A DNA stretch of 64,000 bases, from assembly GCF_002105155.1 (NCBI RefSeq), contig NW_019029014.1, forward strand, positions 310,001 to 374,000, read 5' to 3'. The stretch is from Lobosporangium transversale. Its lineage: Eukaryota > Mortierellomycota > Mortierellomycetes > Mortierellales > Mortierellaceae. Both the position numbers and the translations under genes were made by a program. The notes under the pieces are model-generated. The model searched no databases, was not told the origin of the DNA, and saw nothing but the letters and a program-made list of their open reading frames with translations. Below are positions 1 through 64,000 of the stretch, in pieces; the stretch's first letter is position 1; each line of letters opens with the position of its first letter.

Positions 1-2370
1 TTCCTGTAGCAAGTTATCAATCTTTGGCACAAACTCCTTGATTTGCTCATCTGTCACCGCATTAGAATCGTCCTTACGCATGATATTGCGTTCGAGTGGA
101 GACAGCTTGTCCACGAGGAGATTCAATATAGTATTGTATGTCCACACATCTGGCTCTACGCTCTCATCCATCATCCGTTTATATAAATCCATTGCCCCTC
201 GAAGGTTTCTAGAGTTCTTGGCATAGTCAAGCATAATGTTGAAGGTTGTCTTCGAAGAGCGAATTCCGTGGCTGTTCATGAGTTGTATCATCTCCTCTAC
301 TTTTTCAAAGTCTTTCTGCGCTAGATAGGCTCGAAGAAGCGGATTAATACTCCCATCAACCAACGGAAGCTTCTCTGCGATGATTCTATTCAAAACCCTG
401 CGTGCCTTCTCTACCTGGCCCTGTCGCGCGTATTGGTTCAAAAATACATTATAGATAGGGGCGGTCACATGCGCTTTAGTGGTCTCTGTCAACTCCCGCA
501 AGACCCTGAGTGCATCAGGCATCCTGCCATGGCTCGCCAACGCAAGAATTAGCACTCGGTAATCCTCTGATCTTGGATGTAAATTCTCCTGTGGACTTTC
601 TTTGAGCTTGTGAAATAAACCTATAACCTGGTCAAGTTGCCCCTGACGTAAATAGCTCTTCATGAGGATGCGATACGTTTTGGAATTAGGCACCAGGCCA
701 TACTCGCCGAGGCCTTTGTAAAATCCGTTGACAAGCTCAATCTCGCCCAAATTGAGATATCCGGACATGAGTAGGTTGAATGTATAAATGTTGGGTCGAA
801 TATCCGTAAGCAAAAGGCTTTCCAACACTCGTTGAGCTGCTCGGCCGTCCTTGTTCACCAGATGGCCACGGATTAGAATGTTGTACGTCGTCAATTGTGG
901 GTAATAGCCATAGTCTTGCATCTCTCGGACGAGCTTCATAGCTGAAGCGATGTCCTTACACTTCATATAAGCCTCTATTGCCGTATCATATGCCTTGACG
1001 GTAGGCCGTAAAAGGCCTGATCGGTTAGTTTTGAGTTCCTGCAAACATGTAAGCAATGCATCGATCTGACTCGCATCTGCTAGAACCCTCATCAGATCGT
1101 GATATTGCTCCTGAGGACCTTCTCGGATTGAGGGCGAAGACGAATTTGATATGATGATCTTCGATTTGATCCGCTCGATCCATGTAGGTATTTGTTCCCT
1201 CATCTTCCAGCAATTTAGTGTATCCAGGAACAAGCTATAAACCTTATGGTTTGACTTTGGCGTTTTGATCGCATGGTGGAAATCCTCAAAAATAAGCTCC
1301 AATTTCATCAATCCACTTGAAACTGACTCACATGATCCCGATGAAAATGGTGATAATTTGAGGGCTCCAATAAGTCTAATAAAGTCCTCTCGTCCTAAGG
1401 CTGTATTGCCAAGATTCCGATCAGGTGTTGTTAATTCCATGCGCCATTGCTTAGCAGTCTGTTCATATAATGGCCACCAAATACTAATCGGATCACGCTG
1501 GTAAAGGGACTTCCGCAGAGACTCCTCTAATTCTGATCCTGGCGCCATCAAACTATTCCTCCAGGGGGCCTCAGACTGTTTAATCGTGGATAGGTTCAGC
1601 AAAGAGGGCTCTGCAAAGGATTCGGGAATACTTGGGAATAAAGTTTGAAAGTCGGTCGTGGATGATTCCTTTAATGCGGTCGAGAGGTCCAAAATGGGCG
1701 TTGACGCTCCCAATGGCGACGACGAGTTTGCTGGGAATGCAGAAGCAGATGTTGCAGGTGTTGCAGATGTAGATGCTGTAAAGGGTAACGCCGAAAGCTC
1801 CGCTTCTACATTGGATGTCATTGAGGCTGTAGTTGAAGATGAAAGAAAGCGTGAACTTACAGATACGGTAAGCCTAGCCCCAGAAGGCGCAGGAAAAACA
1901 AGCATGGGGCGTACTAGACTACTGAGCTGCGGGTGGGGCTGGTGGTGGAGAGCTTCGGGTCGCGTCCGTGATGGTCCCTTGTTATAAACAATGGTGTTGC
2001 AATGGAAGTTGACATTGTCCCCGGTGGAATATGTAGAGATATTCTGTCTTCTTAAACGAAGCAAACGATGAAAGGGTACTGCCTTTAATTGGCGTTGCTG
2101 ATACTGAAGGAATTGAGGGTATGTATCGATGCCAAAGATCCGGAGACATGTTTCAAGCCTTTGCTGCTGCTCTAGCACCAACTGAGATTGTACCCGCGTT
2201 CCTGTAAAGGGTCTGGCTCCAATATGGGTATTTGGGTTGATGGTTATTGTCGACCTTGCCCTGGCGGAAGGAGGGAGTGCTATCAATTGCTGGAAGTCGC
2301 AAAAAAGGCACGAGGAAGACGAGGAAGACGAGGACGACGTGGCCCAGATCTGCCTTGTCGCCTTGTGCAT
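1..2370 (-). CDS. Pentatricopeptide-repeat (PPR) protein, C-terminus cut by window edge
   Basis: One uninterrupted reading frame of 790 codons runs from an ATG at 2370 to the left edge with no stop, so the 3' end lies outside the window. In-frame stops TAA TAG sit directly upstream of this ATG. The N-terminus (MHKATRQIWATSS...) is basic, Ser-rich and free of acidic residues, like a mitochondrial presequence. From about residue 420 onward there are repeated ~35-residue helical hairpins with typical PPR hallmarks: TTYNILIRGHL, IRPNIYTFNLLMSGYL, LVPNSKTYRILM, KTTFNIMLDYA and EPDVWTYNTILN. PPR proteins bind organellar RNA sequence-specifically and act in processing, stability or translation of mitochondrial transcripts. 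The specific RNA target and orthologue cannot be told from sequence. No introns were needed. The family call is firm; targeting is inferred. Confidence 0.9.
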   Translation of the reverse strand, partial: MHKATRQIWATSSSSSSSSSCLFCDFQQLIALPPSARARSTITINPNTHIGARPFTGTRVQSQLVLEQQQRLETCLRIFGIDTYPQFLQYQQRQLKAVPFHRLLRLRRQNISTYSTGDNVNFHCNTIVYNKGPSRTRPEALHHQPHPQLSSLVRPMLVFPAPSGARLTVSVSSRFLSSSTTASMTSNVEAELSALPFTASTSATPATSASAFPANSSSPLGASTPILDLSTALKESSTTDFQTLFPSIPESFAEPSLLNLSTIKQSEAPWRNSLMAPGSELEESLRKSLYQRDPISIWWPLYEQTAKQWRMELTTPDRNLGNTALGREDFIRLIGALKLSPFSSGSCESVSSGLMKLELIFEDFHHAIKTPKSNHKVYSLFLDTLNCWKMREQIPTWIERIKSKIIISNSSSPSIREGPQEQYHDLMRVLADASQIDALLTCLQELKTNRSGLLRPTVKAYDTAIEAYMKCKDIASAMKLVREMQDYGYYPQLTTYNILIRGHLVNKDGRAAQRVLESLLLTDIRPNIYTFNLLMSGYLNLGEIELVNGFYKGLGEYGLVPNSKTYRILMKSYLRQGQLDQVIGLFHKLKESPQENLHPRSEDYRVLILALASHGRMPDALRVLRELTETTKAHVTAPIYNVFLNQYARQGQVEKARRVLNRIIAEKLPLVDGSINPLLRAYLAQKDFEKVEEMIQLMNSHGIRSSKTTFNIMLDYAKNSRNLRGAMDLYKRMMDESVEPDVWTYNTILNLLVDKLSPLERNIMRKDDSNAVTDEQIKEFVPKIDNLLQE

Positions 2371-3043
2371 CCTAAGTCCAGATCTACGTTCGGCACACGT
2401 CTATTACAGCTACAAAGGGATCATGCACAACCAATGCGGCGTTGTTCAGTAAATCTCATACTAAAGGTCGAACAGCAAGTAGGTGCGAGTTCTCATGGTA
2501 ATCAATTGGCCGTACTTTGTGCGCCCCTTGCTAAATGAAAATCGTCTGATCAACTACGACAAAGAAAAAATGTAGGCAATGAATGTAAAATCAGCTGCAA
2601 TTGAGATGGTTGTTTTGAGCGTGAGGCTTCTACGTCAAGCTAACGTACAAAAGGGCGAAGGGAAGGGTAGAAAGAGGCAAAAGAATGATGATAGTGAAGC
2701 CTGAAAAGTGCTGGAGGAGCGTTGCAATATTGCCACTGGTTCTTTCTCCGTTCTTTATTTTGGTGGCTGGCGCTCTCCGTTTTGTGTATCGATTTAGACA
2801 TCCGTTGTACGACTGTTTCAAGGTTGTACATTGAGATTTGGACTATCCAACATATTCACATGTACTATTCCACAACCTCTTTTCGTAAAATATCATCTCA
2901 ATATTCATATTAAAAGAAAGTGAAATATAATTATGCTCTGTTTACTTGTTGATCTATTGTCCCGATGCAGTGGCGTCTAAGAGACATCGGATATTTCACT
3001 CGCTTCTCTAAGTGCTTCTAGAAAAAAACAAATGAAACGCGAG

Positions 3044-3086
<43 letters not shown>

Positions 3087-3193
3087 GTATGAGGGGATAG
3101 AGAAAAGATTGTCTTTGAAGCCTTTTATGGGAAGATGTTCTCTTACTTTATTGCTTTTTTTTTTGTAAGCATTATCTATTCTCTCTACTTTTC
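2371..3193. other. Intergenic: PPR promoter side and 3' side of the F-box gene
   Basis: No coding sequence is supported. The notable element is a run of about 30 T directly followed by about 11 A (3046-3086), an inverted homopolymer junction. Short ORFs here lack any family resemblance. Confidence 0.6.
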
Positions 3194-6100
3194 CTACTTC
3201 TCTATCATTGACAAAGACAGGATCCGAGCCAATTGTGTATCTTCATCTTCAATCTCCCCTTGTGATGCGCCATGGACATACTGTTTGATGACTGTGGGCT
3301 GTCGATGCTGCGTGCTCGTCTGCCCACTTGCTAAATCAGACATCAGTGAGTCGGTATTGGTACGCGCCACCATTGACCATGTCATCTTCTTAGTTGTCGC
3401 TTCTGCCTGCCTATCATTCTCATTTGTAGGATTTGAACCGTTTGTCAAAGGGGATGCGGGAGAGAGGATTTGCGGTAAAGCCTGACTGATCGTTGGCCAG
3501 GTATCAGCAGCAATACCTTTACCTTTCACGCCCTCATTAGTTTCTTGTTCTAGTTCTTGCAGAACCGACTGTACAATCCGTTGATCTTCTTGATTCACAT
3601 ACTCGTCCTCATTTAGGCTATCTACGTCAACAACATGGCTGGATTCCCATGGTATTGGGCAGTACGAGTGATCATGAAGCTGTTCAGAGGACACTCCTCC
3701 TTCTTTCTGAACATGCTCACCACCGTGAGGATAATCAGGGTTAAAAGGAGGCTGGGTATCCAGCATACTGAGCTCAATTGCTCTCCTGACTAACTCTTCT
3801 TCTTCTTCCAGCTCCTGTGCTGTAGGTGGCTCATCTGGCGCCCATGCATTGTCTGAAGAAAAAGTCGATGATGACGAACCCTCACCGCCCTTAGCCAAGC
3901 CCATTTGGGCTTGATTCTCTTGCTCAAGCTGCCTCTCTATCTCTTGTATCTGCTGCATCTCAAACGCTAACTGGGCAGCTTCCTGATCGTCCTCATCCTT
4001 GGAGAGCAACATCACATACTCGACAACTTCTTCGTCTGTCATATCGACCATATTTAACCCCTCCAAATTGTTATACCGCTTATGAAGCTGCTCGCGACGT
4101 TCCTTAGCTTGAGCTTCTAGCCGCTTTAACGAAACTGTTTCTTCGAGGCTATGGCGGATATCATTATGAATCTTATTTTTAGGCCCTGCGCTGTAGTGAA
4201 TTGGCCTCTTTGCCAGGCTCTTCTGGTATTTGTCTATCCATGAGATTAGATACTTCAAGTTAACAAATGAATATGGAACCTTGATATACATAATCCGTAA
4301 AATAATGGATACCTTTGATCTGGGTTGCTTCTGGCGAAAAGTCCCAGCTCTTGATCAAGCGGCCAACAGACATTATTCCACGACATTGAAGACCATTGAC
4401 AGCAATACATTTGACTCCAGTGGTTGCCATATCGTTGGGATCATGTCCAGCAACATACCTATGCATCAAAGTATTCAACATGTATTGTCAGAACATTGCT
4501 AACGTTTCAATTTATATCATGACCCATAAAAGCGTATTATAATTTCCTTTACCCGGTATTGAGGACTGCGATCAATTGCCCATTCACGGGGTTCCATGCC
4601 TTTGCCCACCCGTCCAGTCTGTAGAATTTGAAAAGCAAGCGGATGTATTAGAGGTGTCAGGTCTGTAATCCCAAAACAAATAAATCGATAGTGTCTAGCT
4701 TGGAATCATGGCCTTACCCTCCAGAGACAATAACTAGTCCGTCTACAAAAAGACTGGTCACTTTTGATTGATGACCTTTCAACACGCAGGTTGGCTCCCA
4801 GGTTAATGGTCCATGTTGCCCCTGACTCAGGTGGAGATCCAGCCGCTTTTCATGAAATTTCCAGCGCTTCAAAACATCACTCAAGTACCATAAACAAATA
4901 TTGCCAGCTTGGTCTCCAGAAACCAAAAGGCTGGGTATTTCATTCCGTCCGTGTATGCGAGCCAGAGACGTAATCATAGGCCTCTCTTCCTTTGTAATGT
5001 CCCAGTAGATCGCACTGATGGCAGTAAAGTGTGCCGGGCTTTTCAATATTGCCAAGTGGGCGAGTGTTTCGAGGTCATAGAGGTGCATAACCTTCGAGTC
5101 CATAGCTTGAGCTAAAATCAACCCTCCATGATTCATCCCAAAATCAACCTCGAGATATCTCACACCTTTAAATTGCTCTGGAAGTTTTATCACCTTGGGT
5201 AACGTAGCTGATATAACTGGATTACTGGTGGTAACCGTACTATGGTTGGCGGTATTTGAGGTAGCAGACTGTGCTGGAGAAGTAGCCCCTGAAGCGGACG
5301 CGGACACTTGCGTTACAATTGCATGAATGTCAACTTCCCAAACGAAAATTTCGCCTCCAGATGTTCCTGCAATGATACGTGAACTTGGCTCACAACAAAT
5401 GTGATCAATCGTTTTCCTCTCATTTTCTGCCAGATTAAATCCTGTACTAAACTCTCGGACACATCGTGCTTTGGATACATCCCAGAGCTTGACAATACCA
5501 TCAATTCCTCCAGTAAGAACAAATCCAAAAGAGTTGGGAATCAGTTTAGTACAGCTAACTTTTCCTGTATGAAAGCCTGCGAATGTTTGAAACGTTTGCC
5601 CTGCTGCCGCATATGATAAAGTGGTCAAAGAGACCTGTCCAGTAGAGAGTCCCCATAGCACTCGATGACTATTCCAGAGAAAAAAGCTCGTAACACTCAG
5701 CTATAGTGCTATATAGGTGATCTAATAACATAAACCAGTCTTACAAAGCGAAATTTCAAACTTACCGATCCATAGTCATGGCCGAGACAATGGCGTGGAG
5801 ATGGTGGGCCATACGAAATACGGCATCCTTCTGTACCTTCCCCAACGAAGGGCTGCATCTAGCCACAACACCTGACAAATAGTTGAGCGAAAGGTAATCA
5901 TGAACATCACATCATTAATTCTTGCTTTCAGCCATTCATTATAGACACGAGTACTAATATCTCCTATCCTCTATTCCCACACCTTCATTTACGCTGCCAG
6001 CAAGAAACCAGTCCGTGTTCGAACGACTGTTGACTTCGGACCATAGGGAAGAAACTTGGCCGATCTTTGGATTAATCCAAATATTTGCTCCGCGTCCTTT

Positions 6101-7171
6101 CTCCCACCGTCTCAAGAGCCTTGTGCGCTTGATGTATTCTCCACGCCAACTCTTAGGGTCTAGACGCTTAAATGGAATGGATGCGCCAAAGAACTTCATA
6201 AATGCCGCTTTCCAGCATGAATCTGCATTAACAACATGATAGAGCAATCGACAGACTAAAGATACATTGAGCTAGATATAAATAAAGCAACAAAGTCTTG
6301 GTCATTAACCCAACCGAAATAAATCAAATAAAAATAACGAATGATAAACTAAATAATGGAGATACAACATGATAGTTACCAAATCACTTGGCTCCAAATG
6401 CGAAACAACATGACTAAGTATTTCGATTGGTAGAGTGCAGATCAGGTTTTCTCTATTTGTATCCCGAGGAGAATACCATATAAAATAATGCCAGCCGTAT
6501 TAGCAAGCCAAAAAAAAGTCATGTAGGATAGATCTATCAATTTTTTCTTACCCTGAGCCATTTGCTGCTGCCGCCTTTTCTGCCAGTCGCTTTTCTCGAG
6601 CTGCCTGTCTAGCCTCCCATGTCAAGTTTGAATAGGAATGAACGATTGACGAAGCTAATGCAGGACGATATGAGCCTGGTCTTCTTAATCTCTCTATTGC
6701 TGCATCAGCTCCTGATCCTGATCCTGATCCAGTTGCAGAAAATGTAGAATCAGGTCTGCTGCTGGCATTGTTTGTTTGAACCATTGCAGCTTTCTGTCGA
6801 CGTTCTCTTCGTTTTCGGGAACCCGGCTTTTGAAATATATAGGAATTCATGAACCCACTGCTCTGTCGGTTATTGACAGAGGCTTGACGCTCCCATTCGA
6901 GCCATGACTCCTCGATACGCATCTTTTCATCATGAAAATACGCAAGGTCATCCTGTGGGTCATAGTAATCCTGTTCATCTAGGTCCTCCTCCTCTTCAAT
7001 CTCCTCATTGAGATCCTCCATTTCTTCATAATTTTGGCTGAATGCCTCTTGTTCATGGTCATTAAGAGAACTTTGCTGCGGTGAGCTTGCACTATTATTT
7101 AGGGTACTGTTGCTGCCACTTGCACTTATGTATTGTACATGAGCCTCCGGAAAGTTGTCAGGATTCGACAT
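3194..7171 (-). CDS. F-box / WD40 / UIM protein, Ufo1-like SCF substrate receptor
   Basis: Eight exons join in frame: 7171-6552, 6452-6380, 6271-5983, 5871-5766, 5695-4718, 4618-4553, 4458-4313 and 4233-3194, giving 1105 residues. After an acidic, low-complexity N-terminus the exon 2/3 junction rebuilds a classical F-box around residues 213-245 (LPIEILSHVVSHLEPSDL, then LNVSLVCRLLYH). WD40 repeats follow through about residue 750 (for example GGIDGIVKLWDVS, SGDQAGNICLWYLS). The C-terminal part carries ubiquitin-interacting-motif-like helices near 829-840, 905-916 (EELVRRAIELSM) and 1094-1102 (LARILSLSM). F-box plus WD40 plus C-terminal UIMs is the architecture of yeast Ufo1, an SCF ubiquitin-ligase receptor with a role in DNA-damage-linked turnover. 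Exon 3 uses a weak donor (GTGTGG), the least certain junction. The orthology is inference from architecture; the domains are clear. Confidence 0.78.
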
Positions 7172-7685
7172 AATGTTGATTCTGTAATGAAGCTGAAAGT
7201 GTAACAAAATGGACAAGGATTTCTTACACTTTTTTTTTTAATATGTTCCATGCGTCAAACTTTATTTCGTTGCTGCGTATTACAAAAAACCTTATCAAGC
7301 CACGGATCCTGCGGATCAACGACTGCGGCTGGTCATTCTTTAAGACATTAGTTGGCTACAAATTAAGGTCATGAAGGATACCATGATGAGGATAGCGCCA
7401 TGCTAGAGCTCACGGCACTATGAAAGTCCATTCAATCACAAAAAAAATGTCTTTCTGTGTAGCAACACTTCCATGATCAATCGCGTTTCGCAAATAGAAC
7501 TGGCAATTCAACTCCTCCTTTGATAAAATCATTCAAGTTGGCCAATTAACCAGTTTTTATATATTTGTCATATCAATCCTATGCAAATGAGATTTATAAA
7601 AATGCTCAAGTAATTACGTTGATGGGTGAGATCAAGCTGTTTATTTTGAAAGATCAAGAGTTGGCTTGTGCAATAGATGGTGCAT
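7172..7685. other. Intergenic between F-box gene start and RPP2 stop
   Basis: AT-rich spacer containing the promoter of the F-box gene and the RPP2 3' region. I see no RNA gene or conserved ORF. Confidence 0.55.
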
Positions 7686-8121
7686 TTAGTCGAAGAGACC
7701 GAAGCCCATGTCATCATCAGACTCCTCCTTGGCCTCCTCCTTCTTCTCCTCCTTCTTCTCCTCAGCAGCAGCAGCAGCACCACCGGCAGCGGCGGGGGCG
7801 GCAGCAGCACCACCAGCAGGGACGGAAGCGAGCTTGGAGGTACCCTCAGCAATGAGCTAAAAAGCCAGCGTCACAAGAAATCGCAATTAATAAATATTTA
7901 TTTATTGGAAGCAAAAAATTATCGCTACAGGCTTCAACAGTGGACATGCACATAAAACATACCTCGTTGATATCCTTGCCAGAGAGCTGGGAGATCAAGG
8001 AATCAATACGCTCAGACTCGGACTCGATACCGACGGTGGAAAGGAGGGAGGTGATGTCCTTGGCAGAGGGAGAGGTGTTGCCACCGATGGCGAGCAAGAG
8101 GTAAGCAGCAAGATACTTCAT
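7686..8121 (-). CDS. RPP2: 60S acidic ribosomal protein P2
   Basis: Two exons (8121-7963, 7856-7686) joined at a GTATGT donor give 109 residues, the normal P2 length. The start [14 protein letters not shown] and the motif [18 protein letters not shown] are typical of P2. These are followed by the Ala/Gly hinge, a Lys/Glu-rich segment and the invariant C-terminal tail [13 protein letters not shown]1/P2 dimers form the flexible stalk of the large ribosomal subunit that recruits and activates the GTPase translation factors; the conserved tail makes this contact. The gene is divergent from COQ7, with about 880 bp between the start codons. It could be named P2 rather than P1 because of the [10 protein letters not shown] start. 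High confidence. Confidence 0.97.
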
Positions 8122-8999
8122 GGTTCTACTCGCGTGTCACAAATGCAAGAGAGTGTTGTAAAGTTGAACGAATTAGGATCCGTAAATTTAAAAAAATCAA
8201 CAAAAAAAAAAAAAAAAAAAAAACGATTTCACAGGTGGTTTTAAAAAGGCGAAAAGATCCTGCGCCATCCTCGTTTATTGACGTGCTCCAGTGCTGAACA
8301 AAAGGACTACGGCAGTCTAAACTGACCCCATACGTTGACTATAACATCTCTGGTTGTTTGATCACCACGTCGCAGGTACAAAAATTATGCACATTGGAGG
8401 CGATGGATCTTCACAAGCGTTTGAATAATGATTGGAAACGTCGTAGGATAATCAGGAACCATCATCTCAACACTTTACTTGCCAAACTTTGATTGAATAC
8501 AGAAATGTAGTGTTAAGATATCCACCCTATCTTTGGTTGATTACTGATGACGATGGTAGCAAAATGGTGGATGCAAGTGCGAGTGTTGAGTGCGCTGATT
8601 ACTGTGCATTGAGGAAACGATCAGATTGATATGTATCGAGTTAATCGATGGATGGACTGATAGTAATATCCTGGATGGATGGATTGATCCCGTCTAGACC
8701 ACATAATCTCCATTTGTAATAGCCAGCAGCAATTAGTCCTTACAAGAATCTGTAGATTGCAAGAGGAGGAACAGCACTAGGCTGCAAAGGCACAAAGTTA
8801 TTTAAACTAAAATTCGCCCGTCACATTAATTTTTAGAACTCTCGCTCATTACAAGCACCCGACATGGCAACCTCAACATAGCAACTATATACAACATCGC
8901 TCATTCTCTTGTCATTTCGCATACTCAAGATACCTTTGCAGACACTTTACATATCTTTAGCAACCACTCTTAGTTGAATAAGAAATAATAAAGCTATAA
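8122..8999. other. Divergent promoter interval RPP2 / COQ7
   Basis: About 880 bp between two outward-facing start codons. A poly(A) run lies at about 8199-8223, roughly 80 bp upstream of the RPP2 ATG. No ORF or RNA gene is recognised. Confidence 0.55.
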
Positions 9000-10160
9000 A
9001 TGGCTTCATTTTACAGAGTTCCACTTTTGCGCCAAACCAGACACTTGGTTACCAAGTCAGTGCACAACACAGCACCTATCACACATGTATCCAGATTATT
9101 TACTTCTTCGAAATACACTACAGCATCTTCCCACCCCTCAAATGAAACCAATAGTGCTAATGATATCGACCCCGCCGCTACAGCTTCTTCAGTGCCTCCA
9201 CTTCGCCTCTCTAAAGAGCAACGTGCTTTGCTTGAAGAAATGATTCGGATCGATCAAGCAGGAGAACTGGGCGCCAACTGGATTTATCGCGGTCAGTATG
9301 CAGTCCTTGGCTCTGACAAAAAAGTTGGGCCTTTGCTTCAGGTTAGGGGCAGTAAGATATAAAAATGAAAGTATACGTAGCTTTGACTATGTCTTAAACA
9401 TAAGAATCTTACATTTCTTTTGTTGTCATCATTGATATTTTAGCATATGTGGGATCAAGAGAAGCACCATTTGAAGGTTTTTGATGGGATCGTCAGCCAA
9501 TACCGTGTCCGTCCTACCGCACTAAGGCCCGTCTGGGAAATGGCTGGATTTATTCTAGGTGCTGGTACTGCCCTCATGGGCAAGGAAGCTGCCATGGCTT
9601 GTACTGAAGCAGTGGAGACTGTCATTGGTGGACACTACAACGAGTAAGGGATTGTACTTATACAAAGCAAGCGAGGAGACACGATAAATATCAAAGCACA
9701 TCATTAAATATAGAAGGACCACTAACCCACTTGCACTCTTTGTATTAGTCAATTGAGAGAACTCCTCAAGATCGATCACCCTGATATTGCTGAGCTGCGC
9801 AAGGTAATGCAGAAGAGATCCGGATACGCCATTTATAGTCGTCCCGGCGAAATGACCGTGCACAAGAATGATAATAATCGCTAACTGCTTGCTTGCCTTT
9901 TCCTCGATACAGATCGTACAGCAGTTCCGCGACGATGAATTGGAGCATCTGGAGACGGCAATCGAACATGATGCTCAAATGGTATGGACAAAACCATGTG
10001 ATAAGTTTGATGAATCATAATTTTAATAGTCAAAATCCTGATCTGACAATTTTACTCTCTTCATTTCTTTCTAATCGTGTAGGCACCTCAACACGAGATT
10101 CTCAGCAATGCCATCAAACAAGGTTGCAAGGCTGCCATCTGGATATCTGGCAAGATTTAA
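9000..10160 (+). CDS. COQ7: 5-demethoxyubiquinone hydroxylase, mitochondrial
   Basis: Five exons (9000-9341, 9444-9643, 9749-9803, 9913-9981, 10083-10160) give 247 residues, close to the family size. Residues 1-40 are a basic, Ser/Thr-rich mitochondrial presequence. The carboxylate-bridged di-iron site is intact: Glu in [17 protein letters not shown], ExxH in [11 protein letters not shown], Glu in [12 protein letters not shown] and ExxH in [14 protein letters not shown]. The C-terminus ends IWISGKI as in most COQ7 proteins. The enzyme hydroxylates demethoxyubiquinone in the penultimate step of coenzyme Q synthesis, on the matrix face of the inner mitochondrial membrane within the CoQ synthome. 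The HYND codon is split across intron 2, which confirms that junction. Very high confidence. Confidence 0.97.
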
Positions 10161-11184
10161 ATCTGTTAACTAGATACTGCCATTAATCAATTACTTTTAC
10201 AATACAAAATGCGTTTATCTGTTGCAAAGAAATAACTTAAAGCATCTTGCAACAATAAAAGAGCTGTTCAAAGCGATCAACAAAATAGCACTACCTTTTT
10301 TTTTGTTGTTGTTATTGTGGATGACGTGAATACACATGCACAGTAAATCGACAGCGCATAAAGAGTAGACTACTCAGTTTTCACACTCTTGGCACCATAT
10401 TGAAGACCGTATTTACGATGATTGCTTTAATGACTATCTCAAGTTCTTGGAACATCATATGACAAACTTACTGCGAAGCATCATCTAATTACTTTTAAAG
10501 GGGCTGGTAAGCCTGACCTAGTGACTAAAGCTTTCCCCTCTGTAGCGGAGGGTCTGGATCCCAACCCGGAAAGTCTATTTTCTCTTGGATCAAGGCAGGA
10601 GGCAGAGAGGTACAGCCCCCGACCTTGCATCGACAAAATGTAATCGTCCCACAGTACCACAGATTAGAGGAGAGTCCTTGGAAGATAGAAGGAATTGTTT
10701 ATGCGATGCACAACCATTATCAAATAAACTCTTAAAAAAAAATTGCTAACCGCATCAAGAGATATCCTTGATCCTAGGATATTGCGGCAGTTCATGATGC
10801 GTAATTCTAGCTTGAAGATTGGCCAAAACAACCCAATCCTTTTCTTCCAAGATAAGTAGGAAGTGCCAGTTCACTAGCCAAAGGTCGTCAGCGTGCCAGT
10901 AGTCTTTGAGCACGTCTAAATTGAATAGAGATATCATTTTAAAAAAACAAATTAGAGAAGACTCTCCTTTTTCTAATCTGTGATGTCAATGTCAGTGTAT
11001 AAGAGCTTATAATATTCAAATAAATAAATATGAACAAACAGGTCATCAGCCTGATTGATAAGGATCCAACCAACGCAGATGCTTCAGAATGGGGGCGACA
11101 GATACAGCACATCTTGTAACACCATTAATTTAAGTGACAGTTTTTTTTTTCTTTTTCTTTTCTTTTTATTTTTTTCTAACTAAT
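10161..11184. other. Convergent intergenic with a GC-rich, foldable segment
   Basis: Lies between the COQ7 stop and the methyltransferase stop. Positions about 10497-10690 are conspicuously GC-richer than the surroundings and can fold: GCTTTCC at 10530 pairs with GGAAAGT at 10568, enclosing CCCTC/GAGGG. I could not match it to tRNA, snRNA, SRP, RNase P or MRP consensus. A 60-codon minus ORF (10755-10937) has no recognisable features and is not called. Confidence 0.45.
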
Positions 11185-14100
11185 CTATCTGGGATATTGT
11201 TGGAGAAAATTACGTAGGTTCTGTACCGTCATCTGCGCATTCTCTAGAATGGACGATCCATATACAGGGATTTCGGGTTCCCGAAGATGCACTCCACTTT
11301 TTGGTGCAGTAGGTGCAGTGGTAGAAGTAACGCTGAAAGAAGCAACATAGCTGCTATCACATGTGTCTCCATTATGCTCAGCTCCGGTCCTTGCGTCATC
11401 ATCACTATCGTAGCTGTTCTCGTCCCAGCGATGCAAGCCTGGTATAGCGATACCTAGCCTTGATGCCCCTGAATCGCTTTCCAGCAACTGCGGTTGGTGC
11501 TGCAACTGGTGCTGGCCTTGATGCTGATACTGGTGTGAACTCCGCTCTACTTCCTCTTGCTGTTTCACCATATATGTATCTGGAAGAGTTTCCGATATGG
11601 TTTCATCAGGTCTTGGGCCAAACATGCGTTTGGATGGTATTGGGTTAGAAACAGGCGACGTAGGGGCCACCAAAGCGTCTATAGTAGAGCTATACACAAT
11701 CTTAAGCTCTAGCTCTAGCAGCTTCTGGTATTTGGGTTTGATTCCATAAAGCATGTATCCATATTGGTCTATAGCCCATTGAACCAATTCTAGCATCGTC
11801 ACTGCACGCTCTATCGCTTGTAGGATCCTCTCGCACTCTTCCGAGTCTGCAATCGCTTGTGAATGAGAGAGAGTAGCGCTTGTTGTTGCTAGAGTGGATG
11901 TATCTGACGTGAAGGAAACAGATGAGTGTAGTCGGCGGTGGTAGATATCTGTAGAATGGTCTTCCTCGGCAATCATATTATCCTGCAGGGCTTCTGGGCT
12001 CGCCATAGTGTCAGAGAACCTAATGTCCAAGTCATTCATATGTGATCCAGTTACGAGGCGCAATCGACTTTCGCTCGGCAACCCATTAAGAGCAGTATCA
12101 GCTCGTTGTAATGGCGGTGATCGCGGCGAATCAACGTTATCATCAGTTTCTGTATCAGTGTCTGTGCTCGCACGGGTATCGGAGTCCGTATCTGTGCCAA
12201 ATGTCCCGCCTGACTGAGCACTATGAGCGATGGATGACATGGATGAGGACTGGGATATGGGCGGCGTCCTGTATGATGAACTTGCTGCAACAGCAGCGGA
12301 AGAGAGCATCCTTCGGATTTGTCCTCTGACTTTTACCAATAACCCCGCTGGCGCATCGCCACCTCTACGAACCCAATCCAGTAGGGTGGTATGGGTGCCA
12401 ACACCTACAGAAGCGCTGATAGAGCCATCTACGAGGCGATCACCTATCCGCACTGCTTTCCCTAGCCCTTCATCTCCAACCTCAGCTCTTGTAGGCCCAA
12501 GCGGTCGTTGTCCGCTAGTATTATCGGTTGTACTACCATTACTATGGCCAAGACGACGCTGGTCGTTTCTATCTACATTTGTATTTAGCTGCCATTTCGC
12601 CACAACAGCGTACAAAATATCTTTGAGCTCAATCATGAGCTCTCCTAATTTAGACGCATATCGCATCCTTTCCGGATTGTACTTCACATCTCTGTCTTGA
12701 AATGGGATTTTCGCCATAGACTCTCGGAACAGTCGCATCCTCCCTTGCTGATCGTACTGACAATGATGTAAGACAAAGAACTGGAGCGTGGTAGAGTTGA
12801 GCAAAGTAAGAAAGTAAATCAGCGGCGGACTTGGTTGAGCGTTGAAATGCTGTGAGAGTGGATTGGGCGTCAAGTAGATACATTGGTTTGTCACCGCCAG
12901 TGAATTGGTGTCAAGGAAGAATCGCTGACGAGGCTGAGTCTTGGAGAAATAACCGTAGTTGATCGGGTGAACGATCTTTTCAGAAATATCAAACCTACCA
13001 ATAGTGCAGAAGATAAATGGCAGTAAGTACACAGCCAGTCGCCTTTTAATATAAGAGGTGTAGAGCAAAACGGTTAGAGAACGTGACATACCCGCACTGG
13101 TTAGTAGAGCAGAACGCTACTCCATCGTCATCCACTGCTTGCTGCTTGCTATTAATCCCGGCTTTGCGCTTTTTGGACGCCAATCCCGGCTGAAAGTGAT
13201 TGCGCACATCCGTCAGGTATCTCCATAACGCCAAGGAGCCTTCCTCACCTTGGTCCACCTGTTGTCGAAGGATCTTGACCGATTCCTTATCGACCATGCA
13301 GAGTGCATACGTCCTCTGCGGCGTAGACAAAGGGATTAAATAGGATTCTGCAGGAGAGCCCTCCTTCTTGCTCAACCGCAACCGATCACGAGTTTGCCAA
13401 AAGAGACCTTCCTTGTGCATCACCTTGGTTGAATGAACACCCCCATTAGGGCCGCCACCAATCTCCTCAGGCGAGTTTTTGCCGTTCCAATAAAAGGCAG
13501 GTTTGAACCATCGCTTTGTCATAGTCTCCCCAAAGTTGGCACGTGCATAATCCATTCGCGTGACTAGACCATATACAGGGTTGGTATTAGGGCCACGATG
13601 CCATTGTAATGGTTCTGCTGCGCTCAAGCCCTTCATCCTTCTTGCCCCTGCAGAGCAAATCCCACCTAGGTCCTGCGTAAGAGCCAAAAGATATGTTGTC
13701 AGTCCCGACGATGGCATCATAGGTGCGAACGAGTATGTCCAAGTACTCGGAACAGATACTGTTGTTGCTATTGTTGCTGTTGCTGCTTCTGCTGCTGCCG
13801 TTGTCGCTGGCGTACTGTCAAGATTCACTCCGCTGACGCTAGGTGGTGGGGTTGGAGCTGATGACGGCGCTAAAGGAGGGAAAATGGCAACACTCAGCTC
13901 CTGTCTTGTTTTGATCGAAGCCATAATGCTAAAGTCATTATTAGTGCTGCTTGAAGGACTAAAATCCATATAGTCTTGGAGGATACCATTCAATGGCTTA
14001 TGGTGATCCGTATGTCGGAGAAATACTGTTGTGTGTGCTTGCAGAGCCTTCTCTCTGGCCATAGCATCTGTGTGCGGCAGATTCAAAGCTCGAACCTTGA

Positions 14101-17100
14101 AAATCAAAGAGTCTGTTTGAACCTTAGAAAACACCTTGAATGGTTCAAACTGGTAGAACTCATCCATAAGACAATTATCAAATAACCATGCCCTGTTGCC
14201 AAGTAAGTGACAAAAAAAGGATGATGAGTATGTTGCGCAGTTATTGCAGTTATATCCGCATGGAACTTGCTTAGGTATATTCAATTACCGTAACTTGGAG
14301 GCAAATTCCAGGGTAAGCCATTGACTTGCTGAAAATATTGCGAATTATGGAAAATCAGAGAACAGGAGCATTAGAATGAGAATGAAAATAAAATAAAAAT
14401 AAAAATAAAAAACTGCAGCAACGATCGTCTTACCTGTGATCATACACAAGACTCCAGTGTATGGTTTAACTCGTTGGGCTGCAAACCAGATAAAGTACCC
14501 ATAAGCCTGCATCATCCCTTTGGCCCCTGACCGCATTTGCGCTAATGGCGCTTTTCCTGACTCTAGTAACGCAGCTGGTACCGATCCCACACTAGCATTC
14601 AAGTCAGGCCGCGGCGCATCTGATTCAGGACCCATAATGTCATCGTTATCATAATACATCTCAACAACCGACTCTGTACCTTCATCAGCACCTAGAGTCC
14701 TTGCGGTAGCACTTTTTTTAAAATGCTTGGATCTGAACGCTCTGACAGATGCCTTGCCTTCACCGAGATTAGAGGCGCGATTGGATACAAATGCAGCATT
14801 TCCCTGAGCAAAACTTGACTCAAGAATACTCCAATCATATACCTCTGGATCTGGTGCACTGAAGGTGCCCGTCTTACGGATCATATAAGGTGGATTGGTG
14901 ACAATGAAGTCAAACTGAAGCTTTGATGGGTTTCGGAGTCGAAGAATGGATTCACGCTCCCATGTAGCCTCTAAACTATCGCCTTTTGGTATCGTCAGTT
15001 TCAGTGTGTCATTCCTAAAGAGATGTAAGCGGGGTAGCTGCCGTCCTACGGATAGAGAGACGAACGGCAATTGTGAAACTTGCATCTGGTCCTGAGTTTG
15101 ATAAGCTAATTCTCGGATGCGTTGAACAATGGGGATCAGTGCCGCAAGGATGCCGCAGCGCGCCATCCAGAACGCAAATCCGTCAAGTTCAATTCCCCAC
15201 AAGTGTTCACAAATTTGATGGAGTAACAGCTGTAGCGCGGGCCGAGAATTCCATAATGCTCCTTCGTGTCCTGAATGTGCCTCCTGAGTTAGTAAGCGAA
15301 CATACGCGGACAAGAAGGTTGAAACACCCAAACAAGGGTCGAGTGCCGTCGGGATCAGGGGCTGCTCTTGCTGGATAAGATGACGCAGAGCGTCCTTTTG
15401 AGCCCCTGAAATCCCGTCATATGGTGTCAAATAAGACAGTTTCTTCATCGCTCCAACAAATCTGCCTAATATGTTGCCAAATCCTTGAGTTGTTCGCTTC
15501 CACATAAAATCTACGGCACTTGGAGGCGTATAGAATTGCCCATGGTCCTTTTGGTATTCCTTGGCAGTAATGGATAGAATATGTGTCGTATAGAGCTCGT
15601 TCAGAATGACATCAAAGTGCATTGCCTGCACATTCTGGGCTGAGATTGCTCGGCCCTCCTTCTTCAATGGCCCCTCAGGATCTGACCCAAAGAGATAATA
15701 ATGCCATGCATAGAGGCCTGCCTGCTTCATGGGATCATGCTCTGCCTCTCCAGCTGCATCTTGAATATGTGTCTGTCCCCCTATTATCCCACTCCCTAAC
15801 GCATCAACTATCGGCTTCAGTACATTATCCTGATCATCAAATAGATCTAAGAACTTCATCAACTCCGCACTAGCATATTCATGATGGAGAGAGTCGCTTT
15901 CTGTGCCTTGCTGATCCAATGTTAGGACGCTAGCCTCTAGAAGGGCTTGCATCAGCCAGCAGACTACACTCACAAATGATGTCATCAATGCTAGGAATTC
16001 AACCGTCGAATCGTATATTTCTGCGAACTCCTCTTCCTCTGGCGTTGGCACTGAATGCATTGCAGATGCAGAGCCTCCAGGTGAGCCTAGGCTTGCTTGA
16101 CTCAGGCCCGCCTCTAGTTCGGTGTCGCTATCAGTCTCACAACCATTGTCTTCGGGGCAATATGTCGACTGGGATAATCGAGAAGGAGGTAGGGATGGAG
16201 CACGTTGTCGTGTACTGCCTAGGGTCGGTGCTTTCTGCCTTGAGGGAACCGATGTGGATCCTAGCCTTATAGGCTTTGTAAAAGAGGGCAGGGCAGTCCC
16301 AGATCCAGCTTCCATTTCAGTTCCCATTCTTGCTCCAGCCCCCAAGCTTGCATCAAGTGCAGAGAAAGGTTGTTGTGGATTTCCATGAACAGGCTTTAAA
16401 AGATCTCGCAGGTGTACAAGAGAGCGGAGCATGGTCGGACGAAACGTTGTGGGCTGCTCTTGCGAGGGAGTATTGTCGCGTGAGGCAAAGACGCTGTGTG
16501 ACCTCAACATTCCATTAAGTAATTCAATGAGTACATACTCCAGATTAGGATTGGCGTGCCTGTTGTAATCTAGTAGGAAAATACCAACGTTAGCGCATTT
16601 CCGATTAGTTTGGAATGCTCTTGTTAAAGAAATATGCAAGCATCGCTCACTCATGTCTTCATTAAAAGCACTGGACATACTTACCATTAAAGCCACAATA
16701 TATAAAAGAGTCAAGCAACTCTCTGACATGATCTTTGGTGGAAATTAGCAGCCGGCCTAGCTGGGTACCAATAGCCTCTGCATCCGGAGAAGAGGTAAAT
16801 CCATGGTGCCCTGATACATCAGTAAGCATGAATTCCCTGGAATGGCGTCGCTTCGCTACAGAAGGTTTACGAATGGAACCTAAATTGGCTGTGGACGATA
16901 TATTGGAAGAAGCAAGGTGGGCCTGTGAACCTGGAGGTAATGATGATGATGTTGAGGGAGTAGAATAAAACCGTCGGGTGTACGGGATGTCGCCCGTGCG
17001 CTTCTGGACAATATGATTTCGAAAATGAGGCATGGGAATGGAGTATGATGTCCCTTTTGTTGATGTTGTTACTCGGGGCATAGGCGAGGGAGAAGTGGAT

Positions 17101-18499
17101 GAAGGGGTGGGTCGGCTAACTTTGGACACAGGGATGGTTGGTTTGTGCACAAAATTGGACAAATGCTCACGAGTGTTTTGATCATGCTGCTGTTCCCGCC
17201 CTCGTTCCTCCGTGCTCCCTGTCGAAAATTGTTGTTGATGGAATTGTTGGTGCCAAACAAAGCTCTCTGTGCTAGAGGAACCTGAACTAGATGGCGACGA
17301 CAGCATAAATGGTCGTTTGTTTGGACCATTTGCCTTGGGTAATGACATTAATGCTACTGGAACGTCACCATGCTTTAGAGCTAAGGACTCGAGCACTTCA
17401 TGGGAAGCGGCTTGGCATTCATGTTCCCTACAAATAGGTCTCTGATCTAAACGATGAAGTTGCCCAGAAGGCTGTGAATGTGAGTAATGTCTCCCTGTTG
17501 AAAACGGATGGGCTTGCCCATAGTAAGCATCTTTCATCCAAATATCTTTTGCTGCAAAAGTAGTTGATGCTCAGTATGGTGGATTAGAAATGGGTTTATC
17601 AATAGATGAATGATGGTGCACAGACAAGTTCTTACCTCTAAAACTAAGGCTACTGTTGTTGATGCTACCGAGATCTATAGCTTGATTGATTTGCCCTCTT
17701 TTCCGTTTAAACACAGGATCAATATCAGGGACGTGATAAAGATAACTCTTGGAAGACCATTTGTCGTCTTCGTGTATTGTAGATGAAGGGTGAATGGTAT
17801 CAGTGATTGTAGGAGGGTACCATGAGGTTGCGGGTACAGATGAAAAGGTCCTTGCGCGATGCCGATGCATGGCCAGCGAAGGAGAAAATGATGATTGAGG
17901 TGTAGATGTGGAGATTGAAAGCGGTGAGGGGATTGCTCTTGGCGGATATGATGGCATTGTAACCAGGGGGGACTGCATAAACATTGGCTGTCGCGCTAAT
18001 CCATGCCGATGCATAGATGATGGTGAATGGACGTTGTAGATATGATGGTCAAAAGCATTGTACTGATTGCCAACGCCACCCCCTTGAAAGCAATGTGCCC
18101 GTTGTGCATTTAGACTGGCTGAATGGAAATGCTGCCCTTCCTGTGATGATTGCAGCTGTCCTAGTTCCTGCTGCTGCCGTATTTCATGGTCCAGCGGTGA
18201 TAGTTGGTCAGCGCGTTCAATTGTAGAAATAGAACCCTGCAAGTGAGTTGATCGATCATGGATAGGGAATCCAGATTGTTTTAATTCATGTTGGGTATTT
18301 CGGTCTATCCATTGTGAGCGATTCTGCCCTGGGCTTATGTGCTTACTTAGATGGAAATAATACTGAGATTGATATTGATGCTGACTCCGATGCTGATCCA
18401 GGCCTCTTTGTTGGATAACGGGAAGGTTATGGTGTTGGGATTGTAACTGCTCGTAAGAGTCAGAATATTGAAGTCGATTTTGCTGATCGAAGTATTGCG

Positions 18500-18552
<53 letters not shown>

Positions 18553-18851
18553 GGCTGCGGCTGCGGCTGCGGCTGTGGAGACAGTTGATGCGGATGGAAG
18601 TTTAGTTGAATGCGGTCAGGACAGGGATGCGAAGGATAGGAAGGTGGGAAGCTGTTAGGACTAGCCTGAGGATAATAAGAATGCTGAGGTGCGGAAGGAG
18701 AAAAGAAGAGTCGGTGCTGTTGATGATGTTGCTGTTGTTCCAGTATGGGTCGTTGTGGATCATGATAGGGTAGAGCTCCTGTTTCTGATACAGCTGCTCT
18801 AGTTCCGAATTGGTTTCGATCTTGATCTCCGTTCTTGGCCTCGCTTTTCAT
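11185..18851 (-). CDS. Giant protein with Eco57I/TaqI-type N6-adenine DNA methyltransferase core
   Basis: Six exons (18851-17636, 17551-16685, 16569-14434, 14328-14289, 14192-13092, 12994-11185) have mutually consistent phases and total 2389 residues. Residues 1 to about 690 are His/Gln/Ser-rich, with a polyglutamine tract. The catalytic core starts near 1038: GQFYTPPSAVDFM (motif X-like), DPCLGVSTFL at 1105 (SAM-binding motif I), GIELDGFAFWMAR at 1153 and the catalytic FIVTNPPY at 1249-1256. ITASQWLTLEFASKLR follows, assembled across three exons including a 40-nt one. A C-terminal region (FYWNG..., then FDISEKIVHP, LTLLNSTTLQFF near 1849, KIPFQD) resembles the TaqI-C/PglX target-recognition domain. 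The family transfers methyl from SAM to adenine N6 in DNA. A low-complexity tail of about 470 residues ends the protein. Splicing and eukaryotic-style tails argue for a nuclear gene, not bacterial contamination. Activity and target are unknown. Confidence 0.82.
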
Positions 18852-21392
18852 TGTATAATGCAAGGAATAGAGCACAAATCAATGTTGCTGGCTTGTGTTC
18901 AGCTGGTAGCCGCCGGTGACCTTCTTGACAGTCAATATGGGCCAATAGTATAGTGCAGGGTGATATTCACCAAAGACTTTCAAGTAAAAAGAAAGCAGGA
19001 AAATTAAAAGATAATGCAAAAGAAGATAAAGGTATAGTTGTCAATTCAAGCTGTTCAACAATAAATGAAGAATATCTGATCGATAACAAAAAAAGTAATA
19101 AGAGGAGAGAGAAAGCAGATCCACTGGTTCAGCTTTTTAGGGACGATGTACCATACAATCTGTGGTCTATAGCAGAGCATTGGCATGACATGAGTATATT
19201 CATAAAACAACGAAAGCAGTAAACAAAAGCGATAAAGCAGACGAAAATAAAATTAAAAACAATGATGAAAGGAAAAAGAGAGAAAGACAAAAAGTAAAAG
19301 GGAGGAGAGTGGCAGAAAGAGAAAGAAAGAGACAAGAAAGTAAAAAAAAAAAAAAAAAAAAAAAAGGACAAAATTTAATAAAACGAACTTTGAGTCTGTC
19401 TGTCCAAAAAGAGATACAAATCGCAGATGCATCATTACTCCCAAAAGGCACCTTGGAAAAACTGCATCAACTGTATTGGCAGATCTTTGCTCCCGCCATC
19501 GTCTTTGTCCTCTCGCTCTCCTTTTCAATTTATGCTACTCAAGCACATGCAGCACAAAACACCAAACCATTTTTACATGACATAATTTGGTCGCTCCACA
19601 ACTCTATACTTCATTGCACTCGCTTTTTATGTGCTCGATTGCTGTGCTCAATCTGTTCACTCCTCTCACTATTGAGGATGCAGATTCATGCAAACACGTC
19701 TACAAACAATGGACATTGTCAATGTCTGCATCATTGTGAGCCACAAGCATAAGCCATGTGGGGCTGTGTATACGCGGACACTCAAAAAAGACGAGGGTAA
19801 CCAAAGAATTAGACTACCTGGAAAAAGCAGACACGACGACCTGCTTCTACTTTGTGCAACCTGGTGTGTGCCCAGGTCATAGACGCGAAGTGCCAGTTGA
19901 CTGGTCCGAATGAGGAACGGTTCAGCGCCCCATGCTGGAATCCCACACTTGTAGTTTCAAACAAAAAGCGACACACTACATTGACACACAGATCGCCTTT
20001 ACTGCAGCAAGAAACTTTTTTTTATTTTAATGTCGAAAAATTGGAATGCGGAATGAGCCATAGAGAGATGGTGCATGCGTAAGTATATAAAAATAATATG
20101 CTACGATTCAGAATAGAATAAAGATTCCTGCAACTGCCAATGTGGCTAAACACTTGACGCGTTTGATTTGCTGCGCGCTGAGAGCATTTTTGGTACTGCA
20201 TGTCAGTCAACTTTTTACTTGATCTGTGCATTGTTCATTGCATTGCCACTTGTCCCGACATGTTGAGGTCAGGATTTTGAAATGACAAAACTGTTGTTGT
20301 GCATCGGCGTGATGGGACAGAGGCAAAACAGGGGGGAAGGACAGAATGATAAAAACAGACCACTGAATGTAGAGTTGCAGGGAAGGAGAGGATAAAGTTG
20401 CTTGTCTGTTTTTTCGGCGGCAAAAAGATGAACACGAAGGAGCACGATCCAACCCTAATTGAAACCTTAAAAACTGTTGGTGTGCAATCCCCTCTCATTT
20501 GTTCTTTTTTATATCTTTCTTTTCTCTCTCTTTCTGTGATTACATGTTATATACCTTGTCCTTCTTTAATGTTAAGTGTTCTAGGCTACCGGTCGTAAAT
20601 TGGTTCTTCCCAAAGCTCCATGAATCCTAATATTCAATCAAAAATATGAAGACTCTCTTTTTGGATTCACAGCGATATTGCTAATTTGATTGGCAATGAG
20701 CGGCTATTTAATTTTACACTTGTACACTTGAATAGTTTATTTTCGCCCTTGTTTTTCTGGATCCCGCCGACTGGGAAGAAATCCTTGGGCGATGTCCTAA
20801 TCAGTTTGCGTGTTATATACAGACGTATGCTATCCATTATCATATAATATATTGTGATAAGCTGTTTGCTTACGTTCATTTACAGCAACACGCAAACGCA
20901 AAAGTGTTCATAAAGTTTTACTTGAACATTGTGCTTGCATTTGTCCCATCTCTTTTACACTCACTCTTTATTCTCGCTGGAAGCTTTCCATATGCTTGTA
21001 TATACAGCCGTGTATACTAAGCTACTCTTCATTTACATCAATTCATGCAAAGATGGAAAAGTAATCAAGATATACATTTATATATATAAATATGCTTGAC
21101 TATTATTTTAAATTAGAACTCATTAACAGTGTCCAAAGCTTCATTTAAATAAAGAGGAGATTGAAATAGGTGCCCCATGTTGACCATGTCTATGGGGAGA
21201 GACATGATATCACTTCTTCGGTAACGTAAATAGGTTTAGAATGGTTGAAATTCGCCCACTATCTCAAAGTAAAAATTTATAAACCTCTATCCCGTCTAAT
21301 CCTTTTCTTTTTTCTCAATCTTAATTTTAGCTTTTTATTTCATTTTTGCTACTGGTATTGTACAAATATATTATACTATGGAATTAAAAATT
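18852..21392. other. Gene-poor interval upstream of the methyltransferase gene
   Basis: About 2.5 kb with no supported gene. Positions about 18960-19365 are purine-rich on the + strand, so polypyrimidine on the sense strand of the methyltransferase gene, and include a run of about 21 A near 19341. The rest is AT-rich with short orphan ORFs. It probably contains the methyltransferase promoter. Confidence 0.5.
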
Positions 21393-21409
21393 TTAGGCCA
21401 TGGAATACC
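21393..21409. repeat. Target-site copy 1 of the retrotransposon insertion site
   Basis: TTAGGCCATGGAATACC, identical to sequences at 21556-21572 and 24349-24365. It borders the 11-T (minus-strand poly(A)) tail of the short element copy. Confidence 0.8.
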
Positions 21410-21553
21410 TTTTTTTTTTTGATAACAAGGACCCACGAGGTCATGTAGTAGGCTCGTTCCCAGCCCCTTCACTTTAGGTGACTCAAAAAGGAAATGGAAT
21501 TTCCTGTCACCTTTATAAAGTGAAGAGGGATGGGTACGAGCCTAGTCATGTAG
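21410..21553 (-). mobile_element. Tiny 5'-truncated copy of the non-LTR element (tail only), interrupted by a MITE
   Basis: On the minus strand, the terminal 28 bp of the larger element (21421-21448, identical to 21598-21625) is followed by 11 A and then the same target sequence as the large copy. Nothing 5' of those 28 bp is retained. The copy is split by a 96-bp hairpin element. I read it as an extremely 5'-truncated retrotransposition event at the same nick site later reused by the large copy. Confidence 0.65.
21449..21544. mobile_element. 96-bp hairpin MITE with 9-bp target-site duplication
   Basis: The ends are TAGGCTCGT and ACGAGCCTA, and almost the whole element is an imperfect inverted repeat: CCCTTCACTTTA on the left pairs with TAAAGTGAAGAGGG on the right. 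It is flanked by perfect 9-bp direct repeats GTCATGTAG at 21440-21448 and 21545-21553. The length, structure and 9-bp duplication fit a non-autonomous DNA transposon, with 9 bp pointing to Mutator-like. No transposase is present. Confidence 0.8.
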
Positions 21554-21572
21554 GCTTAGGCCATGGAATACC

Positions 21573-24346
21573 TTTTTTTTTTTTTTTTTTTTTTTTTGAT
21601 AACAAGGACCCACGAGGTCATGTAGGATTTATTTAGATGTTAGCTCTATAAATGGGTTGCCCCATTACTGGGGTCGCAAATAAAGCGGTATCCAATAATC
21701 GGCCGAAGCCGCATCGTCATACTGCCACAGTACTACATCCTGTTCATAAACCACGTCAGCATTGAGTAGACTTCCTTGGTCCCAGAGGACCTGTGGCACG
21801 GCTCTACTCCCTACTTGGCCTGTTGTGCGCGAAGGTCATCCTTTAGCCGCTGTCCTCAATCATCAAAAATTTACAGCTTTCCAGGCGCTCCATAATCGCC
21901 AATTCCACCTGCTGCCGGTAGCTTGCCGCCACTCGCCGGTCTGCCTCAGTCCTGATCGCCTTCACATCTGCTGTTCGTCGTTGTCCCTGGTGAGAGCCAA
22001 AGAATTCACCTCTGCTACGTCTGTGCCTCCCAACACAGTTGCGTCCCCTGGCGCGTTTGCTCACAGAGGTGATACCATTTTCTCTTTCCCAGTTGACGGT
22101 GACTTTGCAGCGTCTGTTCCAGATTTCAGTCCTGCCGAGTTCCTCGATTGACTTGACAAAGCGGCAAACAATGTACCTTGAGATCGATGCTGTGGTTCTG
22201 AAGATCGTCTTCCATTTTTGTATCAGTTCCTTCGGCACCAAACCGTGGTACAAGTCTTGGACAGTCCAGTGGGCATGCTCACCCTCGTTCCTCCGTCCCA
22301 TATCCACATCTTCCTCACCAAACAGAGTGCTCGCATGTCGAATCTCTCTGACGCCCTTGAACATCGCTTCCAAAGAGCCCCAAATCACGTTGTCGGCTAC
22401 AGGTGTAAACGAGGGGCCTCCTTTATTCAGGTTTGGCTCCTGTGTTTTCCCTTGTTTGTCTTCCCAGAGCTTCTTCTCCTTCACTAATGCTCTTTTGCCA
22501 TCCTTCGTGATGAGTTCTATGGCCTGCTTCCAACCTTTCAATTGCTCGTCCAGTGTCATGGGACATCGCCAGAGGTGTTCTATGTCCTCCTGCTCCTGTT
22601 CACACATCCTGCAGATGTCAGTCTCATACAGGTCCGGTCGCCACTGCCTCATATAAGTGAGTGTAGGAAGCATACCATGGACCTTCTTTATTCTGTGCGC
22701 TCTCTTGTGACAATCTGCTGGGCTGGTGAAGAGGCCTCTAGGCGTGTTGCCATCGTGAAGAATATGCAGGCTTGCTTTCCATTCTACTTCTCGCCAGTCT
22801 GCAATATAATTCCTGACTCTGTTCTGAGACGCCCACAAGTAATGTGTTCTCACTGCTGATTGGAGTTTTAGCAGGTGTCTAAGATCATCCTCCACCACCT
22901 CGTTCTCGAAAATAGCGTGGCAGCGCAGATCGTTGTGTTCCAGTACTTTGATTGTCCACATTTCGCTAAAATGAGCATCTTTGGCGGCTTGGTCTGCCCT
23001 TATATTGCCTCTATTCCCAGCATGGCCCTTGACCCATTTCACAGTTACCTTCCCGCCCTGCTTAAAGAGCGCTCTCGAAATGGCTGCCCACCACACTGCG
23101 TACTTGGATCGCAATCGCTGCCGTTCAGTGCTTGCTTCTCGCTTTTGAGCAAGGTCCTTGAACTGAACCACTACCGCCATGTTGTCTATGTAGACAGTCG
23201 TTGGAACGTTACGGGGACTGACTAGAATGGCTGCGTACAGTCCTACTAGCTCTGCCTTGGTGGATGAAGCATACCCATCGACTCTACCTGAAACTACATT
23301 TGAGAAGCTTTCTGGGCCTATCTGAGCCACCACTCCGAAAGCCATCCGCACCGCCCTTCTTCCTGCCTCTTCAAGGGACCCATCGGAGTAAAGTGTTAGC
23401 TGACTCATCGTTGATAGTTTCTCTCTTTGACGCAGTATATTGTCCATGTCAACCTGTGGGATCTCTACACCTAGGCACTCAGAGGAGCCAAACCACCGAT
23501 GATGACCCTCTGGGATTTTATTATTCCTTGTTCTTGAGGAGTCCATCTCTTCTTGCGCTTTCGTCCTGAGCCTCCTATCGAGAGCTTGTTCGTCGAGTTC
23601 ATGGCGTCCACGTATCTTGTTTCGCTCTTGTGCTCTACGTCTTGCTCGGTTGAAAGCCGCTCGTCGTCGCTGTTCTCTTCTTCCTTGTTCATCGAGCCTT
23701 TGAAACCTAGCCTGTAACCGTAGGCGTTCTTGACGGCGAGCTCTTTCGATAGCCTTCGAGTGTGCGGCTTCTTGCTTGGCTTGCACCCACTGTTCACGTC
23801 GCCACACTCTCCTTCTCTCCGCCTCTTCTTTTTTCCTCTCTTGCTCTATTTTTCTTAGCAACCATTGCTCCCTCTTCCCTCTTTCCAAACGGTCGCGAAA
23901 TTGTAACATTTTCCTTCCTTGAGGATCTTTCCACAGCCTATGCCTCTCGTTAGCTTCGCGCTCTTTTTCTCTCAAACGCTCTCTTTTTTCAAAATTTTCT
24001 CGCAAGTATTCTTTTTGGAGTTCGCGATCAGACTCAGTGTATCCTTCATACTCCTGCATACCCTCTTGTATGTAACACTGTGCTCTTCTTTCTCTTTCCT
24101 CCCGCTGTTCTACACTTAGGGGATCAAGTGGCTCTCTGGGGTCTTCTTCCACGTCACTGAGGTAACTTATATATCCAACTTCATCATCCTCATCATCCTC
24201 AGTGGGCTGCTCCTCCAACATATTGTCTTCTGTGAGTAGTTCATCTGCTCTCTCATTGTTTTCAGTCTCATTTAGCTGTTGGAGCTCCCTTAAATCTCTC
24301 TCTTCCTCTTCGTCTAGTCTCTGAAGAATGTTCTTTTTGTCTCTAC
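21573..24346 (-). mobile_element. 5'-truncated non-LTR retrotransposon (LINE-like) with poly(A) tail and 19-bp TSD
   Basis: The minus-strand element begins abruptly inside an open frame at 24346 and ends in a 25-nt poly(A) at 21597-21573. It is bounded by identical 19-bp repeats GCTTAGGCCATGGAATACC (21554-21572 and 24347-24365). The open frame, uninterrupted for more than 830 codons, the clean tail and the perfect duplication indicate a recent insertion. Target-primed reverse transcription is the expected mechanism. Reverse-transcriptase and endonuclease domains are absent, presumably lost through 5' truncation. Confidence 0.88.
21843..24346 (-). pseudogene. Retrotransposon ORF fragment: charged coiled coil, RNase H, zinc knuckle
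   Basis: The open frame enters from the truncated 5' end; the upstream ATG in the flank is host sequence. About 300 residues are extremely rich in Glu and Arg (coiled-coil-like). An RNase H domain follows with its four acidic catalytic residues visible: Asp in TLYSDGSL, Glu in STKAELVGL, Asp in VYIDNMAVV and Asp in GNIRADQAA, the last preceded by WVKGHAGN. Downstream is CRMCEQEQEDIEHLWRC, a CCHC zinc-knuckle (zf-RVT) typical of LINE 3' regions. Annotated as a pseudogene because the element lacks its 5' part and a native start. Confidence 0.8.
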
Positions 24347-24365
24347 GCTTAGGCCATGGAATACC
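24347..24365. repeat. 5' target-site duplication of the retrotransposon
   Basis: GCTTAGGCCATGGAATACC, identical to 21554-21572 on the other side of the element. Confidence 0.9.
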
Positions 24366-24562
24366 TAAATGGAAAAAAAAGTAATAACAATAATAACAAC
24401 ACTTCTGGCGCCCCAAAACCCAAAGAATTAAGTGCAGTTCCATTACACTAAGCCACATTAAATATGATAATTCACGTGATAGATGCAGTAGTTAGATAAT
24501 ATAATCTAGTGCTCATCAGCGCCGGCCAGGAACCTGGCCAATCAAGTGTCATTGGTGAGAGA

Positions 24563-24635
24563 GACTGTGTAGTATAGTGGTCCAGTACCCAGGACTTTGA
24601 ATCCTGTAACCCGAGTTCGACCCTCGGCACGGTCT
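24563..24635 (+). tRNA. tRNA-Gln (anticodon UUG)
   Basis: A 73-nt perfect cloverleaf. Acceptor GACTGTG pairs with CACGGTC with one G-U. D stem GTAT/GTAC closes the loop AGTGGTCCA. Anticodon stem CAGGA/TCCTG closes the loop CTTTGAA, giving anticodon TTG. The variable loop is TAAC. T stem CCGAG/CTCGG closes TTCGACC. The discriminator base is T. There is no intron. The internal B box GAGTTCGACCC is present. Confidence 0.96.
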
Positions 24636-24638
24636 TCG

Positions 24639-24643
24639 TTTTT
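24639..24643 (+). terminator. RNA polymerase III T-tract terminator of tRNA-Gln
   Basis: TTTTT begins four bases after the mature 3' end, the expected Pol III stop. Confidence 0.8.
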
Positions 24644-26355
24644 GGCGCCTTTATTTTTTGGAAAGTTGTTTGCAGGGGTTCGTATGCACTTCGAATAAAA
24701 TTTTTGTTTGCATGGGGGTTATCTCTAAAAAAAAACGTCAATAGACAGGAAGCATTAGGATCGCATAAACACGTTGATGCGTCTCTAACCGTTACTGTCA
24801 CTAGATTGTAGCTGGATTTCACGTTCAAAAAGGTACATTGACCTACAGCGGCGAGCTTTTTTTGTTGGATGTTAACAAGTTCAACAAGAGCTTCTGTGTT
24901 TCTCATCAACACGGGGTTGTCCTGAGTAAAGATCTCAATGAACGGCATACTATAAACTGTTGTTTCTTCCTTCGAGCACCAGGTGCTTACTGCGTGCTGC
25001 TATCTAATGCACAAAAGAGGGCGCTAGATGTAACAGTCCGTTGAGCGCTAATCAAAACTGCATCATAAATTGTGACAAAGTTAGCTTTAAGCATGAATGG
25101 CTCCTGTTGGAGTGAGCAACAAATGGAGCTTGTTATCTATCCCATTTTTCAATACTTTATGCAGTGCTTCTTGAGAAAATGAGTTTAGAATAACCGTTAA
25201 TTGCTATCTTTCGCGACCTAGCCGAGTTTCCCTAAAGGAACCCTTTATTTCTTGCTTTGTAACTGGGACATTACCACGACTGGTTTCAAAATTGAAAAGG
25301 CTCAATAGGCTTTGAGTATGTCTATATTGCGTTCTACTGTTTTTATCAAGTTTTTGGAAAACTAAATTTGAAATGGTTGTCTAGATTGGTCACATACTAG
25401 GCCTTTTTGCGTTCGTCGCATGACTACAAAAAGGCATTCGTCAGAAAGCGTAAAACCGATTTAAATAAGTTGCGCTTCGGTGCCTGCTAGCGGCTTCAGA
25501 CGGCCCGTGCAAATAGCTTCATCCTATTTTTTAGTTGGACGAGCTTTCGCACTATTAATGATCTCTGTTTGTATTTGACTGTTTAACCTTGGTAGAAGAC
25601 CTTTGACTGAAAGTTTTGTGAACCCATAGCGGGTTTCTGCAGGGGTTTCCTATGAAGATGTGGCTACAAAAGACGCGACGCATAAAAGACAGATACACCA
25701 GTAAAACTATAATAGCTCCATTTGTTTATTTCGTTTATACCCTGGAGAGACGCATGTGAGGGAAGATTGGGGATGCAAGTCTCCAAGTATATACTAAATT
25801 TATGGATCGATGTTCAAAATCTAGAAGTTCAGACGCATAGATCCTTCAGTAAGATCTTCTTCTCCTGACGCCCCTTCACATCAACAGCATAAGCAAATAT
25901 CTATGGAGCCATGCAACGATACACTGTGGAGTCGTGGGCTAATTTAGTATACCCAACCAAGTATGAAGCGCACGTAAGAATGGAGATCATCTTGGGGGTA
26001 TTTTTATTCGAATGCATCATGCGAAAAGCTTGAATTTTTAAAATTTAAATATTGTCACCGGAGCGTGAGCGACGATCGCGCTTTTTGGTGTTCTGAACTT
26101 TCTTGTCCTACCATCTTTACCAGATTTTCCATTTTATTATATGCTTCCCGCGTGTGTTGTCTTTCATTCATCATCGTCTTTTTTATTTTTTTATTTTCGC
26201 ATTCTCTCACCTTAACAATCTACTGCATTGTTTATCCTCGAACACATTCACTATTTGGCAGTGGAAGTAACACTAGCAACAAAAAGCAATAGCATCAAAA
26301 AGATATAAAAACCGAGTGAGCACGAGCGCGAGCATCACATCAGCGCAACAGGGCT
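24644..26355. other. Gene-poor interval upstream of the recyclin-like gene
   Basis: About 1.7 kb without supported genes or recognisable repeats. The last 300 bp before the ATG at 26356 are T/C-rich on the sense strand, as expected for a fungal promoter and leader. Confidence 0.5.
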
Positions 26356-29300
26356 ATGGAGCTCGTCTTTGATGTCAATGACTTTGAGGAAGGGACATCC
26401 GATGACCTGGTCACCACATCCATCCCAATCCTCCCTCCAGACTTACTGCTCAAATGCATTAAATATTTACCCGTTTCATCGCTTCCTGCGGTTGCACAGG
26501 CATGTCGTCGTCTCAAAGTCATCGTTTACAGTGATGAGCTCTGGGAATCTAAACTACTAGCGATAGGTTTTGGCTTTGGATCAGGAAAGCGAGCGTCCAA
26601 AAAAAACGACCCCAACGGTACTAGTCTTCTTGATGAGCCCAACGGTTCCTTGCCAAGCTTCCCTGTCCATGGATCTAGTATTTCGGATGTTGCTCGAAAA
26701 CGGATATCTGCCAACACAAAGGAGGTTATTAGCTCAACCAAAAGTAATACTATCAATAATAACAGGGTCAGTCTGTCTAATCTGTCTGAAGATGGCTTCC
26801 GATCCAGTGCTGAGTTGCCAACCCCTACGATAACGAAGCCTCGTATTCAGATCCCAGGACTGCCAGGCGATCCATATTCAATGATCGAAGGCCGTAGAGT
26901 ATATCATGGAGCAAGAGAACAGTTTCGGCAGATCTACTGCGAACTTTGGCCATATTACATCGATTTCCGCCAAGCAAATAAGGACAGCAAAGTAATTCAA
27001 GAATTTGGCAAGTCGGTGTTGGATGTCGCTAGAATGTTGGCTAGACTCCTAGCTTTTTCAAAGGCCTACCTGGCCGAAGATTCAGATCAGGTAATGATAT
27101 CGCTTTTACATTTAATTTGTGCATTGTAAATAATTCTCTCCACACAGCACTTTTTTATCAGCTTCTGGACTAGAAATGCCATAAAAACATACGGTTTCTG
27201 TTAGCTTATTATGTAAAGATTTAAATTGTGGATTGAACTGAATAGATCAACGAGAACCTGCATGGAACGTGCGAATATTTTGAAAATCGATGCTTACATC
27301 TATTTGAGTTGGCGTACGATTCGCGGGATATCCCAGAGATGGCTGTACGTACTTGATGAAAATGATTACTTGTCTACTCCTTTGGCTACTAGTGGATGCT
27401 CCACTTGAGAAATCTCACCCCTTGACCTGTGATCTCTCTCTAGAAATTCGCAGGTGTGCTCTTAGATCTTAATGATGCTCAGGCTTGTATTCAGATATTC
27501 ATCCAAAAGAATGGGATTTTTTTCGACAATAATTACGAACCAAGCGAAAATCTCAAGTAAGTCTTTGTATTATTGTCATCTTGAGAACCAAAACAACGTT
27601 GACTGCATCCTTGAGAGTGAATGAATATTCAGGGCTTCTTTAGTGGAGCTCGGATATTTAAAAGCTATTTTTTCTTTCCTTTATAGACAATACGAATTAT
27701 GGCTGATGCAGCCGCTTGTTCTACGGGAGAGCACACCTTTTCCAGAATTTACACCAATGAAGCTGTTTATGGAATTTACGGAAATGGAGTTTAAAAAGCA
27801 AGCTGTTATTATCAACGATGTCTTCCCAGAGGAGGCAGATGTACTTTTTAATTTCACGGAGCGTGTCTTTGAAGACGTGATATCAGATTATTGTTCACAG
27901 TTATTTGACATGTGTAGCATGCGGGACAAACTTTTATATCTGAAATCTGTCCCTACTGCTTACCGGTATCTGGAACATCTTGAGAACACAATAGTCCGCA
28001 TGGAACCTATTCATGTATCATCGTACCGACTTGAGAAACTTTTGGCAAGGATTTTTGGACCATGGTTGGAACAGTACCTGAAGATGGAGCTAGATTGGGT
28101 TCAAAAGTCATGTAAAGACCAGATCGACAAACACGATCGACAGGTAATAATAGCGTTTAGTAATTCGGTGATCTCTATTAGAATTTTTCTCTCCCATCAT
28201 CCCTGAGCTAACTTGGCCTGTTATTAATGTTCCTTCTGTGGGACTGGGATTAATATCAAAATCTAATCTAGCGTGAGGACAACAAAAAAAACGACACAAA
28301 GCGAATGAATCCCAGAAATCGTGAAGTGTTTAAAAGGAACTTCTTGAAAGGATTTAGGAATGTTTTGACACTTCCTTACAAGATCTCATCTTCGATTGTC
28401 GCAGGTGTCGCCTCAGCTACCTCTTCGCCGACACCCACCGCCGGCTCAGCTCCTTCAACACCTCAACTCCACCCTTCATCTCCCTCCAATGCCTCTCCCT
28501 CCAACTCTTCTACAGCCCCCACAAAGGGCAACAATCGGTTTTCGATTCGATCAATCTCCTCACTCAGTGGTTCTAGTAACTCTGGCTCCACAGTCGTACC
28601 GCCTACATCTACATCGACCCCAGATATTCCTACTCTCTCTTCATCCACATTCGTGCCTGACCAAAAATCTATATCACTGGGGAGCGATGCGGATAGCGTC
28701 AGGAGTACTTCAGGAGGAGTAGAGCAGATTGTGACAGCACAGGAAATCCAAGAAGAAATGAATTCATTACTGAGTGTTGAGCTGGCTCTGCACTTGATTC
28801 ACTTGGACAAAGATGCGCTTCAGCGACTGTCTGCTTTTGCGGGACTGGGTGGCGTCCTTGGTGGCCGTGTGTAAGTCATCTTAAAGCTCTCTGTATCTCT
28901 ACACGGATGGCTGCTAGGTTTTTTATCCATGAGCTGTCCAAGGTTTAATCTAAACTCACTCATGAATATATTCAATTGGCTTATAGACAAAAAACAATAG
29001 AATCAGTATTTATTGCATTACTGAGGTCTTTGGGCCAACAGCATATCGATCCCGGATTCACAGCGTAAGTACTAAATGGTATGTAAACTACTGAAATGTT
29101 ATTGAGTATCTCATGCTGATGTGTAAAGTTTAATATATTCGTCATTCGGAATAGGGCTATCCAACAGTTAGGCCGCTACAAACCAACGACAACACATGGT
29201 GGCGGTGTAACACCATTGATGGATTTTTTTGAGCTAGTACATGTTGCAGATCTGATTCTTCAAATGGTACAAGTGTATTATGCAGAGGAGATGTGCAAGC

Positions 29301-30212
29301 ATATTGATAAGATGGATTTCCTGAATGATGCTAATAAGGAGAAGAAGGCATTTGAAAGGTTGATCGATGATGGTGTGGCTGCAGGGCTGGATAAGAGTAT
29401 CGAGGTGTTGATTGGCCAGGTGGAGTATATTCTGACCACTATGCAGCTTCCAACAGACTATAATCCTGACGAGAGCATGGAGATTGAGCTACAGCCAACT
29501 CAGGTAAGACTATATTTAGGATAATCAAAAAAAAAAAAAAAAAAAAAGATATTCGAAACTGAGAACAGAGTTCTTCCAGACGAGTTGGCTGATAACATTC
29601 AATTAACAACTTGACATTATGTTATTTAAACTTAGGCTTGTCGGGAAGCAGTAACATGTCTAACGACACATACAAAAATGTTGATCGGCTGTACGGACAA
29701 ACATACCCTGGACGTTTTCTTTCAAGAACTTGGATTACGTTTATTCAAGTAAGCTTGTCTTTTACTATTGATGTTGCTTAGTACAATAAGGCGTTGATGG
29801 TGATTCCTTAAGACGTTACTAATCAAGTTTCATTTATCAACATTAATGTTGTTTATTTATGCACGCGTTTAAAACAAATAATTCTACTAGTTGTCTAACA
29901 AAGCACTTGCGCTCCAATATCGTGTCGTCCCAAGGTGGATTCGTGCTGATCTGCGATCTGAACCACTATTACAATTTTATTGTGACACTAAAGCAGCCAA
30001 TGTTGACGCCCAACTTTTTGGCATTAAAAGAACTGGGGAATCTTTTTATTATCCAATCGCCATCCGATCTTAAACAACTGATCCACGACATGCAACGCTT
30101 TGGCGGGATCCTGCGCGTCGAGGATGTTTTTGAATTTGCAGAGATGCGCTCGGATTGGAAGAGTATTCAACGGATCGTAGAACGCGATCGACTAGAGTGT
30201 GCTATCATGTAA
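26356..30212 (+). CDS. RCY1: Recyclin-1-like F-box protein with Sec10-like C-terminal region
   Basis: Nine exons (26356-27090, 27246-27344, 27444-27556, 27633-28143, 28272-28870, 28987-29064, 29155-29503, 29636-29748, 29891-30212) give 972 residues with matching phases. The N-terminal F-box reads ILPPDLLLKCIKYLP...CRRLKVIVYSDELWES (about residues 24-65). A long helical region follows that resembles the exocyst Sec10/CCZ1-type fold of yeast Rcy1 and fission-yeast Pof6 (for example YRQYELWLMQPLVLR, FDMCSMRDKLLYLKSV, TTTHGGGVTPLMDFFELVH). Rcy1 acts with Skp1 in recycling of plasma-membrane SNAREs from early endosomes, and Pof6 in cell separation. A Ser/Thr/Pro-rich insert sits within exon 5. The C-terminal segment (PMLTPNFLALKELGNLFIIQ) is well ordered and intact. 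The orthology call comes from architecture and recalled family motifs. Confidence 0.85.
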
Positions 30213-30396
30213 TAATAAACTTAATAAAATAGAAGATAATAGCATTGCGACATTTAGCGCAAGTATGGAAGACTTTTTTTTGTTTTGTTTATGAGTATAT
30301 GAAGCTATGAAGAAAAACTATAACAGAGATGATGATGTGGGGATTTTTGAATGAGAGAAATAAAAAAAAAAAAAAGGGCCCGACAGATCATTCTAT
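30213..30396. other. Short convergent spacer RCY1 / GCSH
   Basis: About 180 bp of AT-rich 3' sequence for both genes, with an A run at 30361-30375. Confidence 0.5.
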
Positions 30397-31146
30397 TTAG
30401 TGCTGGGCCTCAACAAGCTTCTTGTAAGCCTCCTCAGAGAGAAGATTCGAGACATCAGCATCGGATGAAAGCTGGATCTTGCAGAGCCAGCCTATAATTT
30501 TAGGAAAAATAAAAAAAGTAAGTATACATATATAAAATTTGATCCAGAATATGATCGAAGAGTAAAAACTTTACCTTCTCCTTCAGGATTGTCGTTCAAC
30601 AGCGAAGGATTCGCCGCGACATCCTCGTTGACTTCAATGACCTTTCCAGAAACGGGGGCGTAGATATCCGAGGCAGCCTTGACAGATTCGACAGAGCCAA
30701 TCGTGTCTTCATTTTTGAAAGCAAGGGAAAAAAGGAGTCAACATTGGTGACGAATAACAAGTATAAACAGCATATACATGTGTAATCTTGACAGCCAAGA
30801 TTTTTTTAAAAAAAAAGCTTACCGCCTTTTTCGACATCCTTGAGATCAGCAGACTGGACATAGACAATCTCTCCAAGAGAGCCTTGGGCATGATCCGTAA
30901 TACCGATCGTAGCAATGCCGTTATCAATATCAATCCATTCATGCTCCTCAGTATACTTCTTGGCTATGATGAATATGTATATATATATATATATATAAAA
31001 CACTTAGTCTGACTTCATCGTTGGAGGTTTTGTCTGCAAAAAAAAAAGGCTCGTAGTCAAGTCGCTATATTGTAGTTTTAGCTCCTGGGAATAATAATAA
31101 TGATAATGATAATAATAACAACAATATAAGAGTAATAATAATAGTA

Positions 31147-31183
<37 letters not shown>

Positions 31184-31488
31184 TGAGCACAACTCTCAAA
31201 CCATTTTCTTGGTTCTTCATTCGCGTCTTTTTTTTTTTTTTTTTTTTTTTTTTTGTCAAAGTTCATTGCTTATTCCTGACATCTTCCTGAACGATTCACG
31301 TGGCGCAAAAAAAAAAAAAGAAAAGCCATGTCTGTATTTTAATAACAACAAGAGTGGCAAGAGTGGTAAGCAAACATTTACGTACTGCCATAGAAACGGG
31401 CAAAAGAAGAAGAAGGGGTGGCGAAGCGCGCCATGGCCTGCGAGCGCATGGTAGGGAAAAGTCTAGTAGAAAATGTGGCAAGAGACAT
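30397..31488 (-). CDS. GCV3: Glycine cleavage system H protein, mitochondrial
   Basis: Four exons (31488-31386, 30963-30823, 30706-30575, 30491-30397), all joined in phase 1, give 156 residues. Exon 1 encodes a mitochondrial presequence ([20 protein letters not shown]...). The mature part starts [15 protein letters not shown] and contains [16 protein letters not shown]. It then has the lipoylation motif [17 protein letters not shown], where the Lys carries the lipoyl arm, and ends [11 protein letters not shown] protein shuttles the aminomethyl group between the P, T and L proteins of the glycine decarboxylase complex in the matrix. Intron 1 is unusually repeat-laden: an AT dinucleotide run, an AAT-type microsatellite and a 26-T run. 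Confidence 0.96.
31092..31181. repeat. AAT/ATA trinucleotide microsatellite inside GCSH intron 1
   Basis: About 90 bp composed of aataat, gataat and taataa units, with at least eleven consecutive taa-type units at its right end. A further 26-T homopolymer lies at 31229-31254 in the same intron. Confidence 0.85.
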
Positions 31489-32371
31489 GTTGAAGATAGG
31501 GGAGTTAAAGAGGATAAAGAAGAAATGGGAGTGGAGAGTGGAGGAAGAGAGGAAAAGGGAAAAGAAAGAGAAAAAGGGAAAATAAAAAGAAGCAGCAAGA
31601 CAAAAAAAGGATACGGAAACGAACGAAAAAAAGCTTTGATGTATCCTAGAAATCAAGGTTTTTTTTTTTTTTTTTTTTTAAACTTGACACGGTGGAATGA
31701 AATTAACAAGTAGTGACTGGCAATCCATTCCCTATTCGGACCTTGGGGAACATTTATGCCGTCCCACCCATCCCCGTGCATCCCATTAAGAAATTTACAC
31801 ATTTGCCATTTGCCACCGCAACATTCATGTATACGGATATATATCTCTAGTATATATTCTTATGTGGCGTTGTGCCTGCAGTCCCGCCCAAACATATTTC
31901 CCCCGCCAAACATCCAACTGCTCTCTCTTCATAGGACTTCGGAGCGGAGAGTCCCGTGCAGAGACTTGGGGTAAGGATCGAAGTAACCAATCGTATAATT
32001 TTATATCATTACATGTATGTGGGTAACTGGAAATGCTGGACATGTAACATTTACAACCATTTTTCTTCCTTAATTTGCTATAAATCCACAAACGGTCATA
32101 TTCTCAGATTCTCAGTCTGTAACTTCCTTTATATGTAATATATGTATGCTCTATATCATCATAGGCCCTAAGTGACCCGAAGGAACAACCAAAAAGAGAA
32201 AAGAAAGAAAAAAAAAAAAGAAAAAAAAGAGATAAAAAAAAGAAAAAAAGAAAGAAATAAAAAAAAAAAAAAAAAAAAAAAAAAAAGAAAAAGAAAAGAA
32301 AAGGAAAAAAAATGAAAAGCTCTGTAAACTAAATATGAATCTTGCTAAATTTACTTTATAACTTTGAACTT
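31489..32371. other. Intergenic GCSH promoter side / DYRK 3' side
   Basis: Contains a purine-rich stretch just upstream of the GCSH ATG (31490-31620, polypyrimidine on the sense strand), a T run at 31661-31679 and a nearly pure A/G tract of about 130 bp at 32188-32320. No gene is supported. Confidence 0.55.
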
Positions 32372-33771
32372 TTACATTTGGCCTCCATTAGCAGTCGCGC
32401 CCAGCATATACATGTTTGTCGCGTTTGATCTCGATCCGTGCTGGTAAGATGACTGACTGATGTCTGTTCCCATAGTCGGTCTTCTCGAGCCAGATGTCGA
32501 AAGCGTTGAGAGGGATGAAACAGAAGAGTTTATGGATCCTATAGATGATCCATAGATGCTTGCATATGGATGATGTTGCTGCTGTTGGAATTGCTGCTGT
32601 TGGAATTGCTGCTGCTGCTGTTGCTGCTGCAACAGTAGCAGTTGTTGTTGTTGTTGTTGTTGATGATGCAAGTTTTGACCGCCATAAATCTTGGCAATGT
32701 TGCTGGTATGACTACCATTGCCACCATTAAAATTTGGAATGGCTCCTGTATAGAATGAATATGCTCCATTTGCAAGACCATTGCTGTTGCCGCCACCGCC
32801 ACTATTGCCTTGCATGTGATTAGTCGGAGTCCTGCCAGATGACTTCAGTGAGGATTGACTGCTATTGTCTAGTTCGCTGATCCTGGATTTTCGAGAGTGA
32901 TTGGAGTGGCTATATACACATATATTTTTGAATTGAGGTCAGATCAGATCACGGATTGCTTGAGTGGGAATGTATATCCATAATAATCACGCATTGATGG
33001 TGTACTTACACAGAGCTCTTCCTTCGCGAGACAGCTTCACTGCCTGGCAGAGCGGTAGAAGACGTTTTCGCTGGAGCCTTGCCACCGGTGATCCACTCAT
33101 GTTGCAAACCCTCATGAGGTTTCATTCGCAGCATTGGGTCCCAGATAAGGCATCTGGATATGAAGTCGAGGAACAACACGTCTGTGCACTTTAGTACTTG
33201 ACCAAGGGTCTTGGACCTCGGACGTCGCTTCTTGCCTTTGGAATTGATCACAAGTTTAGGGTTGCCATGCGAGTCTAGGAAAAAATAATAGGACAAAAAG
33301 ATTAGAACTCTTGGTCTTTTTTTTTTTTTTTTTATTTTTTTTTATTCCATGAGCTATCATCCTTACCGAAAAACACTTTGCGTCGAGTGCTTTGTTCGAT
33401 CAAGTATCGCTCAGGTACTCCTTGGATCTCCATGATACAGGCCAGTTGCTCCTGCTCGTTCTCACCAGGAAACAGTGGACATCCTGTGTACAGCTCAGCA
33501 AGGATACAGCCCAGCGACCACATATCAATTGCCTTGTTGTATGACATTCCCAAGATTACTTCTGGAGATCGATAGAACCGAGATTGAATATAGGTATAAA
33601 CCTTTTCATTTTCAAGACAGCTGCTTCCAAAGTCAATCACTTTGATACTTGATTTCGTAGGATGCTTCAGCAATACATTCTATATTCAAACAATATATAT
33701 CATAAAACATAGTTAGTAAATACTCACAAAATTAATCCAAGCTCTTTGCTACTGCAACAGTGCTCATTGTG

Positions 33772-33804
<33 letters not shown>

Positions 33805-36800
33805 TACCTCTGGCTTTAGATCACAATGAATGACATTGTGTCTGCCCAACAGTTCAAGAGAGTCAAGCAACTGTGTGCAAAATCTTCTAATAAGGCCAAG
33901 ACTAAAACCCTGGAACGAGTTGGTTTTTATAAACTCGTACAGATTGATCGATAGCAACTCAGTTGCAATACACAAGTGATTCCTGAAATAAAAGTTATCC
34001 GTCATACGAATCAAGTGATGCTTATCCTCCGGATCCTAAATTGTATCATCAAAAACAAAAATAAAAAACAAAAAAAAACGTAAGCTGCTTGTGTGCACCA
34101 AATTTATATACTTTCATAGGATAAAGAAAAGGACTGTACCCATTTAGTCAGGCTGTCCAGGATTTTCACTTCAACCAGTGCTTGACAATGGAACCGCTTC
34201 TTATTTCTGATGATCTTGATGGCCACATACGCGCCGGTCTTATGGTCGTAGCACTTGGCCACTTGTCCAAACGATCCTTTGCCTAGCATATCCAGAATCT
34301 CGTAACGGAACATAAGATGATCATGGTTTATAATCAGATAGTCGCCGCGTTCATCATCAAACCCTAAGAAAATGATAATAATAAAATTTGTCAACAATTT
34401 TGACCAAAGAATTCCCAAGCCTCGGTTCTGTAGTATATCAATAAGTAATAGAAAAGTTACCAAAGTTGCTATTGCTGGCTTCCATACTCGCCGCTCTCTT
34501 ATGTCGACAATTCTGGCCAACATAATACACTTGTGAATACTCGCCAATCTCAGCTCTTTCATAAGGACTAAGATAAGAGCCATACATTTTGAGTGCTGCA
34601 TAGGGCGATAGAGGCGGGAAGGGACTGACTGCAGATTCAGGTGCTATTGTGCTCATTGGCGGAATTGGTTCCACAAGTGAATGGCTACTGGGACTTTTAG
34701 GAATGAGCTGTGGCTGCCCTTGACCATATAATGGCATGGGTTGATTCGAGCCGTAAATGTGGATGGGGTTCGAAGTTATAGCCGAGCCCTTGTTGCCATG
34801 GCTCCTTGAGGATGGCGATGACTTCAGGTCTTTCACTGCTGTCGGTGTCCGCAGTCCGCTATTAGATGTCTTCTTTGAGTGATCCGATGCATACATTAAA
34901 GGAGCATTGTTTAAAGCAACGCCTGAGTTGGTAGCTGCCCGCGTAGACGCTGACGTTGACGAAGGTTTTGATTGCTTAGGCGTCATTGAATCCATGTAGA
35001 TCATGCCAGGAACAGGCTCGCCATTATGCTCAGTAGCCGTTGATCGTCTGTGATTTAATCCAATAAGAACACCACTTGATAAGCTCCTATTAGGCTTCAC
35101 CTTGTGAGTACTGTTACCATTCGTCGCTGTTGAAGTAGGTTCCGTTGAACTGGGGATGCTAGAAAGGGCCGATTCACTGATTCTAGGTGAATCCGTGTCA
35201 ACAACGCCACCACCGCCTCTGATAGTTTTGACGTCCATGTTTGCTGCCGATGGTACATTCAAGTGCGAGCTAGGTAATGAAGCTGTCGGAGGGACTGTTC
35301 CCTTGCGCCCACCAGATGGACTAGGGATCTTTGATCCTGCTACCTTTGAGGCGATAGGAGAAGGTGCGATCGTAGTTCTAGATGTGCCCGTCATGTACAT
35401 CGGTGGAAGAATGGCTGACATCGGCTTTGCTTTTGGTGGATCCATAGCCGAGAGAGTCTAAGTAGGAGAAATTAGTAGGATGTTTAGTTTTGATTCGTTT
35501 AAAACAAAAACAAAAAAAAAAAAAAAAAAAAAGTCAAAAAACTTGCCTTTCCACGTTTACGACTGGAACCACTTGTAGACATGGTGGTAATTATAGAATT
35601 CCGATCTTTAGTTCCTACAGTAGTGCCACTATATACCGATCCGTTTAAACGATTGGAAGGGTTCCCGTCGAACACAATGCTTCGACGGTGGGGGCCAATC
35701 ATGTTACCAGAAGATGGATGTCGTACATGGACGCTTGGTGTTGAGATTTCTGGCTGTATTATAGGCGGTACCACAAGATTACCATTCATCTGCTCCTTAA
35801 ACTCGAGCCCGCTCAAGTGCTTCGTGATATCCGCTACAGGAACAGGTACAGGCTCTCCTATCCAAGATTGGAACTCGCCCGATTGGTTGCTGGGTGTAGA
35901 AGATGATGAGGAGTACTGTATGTCAGCGTTTCGTACAAAGCTAGAGTGGGCCATTTGGCTGGTACTATTTGAAGCCGGTGTCCGTGATCCGGAGTGTGGA
36001 GTAGGAGAGGATCGAGTGCCAGCCGCAGTTGGTGTTGTTGGAATACTATCTCTAGACCTTGCTCTTGGAGATATACCTTTGATATTGGCATTGTGTGGCG
36101 ATGCTGTCCTAGAGTGATTTTTAGTTGATCTCCTTGGCTCGTCTTGGTAATTAGAGAAATTAGTATTACTATTTCCGTCAGTGTTTTGGAGGGCGGCGTA
36201 AAAACTTTCTCGCTTATGTTTTTCACGGTTACTGCGGTCTCGTGGCTTGAGCTGAGTGAGGTATTCCTGCTCATTAATTCCCAAGGCTTGCTCATCTATA
36301 TCCAGTGCTTCATGCGATCGCATCGGATGGTCGTGTGAGTGGAGATGGATATCATTACTAGCTAGTAGGTTGTTTAAGTCTGTTGAGCCACTGATGTGAT
36401 CCGTCATAGTTCGTGGTTGTACTGTGCTGAAAGATTCCAAGCGTTTGTAGGGATCACGGTTTGAGCTGACTTTGGATGGTGATCCGTAAGGCGATGACAT
36501 GGACATATGATCTTTAGATATTGTGTGAGGTATAGGACCCGAGTTGAACGACTTTTTACGGTAGTGGCTGGAGACTGGAGGAGACGAAGGTAGGGTATGG
36601 ATGGTCTTCTGTGCTGGAAGTCCTGAGCTGCTTCGTTCAGTTGTCAATGGCGAGCCGTTCGAGATAGATGTGGTGGGAGGAGTCATAGATGGGTTTGGTG
36701 ACATGGGTATATTCGATCTATTTCAGGATATGTTCCGAAGGCGAATAAAAAAAAAAGGGAGAAGAGAGAAAAGGATAAAGGAAGATAATTAATATCTTTT

Positions 36801-37761
36801 GCATGTTTGATGTCAAGTTGAGATGATTTTTTATGTCTTGCCACTGACATTAAGGAGGGGAGAAAGGCTCGTTAGGAAGTGGCCGCGTGTGCACCGCGTG
36901 CGAACTTGCAGCTGCAGCCTTACACTATCCACCTCAACCCATCACTATCAGCATGACCTTCATTAGAAGAGACAGCTTCATTTTCCGCAAGGAGGACAGA
37001 GATTCCTGTCTGTCACACAAGAGGGGAAAAAAAAGGGACATCGGTGGGAGTTCTGGGTTGGTCAATTTGTCCAATCCATCATTAACATTTTTTTTTTTTT
37101 GTTGCGCCCACATGAGCAGAGGAGCATGTATTAAGCATCTTGAAGAGCAGCGAACAGTGCTCAATGCCCAGTGCTCAGAGCAAAATGTTTCCATAGCCTT
37201 AACAAAGCAGATATGCCTTAGTGTATATAATAAAAATAAATCTATTACATCTTTCCTTACCCCAAGTTCTGTCCACTGTGATGAGAAGAGACAGGTGTCC
37301 TGTATTGTGCAATATCCATGTATGTGGCAGTATGGGACTGATGTTGTTGTTGATTTTGGTGCAAAAAGCCTAGTTGATGTTGCTGGAACGTCTCCTGAAG
37401 ATGGGTTGGGTACTGCTCATGCGAATATGTCTGGCGTCTCTGTTGCTGATGATGTTGTTGATGTTGCAGCTGTTGTTGTTGATGGAGATGTAATTCGTGG
37501 AAGCTCTGACGGGATTGTAGCTGTTTTTTGTGGATCTGTTGATTCTGTTGCTGAAGAAGAAGTTGTGCTTGATGTTGCTCCCAAGAATCTGGCACCTGTG
37601 GAAGAGTAGTGGATCTCGGCTTTGCAGACAAGAAAGGTTGTTGCTGATTACCGTTGTTGATGATGATTTCTAAGAAAAGGAAGCGGAAGAAGCAAGAAGC
37701 AGGGTCGAAGAGAGTGATATCGGTGCGTTTGTTAATCAAAGGCTCTTGTAGTTGGTAAAAT

Positions 37762-37792
<31 letters not shown>

Positions 37793-38907
37793 GGTAACAA
37801 AGGAAAAAATGAAAGACTGAATGAATCTTGTTTTAAAAATAATAGTGAGAGCTCTTCTCTCTCATACTATCCAAATGTATTTGAATATCCATCTGATCTA
37901 AACAACGCAGTATGCTTAAGTCAAGCACTTTGCTGAGGATTGAGAGGAGCTTCAGTGAAGACTGATCAAAAATATCGTCAACAATAGCTGGAGCAATCGT
38001 CCAGAGTGTTATGGATGGGGAGAGTGGGATAAAGTGACAATGAAATACATGGATTGAGGTGGGAGAATGTGTGTATGAATGTGTTTGATGGATAGTGTGT
38101 GTGAATTATGATTAGGTCTTGAGTGCAAAAAAGAGGACCGAGTGTAGATATTGCATTAATGTGGATCCAAAACAAAAAGGTTATTGATGTTATTGACCCA
38201 TAATCGAGATTGCGCATCGTTGTGTTTATTACAGCACCGCCACTGTCTTCATTACACTTGTTTCCTCTTTTGAGCGTCCATTCCATCCCATGCAAAAGAA
38301 AAATATCCCTGTCGTACAAACTCTCTCCCTTTGCCTTTAAAACTATTACCGCCTCTTGTCTTTTTTTTTTTTTTTTTTTTTTTTTTTTCAATTCATGTCT
38401 CCCTTTCCCGATTTTTACACAGTTTTCACCATTCATATCATTAAAAGATCCCTTGTACTGATAAAAACGTAACCAATATATATGTAACAACCAAGTCCTG
38501 CCCTGCATTCTTCCCAATTATACAACCAATTACAGGTATTATCTTTAGCCCTGCAATTTCCCTTGTCTCTTTTATCTCCCAGTGGCCTCTTGTAATTTTT
38601 TTTTTTAAAAAAACAAACTTCTACCCGACCCGCATATGTTTTTCTTTTTCTTTGTTTGATTCATGTATGATCTTCCCGACATCTGGTATGAATCAAACCA
38701 TCTTCCTGCACCACTCCATGATAAACCAATCTGGGAAAAAAGCTCATGGTCCAGTGGACTCTGTGAATAAAATAAAATAAATAAAATAAAAAAACGCACC
38801 GGCCGTTTTTTTTTTGCTAATCAAAAAGCATGCGCGGTAGAAAAATGTCCCATGTTGTTTGGATGAATAAGGCTAGTTTGTTCACTGTTTCGCTTTGTTT
38901 CTCTCGC

Positions 38908-38939
<32 letters not shown>

Positions 38940-40202
38940 CGTGCGTCCTTGCTGTGCTTATTTTTTTTTTTTTTTTTTTTTTTTTTTCCTCTTACAACAC
39001 ATGTAGCCAAACACCAAATGAATAATATAGAACTGAAAAAAAACGTGTTTTTTGGGGCTTGTGGGATCGTGCAGACGGACATACAAGACCATTGAGTAAC
39101 AATAATAAGAATTAAGTAATCGACAGTAATCCCAATTCTGATTGTATGATTGAGTGGCTGATCGTATGTCATTTTTACCAGCAAAGGGAAAGAATGACCA
39201 AGAAAGTTTAGAGTAAAATAAGAAAATTAAAAAAAAAATCAAATGGATCAAATTGTCAAGTTACTTACGGTTATAGACCTGCCCTGCTCCTCCTCCCGTT
39301 ATTCCCAAGTCCGCTCCAAAATCATGTGCAGCCAGACTCTTGGGTCGTGTTCGGGGAGTTGTTGCCGTCAGGTCGGGAACATTATTCAGAGCATTTCCCA
39401 TCACATCTGGAAGATCCTGATAGTACTGCTGCTGATAACTGAATGACCCGTGCCGACTGTTCGGGGCAGTGTTGTAATGCTGAAAATAATTTTGGTTAGG
39501 CTGTTGCTGCTGCGGTTTGGATACAGAGTATTCTTGGAACGAAAACTGCTGTGCAGTCTCTTCCATACTTGTTGGTGGATTGAATCCATAGGCAGCTACT
39601 TCTTGTCCCTGAACCTGTTCGTGTAAAAGAGTTGGTGTTTGTCCGGTCGAGGGGATTTGAGCATAGAATGGTAAAGGGGATTGGGATGTAGAGACCGGCT
39701 TTACAGGCCCAAAGGAGGGTGCAGACATAATCGGTGGAGACGAGTACGAAGCATTTGAGGTTTTACGAAGTGGTAGAGGTTGTTGTTTAGAAGGAGAGGG
39801 GTGATTTGAGCTGTCCAGAATTGGAGTCATAGATCTGTCCAACTCCATGTCTATATCTTCTTGATACTGGTCAATATTCCCTAATTGTTGTTGCTGTTGT
39901 TGTTGCTGGGGATGGGAGTGGTATTGGCTGTGACGACGGTGGTGAGCCTGATATGATTCAACATGGTATTGTCGTTCTTGTTGTAAGAAGATTGGTTGAG
40001 ATGCTATATGCAGCTGTTGTGGTTGTTGATGATACGGGTCAATCTGATGTTGGTGTTGATAAAAGGGTGCGGAAGAGGAAGAGGAAGATGGATGTAAGGA
40101 CGATCTTTTGTTCGAGTACGAATCAGGAGCCGAAGTCAGTTCTCCCGTTGCGAAGGAGGTCACTGTCGCCTGGAAGGGCTGATGTTGATACTCATACTCC
40201 AT
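32372..40202 (-). CDS. DYRK-family (Pom1/DYRK2-like) protein kinase, 1692 residues
   Basis: Nine exons (40202-39269, 37669-37261, 36717-35547, 35457-34461, 34363-34140, 34035-33808, 33679-33367, 33274-33010, 32909-32372) have consistent phases. About 1170 residues of Q/H-rich then S/T/P-rich sequence precede the kinase domain (about 1190-1490). Its motifs are complete: [20 protein letters not shown] (catalytic Lys), [17 protein letters not shown], the DYRK activation-loop YxY in [15 protein letters not shown], and the DYRK insert [21 protein letters not shown]. DYRKs autophosphorylate the loop tyrosine during translation and then act as Ser/Thr kinases. Fungal Pom1-type members control polarity and cell size. 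Intron 3 is GC-AG (AAAG/GCAAGT), and intron 1 is about 1.6 kb. The C-terminal tail is again Q-rich. The first two exons are Q-rich and less certain than the rest, although a strong polypyrimidine acceptor supports exon 2. Confidence 0.9.
37670..39268. other. 1.6-kb first intron of the DYRK gene
   Basis: Donor GTAAGT follows codon AAC C at 39269. The acceptor CTTTTCTTAG, with a long C/T tract, precedes 37669. The intron is far longer than its neighbours (80-530 nt) and is packed with homopolymer runs (about 37761-37787 A, 38361-38389 T, 38910-38939 T, 38961-38987 T). I see no coding exon inside. Confidence 0.6.
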
Positions 40203-42847
40203 TGATTGACGAGCCAACTTTTTTTATTTTTTTTTTATTTTTATGAAAAATAAGAAAGATATTAAAATAAAATAAAAAAGAGAGAGAGAAAGAGAAAGAG
40301 CCGACGAGGCTTGAAAGGAAGTGAAGAACGAAGGGGTATGAGAAAGAGATATAGAAAAAGGAAAAAAAAAAAAAAAAAAAAAAAAAAGAGCGAGAGAGGA
40401 AGAGGGAGAGAGGAAGAGGAAGAGAGGAAGAGGAAGAGAGGAGAGGAAGAGAAGGTAAGTGAGAATAAGGAAATGAGAATGAAGAGAATGGATGGAATGG
40501 AGGAATGGAGGAATGGAGGAGGAGAACAGCCCTTCTTTGTCAAAGGAAAAGGAGCAAGAAGAAGGAAAGAAGAGGTTTTATGAGGAGTGCCGTAGGGAAT
40601 TGATGAATAACTTTGTTTGTTCCAACATGTGCAGTAATCCATTCAGTCGTTTATTCGAGAGAATAAGCCTGTCCACTGAACGGGAAAGGGACAAAGAAAA
40701 ATGGCGGGAAAGTGGGACGAAAAAAAAAAATGAATGAGCCAAAATGTGGGCCTAACAAAAAAAAAAAGGTTATACCCAAATGATTAAGGAAAGCCAAAAA
40801 AAAAAAAAAAAAAAAAAGGAGATAAAAAGTAAAGCATTGTTGCAAAGCATTGTTGCAAGGCATTTGTTACAAAGTTGCATAGCAAGTAAATCTCGCTTAC
40901 TTCAATCGGTTAATGTCTGATTTCCCCATTGGGTTCAGTTGTAGCCAAACGCTGCGCGTATTGAGAGCGCGTTTATTTTATTTTGTTTTTCTACCCAGTG
41001 GTTTATATCTCTACTTTTGAACGACATTCAATTGTTAATTACTTTTGAGCAAAAAAAAAAAAAAAAAAAAAAAGTGCGCCCAAATATATCAACAGAGAAC
41101 TAGAATTAAATACCGTCATCTTCCTACTACCGCCACCATAAGGCATCGCCATATTCTTTAAGCAAAATAAAATAAATAAATAATAGATGGAAAAAAGGTT
41201 ACCAATATGACTCGTTGATGGGATAAATAAAAAAGCTTTCGCAATGCAATGCAATGCACTGATGACTCCTCCCGCTGCATGCAATCAAAAAAAAAAAAAA
41301 AAAAAAAAAACATGAACCCAAGGGAGAAAGAAAGAGAAGGGAACGGGGCGCAATGGAGCCCTACTGGGAGTATCAGGGAAGCCTTCAACCAAAAGCAAAA
41401 AAAAAAAAAAAAAAAAAAAAATAACGCACACGCGTTTTCTTAACATTAATAACGGTAGTGCCTGAGCTTTAGTCTTGATTTTGGAGTCAAAGTATGACAA
41501 ACTATGGAATGCGTTTCATTTAGACACACATCCACATCCACCACAAAGAAAACCACAGCATCTATCAATTTCATCGACAAGTGCACTTTATTTTTTACCA
41601 TTGTCAATCTACAAGAGCCGACGGACAGCTACTCGGACTTTTTCTTTCTTTCTTTTTATTTATTTATTTTATTTTTTTATTATTCTTTTTAGAAAGAATA
41701 CAATTGCATCGGTCATAGCACATGGTCATTTTGTGTTTGTTATTCATGAGCTGGAATTAACCAATTGATCTCATAACGGATCTCCTTTCCTTCTGTTCCC
41801 AATCTTTATGCTGATGTTGCTATTGCTAATGAATATTGACACTTGCTTACACATACACACACAAACATCTTCTGTTGATCAGCAGACAAGTACAAAATAG
41901 GCCTGATCGACCGCTTGATGATTTCAATAAACAGATGTTAGAGATAAAGAAAGGGAGATTCACCCCCTTTTTGTTTTGAGATTGAAGGTAACAGCAACAA
42001 TGAAAAAACATAAACAGGCTAGGCGTAGAAGAAAAGAACTGTTGTTCGGTCCTCTTAGTTAAAACAATCCTTTTTTTTTATTTTTATTTTTTTTTATTTT
42101 TTTTAAGAGCATTGAACTAGAAAACAAGGTTAATTGCATCATGATCAATAATGGGGGCATGGGCGCACACACACCCAATTGCTCATTCATTTATCATAAC
42201 AACGCTTACACACATTTTTTATATTTCCCATTTCTGTTTCCGATCATCCATATCCAACGTGGATCATTTTGCTTTCGTAAAGCACGTGTCCCATGTTCAG
42301 GGGGGAAGGTTAGAGAATCTAGCGCATTTCTCTGAACCTGTAAATTGTACAATCATCTATAGACGCAGCAGCCGGTTGTTGCTATTCTAACGCTTTCAAT
42401 CCCTTTCCTGCTCATCTCCATCCAGTTATAATGCTGTCGAGACTTGCAATCGGTCTAAAAGAGCAAATTCTTTATTTTTTGTCCGCTGCATCTACAGGCT
42501 CATCATAAACGGTGTGGTTGGCGAGGTATGTCCATTCATTTTAGGCAAGCAAATTATACACAACATTGCAAATTAGATCAAGTCTTGATGTCATTTATTC
42601 TGTCTCCTTTTCCGTCGTTTCATTCTTTCATCCACCGCTGCTCTCTCTCTTTCTCTCTTTTTTTTTTTTTTTTTTGCTTTATTGCCTACCCTAGAGATTT
42701 TAATTCTTCAGTACGTTGATAATGTAACTCTGTTCATGCTTCCAAGTCATGGGGTTTTTCATATTCTAAACTGACATTTCTATTAGTTGAAAAGTAACCT
42801 CTTTAGCTATCAGTGTCGATGGATTCAATTTCATTCCAAGTATTCAG

Positions 42848-42875
<28 letters not shown>
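40203..42875. other. Intergenic upstream of the DYRK gene, homopolymer-rich
   Basis: About 2.7 kb with no supported gene. Positions 40262-40600 are a GA-rich polypurine tract (sense-strand CT), starting 60 bp upstream of the DYRK ATG. Long A or T runs occur near 40365-40387, 40797-40817, 41050-41073, 41287-41310, 41398-41420, 42659-42675 and 42850-42877. Confidence 0.55.
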
Positions 42876-42880
<5 letters not shown>

Positions 42881-44034
42881 GGCTAGCCTGTACCTGCTGA
42901 ACTGGCTCCCAGACAACATCCGATAATTCTATAGTAGTATCGAGCCCTCCTGCCCTTCGAACCTTACCATCCTGCTCTAGTTTCTTGAGGTGCAGTAGAA
43001 CCTGGTGTTCCGCTGCTGCATGTAGATAGACCGGATATACCTTATAGATAACCGAAACAATCTGCAATGCAGTCTTACCAATACCTGCTACCTCCAAAGA
43101 CGTCGTTGTAGTTGTTGTATCAGCATTAGCATCAGTACTGGTATAGTCATTATCACCATCACTCTTCGGAATAGGATTCGACAACACCTTCAAAATATCC
43201 CTTTCCCGTTCAAGACGATGATTAATATACTCTCGAATCTTGGCCGGACCATCTTCAACCACCGGTCCATGTCCAGGATAGATCTTAAAGGCTGGTTCCT
43301 GTTGCTGGCCCTCTCCACTTGCTTGTCCGAGAGTCAATTGCTTCTCCAGTGATTTCATATACTTGCTCAAATCCTCAAACACAGCCGAACCTTGACCCAA
43401 AACACAATCCGCTGTAAACAGCGTGTTCTCCTCTTTCAACCAGAAACTGCAGTGATCCGACGTATGGCCTGGTGTATGTAAAGTTACCAACGTTGTCTGG
43501 TCATCCACTTTAAACTCTTGTTGGTCCTGAAGGCCTTCAAACTGTGTTTCGGGATCATCATGCTCTGGATCTGGGAATTTGTACACGATCGGTAAGGTTG
43601 CTCCCTCTTCGGCTGTTAAATCATTGAGTTGGATATTACGTGAAGCCAAGAACTTCATCACCTCAGGAATACCACCCACATGGTCATGGTGCCAATGTGA
43701 ACAGATAACTTTGGATATGGTAGCGTCACCAAGGTCTTTCTTAAGAGCGCTTTGCAATAGAGGGATGTACTCCGAGACGCCCTCACCTGTATCAAGGAGG
43801 ACTTTGCGTGGACCTTTCCCAATCAAGTACGTGTTCGTTCCTAAAAAAAAAGTTATAAAAGTCAAACTGGAGTGTTCTGAGGTTTTTTTTTTTTTTTTTT
43901 TTTTTTTTCTTTTTCCAGCTTGCCAGGAACTGCTGTTTACCCTGCAATGTGAATTTGCCAGGATTTAGTCCTAGGACTCGAATCACTCTTTCTGAGAGAC
44001 GTGCAATGTTGGGAAGTTTCTCGAGGGTCTCCAT
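42876..44034 (-). CDS. LACTB2-like metallo-beta-lactamase-fold hydrolase
   Basis: Two exons (44034-43941, 43840-42876) give 352 residues. The metal-binding signature SHWHHDHVGG (HxHxDH) is intact. Further ligands are His in LHTPGHTSDHCSFW, Asp in LFTADCVLG and His in YPGHGPVV. A C-terminal winged-helix region ends the domain (YLHAAAEHQVLLHLKKLEQDGKVRR), as in human LACTB2. LACTB2 is a single-strand-specific endoribonuclease of mitochondria. The same architecture occurs in a thioesterase group of fungi, so the substrate here is open. A Thr-rich insert (residues about 250-265) interrupts the linker. The intron carries a 28-T run. Family certain; precise function inferred. Confidence 0.9.
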
Positions 44035-44469
44035 TTCTTTGACTTTCTTTTGTGTATTACAATTGTGAATGAGAAATGGAGAGGGGACACATTAAAAAAA
44101 CATTTACAATCAATTGGGCCGCGAGCGGCTTTGCGTAACGCACGTTCGTTCGCTGACCAAGCCGGGGCTAAATCGAACTTCTACCAGACAAATAAATTTA
44201 TGGAATCGGCTCCGATGGCTCTTTATCTCGCCAACCGAGACGTCAGTGACAGCATTGCCACAGAACAGGGGAGAATGTTTGCCGAGCGCAGTAATCAAAT
44301 TCATCTTTTTTTTTTTTTTTTTTTTTTTCCTTTTTTCTGAAGATTTATGGCTTTACACCATGGAAATGATAAAGGGGAAAATAGACTATGATACAGCAAA
44401 AAAAATAAAATAAAAAATACAAACAGATCTTCTAATACGTCTGAGAATTCAAAACCTCGCATTATTCGA
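44035..44469. other. Intergenic LACTB2-like promoter / striatin 3' side
   Basis: 435 bp containing a GC-richer patch (44110-44170) and a T run at 44308-44328. No gene is supported. Confidence 0.5.
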
Positions 44470-47098
44470 TTAACTCTTGGTATACACCTTGACAATAGAA
44501 TCGGCACCTCCAGTGGCCAATAAGCCAGGCACAGTTGTATGATACTTGACGCTCGTTACTCCCTCATCACTCTTCCTTCGGTGGCCTGTAAACTCTTGGA
44601 GACAAGAACGACCCGATGATGCGATATCCCACAATCGCACAGATCCATCATGTCCACCAGAACATAGCACTAATCCAGAGGGATCAATGTCGAGTGAAGA
44701 GACCGCATCCAAATGCGATAGCATCGAAAACGAGCACGAGCCCGAGTTGATGTCAAAAAATCGAATATATCGGTCTTCGTGTCCCGAGATCACAACTGGC
44801 ATAGTCGGATGGCACACAAGCTTGTTGATCTGTGTCGCTGTTGTACCATCTTTGGAAATCCCAAAAAAAAAAAAAAAAAAAAAAAAAATCAGTACAGCAT
44901 GTAATGGTTGGCCCACCTATAACGAACAAGCACTTTTTCTCCTTATAATTCAGTACCATAGGATTCATCACTCTTGAGAGCCAAAATAGTTTTGCCGCTT
45001 TCAATATCAAACAATTTAACCACCGCATTCGAGTAGCTCACCACCATCTTAGTCAAATCTGTGGGGCAGAAATCGAGACCTGTGGGGGTCGGTAACTTTG
45101 TCAGACCAGATGTGTAAGTCGTTGGATCTGATGATTCCAAACCATTGTAACCCCATGATGATCGTAATGGAGATCCTTTCGTCTCTGTATCCCAGACCTT
45201 AAGTGTGCCATCAGCAGAGATAGAGGCAAGTAGCTGTGACGATGAGATTGATAGTGGAAAAAGTTTGATGTCCCAAACTGTATCCGTATGTCCAATGAAT
45301 GATGACATAGTCAATGTAGGATCTAATTAAATGGACCAATATTTAATAAAATACTTTTTAAAATCATGGTAATAGAGTAATGATGGTAATGGAACTAGTA
45401 ATAATAAACCACATGTACACAAATGAAGAGATTGTGGATTTAAGCTCACCTTGGCGTGCATAGGTATTTTTGTCCATAGATACCAGCCTCCATGATCGCA
45501 CAGTCGAGTCCATACTGGCAGAGAAGCACTTGTTCTGATCTGCTGAGATAGCGACGGCAGTGATGGGTTTTATATGTCCACGATAGGTATGAACAGCTTC
45601 TACTTCACCATTTAAAGGCCTAAAGAAACATTGTATGAAATAACGATCAAAAAGCTTAATAATCAAGCCGTTCAACTACATCTTCAGCCATACTAACGTA
45701 AGATTACCTCTTTGACTCTTTGAGAGCCGATTCAAGATTCCAATACTTCATGGTGCCGTCTTCAGAACCTGATAGTAGGGCCTTATCTTTGGGATGGAAC
45801 GCAATCGAGCGCACTACATCCAAATGCCTGAAAATACACAGTGAGATAAAATTATGTATAAAATAATTAATTAAAGAACTTTAAAGAATACGACCGCGTT
45901 TTTCATAGAGTCAGAATTAAACTTGCCTGCGCAGAGTAATTTTTGGTCTCCAAAGAATGGGCTCATCAAGCACGTTACTTGCTGACTTGGTGGCACCACC
46001 ATTTCCTAAACTCTCTGCTTCCGAAACATTTAGAGATGCTAGTTCATCTTGGACTAGAAAACCAGTGACACAATTCATATGCAATGGATAAGTTATCGCG
46101 AATGCAAATGGCTTCTATGACTACAAATAGTAGAAAAATAAAATAAACGTCCTCCCTTACTTTTTTTCTTGTATGGTCCGTTCTTCACAGCTACTTCCTC
46201 TTGTGTTGACTTGTCCCATTCCCATCCCTTCACCATTCTGCTCAATTGTTCGGAGGTGATATTATATTTGTCTTGTATATCCTTACTCTAAAAAAAAATA
46301 GGCATTAGCTTCAGAGAAATTATCTGACAGCCAACATTTGTAATTTCAAGTTAGAAAAGTGAGTAAACGAGCTCTAACTCACCAATTGGTCAACATTTTC
46401 AGACTTTTCAGATTTTTTTTTCTCGTTGATACTCTGATTCAACTGATTGCCGGCTTTCTGCAAGTCTGCACGCCATTGTTCGCTCGAAAGAGGAGCGTGC
46501 ATGACAGTGACAGCTTCATCACACTGGAATGCCTCCAGTCCAGTCGGATGTCTCTCGTTCTCATCTGCCGCATTGATAGTAGTATCGCTGGTCTTTCTTG
46601 GCTTATTACTGGCTACAAGCATACTGTCTTTCGTTGTTGATGTCAAACTGGTTATGTTTTCTGAGTTTTGGTGAGATGGAAACTGTTGCTGCCTCAAAGT
46701 GGTTTGGTTGCTGTTATCATCATCCAATGACCCTGCGATATTTGTGGAGTCGGGATAGAGAGGAGGGCTTTCTATCGCAGGTTTAGCCTTGGAAAATGAC
46801 TGAAGTGTATTAATGGGGACAGAGTTGGACCTGGGTAACGGCGGAGGAACTACGGTGCTTGCTGTTCCAGCAGCAACATGGATTAAAGAGTTTGAAGTTG
46901 TAGGGAAAAAGTCACTGTGTCTGTTTTTGCCTCCTCCACCTCGCATACCATTATAGCCCACAGCACTAGCTCGCTTCTCCAATTCATGGCGCACGAGTCG
47001 GTTCTGAGCAAGAGCTGGAGGCTGAGCAAGAGCTGAAGGCATCCCCATGGCAATAGATTGAGGCACCGATGAAGTCAAGTAACTTATTTCCTGAAGGC

Positions 47099-47145
<47 letters not shown>

Positions 47146-48310
47146 AAAGAAAAGAAAAGATCAATAACTCCACCGCTTGCTATTTGTTATTCGTGTTCAT
47201 GATACTAAGAAAAGATTTTTAAGCTTACATCCTCAAAAACTCTCTGCTCTTGGCTCTTCCAACTGGATCCGGGGCTGAGGTGGGACTCACTTGGGTCATA
47301 TTAACACCAGATACACTGTAGGTTGACACTCTATTCTGCGTCTTGGTATTGCTGCCATTAATGTTGTTGCTATTATTGCTATTATTGTTGACATGACTGT
47401 TGAGAGCTTCAGAATTGGAGTAGTTGTTATTGGCTTGGTTAGTCTCTACTAGTAATATATTCAAATGGTTACATTTAGCAAATCAATTGATCGATCGAAG
47501 GCACAAAGTTGTAGGCCTTTTGTCAGCAAATAAAAAAGACATTATGAGCCTTGAGCCTAAATTGCGACGTCCAGAGGTTTTGCAACATTAACAATCCACT
47601 AATAAACAGACAGCTGTTGTCGTTTAACTTACGCGGCACATCAAGGACAGTGTTTGCTGTTCCTTTAACTACACCAGCGGCGTTACTCAGTTCTATATAC
47701 TTGCTCCTACAGTCAGACCAAAGATTGGTTAGACAGGGTTTATGAAAAATTATTTGAGCTCGTAGAAGCTTAAAAACAAAAAACTGCTGCTTACCTCTCT
47801 TGTCGGAGGGCGTACTCCAACATCTTGACACGCTTCATAAGATCCACCTTTGTATTATCAACACCACGTTTTTCACCTTCAAGGAATGCAATTCGGGCCT
47901 ATAGTGTCATTGAAGGATTGCGCAGTTGAGGGATGCAGTCAGGAGAAAATGACAGGGAATGTATCCGCATTAGCATTCAGTGTCATGAGAGATACAGCTA
48001 TCCCATATATCTTGCAGAAAACTAGCCAATCGAGTTGTTATTCAAGGCCATGATAATTTTAGAGGGATAAAAAACGCATTGTAAAAATAAAAAAAATCCG
48101 AGAAGTAGTGTTGTAGTAGATCGTATTGTTGTTTATCTATGAATCCCAAAACAGTGTCCATTTTACCTTCATCTCTGCTTTCTCAATATCCCATTCATTT
48201 CTGTCACGCTCAAAACGACGCCATTCTGACTGTAGGTACTGCAGTACGCTCGGAAACGCATACTCGGCTACAGTCGGCGCTTGCGGAGCAAACGATTGGA
48301 ACTGATGCAT
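44470..48310 (-). CDS. Striatin-family WD40 protein (STRIPAK scaffold)
   Basis: Eleven exons (48310-48167, 47898-47795, 47706-47633, 47448-47229, 47082-46383, 46287-46161, 46053-45927, 45827-45708, 45619-45450, 45322-44957, 44849-44470) give 843 residues, the size of filamentous-fungal striatins. The N-terminus has the diagnostic striatin block SVLQYLQSEWRRFERDRNEW, running into the coiled coil (EKRGVDNTKVDLMKRVKMLEYALRQE). After a low-complexity centre, WD40 repeats occupy the C-terminal half (RHLDVVRSIAFHP, SGSEDGTMKYWNLES, GHTDTVWDIKLFP, CSGGHDGSVRLWDIAS). Striatins scaffold the PP2A-containing STRIPAK complex controlling hyphal fusion, septation and development. Intron 7 is GC-AG (GCAG/GCAAGT). 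The exon 4 start may be 47445 instead of 47448. Confidence 0.93.
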
Positions 48311-49213
48311 GGCTGGAGCCTATTCTTCTATGGCTATGCTTTTCCTGATGTGTAGGAATAAAGACGTCGCTGTCAATTTCCTTTCGTTTCGTTATTAGTC
48401 ACTGCTACTACTGCAATTGACATTTTACGTCAAAGAGATTTAGGGCATAAAGAATGGAAAAAAATGTGAGATTCTGAATCTATATAGAGCCGCAGTAACA
48501 ACTAATTCAGCTCCTTGTTTGCAACAAGCACTACCTGAAATCTTGACGGATGAGCAAGAAAAAGAGAACCTATTACACAGAGAGTATCGGTAATGAGAAA
48601 TGAACGAGATTGAATGATGTCCAAGGCCTCGCATGAGTCAGTGCCTGTGTTCAAAAGTGACTAATCCTGTCATTCACAGGAATCACAAACAGTCAATGCC
48701 CTCTGTTCCAGACTTTCATTGTTCAACTTCTTTTCTATAACGAACTTGAACAACACCAACGGCTATCACTTACGCCACTCTATGACGCTACGTCTACAGT
48801 AGACGAGTGTTTGACAATGCTTGACAGAACGTTGACCAAATGAAGAATTAATGTTGATCCAGAGAGGTATTTACAATTCAATGAAGCGCAGGAAGGGGAA
48901 AAAAATGAAAGTGAGGAGAGAAAGGCTGTCCCACTTTTTGCTGGTCTTGCTGTCTGTTCATCAGAACCTCAAGCAAGGCATTTGGACCTGTGTTTTAAAG
49001 TGTCAGGAACACGCTCTATTTTTTCACCTGACCCATGGAAAGGAGAGCCTGCTGCCTTGAAGATGGACACTCCTTTATTTTAAACTTGCATATATTTCTG
49101 CAATGTCATTCGGATATTAAGTTGCGCTTGGGCCAACTTTGGTGCTAGTGGCACCAAGACACATTTCATTCAAGAGCATTTATCTTTTTATTCCATGTTA
49201 CATTATAATTCAT
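48311..49213. other. Intergenic striatin promoter / acyl-CoA synthetase 3' side
   Basis: About 0.9 kb without supported coding sequence or recognisable RNA gene. Confidence 0.5.
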
Positions 49214-51513
49214 TCACAGTTTGGCCCTGCCACCGGCAATACGCTGATATTCTTCATTTCTGAAAGGTCTGTAGTGGTGACCATCCAGCCACAGCATCTC
49301 GTCCTTGATTATACTGGGGTTGATACCCTCATTGACCAACTCCACTTTGCGTTGCTTAAATGTTCCTGTGATTTCCATCTGAGATTTTTTTCGGATGAAA
49401 ATAGGAACAGAGTACCGTGGTAAGTTTTTCAATGCATGTTCTGCAAACTTGTCCCAGTCCATCGTCTCCTTAGCAACAATCGCTGCCATGCCGGCGCGAC
49501 CATCGTAGCCAGGAACTTGGACGCCATAGACGTTGACTTCGAGACAATCTGGGTGCGCTGAAAGTACTTCAGACACCTCAGCCGTCGAGACATTCTCAGA
49601 TTTCCAGCGGAACGTGTCACCCACGCGGTCACCAAAATAATAGTAGCCGTCAGCATCGCGACTCAGGATATCACCCGTGCGGAAGTAGACATCCCCTGTC
49701 ATTAGAAACAACAACCAAGTAGATGTCAATATCGAGATAGGAGCACAACAAAGTTTAATCCGAACAGTTGTCGATTGACATACCAGATTTAAAAACGTCT
49801 TTAGCAATCTTCTTGTTAGTTGCATCCTTGTTATTATGATAACCACGAAAGTCCTTGATAGGACTGCTTGCATCTATTACGCATAATAATTCTCCTGGTT
49901 CACCAGGTCGGCATTCAATACAACGTCCGTTCTTGTCCCGAACCAATTCCTCTGTCTCGATGTCAAACTTGGCAATCTTTAAGCCAGGAAGAAGTAGACT
50001 AGCAAGAGGGCCATGGAATCCAACCGCACCTACTCCATTAGGCCCAGTATTGTAGTTATTCAATGCTCCTGTGCCCTCGGTCGAAGCATACCACTCAAAG
50101 ATCACAGGGATACCGTAGCGTTCCCTAAACCGGTTCCAAACATCAGGGCGCATGCCGTTACCATGTGCCAGCCGGACCGAATGCATTTTGTCTAATGGAG
50201 ACTCTGGCAAATTTACCAAGTATCTACAAATCTCTCCGATATACTGGATTACAGTAACATTGTTGGCACGGCAATCATCCCAGAATCTAGTTGCTGAGAA
50301 TTTTCGGGCCAGAATTATAGTTCCACCGACCGACCAGGTGACGCCCACTCCTAGAACCGCCGCTGAACTATGATACAGGGGCATACAAACATAGAAACGA
50401 TCTTTGTCGGTAAAATTGCCGAACCTTTCAAAGAATAATGCCCCCACTAGTAAGAGTAACATGAAGAAAAACTCGTTAGGCTACTACATCCACAAGAGAA
50501 ACGATCTTATAATGTTTGGTTCAGTTGTATCAGATGATAATTAGTTGCTCCTTACTATCAGCGCGGGCATGTGAGAACCGTCCAGCCTTGGGTAGGCCCG
50601 TAGTTCCCGAAGTATAAATGAGCATTGCAATATCATCGGCCTTCATCTTATGAGGAAGATGTTTAGGTGTATCCGCATCGGAGACCGAGGTAAGGTCAAT
50701 TGGCATCGCGAAATCAACGTGTCCCATCTCACCACAAGTATAGATCGTAAAGCCCATTTGTAGAATTTCGTCTAGTGATTCAGCAACAGGCGCTGTCAAC
50801 TCTGTATCCAAGATGAGCATTGAGGACGTGGCGGTGCGGAGTGAGTGAGTGAGGGGCTTGCCCGAAAGATTGGTGTTGATGAACGCACCACATGCACCAA
50901 TCTTCATGATACCGAGCCAGCAAAAGAGGAACTCAGGTTTGTTGTTCATCATAAGTGATACAATGTCCCCACGCTTTACGCCTTTGGATAGCAACCAGTT
51001 GCCAACTTTATTAGAAGCTGTAGATGTTAGAAGGGCACGAATGGGTTTAAAAGAAATACGAAGGAATAGTATTAATGTCAGTTGGCTTTTAACAACAGTT
51101 CGTTAAGGTGGCACGCAGGGTGCGTGGAATGTAGCCTTGAATAACTCTGATGATAGAAGGCCTACTTTCGTATATACCATCTCTAAAACCTAAAAAGACA
51201 CTTCCATATATAAAATATATATATATAAAAGCATCCTAGAGCAACAGAGCAACATTTGCTACTCACCAAGATGGACATCACGAAATGAGTAGGATTTGCC
51301 TTCAAACACCAAGGCTTCGCGGTTCGGATACTTGCGATAGCTCTCTTCAAAGCGATAGCTCAAGTTGATTTTCCCTTGCTTCTCAAGGGTGGCAAATGCT
51401 CGTTGCATCCCTATTGCACTCTTGAGCATTTTAGCATCTTGGGGAAGCGACAGCTTGGCGCTCACATACATGGCCACGGGCACAGCGGCAGCAACAAGAG
51501 GGAGGGCTGGCAT
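49214..51513 (-). CDS. FAT1: Very-long-chain acyl-CoA synthetase / fatty acid transporter (Fat1/FATP)
   Basis: Four exons (51513-51267, 51017-50556, 50446-49784, 49695-49214) give 617 residues, the FATP family size. An N-terminal hydrophobic stretch (LPLVAAAVPVAMYV) is followed by the AMP-binding motif LIYTSGTTGLPKA, YASTEG and YFRTGDIL. The FATP signature DRVGDTFRWKSENVST is present. The protein ends in GRAKL: the last three residues AKL form a type-1 peroxisomal targeting signal variant. Fat1 activates long and very-long-chain fatty acids to CoA esters and helps their import. The C-terminal AKL suggests peroxisomal or lipid-droplet/ER localisation. The residue after the AMP motif, GRFSHARA, matches the family. 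Very high confidence on family, good on PTS1. Confidence 0.94.
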
Positions 51514-51835
51514 GGTAGAAGATTAGGGCCAGTCAATGAGTAAAAAAAAAAAAAAAATGTAGTAATGCAGTGTGAGACTAAGGATTTCAAAAGGTAGTAC
51601 ATGAATGCATTCTTACATCCAATACTCACCGGCCATAAAGAAGTTTGTAAAATGTATGAAGGGACTAGAGTGAGAGAAGAAAAGAAAGAGTAGAGAGGAG
51701 AGAGTGCTCTTAACAGCCTTTCTCTTCATTATCCAGTTTCAAACGATCTTTTATGATAAGGGTATTATGTCAATTTGTAATAGCTCACTGGTGGAGTTTC
51801 GTATCCGGGTTGAATTATCAGCCGGTTCTCTTTTT
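51514..51835. other. Intergenic upstream of FAT1
   Basis: Promoter-side spacer with an A run at about 51541-51556. Nothing else is recognised. It may hold the real 3' end of the small ORF at 51836-52546, whose splicing is unclear. Confidence 0.4.
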
Positions 51836-51944
51836 TCAGCTCCTTGAGGCTTGATCTTCCCCACACTTCGGGATGTTATCTGTTGGCCCATTCTGTAGTC
51901 GTATAGTAGTAGGACGTCTGTGTGCAACCATGTACATGTATATA

Positions 51945-51979
<35 letters not shown>

Positions 51980-52546
51980 TAATAATAATAATATGAAGAT
52001 CTTAAAAGGTGGTCTAGCTTTAAGATACAGAATGCTATTAAGTTCTTTATTGATGAAACTGGGGAAACAGTGAGCAAAAGTGCCAAGAATGCAGAAAGGC
52101 ATAAAAACACACATTTTTAGAGCAATCGTTCTTCTAAACTCGATCAGGCAAAGTGCACTTTGAAAGAGCTCTTCAAGCCGTTTCCATTGATACTCTATTA
52201 TCACCCCGCCTAACCGCAAGCTAACACTCATCGGACCAGTCTTGATAGCATTGACCATGATCTTGAGTTTTTTGTCACTACGCTTCCGAATACGATTCTC
52301 GTCATCATTATCTGGATCACTCTCTATCCCAAGATCTTCGCCATCCTCATCCTCGTCCTTATCGTCTAGTCCTGCCTCTAAGTTTGCAACCAAAACATCA
52401 CCATGGACCTTCAAGAAAACGCTCAAGGATAATTCTGCCAACTCAAAGCACTTCTCCATCTTCAAGGGATATTCGATTGCCTCCAAAAAGTATCTCAGTT
52501 CTGCCAAATTGTTTTCCAATGACATGCATCTGAGCTCAAAATCCAT
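51836..52546 (-). CDS. Hypothetical protein, acidic linker; 3' end uncertain
   Basis: An ATG-started frame of 236 codons. The first 150 residues look protein-like: amphipathic helices (AELRYFLEAIEYPLKMEKC, ELAELSLSVFLKV), a Glu/Asp-rich linker at about 65-85, then KLKIMVNAIKTGPMSVSLRLGG. The remainder turns hydrophobic and then runs through a homopolymer (51949-51976) as a poly-Lys stretch. That part is probably intron or 3' UTR, so the C-terminus shown is unlikely to be real. I do not recognise the family. It lies between FAT1 and the Pex39-like gene on the same strand. Confidence 0.4.
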
Positions 52547-52731
52547 AGCAGAAGGAAATTCAGTGATTCAATATGGTCAAACATGACTGAGTGACTACTG
52601 CCTACAAGTGTAAGTGTCTAGTTTACTGGCTAGTGTTATCAACTAGGAAGAATGAATGAAACAACAACAGTTGCGCCTCTTAGAGCACAAAGCGTTCATT
52701 CACCATGCCTTTTTTCTTTTTTTTTTTGTTA

Positions 52732-52866
52732 TTGCAACTGGAGGCTCATACCGATGCCATTTTTGGTTAGTCCATTTTGTCAATTATAAAAGGTTTATTA
52801 TGTAGTAGGCTTATAATTGACAAAAGCCTCTCTAAAAGAGATATCGGTATGAGTTTCCAGTTGCAA
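52732..52866. repeat. 135-bp foldback (inverted-repeat) element
   Basis: The left arm TTGCAACTGGAGGCTCATAC and the right arm (reverse complement TTGCAACTGGAAACTCATAC) match at about 22 of 24 positions through ACCGAT. An inner perfect 15-bp pair TTTTGTCAATTATAA/TTATAATTGACAAAA closes a loop of about 20 nt. It lies between two minus-strand genes, 45 bp from the Pex39-like stop. No clear target duplication is seen, so it could be a MITE or a transcript hairpin. Confidence 0.7.
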
Positions 52867-52910
52867 CTCCACATATTAAATCATTGGTTTCTTGGTGGCA
52901 ATAGTTTTAT

Positions 52911-53965
52911 TTAAGAGTTTGCAGACACCTCGGCGGTTGATACTCCTGACGAAGTAGTGCTATCAGTAACAGCAGTAGCCTTTTTCTTCTCCCATGGCTT
53001 TGGTCTGGGCACGAGCTGTGCCTCACTAGGTGTTCCTTCAGCTAGATTATTGGGGATCTGGCGAATGCCTGAAAACAAAAGGGAAGACGAATATAACATC
53101 AATTATGTATTCAAGTACGAATGTTTACCTAATACCTAGACAAATACTGAGGAGCTTTATCTCCCCTTACCTGGGATCGGCTTTCCAGCAGCAATGAGCT
53201 CACAGATCTCTTGGAAAGACTTTGGGTAGCTCGGATCTTTGAACATCATAAAGTTAGAATCAACTGCTTTTGTAAATAGACGAGAGCTCAAATTTACAAA
53301 AACATGATGGTAAGTACCTGCAGCCGGTGCGACCGATGTAATATCATTGGAAGCCGATGCTCCTATATCATTGGCTGACATAGTATTATGGTCTTTTCCC
53401 AATGATACCTTGCCTGTTGAGCTCTCATCATTTGTCAATTGTTGTTGAGCGCGCCATGCCTTGTATTGAGAGATATCAAATGGTTTAATGAATCTGATGA
53501 TGAGGCCCCCAAGAAATGAGGGTAGCGGGGATTGGGTATACAGTAAGCATTAGAGCAAATTACAGTGAGTAAAGTGAGTGAGTCACTTTGAATAAAAAAG
53601 TACAGGTCTGCTGGCATGATCATATAAACTATCTGGAAACCCATACCGAGTATAATAAAAGCATCTAGCATTTTCAATAGCTTCTTTTTTCTCTTTCTCT
53701 GTCTTGTTTTGATTGCTGTTTATAATGGATTGTAACCCTGTCTGCAGCAGAAGAAGAAACAGGCCAGTTTTGTACATTTTCAGTTTTGAAAAGTCATCAT
53801 GAGTGTCATGCTAAGTTGATTCCAGAATGAATAAATGAATACCTGAAACGTAGCATCGTTTTCAAAATCATAAGCATCAAATGCTTTGAAGGTCTGCTCC
53901 TGTTGCTGCTGCTGTTGTTGTTGCTGCTGTTGTTGATCCTGTTGTTGTTGCGGTGTTACCTCCAT
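52911..53965 (-). CDS. KPWE-domain protein, Pex39-like peroxisomal import factor
   Basis: Five exons (53965-53843, 53741-53647, 53493-53318, 53263-53171, 53068-52911) give 214 residues. After a polyglutamine start, the conserved N-terminal region reads FDAYDFENDATFQTGLQSII and then ARCFYYTRFIKPFDISQYKA. The C-terminal region has the family block YPKSFQEICELIAAGKPIPG, then IRQIPNNL and finally RPKPWEKKK. This KPWE-containing domain is found in a PEX14-like group and in yeast Yjr012c and its human counterpart, described as Pex39, which assists import of PTS2 cargo with Pex7. Size and both blocks fit. Exon 4's acceptor could alternatively be placed 27 nt downstream (two AGs in frame). Family identity is good; function is taken from the named homologues. 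Confidence 0.78.
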
Positions 53966-55338
53966 AGTTTCTCCTATTACGAGTATAACTGAGTGCTAGG
54001 GTGTTCGGTTATTTGGCTTTAAGTGACACTGAATGGCAAATGCAAAACTGTATCACGTGTAATAAAACCTGTATGAATTGATCCGCGTTCTTCGCAAGTG
54101 TCCTTTTAATTTCACGCTTTTTAAATTGTTGCCGCTATCTGATATGGCCCTATTTGTATCCATTGCTTCGGCTAATCGATTTCAACGAAGTACACTCTCC
54201 AGATTCAATTAACAGTATCGATCAATTCCTTCATTATATTGGAGGTTGGCTTTAGTTTGTACTCAAATACGTACGAACCTTCAATAAAAAAAAATTAAAA
54301 AAAAAAAAACCCTTCGATAGCCAGGACTCATTTGATAACAGTTGCAGAGTCCAAGTGAGCACGCAGTCTGGTGAGGTGCCTAACGGCCTGAGCAAACTAT
54401 TCTCTGTTTTTGCCGTCACAAGGGATTTAACAAAAGGTTGTTCTCTTTTGCCCCTGCTTTCTTGAAATCAATAAGATTGCATTAATACATGATAAATGAT
54501 ATATGACTGTGAACGGACACGAGTATTGCAAGCGTAAGCCTCCAGCGTGATTAATGGTAGGGTGCGTGCACTCAAGATCAATGAACTGGAGGTGTAGGAT
54601 ATTTGAATGAAGCATAATATAAAAACATGAAACAGTGAGCTTTCATTCAGATCAGGTATATTTATAAGTGGCTATGCTACAGTTTGATGAACATGAGAAT
54701 GATAAAGTGGGGAGATGCGTGCAAAGGTGTGTGATAATGTGTTTGCTATGTTGGTAACAATAGTTTATCAAACGAACTGTTCCCTAGCCCTAATGTCCTT
54801 GGTTCGGTGTGTAGTAGGACGCAGTGCTGAAATTAGGTGAGAGAGGCAATAGTCGATATCCTGGTTTGTAATTCATGCACTAAAAGACTAAAAATACAAA
54901 CGCGTGTTTGTGTGAGGACCCTGTTTAGGCTGTGTGTCCTTGTGCCAATTCATCGTGCTAAAATGGCGAAGAAAGTACATCTGGTTGCTTTCAGTGGTTC
55001 CATTTATGGCATACATATTTTACTATTGGTAGATTGTATTTATTTACTCCTTGTTTGTTTCCTTTTTTTCTTCATGTTTACCTCCTGACTCGTTTCTTCG
55101 CTTGCATTAAAAAAAAAACCACTTCTGTTGTCGTTATTCCTACACCTTTTCCCTGTTCTTCAGCCCGTCCATCATTTCTTGCAACACTTTCACCTACTGA
55201 GTTTATCGCATCACTTTTTTGAATACATCACAAAGCTAGCATACTCCCCCCACCTAATCATATACATTAAACGTCAGCTCCCATCTTTTATTTCAAGTTT
55301 CCTTCTCTTTCTCTTTCTATTCAAAGCGTATCTCATTA
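53966..55338. other. Divergent promoter interval Pex39-like / cation exchanger
   Basis: About 1.4 kb between outward-facing starts. An A-rich run lies at 54283-54310. The last 80 bp before 55339 are C/T-rich on the sense strand. No gene is supported. Confidence 0.5.
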
Positions 55339-56693
55339 ATGTCACATCCAAATTCAGGAGCTATATGCTTCCAAATTGATCCATCTTATTCATCAATAGG
55401 CCTCAGAAATATTAATGGCAGTCCTTCTCACCGTCATATCGATCAAAATAACAGCAGTGGGAGTAGCAGCTTTGACTCTCGGTATCTAACTCCGCCAACA
55501 AACGATCCTCTTCTGGGAACTCCAGATTCATCTATAGCTTCGCCAGTTCAAGGTGCTAGAAGCAGCAGTATTAAAGACCAGGATATGAACGTATCCTCAG
55601 CATACTCATCATCAACAGTGACATCGATATCAATGACGGCTTCAGGGTCCAAAGCCGTCTCTTCCCGTCGTAATAGGAACAGCGTCCTTCTGAACGATGG
55701 CATTAAGCATAATGCCGAGGTCACACGGTCCGATACCAAGACTGCTTCTGCCTCAGGCCGCCTACGGCCGCAGCGCTCATTAGTCATGAAGCATCGACTT
55801 CGCAAGCTGAATGATTTTTATGAAGAGCAACAGGATCAGCCACAACAGCATGGGCAAGCCAGTAGTGGATCCCACCATTCACCGGTCTCAAAGCCCCTTC
55901 CATTATTACCACATAGTGCCGGAAGATCATCACCATCATCATCATCAGAAGCATTGCCGAAAAGACGAGGTGTCAGTTTAAGCAGAGGGCTGTCATCTAG
56001 ACGGCGAGATCCTCTCGGTTCTTTGGTTTCACGTTCAGCTAACAGCTCTTCCAACCCGGAAGAAATAGATACATCAAGGTTGCTAGAGTACTCACAGGAG
56101 ATTAGCTCTGATCCCTTGAGCTCTCGTTGTGACAGAGCAGGATACGAGTCGTATGAACTACAACCCACCTCTCTTAGACAGGAATTCTCCACCATTGACT
56201 TGAATGGTAACCGTGAGAAGAAACGCTGTAATAGTCACGGCCTTACATCTGAATATTATAATTCAACTCAGGAACATTGCTCTGACAATGACCAGCATCA
56301 TCGTCATACATGGACTGAGATGCTGCATGGTGATCGACCAGACCGACACTTGTTCCCGTATAGGAGTAGTAAGGAGAATATCCATGCTCTGAAGACCTTC
56401 TTAAGACGATTTTATCTTGTCCTATTGATTATTCCTGCATGGACCATTCCGTATGTTTTGACAGCCCAAGCAGAGCATGCCCAATTAAAGCAGGAGCATC
56501 TGCTAGAAAGAGCAGCACCGGAGGTGGAGGAGAAGGGGGCAGGAGGGGGAGAACATGGAGTCATGTTAAGCAAGTGGGCCAATCTAATCGTGTTTATTCT
56601 CAACTTATTGGCTATGATGCATCTCGGCAAGGCAGCAGGTGCATGCATGGAGGAATTAGTCCCCAAACTCGGAATGGTAACACTACACAAGAA

Positions 56694-56728
<35 letters not shown>

Positions 56729-57906
56729 TTTAATAACCTCATTGTTAATGATTGTGGTTACAATATTGATTCTAGAGAATTGTCAGTATTTTTGATGCCA
56801 TGACAAGCAGCTCAGTCGAATTGGCTGTCGCAGCATTTGCATTAATGAAGGGTCTTGTGCGCGTAGTGCAGGCAGCAATGCTGGGGGCCATTCTCAACAA
56901 CCTATTGATGGTATGGTATTCTCTTCCTTCCTTGTTCCTTTCATCTATACCCTTTTACATTTCGGTTCATATATTAATTTGGGGTTTCTTACATTCTTCC
57001 TTCTAGATGATGGGTATCGCACTATGTGTTGGAGGCTATTATCACCGTGAACAGAAAATCCAAGCGGATACATCTCAGACAGGAATGAACCTGCTCATGA
57101 TTGTTTGTATATCCTACGTGATCCCTGTGGCACTTGATAGTACCTTCACAGAGCTTCGTAAAGCTTCTATCCCCCATCACCTAAGCCAAGCACAGCTTAT
57201 TGAAGCAACACGAGCTATCACTGAAGGAGTCCAACACGATCTCTGGACCATCAGTAAAGTCATGGCCATAGTCATGTTAATTCTATATGGATGCTGTCTT
57301 TTGTTCCAATATGATTCCACATCCTTTATGGTCACACCAGAAGCTAAGCACACAGGCGCCCATACTGTTCACCGTCGAAATGTTCATTACTGGTTCGCAG
57401 GCTTGGGTTACTCAGTCATGCTGGGGGCTCAGATCTATTCCGCCAATCTGTTGGTTCATGCTGTTGAAGCGCTTGGGAAGCAGTTCCACCTGAATGACTC
57501 ATTTGTAGGATTTGTCTTGCTGCCAATTGTGTTAATTGCAGATCTTCAGGAGGAGGTCATTGCTATCAAAGAAAGTCGTGCCAATCGTTTAGATCGATCC
57601 ATTGCATTGATGGTTGGCAGTTGTATGCAGATCGCACTTTTAGTCACCCCTCTCTTAGTCCTGTTAGGTTGGGTCGTCGATGTGCCTATGACTTTCCGGT
57701 TTAGTCTCTTAGAGGCAGCTGTTTTGGCAGGGTCTGTTTTGATTGTCAACTACTTGCTACAAGATAATGAAACTAATTGGCTGGAGGGATGTTTATTGTT
57801 GGCTGCGTTCTTCATGTGTGCTTTGGCATTTTACTATGATATTAAACCCTTTGAGTCAGAATTGGGCAGTGGAGACCATGAACCAGGAGCTGGAAGCCAT
57901 CATTAA
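55339..57906 (+). CDS. CaCA-superfamily cation/proton exchanger, Vnx1/CAX-like with altered GNxxE motifs
   Basis: Three exons (55339-56676, 56776-56910, 57007-57906) give 790 residues. About 350 residues of Ser-rich cytosolic N-terminus precede roughly eleven hydrophobic segments, starting with LRRFYLVLLIIPAWTIPYVL. The two CAX repeats are recognisable. The first is SSSVELAVAAFALMKG with VVQAAMLGAILNNLLMMMG. The second is FVGFVLLPIVLIADLQEEVI with LMVGSCMQIALLVTPLLVLLGW. The family moves Ca2+ or monovalent cations into the vacuole in exchange for protons. In both repeats the ion-coordinating Gly-Asn-Ala is replaced (SSS, and IADLQ with a 2-residue insertion) while the Glu remains. Transport activity or ion choice may therefore differ. 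Intron 1 holds a 28-T run. The long N-terminal tail resembles fungal Vnx1. Confidence 0.82.
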
Positions 57907-58102
57907 AAATTTGAAAACAAAAATAAAATAAAAAAGACATCTTTATTGGTGGCGTTTATTGCAATAGATTTATGCAGTGTAAGCGTCGCCCGTTCTATTC
58001 CGATTCACCTTAGCTTAATATGTTTATATATCTCCATCAATTATTGCCATCAATTATTGCCATCAATTATTGCCATCAATTCTATACCAACTCTAATGCT
58101 AC
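57907..58102. other. Convergent spacer with 13-nt tandem repeat
   Basis: Between the exchanger stop and the small membrane-protein stop. Contains a 13-nt unit (CCATCAATTATTG) repeated three times plus a partial fourth at 58034-58081. Confidence 0.8.
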
Positions 58103-58605
58103 CTAAGCACTGGCGTTGGTGTCAGAAGCAGAGGCGGATAGTGCTGTAGCAGTGGCTCGCTTTTCCTCAGCGCTTCCATACAGAATATCATGTCGTTTTT
58201 GGTTTGCGAGACGGATCTGCATCTCCCGGTCACGACGTTCGTAGTTGGTAAATGCCGTGTCGGACCCATTGCCAAAGCCTGCCAAGGACGCAGCCACCAT
58301 GAGCCAGCCCTAATGACATACGACAATATCGTGCGAATGGGCAGGTAATGTATGCAGAAAAAGAAAGTCAGAATGACGTATATTTTACTACGCTGTTCAT
58401 AGTAAATGTAGATATATATCTGCTTCTGTGCTTTTTTTTTTGTTACCTTCTGAGGAGGACGAATGGCTCTAAATCTTGGGGATGTGGCATGAAGGACCGC
58501 CCCTGCAAAAAGAGCTACGGTACTGTATTTGAAGGCACCAATAAAGCCTCCACGCATAGCAGCTTCTGCTGCAAGATCGTCATCGTTCTGTTTGATAAGA
58601 CGCAT
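58103..58605 (-). CDS. Small two-helix membrane protein, probably mitochondrial, unnamed
   Basis: Two exons (58605-58447, 58309-58103) joined at a phase-0 GTAACA intron give 121 residues. The protein has a helical N-terminus (DDDLAAEAAMRGGFIGAFKY), a first membrane segment (STVALFAGAVLHAT), the motif SPRFRAIRPPQK, a second membrane segment (GWLMVAASLAGFG) and a charged C-terminal helix (NYERRDREMQIRLANQ). A two-helix layout with an xFRxIRxPxK loop is typical of small inner-mitochondrial-membrane proteins of fungi (HIG1/RCF-like size class). I cannot assign it to a named family. Divergent from TBCK, with 343 bp between starts. Confidence 0.7.
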
Positions 58606-58948
58606 AGTGTTTTTTTTATGTTTCGCTTCTTAGTTTTGGATGTTGTTGCTTGTTTGTTTCCTTTAGGGTTTAAGTAGTCTATTGCCCTTTGTTTAGTGAT
58701 GCTAGGTTCTTTCAAAAGAAGGTGAATGAATGAATGTGTAAAAAGAAGAAGGTTGACAAACATGGTTTAGAATGAGCCCAGATATTCCGAAACAGATCAC
58801 TTAAGTGGCGTAAAATTCTCAAACCAGCAAGTTATATGAAGACTACTTTTATATGGGAAAGCACCTCCGTGCGCGTTTTTGCAATATCACTCGCTAATAC
58901 GACAGACTCTTATATACATTCTTCAGGGCCAAGAAGAGTGAAGGCGTC
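58606..58948. other. Divergent promoter of the small membrane protein and TBCK
   Basis: 343-bp shared upstream interval, T/A-rich. No specific regulatory site is recognisable. Confidence 0.55.
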
Positions 58949-61900
58949 ATGGCAACATTTGCTACGTGTACCGATTTACATCGCCATCCCTCGACACGCA
59001 ATGCGGGATTAGCTGCCATCTCTTTCTGCGCCAACGACAATGCAGACGATGAGCTGCAAGGCGTGCCTCCTGCCACTTCCTATATATTCGGACAGTGCCA
59101 ATTTCTCAAGGTATTGGAGAAACGCAAGTCAGTTGATCTTTGGACCGGATAATAAAAAAATGCCCCATATAGGTCTCTGGGCGAAAATGTGATGGACTTG
59201 AGACTGACTTATGATAACGGACATCCTGAATTGCATTCATGAATAGAGCCTCTCTCACCCAAACCTTTGCGAATACTTAGATGCCATCAAAGGGAAGCGA
59301 GGTAACATTTTAAAGCAGGTTCGAGCACCAAAACGCCCCAAAGGAGCTTCATATGTTTTTCTAGCAAATTGATGTTTGGTCCTGTTGTCTATATCACATT
59401 AGATCGAGTTTTCGTTGTCCAGGAGCACTACAGCAACTCATTGGATCTCAACCGTATTACATTAGAGAAAGAGCAAGAGAGTACTTCACCGAGAGGGTTA
59501 GCAAATGCATCAATTTCAGTAATTCGAAGTCAAAAACAAAGTCCTTATAACAAGCTTCATTGGTTTGTTCTCTAACTTTTTATTTTTTTTATTTTTTTTT
59601 TACTCAGACAAAGCATTACGAGGATTCGAAAATGGGCAGCGCAAATTATAGACGCACTTATATATCTTAATTCCCATGGGATCGTACATCGTGCTTTAAC
59701 AATATCCAATATCTTATTGACTGAGGATGATTTTGTGAAGTTGAGTAACTATGGACTCTATTATATGACCAAAGGCGGTACACTTGTTCAGTTTTCGATT
59801 GGGGAGCCCCACTATCTCTCGCCGATGGCTTTGGCGCAGCCTTACACATTATCTCTTCAGGATTATTCTGTACGCGATGGATCATTTCTTCTATTTATTA
59901 CATCTGAAACGTTAGCTGATTAAGTATATGGACCTGAAATTAAAACGCTATCCTTCCCTTGATGTATATCCTATGTACCCAGACAGATCTGTGGTCCGTG
60001 GGAGTTATTATGACAGAGCTATTTCTAGGAGTGTCATTCTGGCGCGCGGATCGATCGGATCTGGATGAGCTGATCGCATCGCTCTTTGCCCTACGGAAAT
60101 TGTCGACCACATCCAATAACTGGATCCAAGATTGTTCAGAAAATGTTGGCATCAACCCAATTGTATTGTCGTTTTTGAAGACAGGCAGAGCTCCGGACCA
60201 GGATCGAGTAAAGGAACAAGAGCGTGAGCAAGACAAGAGAGAGGAACAGATCCAAGAGCAGGCGGATCAAACCAGCAAGGAAGAAAACGAGCTCAATACA
60301 TTTATCTGTTTCCTGAGAGCTTGCTTGAGCTTGGAGGCTTTCAATAGCATTGAGCCAGCGCAAATTCGCAACCATGATTTCTTTAAAGCTCTTGATGTAC
60401 TTCATCGAGAAGGCGAACAAGCTACAGGATACAGGTCAAAAATGTGGCATCAAAAGCCATATATCCAGTCAACATCTTTGCCCGACTACGAAGGGGAAGT
60501 CAAGCGGCTGCGGGACGCAATTACTCAAAGAAGGTTAGCCCTAAATGAGGACAAGGGAACCAAAAAGCATCCGACTAAGAATGAATTGCTTTATAAGCTC
60601 CCTTTGTCACAAGTATTCTACCTTTGGAAGTTGGCTGGGGGCGATGTCGAGGCTCAGTTCCGGAGAAATGGACGTCTTGTGGGAACACCTCCTATACAGC
60701 TCTTACCCAAGGTGGTTCACGTCGCAGAAACCAAAGATGAACGTTATCAGCATCATGTTCGTGATATTGCCGATCTATTTTCAGACGTTCCATGTATTCT
60801 ACCGCTCGATAATCTAGAGAGTGAAATTTTGAAGTCAATCCATGAACCTAACAAGGATCAATTTTCGTGGGATACGGATTACTTCTTGTTCTCGGATCCA
60901 GATGAAATGAACTTTTTGCAGGGCACGATGGGGGATGACAAATATAAAGATCGTGGAACCAGCGGTAAAGACGATGATTTTCTCTACCCAGACTCGATGC
61001 GGTTTACGAACATGAATGTGGCCTTTAGGAAAGCGCCCGCTTCTTTATCATCGTCAACACCATCAAACACAGTAGGAGCCTCGGCATCAGGTGGTGCACC
61101 ATCACTGGCACAGCAGCCCAATAAAGCGCGCGTCAAAGTGCCACTTGCGATCCGAGAAAAAGATCTGGGTTACCAGTATCAGCGGCTTTCAATGTTTACA
61201 GATCTATTGCTTCAATATCCAGCCTCACGTGCAGAGATTCTACATCATTCCAAGATCGATATCCCACCACTTCTCCGTGGCAAAGTATGGGCTGCCATCC
61301 TCGGGGTTGTCGGTGACTACCAAGAGGTGTACAACGGGTACGACAAATATACGGAGAAGCCAACAGATCGGCAAATTGAGCTAGGTAAAGTGAATGAGTA
61401 ATGATCGGATTTATCATGTGCAAACAGATACTGCGAAGCACCTAATAATGAATAATTTAAATCAAAAAATGCTGCTAGATGTGCCGAGATGTCATCAATA
61501 CAATCAACTGATGTTCTCCCCTGCTGGTCATGAGAAGATGAAGCGGCTACTCAAGTGTTGGGTTAAAGCAAATGAGAACCAAGCCTACTGGCAAGGTGAG
61601 CTTCCCGTGTAAGACATGAGGGTTGCACCATGAGATGGGATAATAATACTACCACTAACACAAAAAACGTCTTGTATCTATATATCAGGACTGGACTCTT
61701 GTTGTGCTCCGTTTTTGACCTTGAACTTCAATGACGAGGCATTAGCGTTTGCATGCATACAGTTGTTCCTGCCAAAGTTCTTAAAGGATATGTTCTTGCA
61801 TGATAATTCGCAGGTTATTCACGAATATCTGGCGGTTTTTAAGCATCTCCTTTCATATCATGATCCAGAGCTGTCTAGTCATCTGGATCATATCCGATTC

Positions 61901-63377
61901 ATTCCACAGCTCTATGCTATACCATGGTTTATGACCCTATTCACTCGTGAGTGAACGCTTTCTTCTTTAATGCCCTTTGTTCCGTTTGTGCTTTTATTAA
62001 CTTTTCTTTTTTGTTTCTTTCTTTCTTTCTGTCTCTCTGATAATAGACATTTTCCCACTTGATAAAGTATATCATCTCTGGGACAAAATACTCGTCGGAC
62101 CTTCTTCACTCCCACTTTTTGTTGGTATTGCAATATTACAGCAATTTCGCCAACAGTTACTACGATCTGAGTTCAATGAGGCCATCAGTATTTTCTCTGA
62201 ATCCTTCCCAGGAATGGACATCGAAAAGTGTATTGAAACTGCACTGGCAATGTGTCGTGTCACGCCACCATCTACTTGCTGGCTATCGTACGATCAAGAA
62301 TCGAGGGAAATACGAGAGCAGCTACACTTGCCAATAACAATATCAACAGCCGCAATCCCTGGAAAAGTAGTTAATGGCGAAGTCGGGGGACAAAAACCAA
62401 ACGGTAAAGAAATCAGTCAATCTTCCGCAGGGCCAACAGCCCCTGTAGATCATAATATTTACAGCAGCTCTAAAGCATCCTCGGATCATCAGGAGTTGAA
62501 GAGACCGAAAGAAATCGAGAAGCGAATATCAGGTGGTGTAGGGGTCTTGCACTGGTGGGAAGAGCCTCTTTCAATCGAAACAATGGATGCAGAACTTGCT
62601 CCGCGAATACATCGTTCTGATTTTGTGAAGCTTCGCCAACAGGCCATGGTGATTGATATTCGGCCTGAAGAAGAGTAAGAAAATGACTCTCTGCTAAATT
62701 TTATCTCCTAACTAACTCTACTGTCACGCCACTGTTTAAGTAAACATTGAAGTACAACAATGTCTTCGTTAACCTGATGCGGTTTGGTATCCTGCGTTTG
62801 CATTTAGGTTCTGCAATGGCCACTATCCACTTTCAATTCAGATGGTCCCTGGCCAACTGGGGCTATTGGTGCACATTCTAGGGAAACTTAAAAAAAACTA
62901 TCTCGTCGTGATCGCCAATAGAGGGGATTCTGGGCCAGAGGTATGCCATGTTTGTGTGGGTGACAAAGAAGAATGGTAGCGAGTTTGCTTTGTCTGGGCA
63001 TTCAACGACTTTCCTTCATTGTTCTTTCGACCAAACCATAGTTTGCCTCGGCATTGGTGCGACACGGCTTTTCAAGAGTCGCACTATTAATGGGTGGCAT
63101 TGATGCCCTTCGAATCACGGAACCTGTGATGTCGTTGACATCTAATTCTGCAATACCAGGGAATCAAGCATCACCGTCCCTTTCTACTGTCAGTACCGCA
63201 TCCACGGCAGTGACAGGTACGACGACAACTACAATAATTACGACACCAACAATCTGTTCTTGTAAACCATTCCGTCAAGCTATTACGGTGCAGAGCAAAA
63301 TCAAAGATGAAGTGGCTGTCCAGAAATGTAAGACACCATTTACTCAAAAGAAGATGCGAACGACGATGGCTGCGTAG
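58949..63377 (+). CDS. TBCK: TBC domain-containing protein kinase-like protein (TBCK)
   Basis: Ten exons (58949-59127, 59249-59301, 59403-59496, 59608-59869, 59983-61384, 61479-61595, 61689-61946, 62047-62674, 62808-62940, 63042-63377) give 1153 residues. The N-terminal pseudokinase has [37 protein letters not shown] (HRD Asp lost), LSNYGLYYM (DFG lost) and TDLWSVGVI. The TBC domain has the arginine finger in [11 protein letters not shown] (661-667, split over an intron) and the glutamine finger YWQG (700-702). [14 protein letters not shown] and DPELSSHL...IPWF follow. The C-terminal rhodanese domain ([34 protein letters not shown]) lacks the catalytic Cys, as in other TBCK proteins. TBCK is a Rab-GAP-like subunit of the endosomal FERRY complex linking early endosomes and mRNA in animals. 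Its fungal role is unknown. Confidence 0.94.
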
Positions 63378-63512
63378 ACTAGTGTAATACTTATTATCTA
63401 CAACATACTAATAAAAGTTTGAGACTTTCTTGGATTTCCGCATGGGCGAAGCACAATCCCCGTTACTTCATACCACAAATAACTCTAGCTTTATTTATTT
63501 ATTTATTTATTT

Positions 63513-63548
<36 letters not shown>

Positions 63549-64000
63549 TGCATTCTCCCTTGTTACATCTCCATAGTTAGAAAGCTGTCAACAAAGGGTA
63601 AAATTACTGGTAACAAGATCATTCGTGACATTTAAAGCAAGGTCACACTTCGTCAATAATACGTACTTTTGTTGTGCTTGATCCAGTTACTCGTATTTTC
63701 TTATTTTGCTATGCTTGCTTGGACCTTCTTCCATCGTTGGTGTCACAGGAGGTACAGGAATTTTGAACAAGAAGGAAGTGACGCGAGAAGTGAACAGCAT
63801 CGCTGACAGGGAAGTAAAGGACAATTTAATATGATGAAGGTAACATTGTCAACGTCATTGTTGACAAAGCTAGTAGATATATTGAGGATAGAGAGGTGCT
63901 AATCAGAGGGCGACGCTATGAAGGTTACCAGGTTAGTGGAGAAGTATAGCAATGATTAGAATAGGATGTTTTGGGATCGAGAAAACGAACGCTAACTAGC
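63378..64000. other. 3' flank of TBCK to window edge
   Basis: AT-rich. A TTTA-repeat passes into a T run joined to about 26 A (63497-63545). No further gene is supported before the edge. Confidence 0.5.

Follow-up and report, generated by a model that had tools for sequence, protein, structure and literature searches.

An intron-split gene of Lobosporangium transversale very probably encodes the orthologue of the bacterial-derived fungal DNA N6-adenine methyltransferase MetB

Introduction

Methyltransferases of the BREX PglX/BrxX type carry motif X ahead of motifs I and IV, followed by a recognition domain, and the bacterial enzyme CamA targets CAAAAA, an asymmetric sequence. In this enzyme class the motifs FYTPP and DPCLG are involved in the binding of S-adenosylmethionine, and NPPY is involved in the methylation of a flipped-out adenine.

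In fungi, the closest described system is MetB, which the sections of Lax et al. (2024, PMC11258239) drawn on here present as a PF02384 protein that is conserved in early-diverging fungi and forms a fungal-only clade, the Mucor lusitanicus protein being JGI 1597305. Deletion of metB in Mucor lowered 6mA by 70-75%, chiefly at asymmetric sites, and abolished the AAA6mACA motif (PMC11258239). According to the same sections, the family was gathered by PF02384 match and grouped with type I enzymes, an MmeI-type recognition domain (PF20466, MmeI_TRD) was detected in MetB by HHpred, and the members of clade 1 include Conidiobolus coronatus and Paraphysoderma. Identity to bacterial proteins is often below 30%, and transfer from bacteria was proposed by the authors (PMC11258239). 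These findings have since been taken up in a 2025 paper (PMC12695648) and a 2026 review (PMC13297926).

This paper describes a gene of Lobosporangium transversale, a member of the Mortierellomycota, that is located in a window of 64,000 nucleotides (the whole stretch of DNA analysed here) from an assembly of 42.7 Mb in 127 contigs. We hold with high confidence that this gene is the L. transversale orthologue of MetB, the bacterial-origin fungal DNA N6-adenine methyltransferase. The original prediction, made from the DNA letters, had seen in it a captured prokaryotic methylase that might act as a second 6mA writer; the data support this idea as correct in substance, and it has already been published as MetB.

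Results

Structure of the gene

The gene runs from 18851 to 11185 on the reverse strand and comprises six exons and five introns, all of the GT-AG type, which yield a stop-free reading frame of 2,389 residues beginning at the first in-frame ATG (18851). The GC content of the introns is 0.29-0.41, versus 0.47-0.49 for the exons. In the direction of transcription the features are:

17636..18851, reverse strand: exon 1, residues 1-405, with the start codon and a glutamine-rich low-complexity N-terminal extension
17552..17635, reverse strand: intron 1, 84 nt, phase 1, GT-AG, placed on the basis of the open frame alone
16685..17551, reverse strand: exon 2, low complexity, with the short motifs NKRPFMLS, MPHFR, YTRRFY and LGRLLI that also occur in relatives
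16570..16684, reverse strand: intron 2, 115 nt, phase 1, GT-AG; the join LLDSFIY..NPNLEYVLIELLNG resembles relative P0002
14434..16569, reverse strand: exon 3, an N-domain that is probably helical, together with the bulk of the methyltransferase core
14329..14433, reverse strand: intron 3, 105 nt, phase 1, GT-AG; the junction agrees with public protein P0001
14289..14328, reverse strand: exon 4, 40 nt, encoding (A)SQWLTLEFASKLR, which is present in P0001
14193..14288, reverse strand: intron 4, 96 nt, phase 2, GT-AG; the junction agrees with P0001
13092..14192, reverse strand: exon 5, the end of the methyltransferase core and the start of the target-recognition region
12995..13091, reverse strand: intron 5, 97 nt, phase 2, GT-AG; the junction agrees with P0001
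11185..12994, reverse strand: exon 6, a TaqI_C-like recognition part and then a low-complexity tail; the stop codon ends at 11185

Exon 1 additionally contains a basic KRKRG stretch at residue 382, and a Q-rich N-terminal extension comparable to that of exon 1 is found in Mortierella alpina protein P0011. Eight models within P0002-P0034 extend for 500 residues or more ahead of the core; among them the exon 2 motifs KRP and MPHFR each recur in seven, and RR and LGRLL each in five. The helical character of the exon 3 N-domain was judged by eye. In the recognition region, exon 5 encodes WHRGPNTNPVY, KPAFYWNGK and RLSKKEGSPAESY, and the TaqI_C-like part of exon 6 reads HPINYGYFSKTQPRQRFFLD..VTNQCIYLT..YDQQGRMRLFRESMAKIPF.

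A spliced gene with these coordinates, strand and motif order, five introns and a 40-nt exon had been proposed from the letters, and all of these particulars were borne out; P0001, a partial public L. transversale protein of 1,033 residues with a 100% match to the window, agrees exactly at every junction from exon 3 to exon 6, including those of the 40-nt exon. The gene is real and intron-split, and its bacterial-type product very probably places methyl groups on single DNA adenines, as has been demonstrated for MetB of Mucor.

Intron 3 is positioned after CMIT in phase 1. Exactly at this site, Acaulospora protein P0051 has 19 extra residues starting with GRV, and the partial Linnemannia protein P0068 ends. 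Three Mortierella-like ORFs (P0064, P0065, and P0070) read GE.. at the site, as is expected of ORFs that enter a GTGAGT intron; P0065 and P0070 stop soon afterwards, and P0064 continues for at least 35 residues. These protein models suggest that the position of intron 3 is common to Glomeromycotina and Mortierellomycota.

Motifs and domain profiles

The protein contains FYTPP (residue 1040), DPCLG (1105), IELDGFAF (1154), and the catalytic NPPY (1253), all encoded by exon 3, followed by ITASQWL (1405); the order FxTPP, DPxxG, NPPY with a C-terminal recognition region is as in the MetB clade. The three profiles that the original prediction had named for the translated exons fared differently: Eco57I (PF07669) was matched at E=5e-13 with 49.9 bits (cut-off 25.3), and both N6_Mtase (PF02384; 18.2 bits, cut-off 20.4) and TaqI_C (14.3 bits, cut-off 26.5) remained below their cut-offs. 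A model of the fungal-family core scored the window protein at 352 bits and bacterial-type relatives at no more than 72 bits, which together with the Eco57I E-value argues that the motif set did not arise by chance. Pfam searches with E up to 1 returned no nuclease domain in the window protein, and PF05063 (MT-A70) was not matched in Pfam. Scores for PF02384 were 16.3 bits in P0002 and 47-64 bits in the relatives from Mucor, Phycomyces, Basidiobolus, Rhizophagus, and Rhizopus. In our view a PF02384 match serves to detect members of the family and does not define it.

Across the family, TNPPY is present in 94 of the 98 fungal-type relatives; it is missing in P0001, P0035, and P0036, which have none of the three motifs tested, and in P0095 (Acaulospora colombiana), in which the first two motifs are present. 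The absence of TNPPY from P0095, the motif I variant DPCLGVS and the lack of a PF20466 match by HMMER are recorded here as details that run against the MetB reading.

The public protein model and a probable coding loop of variable length in Mortierellomycota

The public model P0001 starts with the methionine directly after NPPY (residue 1257) and is consequently devoid of FYTPP, DPCLG, and NPPY. It is identical to the spliced model throughout, except for 99 residues that were taken out as an extra 297-nt intron:

14518..14814, reverse strand: in-frame loop that follows NPPY and is flanked by DWSILES and MMQAYGYF; 297 nt, 99 residues

The extra intron was rejected and the 99 residues were kept as coding, because the stretch is a multiple of three, is stop-free, would be spliced at the unusual sites GTTTTG..AAAG, and has counterparts in relatives. 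Among the 33 Mortierellomycota rows counted (P0002-P0034, with P0035-P0037, P0039, P0098, and unnamed rows left out), 32 have an in-frame loop at this position, 26 by a strict pattern and 6 more by eye, and it was not located in P0032. The distance from PDPxxYD to AYGYF is 121 residues in the window protein and 83-167 residues in the 26 strict-pattern rows. The comparison set consisted of 55 other fungal-type rows, with six Mortierella-like rows left out and three rows off-pattern; of the 52 measurable rows, 51 have a distance of 21-23 residues and the remaining one a distance of 47. The loop hence adds roughly 60-145 residues in Mortierellomycota, and we read the stretch after NPPY as a probable coding loop of variable length in this group.

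The addition of such a loop next to the catalytic motif (99 residues in the window protein), the motif I sequence DPCLGVS in Mortierellomycota versus DPCMGxG in most other members, and the weaker profile scores in Mortierellomycota would fit a descendant that has lost catalysis or taken on another role, such as that of a DNA reader. This reading is improbable, however, given that FYTPP, DPCxG, and NPPY are all kept in the window protein and, with the sole exception of P0025 (which is without the first), in the 33 rows P0002-P0034, and that the recognition domain is retained as well.

Relatives and identity of the clade

Two protein searches returned 81 proteins for the core, all fungal where a name is given, and 97 proteins for a 20-row alignment; each scored only the 8,000 or so candidates with the most words in common, so that absence from them means little. 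Of the 97, the first 86 come from fungi or look fungal, and the other 11 are bacterial-type (two of the 11 carrying a bacterial name), with a jump in E-value from 1e-78 to 2e-13 at the boundary. Hosts of the relatives belong to Mortierellomycota (Mortierellaceae), Glomeromycotina, Mucorales, Umbelopsis, Jimgerdemannia, Calcarisporiella, and Basidiobolus, and the gene is thus no oddity of one genome.

We infer that the clade is MetB, having matched the two via the PF02384 score, the paper's single gene and the distribution. Mucor circinelloides protein P0083 scores 81.6 bits with PF07669 (cut-off 25.3) and 63.4 bits with PF02384 (cut-off 20.4), so that the scan of Lax et al. should have met it, and one such gene is reported in the sections of PMC11258239 drawn on here; the hosts of the clade agree with clade 1 of that paper. 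Term searches of its main text found no mention of Lobosporangium or Calcarisporiella, and Basidiobol- occurred there with 6mA levels and in one reference, and nowhere else. No paper on a fungal Eco57I-type methylase was among the literature matches listed.

The alternative that there is an undescribed second fungal N6_Mtase/Eco57I family beside MetB, in which case Mucor would hold two such genes, draws on several discrepancies. MetB was grouped with type I enzymes and has an MmeI-type domain, versus Eco57I and a weak TaqI_C match here: HMMER found no PF20466 match in the L. transversale genome, and TaqI_C was weakly matched at the recognition region instead. Moreover, the MetB-clade members of Conidiobolus coronatus and Paraphysoderma were not recovered among the relatives in searches scoring about 8,000 candidates, perhaps because they are missing from the collection, differ in length or are unrelated to this clade, and the clade is tied to JGI 1597305 by description. 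Against a second family, P0083 exceeds the PF02384 cut-off by 43 bits and should have been met by the published scan, for which a single gene is reported; the distribution found here matches clade 1 of that paper, and seven tested relatives (P0059, P0077, P0047, P0052, P0083, P0087, and P0085) give sub-threshold MmeI_Mtase matches of 13-20 bits; we regard a second family as very improbable and retain the assignment to MetB.

Phylogeny and comparison with bacterial enzymes

The catalytic-core tree separates 46 fungal rows (the window and 45 relatives picked by hand from 98) from 36 bacterial-type rows (of 41, five having been dropped for short coverage) by a branch with 100/100 support; eleven of the rows in the tree have under half of their columns filled. 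Mortierellomycota (100/99), Glomeromycotina (100/99), Umbelopsis (100/100), and Mucorales (97/92) form groups, and the proteins of Mucor circinelloides and Mucor saturninus share one fungal clade with the window gene. The phylogeny that had been suggested as a check therefore places the window protein and its fungal relatives in one clade set apart from the bacterial-type rows. Branches joining the fungi to any bacterial group have bootstrap values of 35-52, with long branches flagged. A contig scan with two peptide patterns yielded 30 bacterial loci, the best at 27% identity, and among viral contigs two peptide patterns matched 279 stretches, none of which was confirmed as a viral carrier by tblastn.

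By profile, the best solved relatives are the structures 8cxz/7lni (E=3e-12), which we take to be CamA of Clostridioides difficile (PDB entry title: adenine-specific DNA-methyltransferase), ahead of BrxX (E=1e-3). In correction of the original prediction, the protein is not specifically PglX-like: the curated PglX models give 14-32 bits (at most 32.2) in four fungal relatives and have cut-offs of 400-900. A type IIG restriction-modification enzyme was rejected on the lack of a nuclease domain on the window protein chain. The HemK/PrmC protein methyltransferases, a class that would have spoken against the methylase reading, were set aside as far as hemK_fam is concerned, P0083 reaching 15.5 bits versus the 115.5 bits needed for this curated model, which was not among the matches of the other fungal rows. 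A recently acquired BREX PglX or type IIG enzyme, or bacterial contamination, is scarcely conceivable: fungal relatives do match PglX, IIG, and MADS MAD2 models weakly, but these PglX scores, the missing nuclease domain, the five GT-AG introns, the fungal clade with its lineages as groups, and the neighbouring frames, of which seven of nine tested have a Pfam match (COQ7, WD40, metallo-beta-lactamase, AMP-binding, and sodium/calcium exchanger among them; one, a kinase, under its cut-off), stand against it.

Conservation of the recognition region

Among 60 fungal alignment rows, mean pairwise identity is 0.476 in the recognition region, 0.505 in the catalytic core, and 0.267 in the flanking parts, and 90 of 348 well-filled columns of the recognition region are at least 90% conserved versus 86 of 303 of the core. 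The recognition-to-core ratio averages 0.94 in fungi (range 0.78-1.07; 66 pairs from 12 hand-picked rows) and is 0.49-1.26 in bacterial-type proteins (34 pairs from 23 rows in 6 groups). Conservation near the level of the core fits a retained target sequence, and its use as proof of a fixed motif is weakened by the fact that some bacterial sets share the ratio.

Other adenine methyltransferase genes in the genome

A Phycomyces query led to a single locus of this type in the genome, the window gene, and no second copy was detected with it. Matches to MT-A70 lie on three contigs, none of them that of the window. Judged by solved relatives, the one on C47 is similar to Methyltransferase-like protein 2 (E=1e-20), presumably a METTL4-type enzyme, and the one on C24 to MTA9 (E=8e-11). 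On C46, a piece of 64 residues resembles the catalytic MT-A70 protein 7f4r (E=6e-23), which we take to be MTA1, ahead of METTL3 (E=2e-12). Pathways for symmetric and for asymmetric 6mA thus both appear to be encoded in the L. transversale genome.

Family scans of the genome returned a match for Eco57I on C69 (HemK-like, by eye only) and, for N6_Mtase, a small-domain methyltransferase on C117 (28.3 bits, above the cut-off) and a sub-threshold stretch on C73. Neither family scan picked up the window gene, probably because each exon is scored on its own. For TaqI_C, the recognition region of the window gene was the only candidate, at 19.8 bits and below the cut-off. That the window protein is 2 bits short of the PF02384 cut-off and the C117 methyltransferase passes it is a separate observation against the MetB reading.

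Discussion

Both parts of the original interpretation are sustained, and the observation and its interpretation are sound; the family itself was described in 2024. The tree and the distribution in fungal lineages agree with a captured prokaryotic methylase that is old in fungi, and the published deletion of metB in Mucor (sections of PMC11258239) makes a second 6mA writer beside the MT-A70 enzymes likely, the activity in L. transversale being inferred from it. A 6mA writer of bacterial descent, demonstrated in Mucor by gene deletion, would in this way be extended to L. transversale.

In the mechanism proposed here, a single chain would comprise an N-terminal domain, a core of the Eco57I/N6_Mtase type and, at the C-terminus, a recognition domain for an asymmetric DNA sequence. 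The core is predicted to bind S-adenosylmethionine with FYTPP and DPCLG and to methylate a flipped-out adenine at NPPY, and, no nuclease domain having been found, the protein would be a writer and not a restriction enzyme. By homology to Mucor MetB, 6mA would be placed on one strand at AAA6mACA-like sites, and the MT-A70 complex would act alongside to give symmetric 6mA at ApT. The analogy suggests that the L. transversale enzyme is active and has its motif in common with Mucor MetB.

A more specific proposal is put forward tentatively and is on balance unlikely: MetB of the Mortierellomycota could be a regulated, recruited writer, in which the loop and the long low-complexity N-terminal region with its conserved motifs (KRPxxLS and MPHFR) dock to chromatin or gate activity, so that asymmetric 6mA is targeted instead of being set by the motif alone, and the ancestral AAAACA-like site is still read despite very long divergence.

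The public L. transversale model is without the core motifs, and at the PF02384 cut-off even the complete protein would go undetected. Among the literature matches listed, neither the complete L. transversale gene model and the Mortierellomycota loop nor the shared intron and the members in Basidiobolus and Calcarisporiella were described; these last members bear on the timing of the gene's entry into fungi. The near-equal conservation of recognition region and core predicts one asymmetric methylated motif across Mortierellomycota, Mucorales, and Glomeromycotina. Long-read data for L. transversale exist, and may already hold the answer on the motif. The species appears in a figure legend of PMC8298701, a paper whose non-mycorrhizal species derive from the 2017 6mA survey.

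Compared with known systems, the window protein resembles the MT-A70 enzymes (MTA1, MTA9, and METTL4) in that all are candidate 6mA writers of the same organism, whereas it belongs to a separate family and is without PF05063. As is predicted for the window protein, CamA is an adenine methyltransferase that acts alone and has an asymmetric target; it is bacterial and 577 residues long, and the best stretch of its match takes in about 160 of the 1,036 positions of the profile. The motif order X, I, IV and then a recognition domain is shared with BREX PglX/BrxX. With MmeI (type IIL, 5hr4) the family has in common a weak MmeI_Mtase match in Mucorales relatives and the recognition-domain HHpred match reported for MetB (sections of PMC11258239); it differs in a PDB profile match of only E=0.87, in a window protein without nuclease and in a genome without a PF20466 match. 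From Mucor MetB the window protein differs in length (2,389 residues versus 972 in P0083), in its own long low-complexity N-terminus and tail and 99-residue loop, and in lying under the PF02384 cut-off, and it shares with Mucor MetB the core motifs, the succession of catalytic core and recognition region, and a host that also has MT-A70 genes.

Gene model, loop and N-terminal motifs

In the public annotation of L. transversale the methyltransferase gene is represented by a partial protein, P0001 (BCR41DRAFT_325923), and because this model starts just past the catalytic NPPY motif, the core motifs are absent from the annotation. Moreover, the public gene model treats as an intron the stretch that probably encodes a variable loop of the Mortierellomycota:

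14814..14518 (-), variable loop directly behind the catalytic NPPY region

Comparison of the fungal family members revealed that this loop adds roughly 60-145 residues in Mortierellomycota, and that it is missing from nearly all measured fungal rows outside this phylum. The N-terminal region is of low complexity apart from four conserved short motifs, which were scored in the eight long Mortierellomycota models, i.e., those among P0002-P0034 with at least 500 residues ahead of the core. All four lie within window 17551..16685 (-):

KRPxxLS, residue 484, in 7 of the 8 models
MPHFR, residue 579, in 7 of the 8
YxRR[FY][FY], residue 596, in 5 of the 8
LGRLL, residue 670, in 5 of the 8

Genomic neighbourhood

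Pfam searches of the window detected an RNase H domain in an open frame that is probably a retrotransposon remnant, as well as five ordinary neighbours:

4714-5700 (-), WD40 repeats
9000-9362 (+), COQ7
21843-24491 (-), RNase H domain (E=7e-13) in an open frame of 882 codons
42876-43964 (-), metallo-beta-lactamase and BLACT_WH
49755-50480 (-), AMP-binding enzyme
57007-57906 (+), sodium/calcium exchanger

Elsewhere in the assembly, a small-domain methyltransferase (L003 1408-2130, G000:C117) has Methyltransf_31 as its top Pfam match and also exceeds the N6_Mtase (PF02384) cut-off, at 28.3 bits. The frame upstream of it is pseudouridine synthase-like in appearance; Pfam gave no match for this frame.

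Family members in other fungi

The core search recovered family members from Basidiobolus ranarum (P0047) and Calcarisporiella thermophila (P0038), which the catalytic-core tree places loosely with Mortierellomycota (82/86); the main text of PMC11258239 does not give these two species as metB holders. Protein searches detected three divergent members in Gongronella butleri (P0081, P0093, and P0094), which form one group in the same tree (100/99) and represent a lineage-specific expansion. Finally, P0079, a long-branched, fungal-looking member from a metagenome-type source, shares 30-37% identity with the four Mucorales proteins recovered alongside it, and may originate from another early-diverging fungal lineage.
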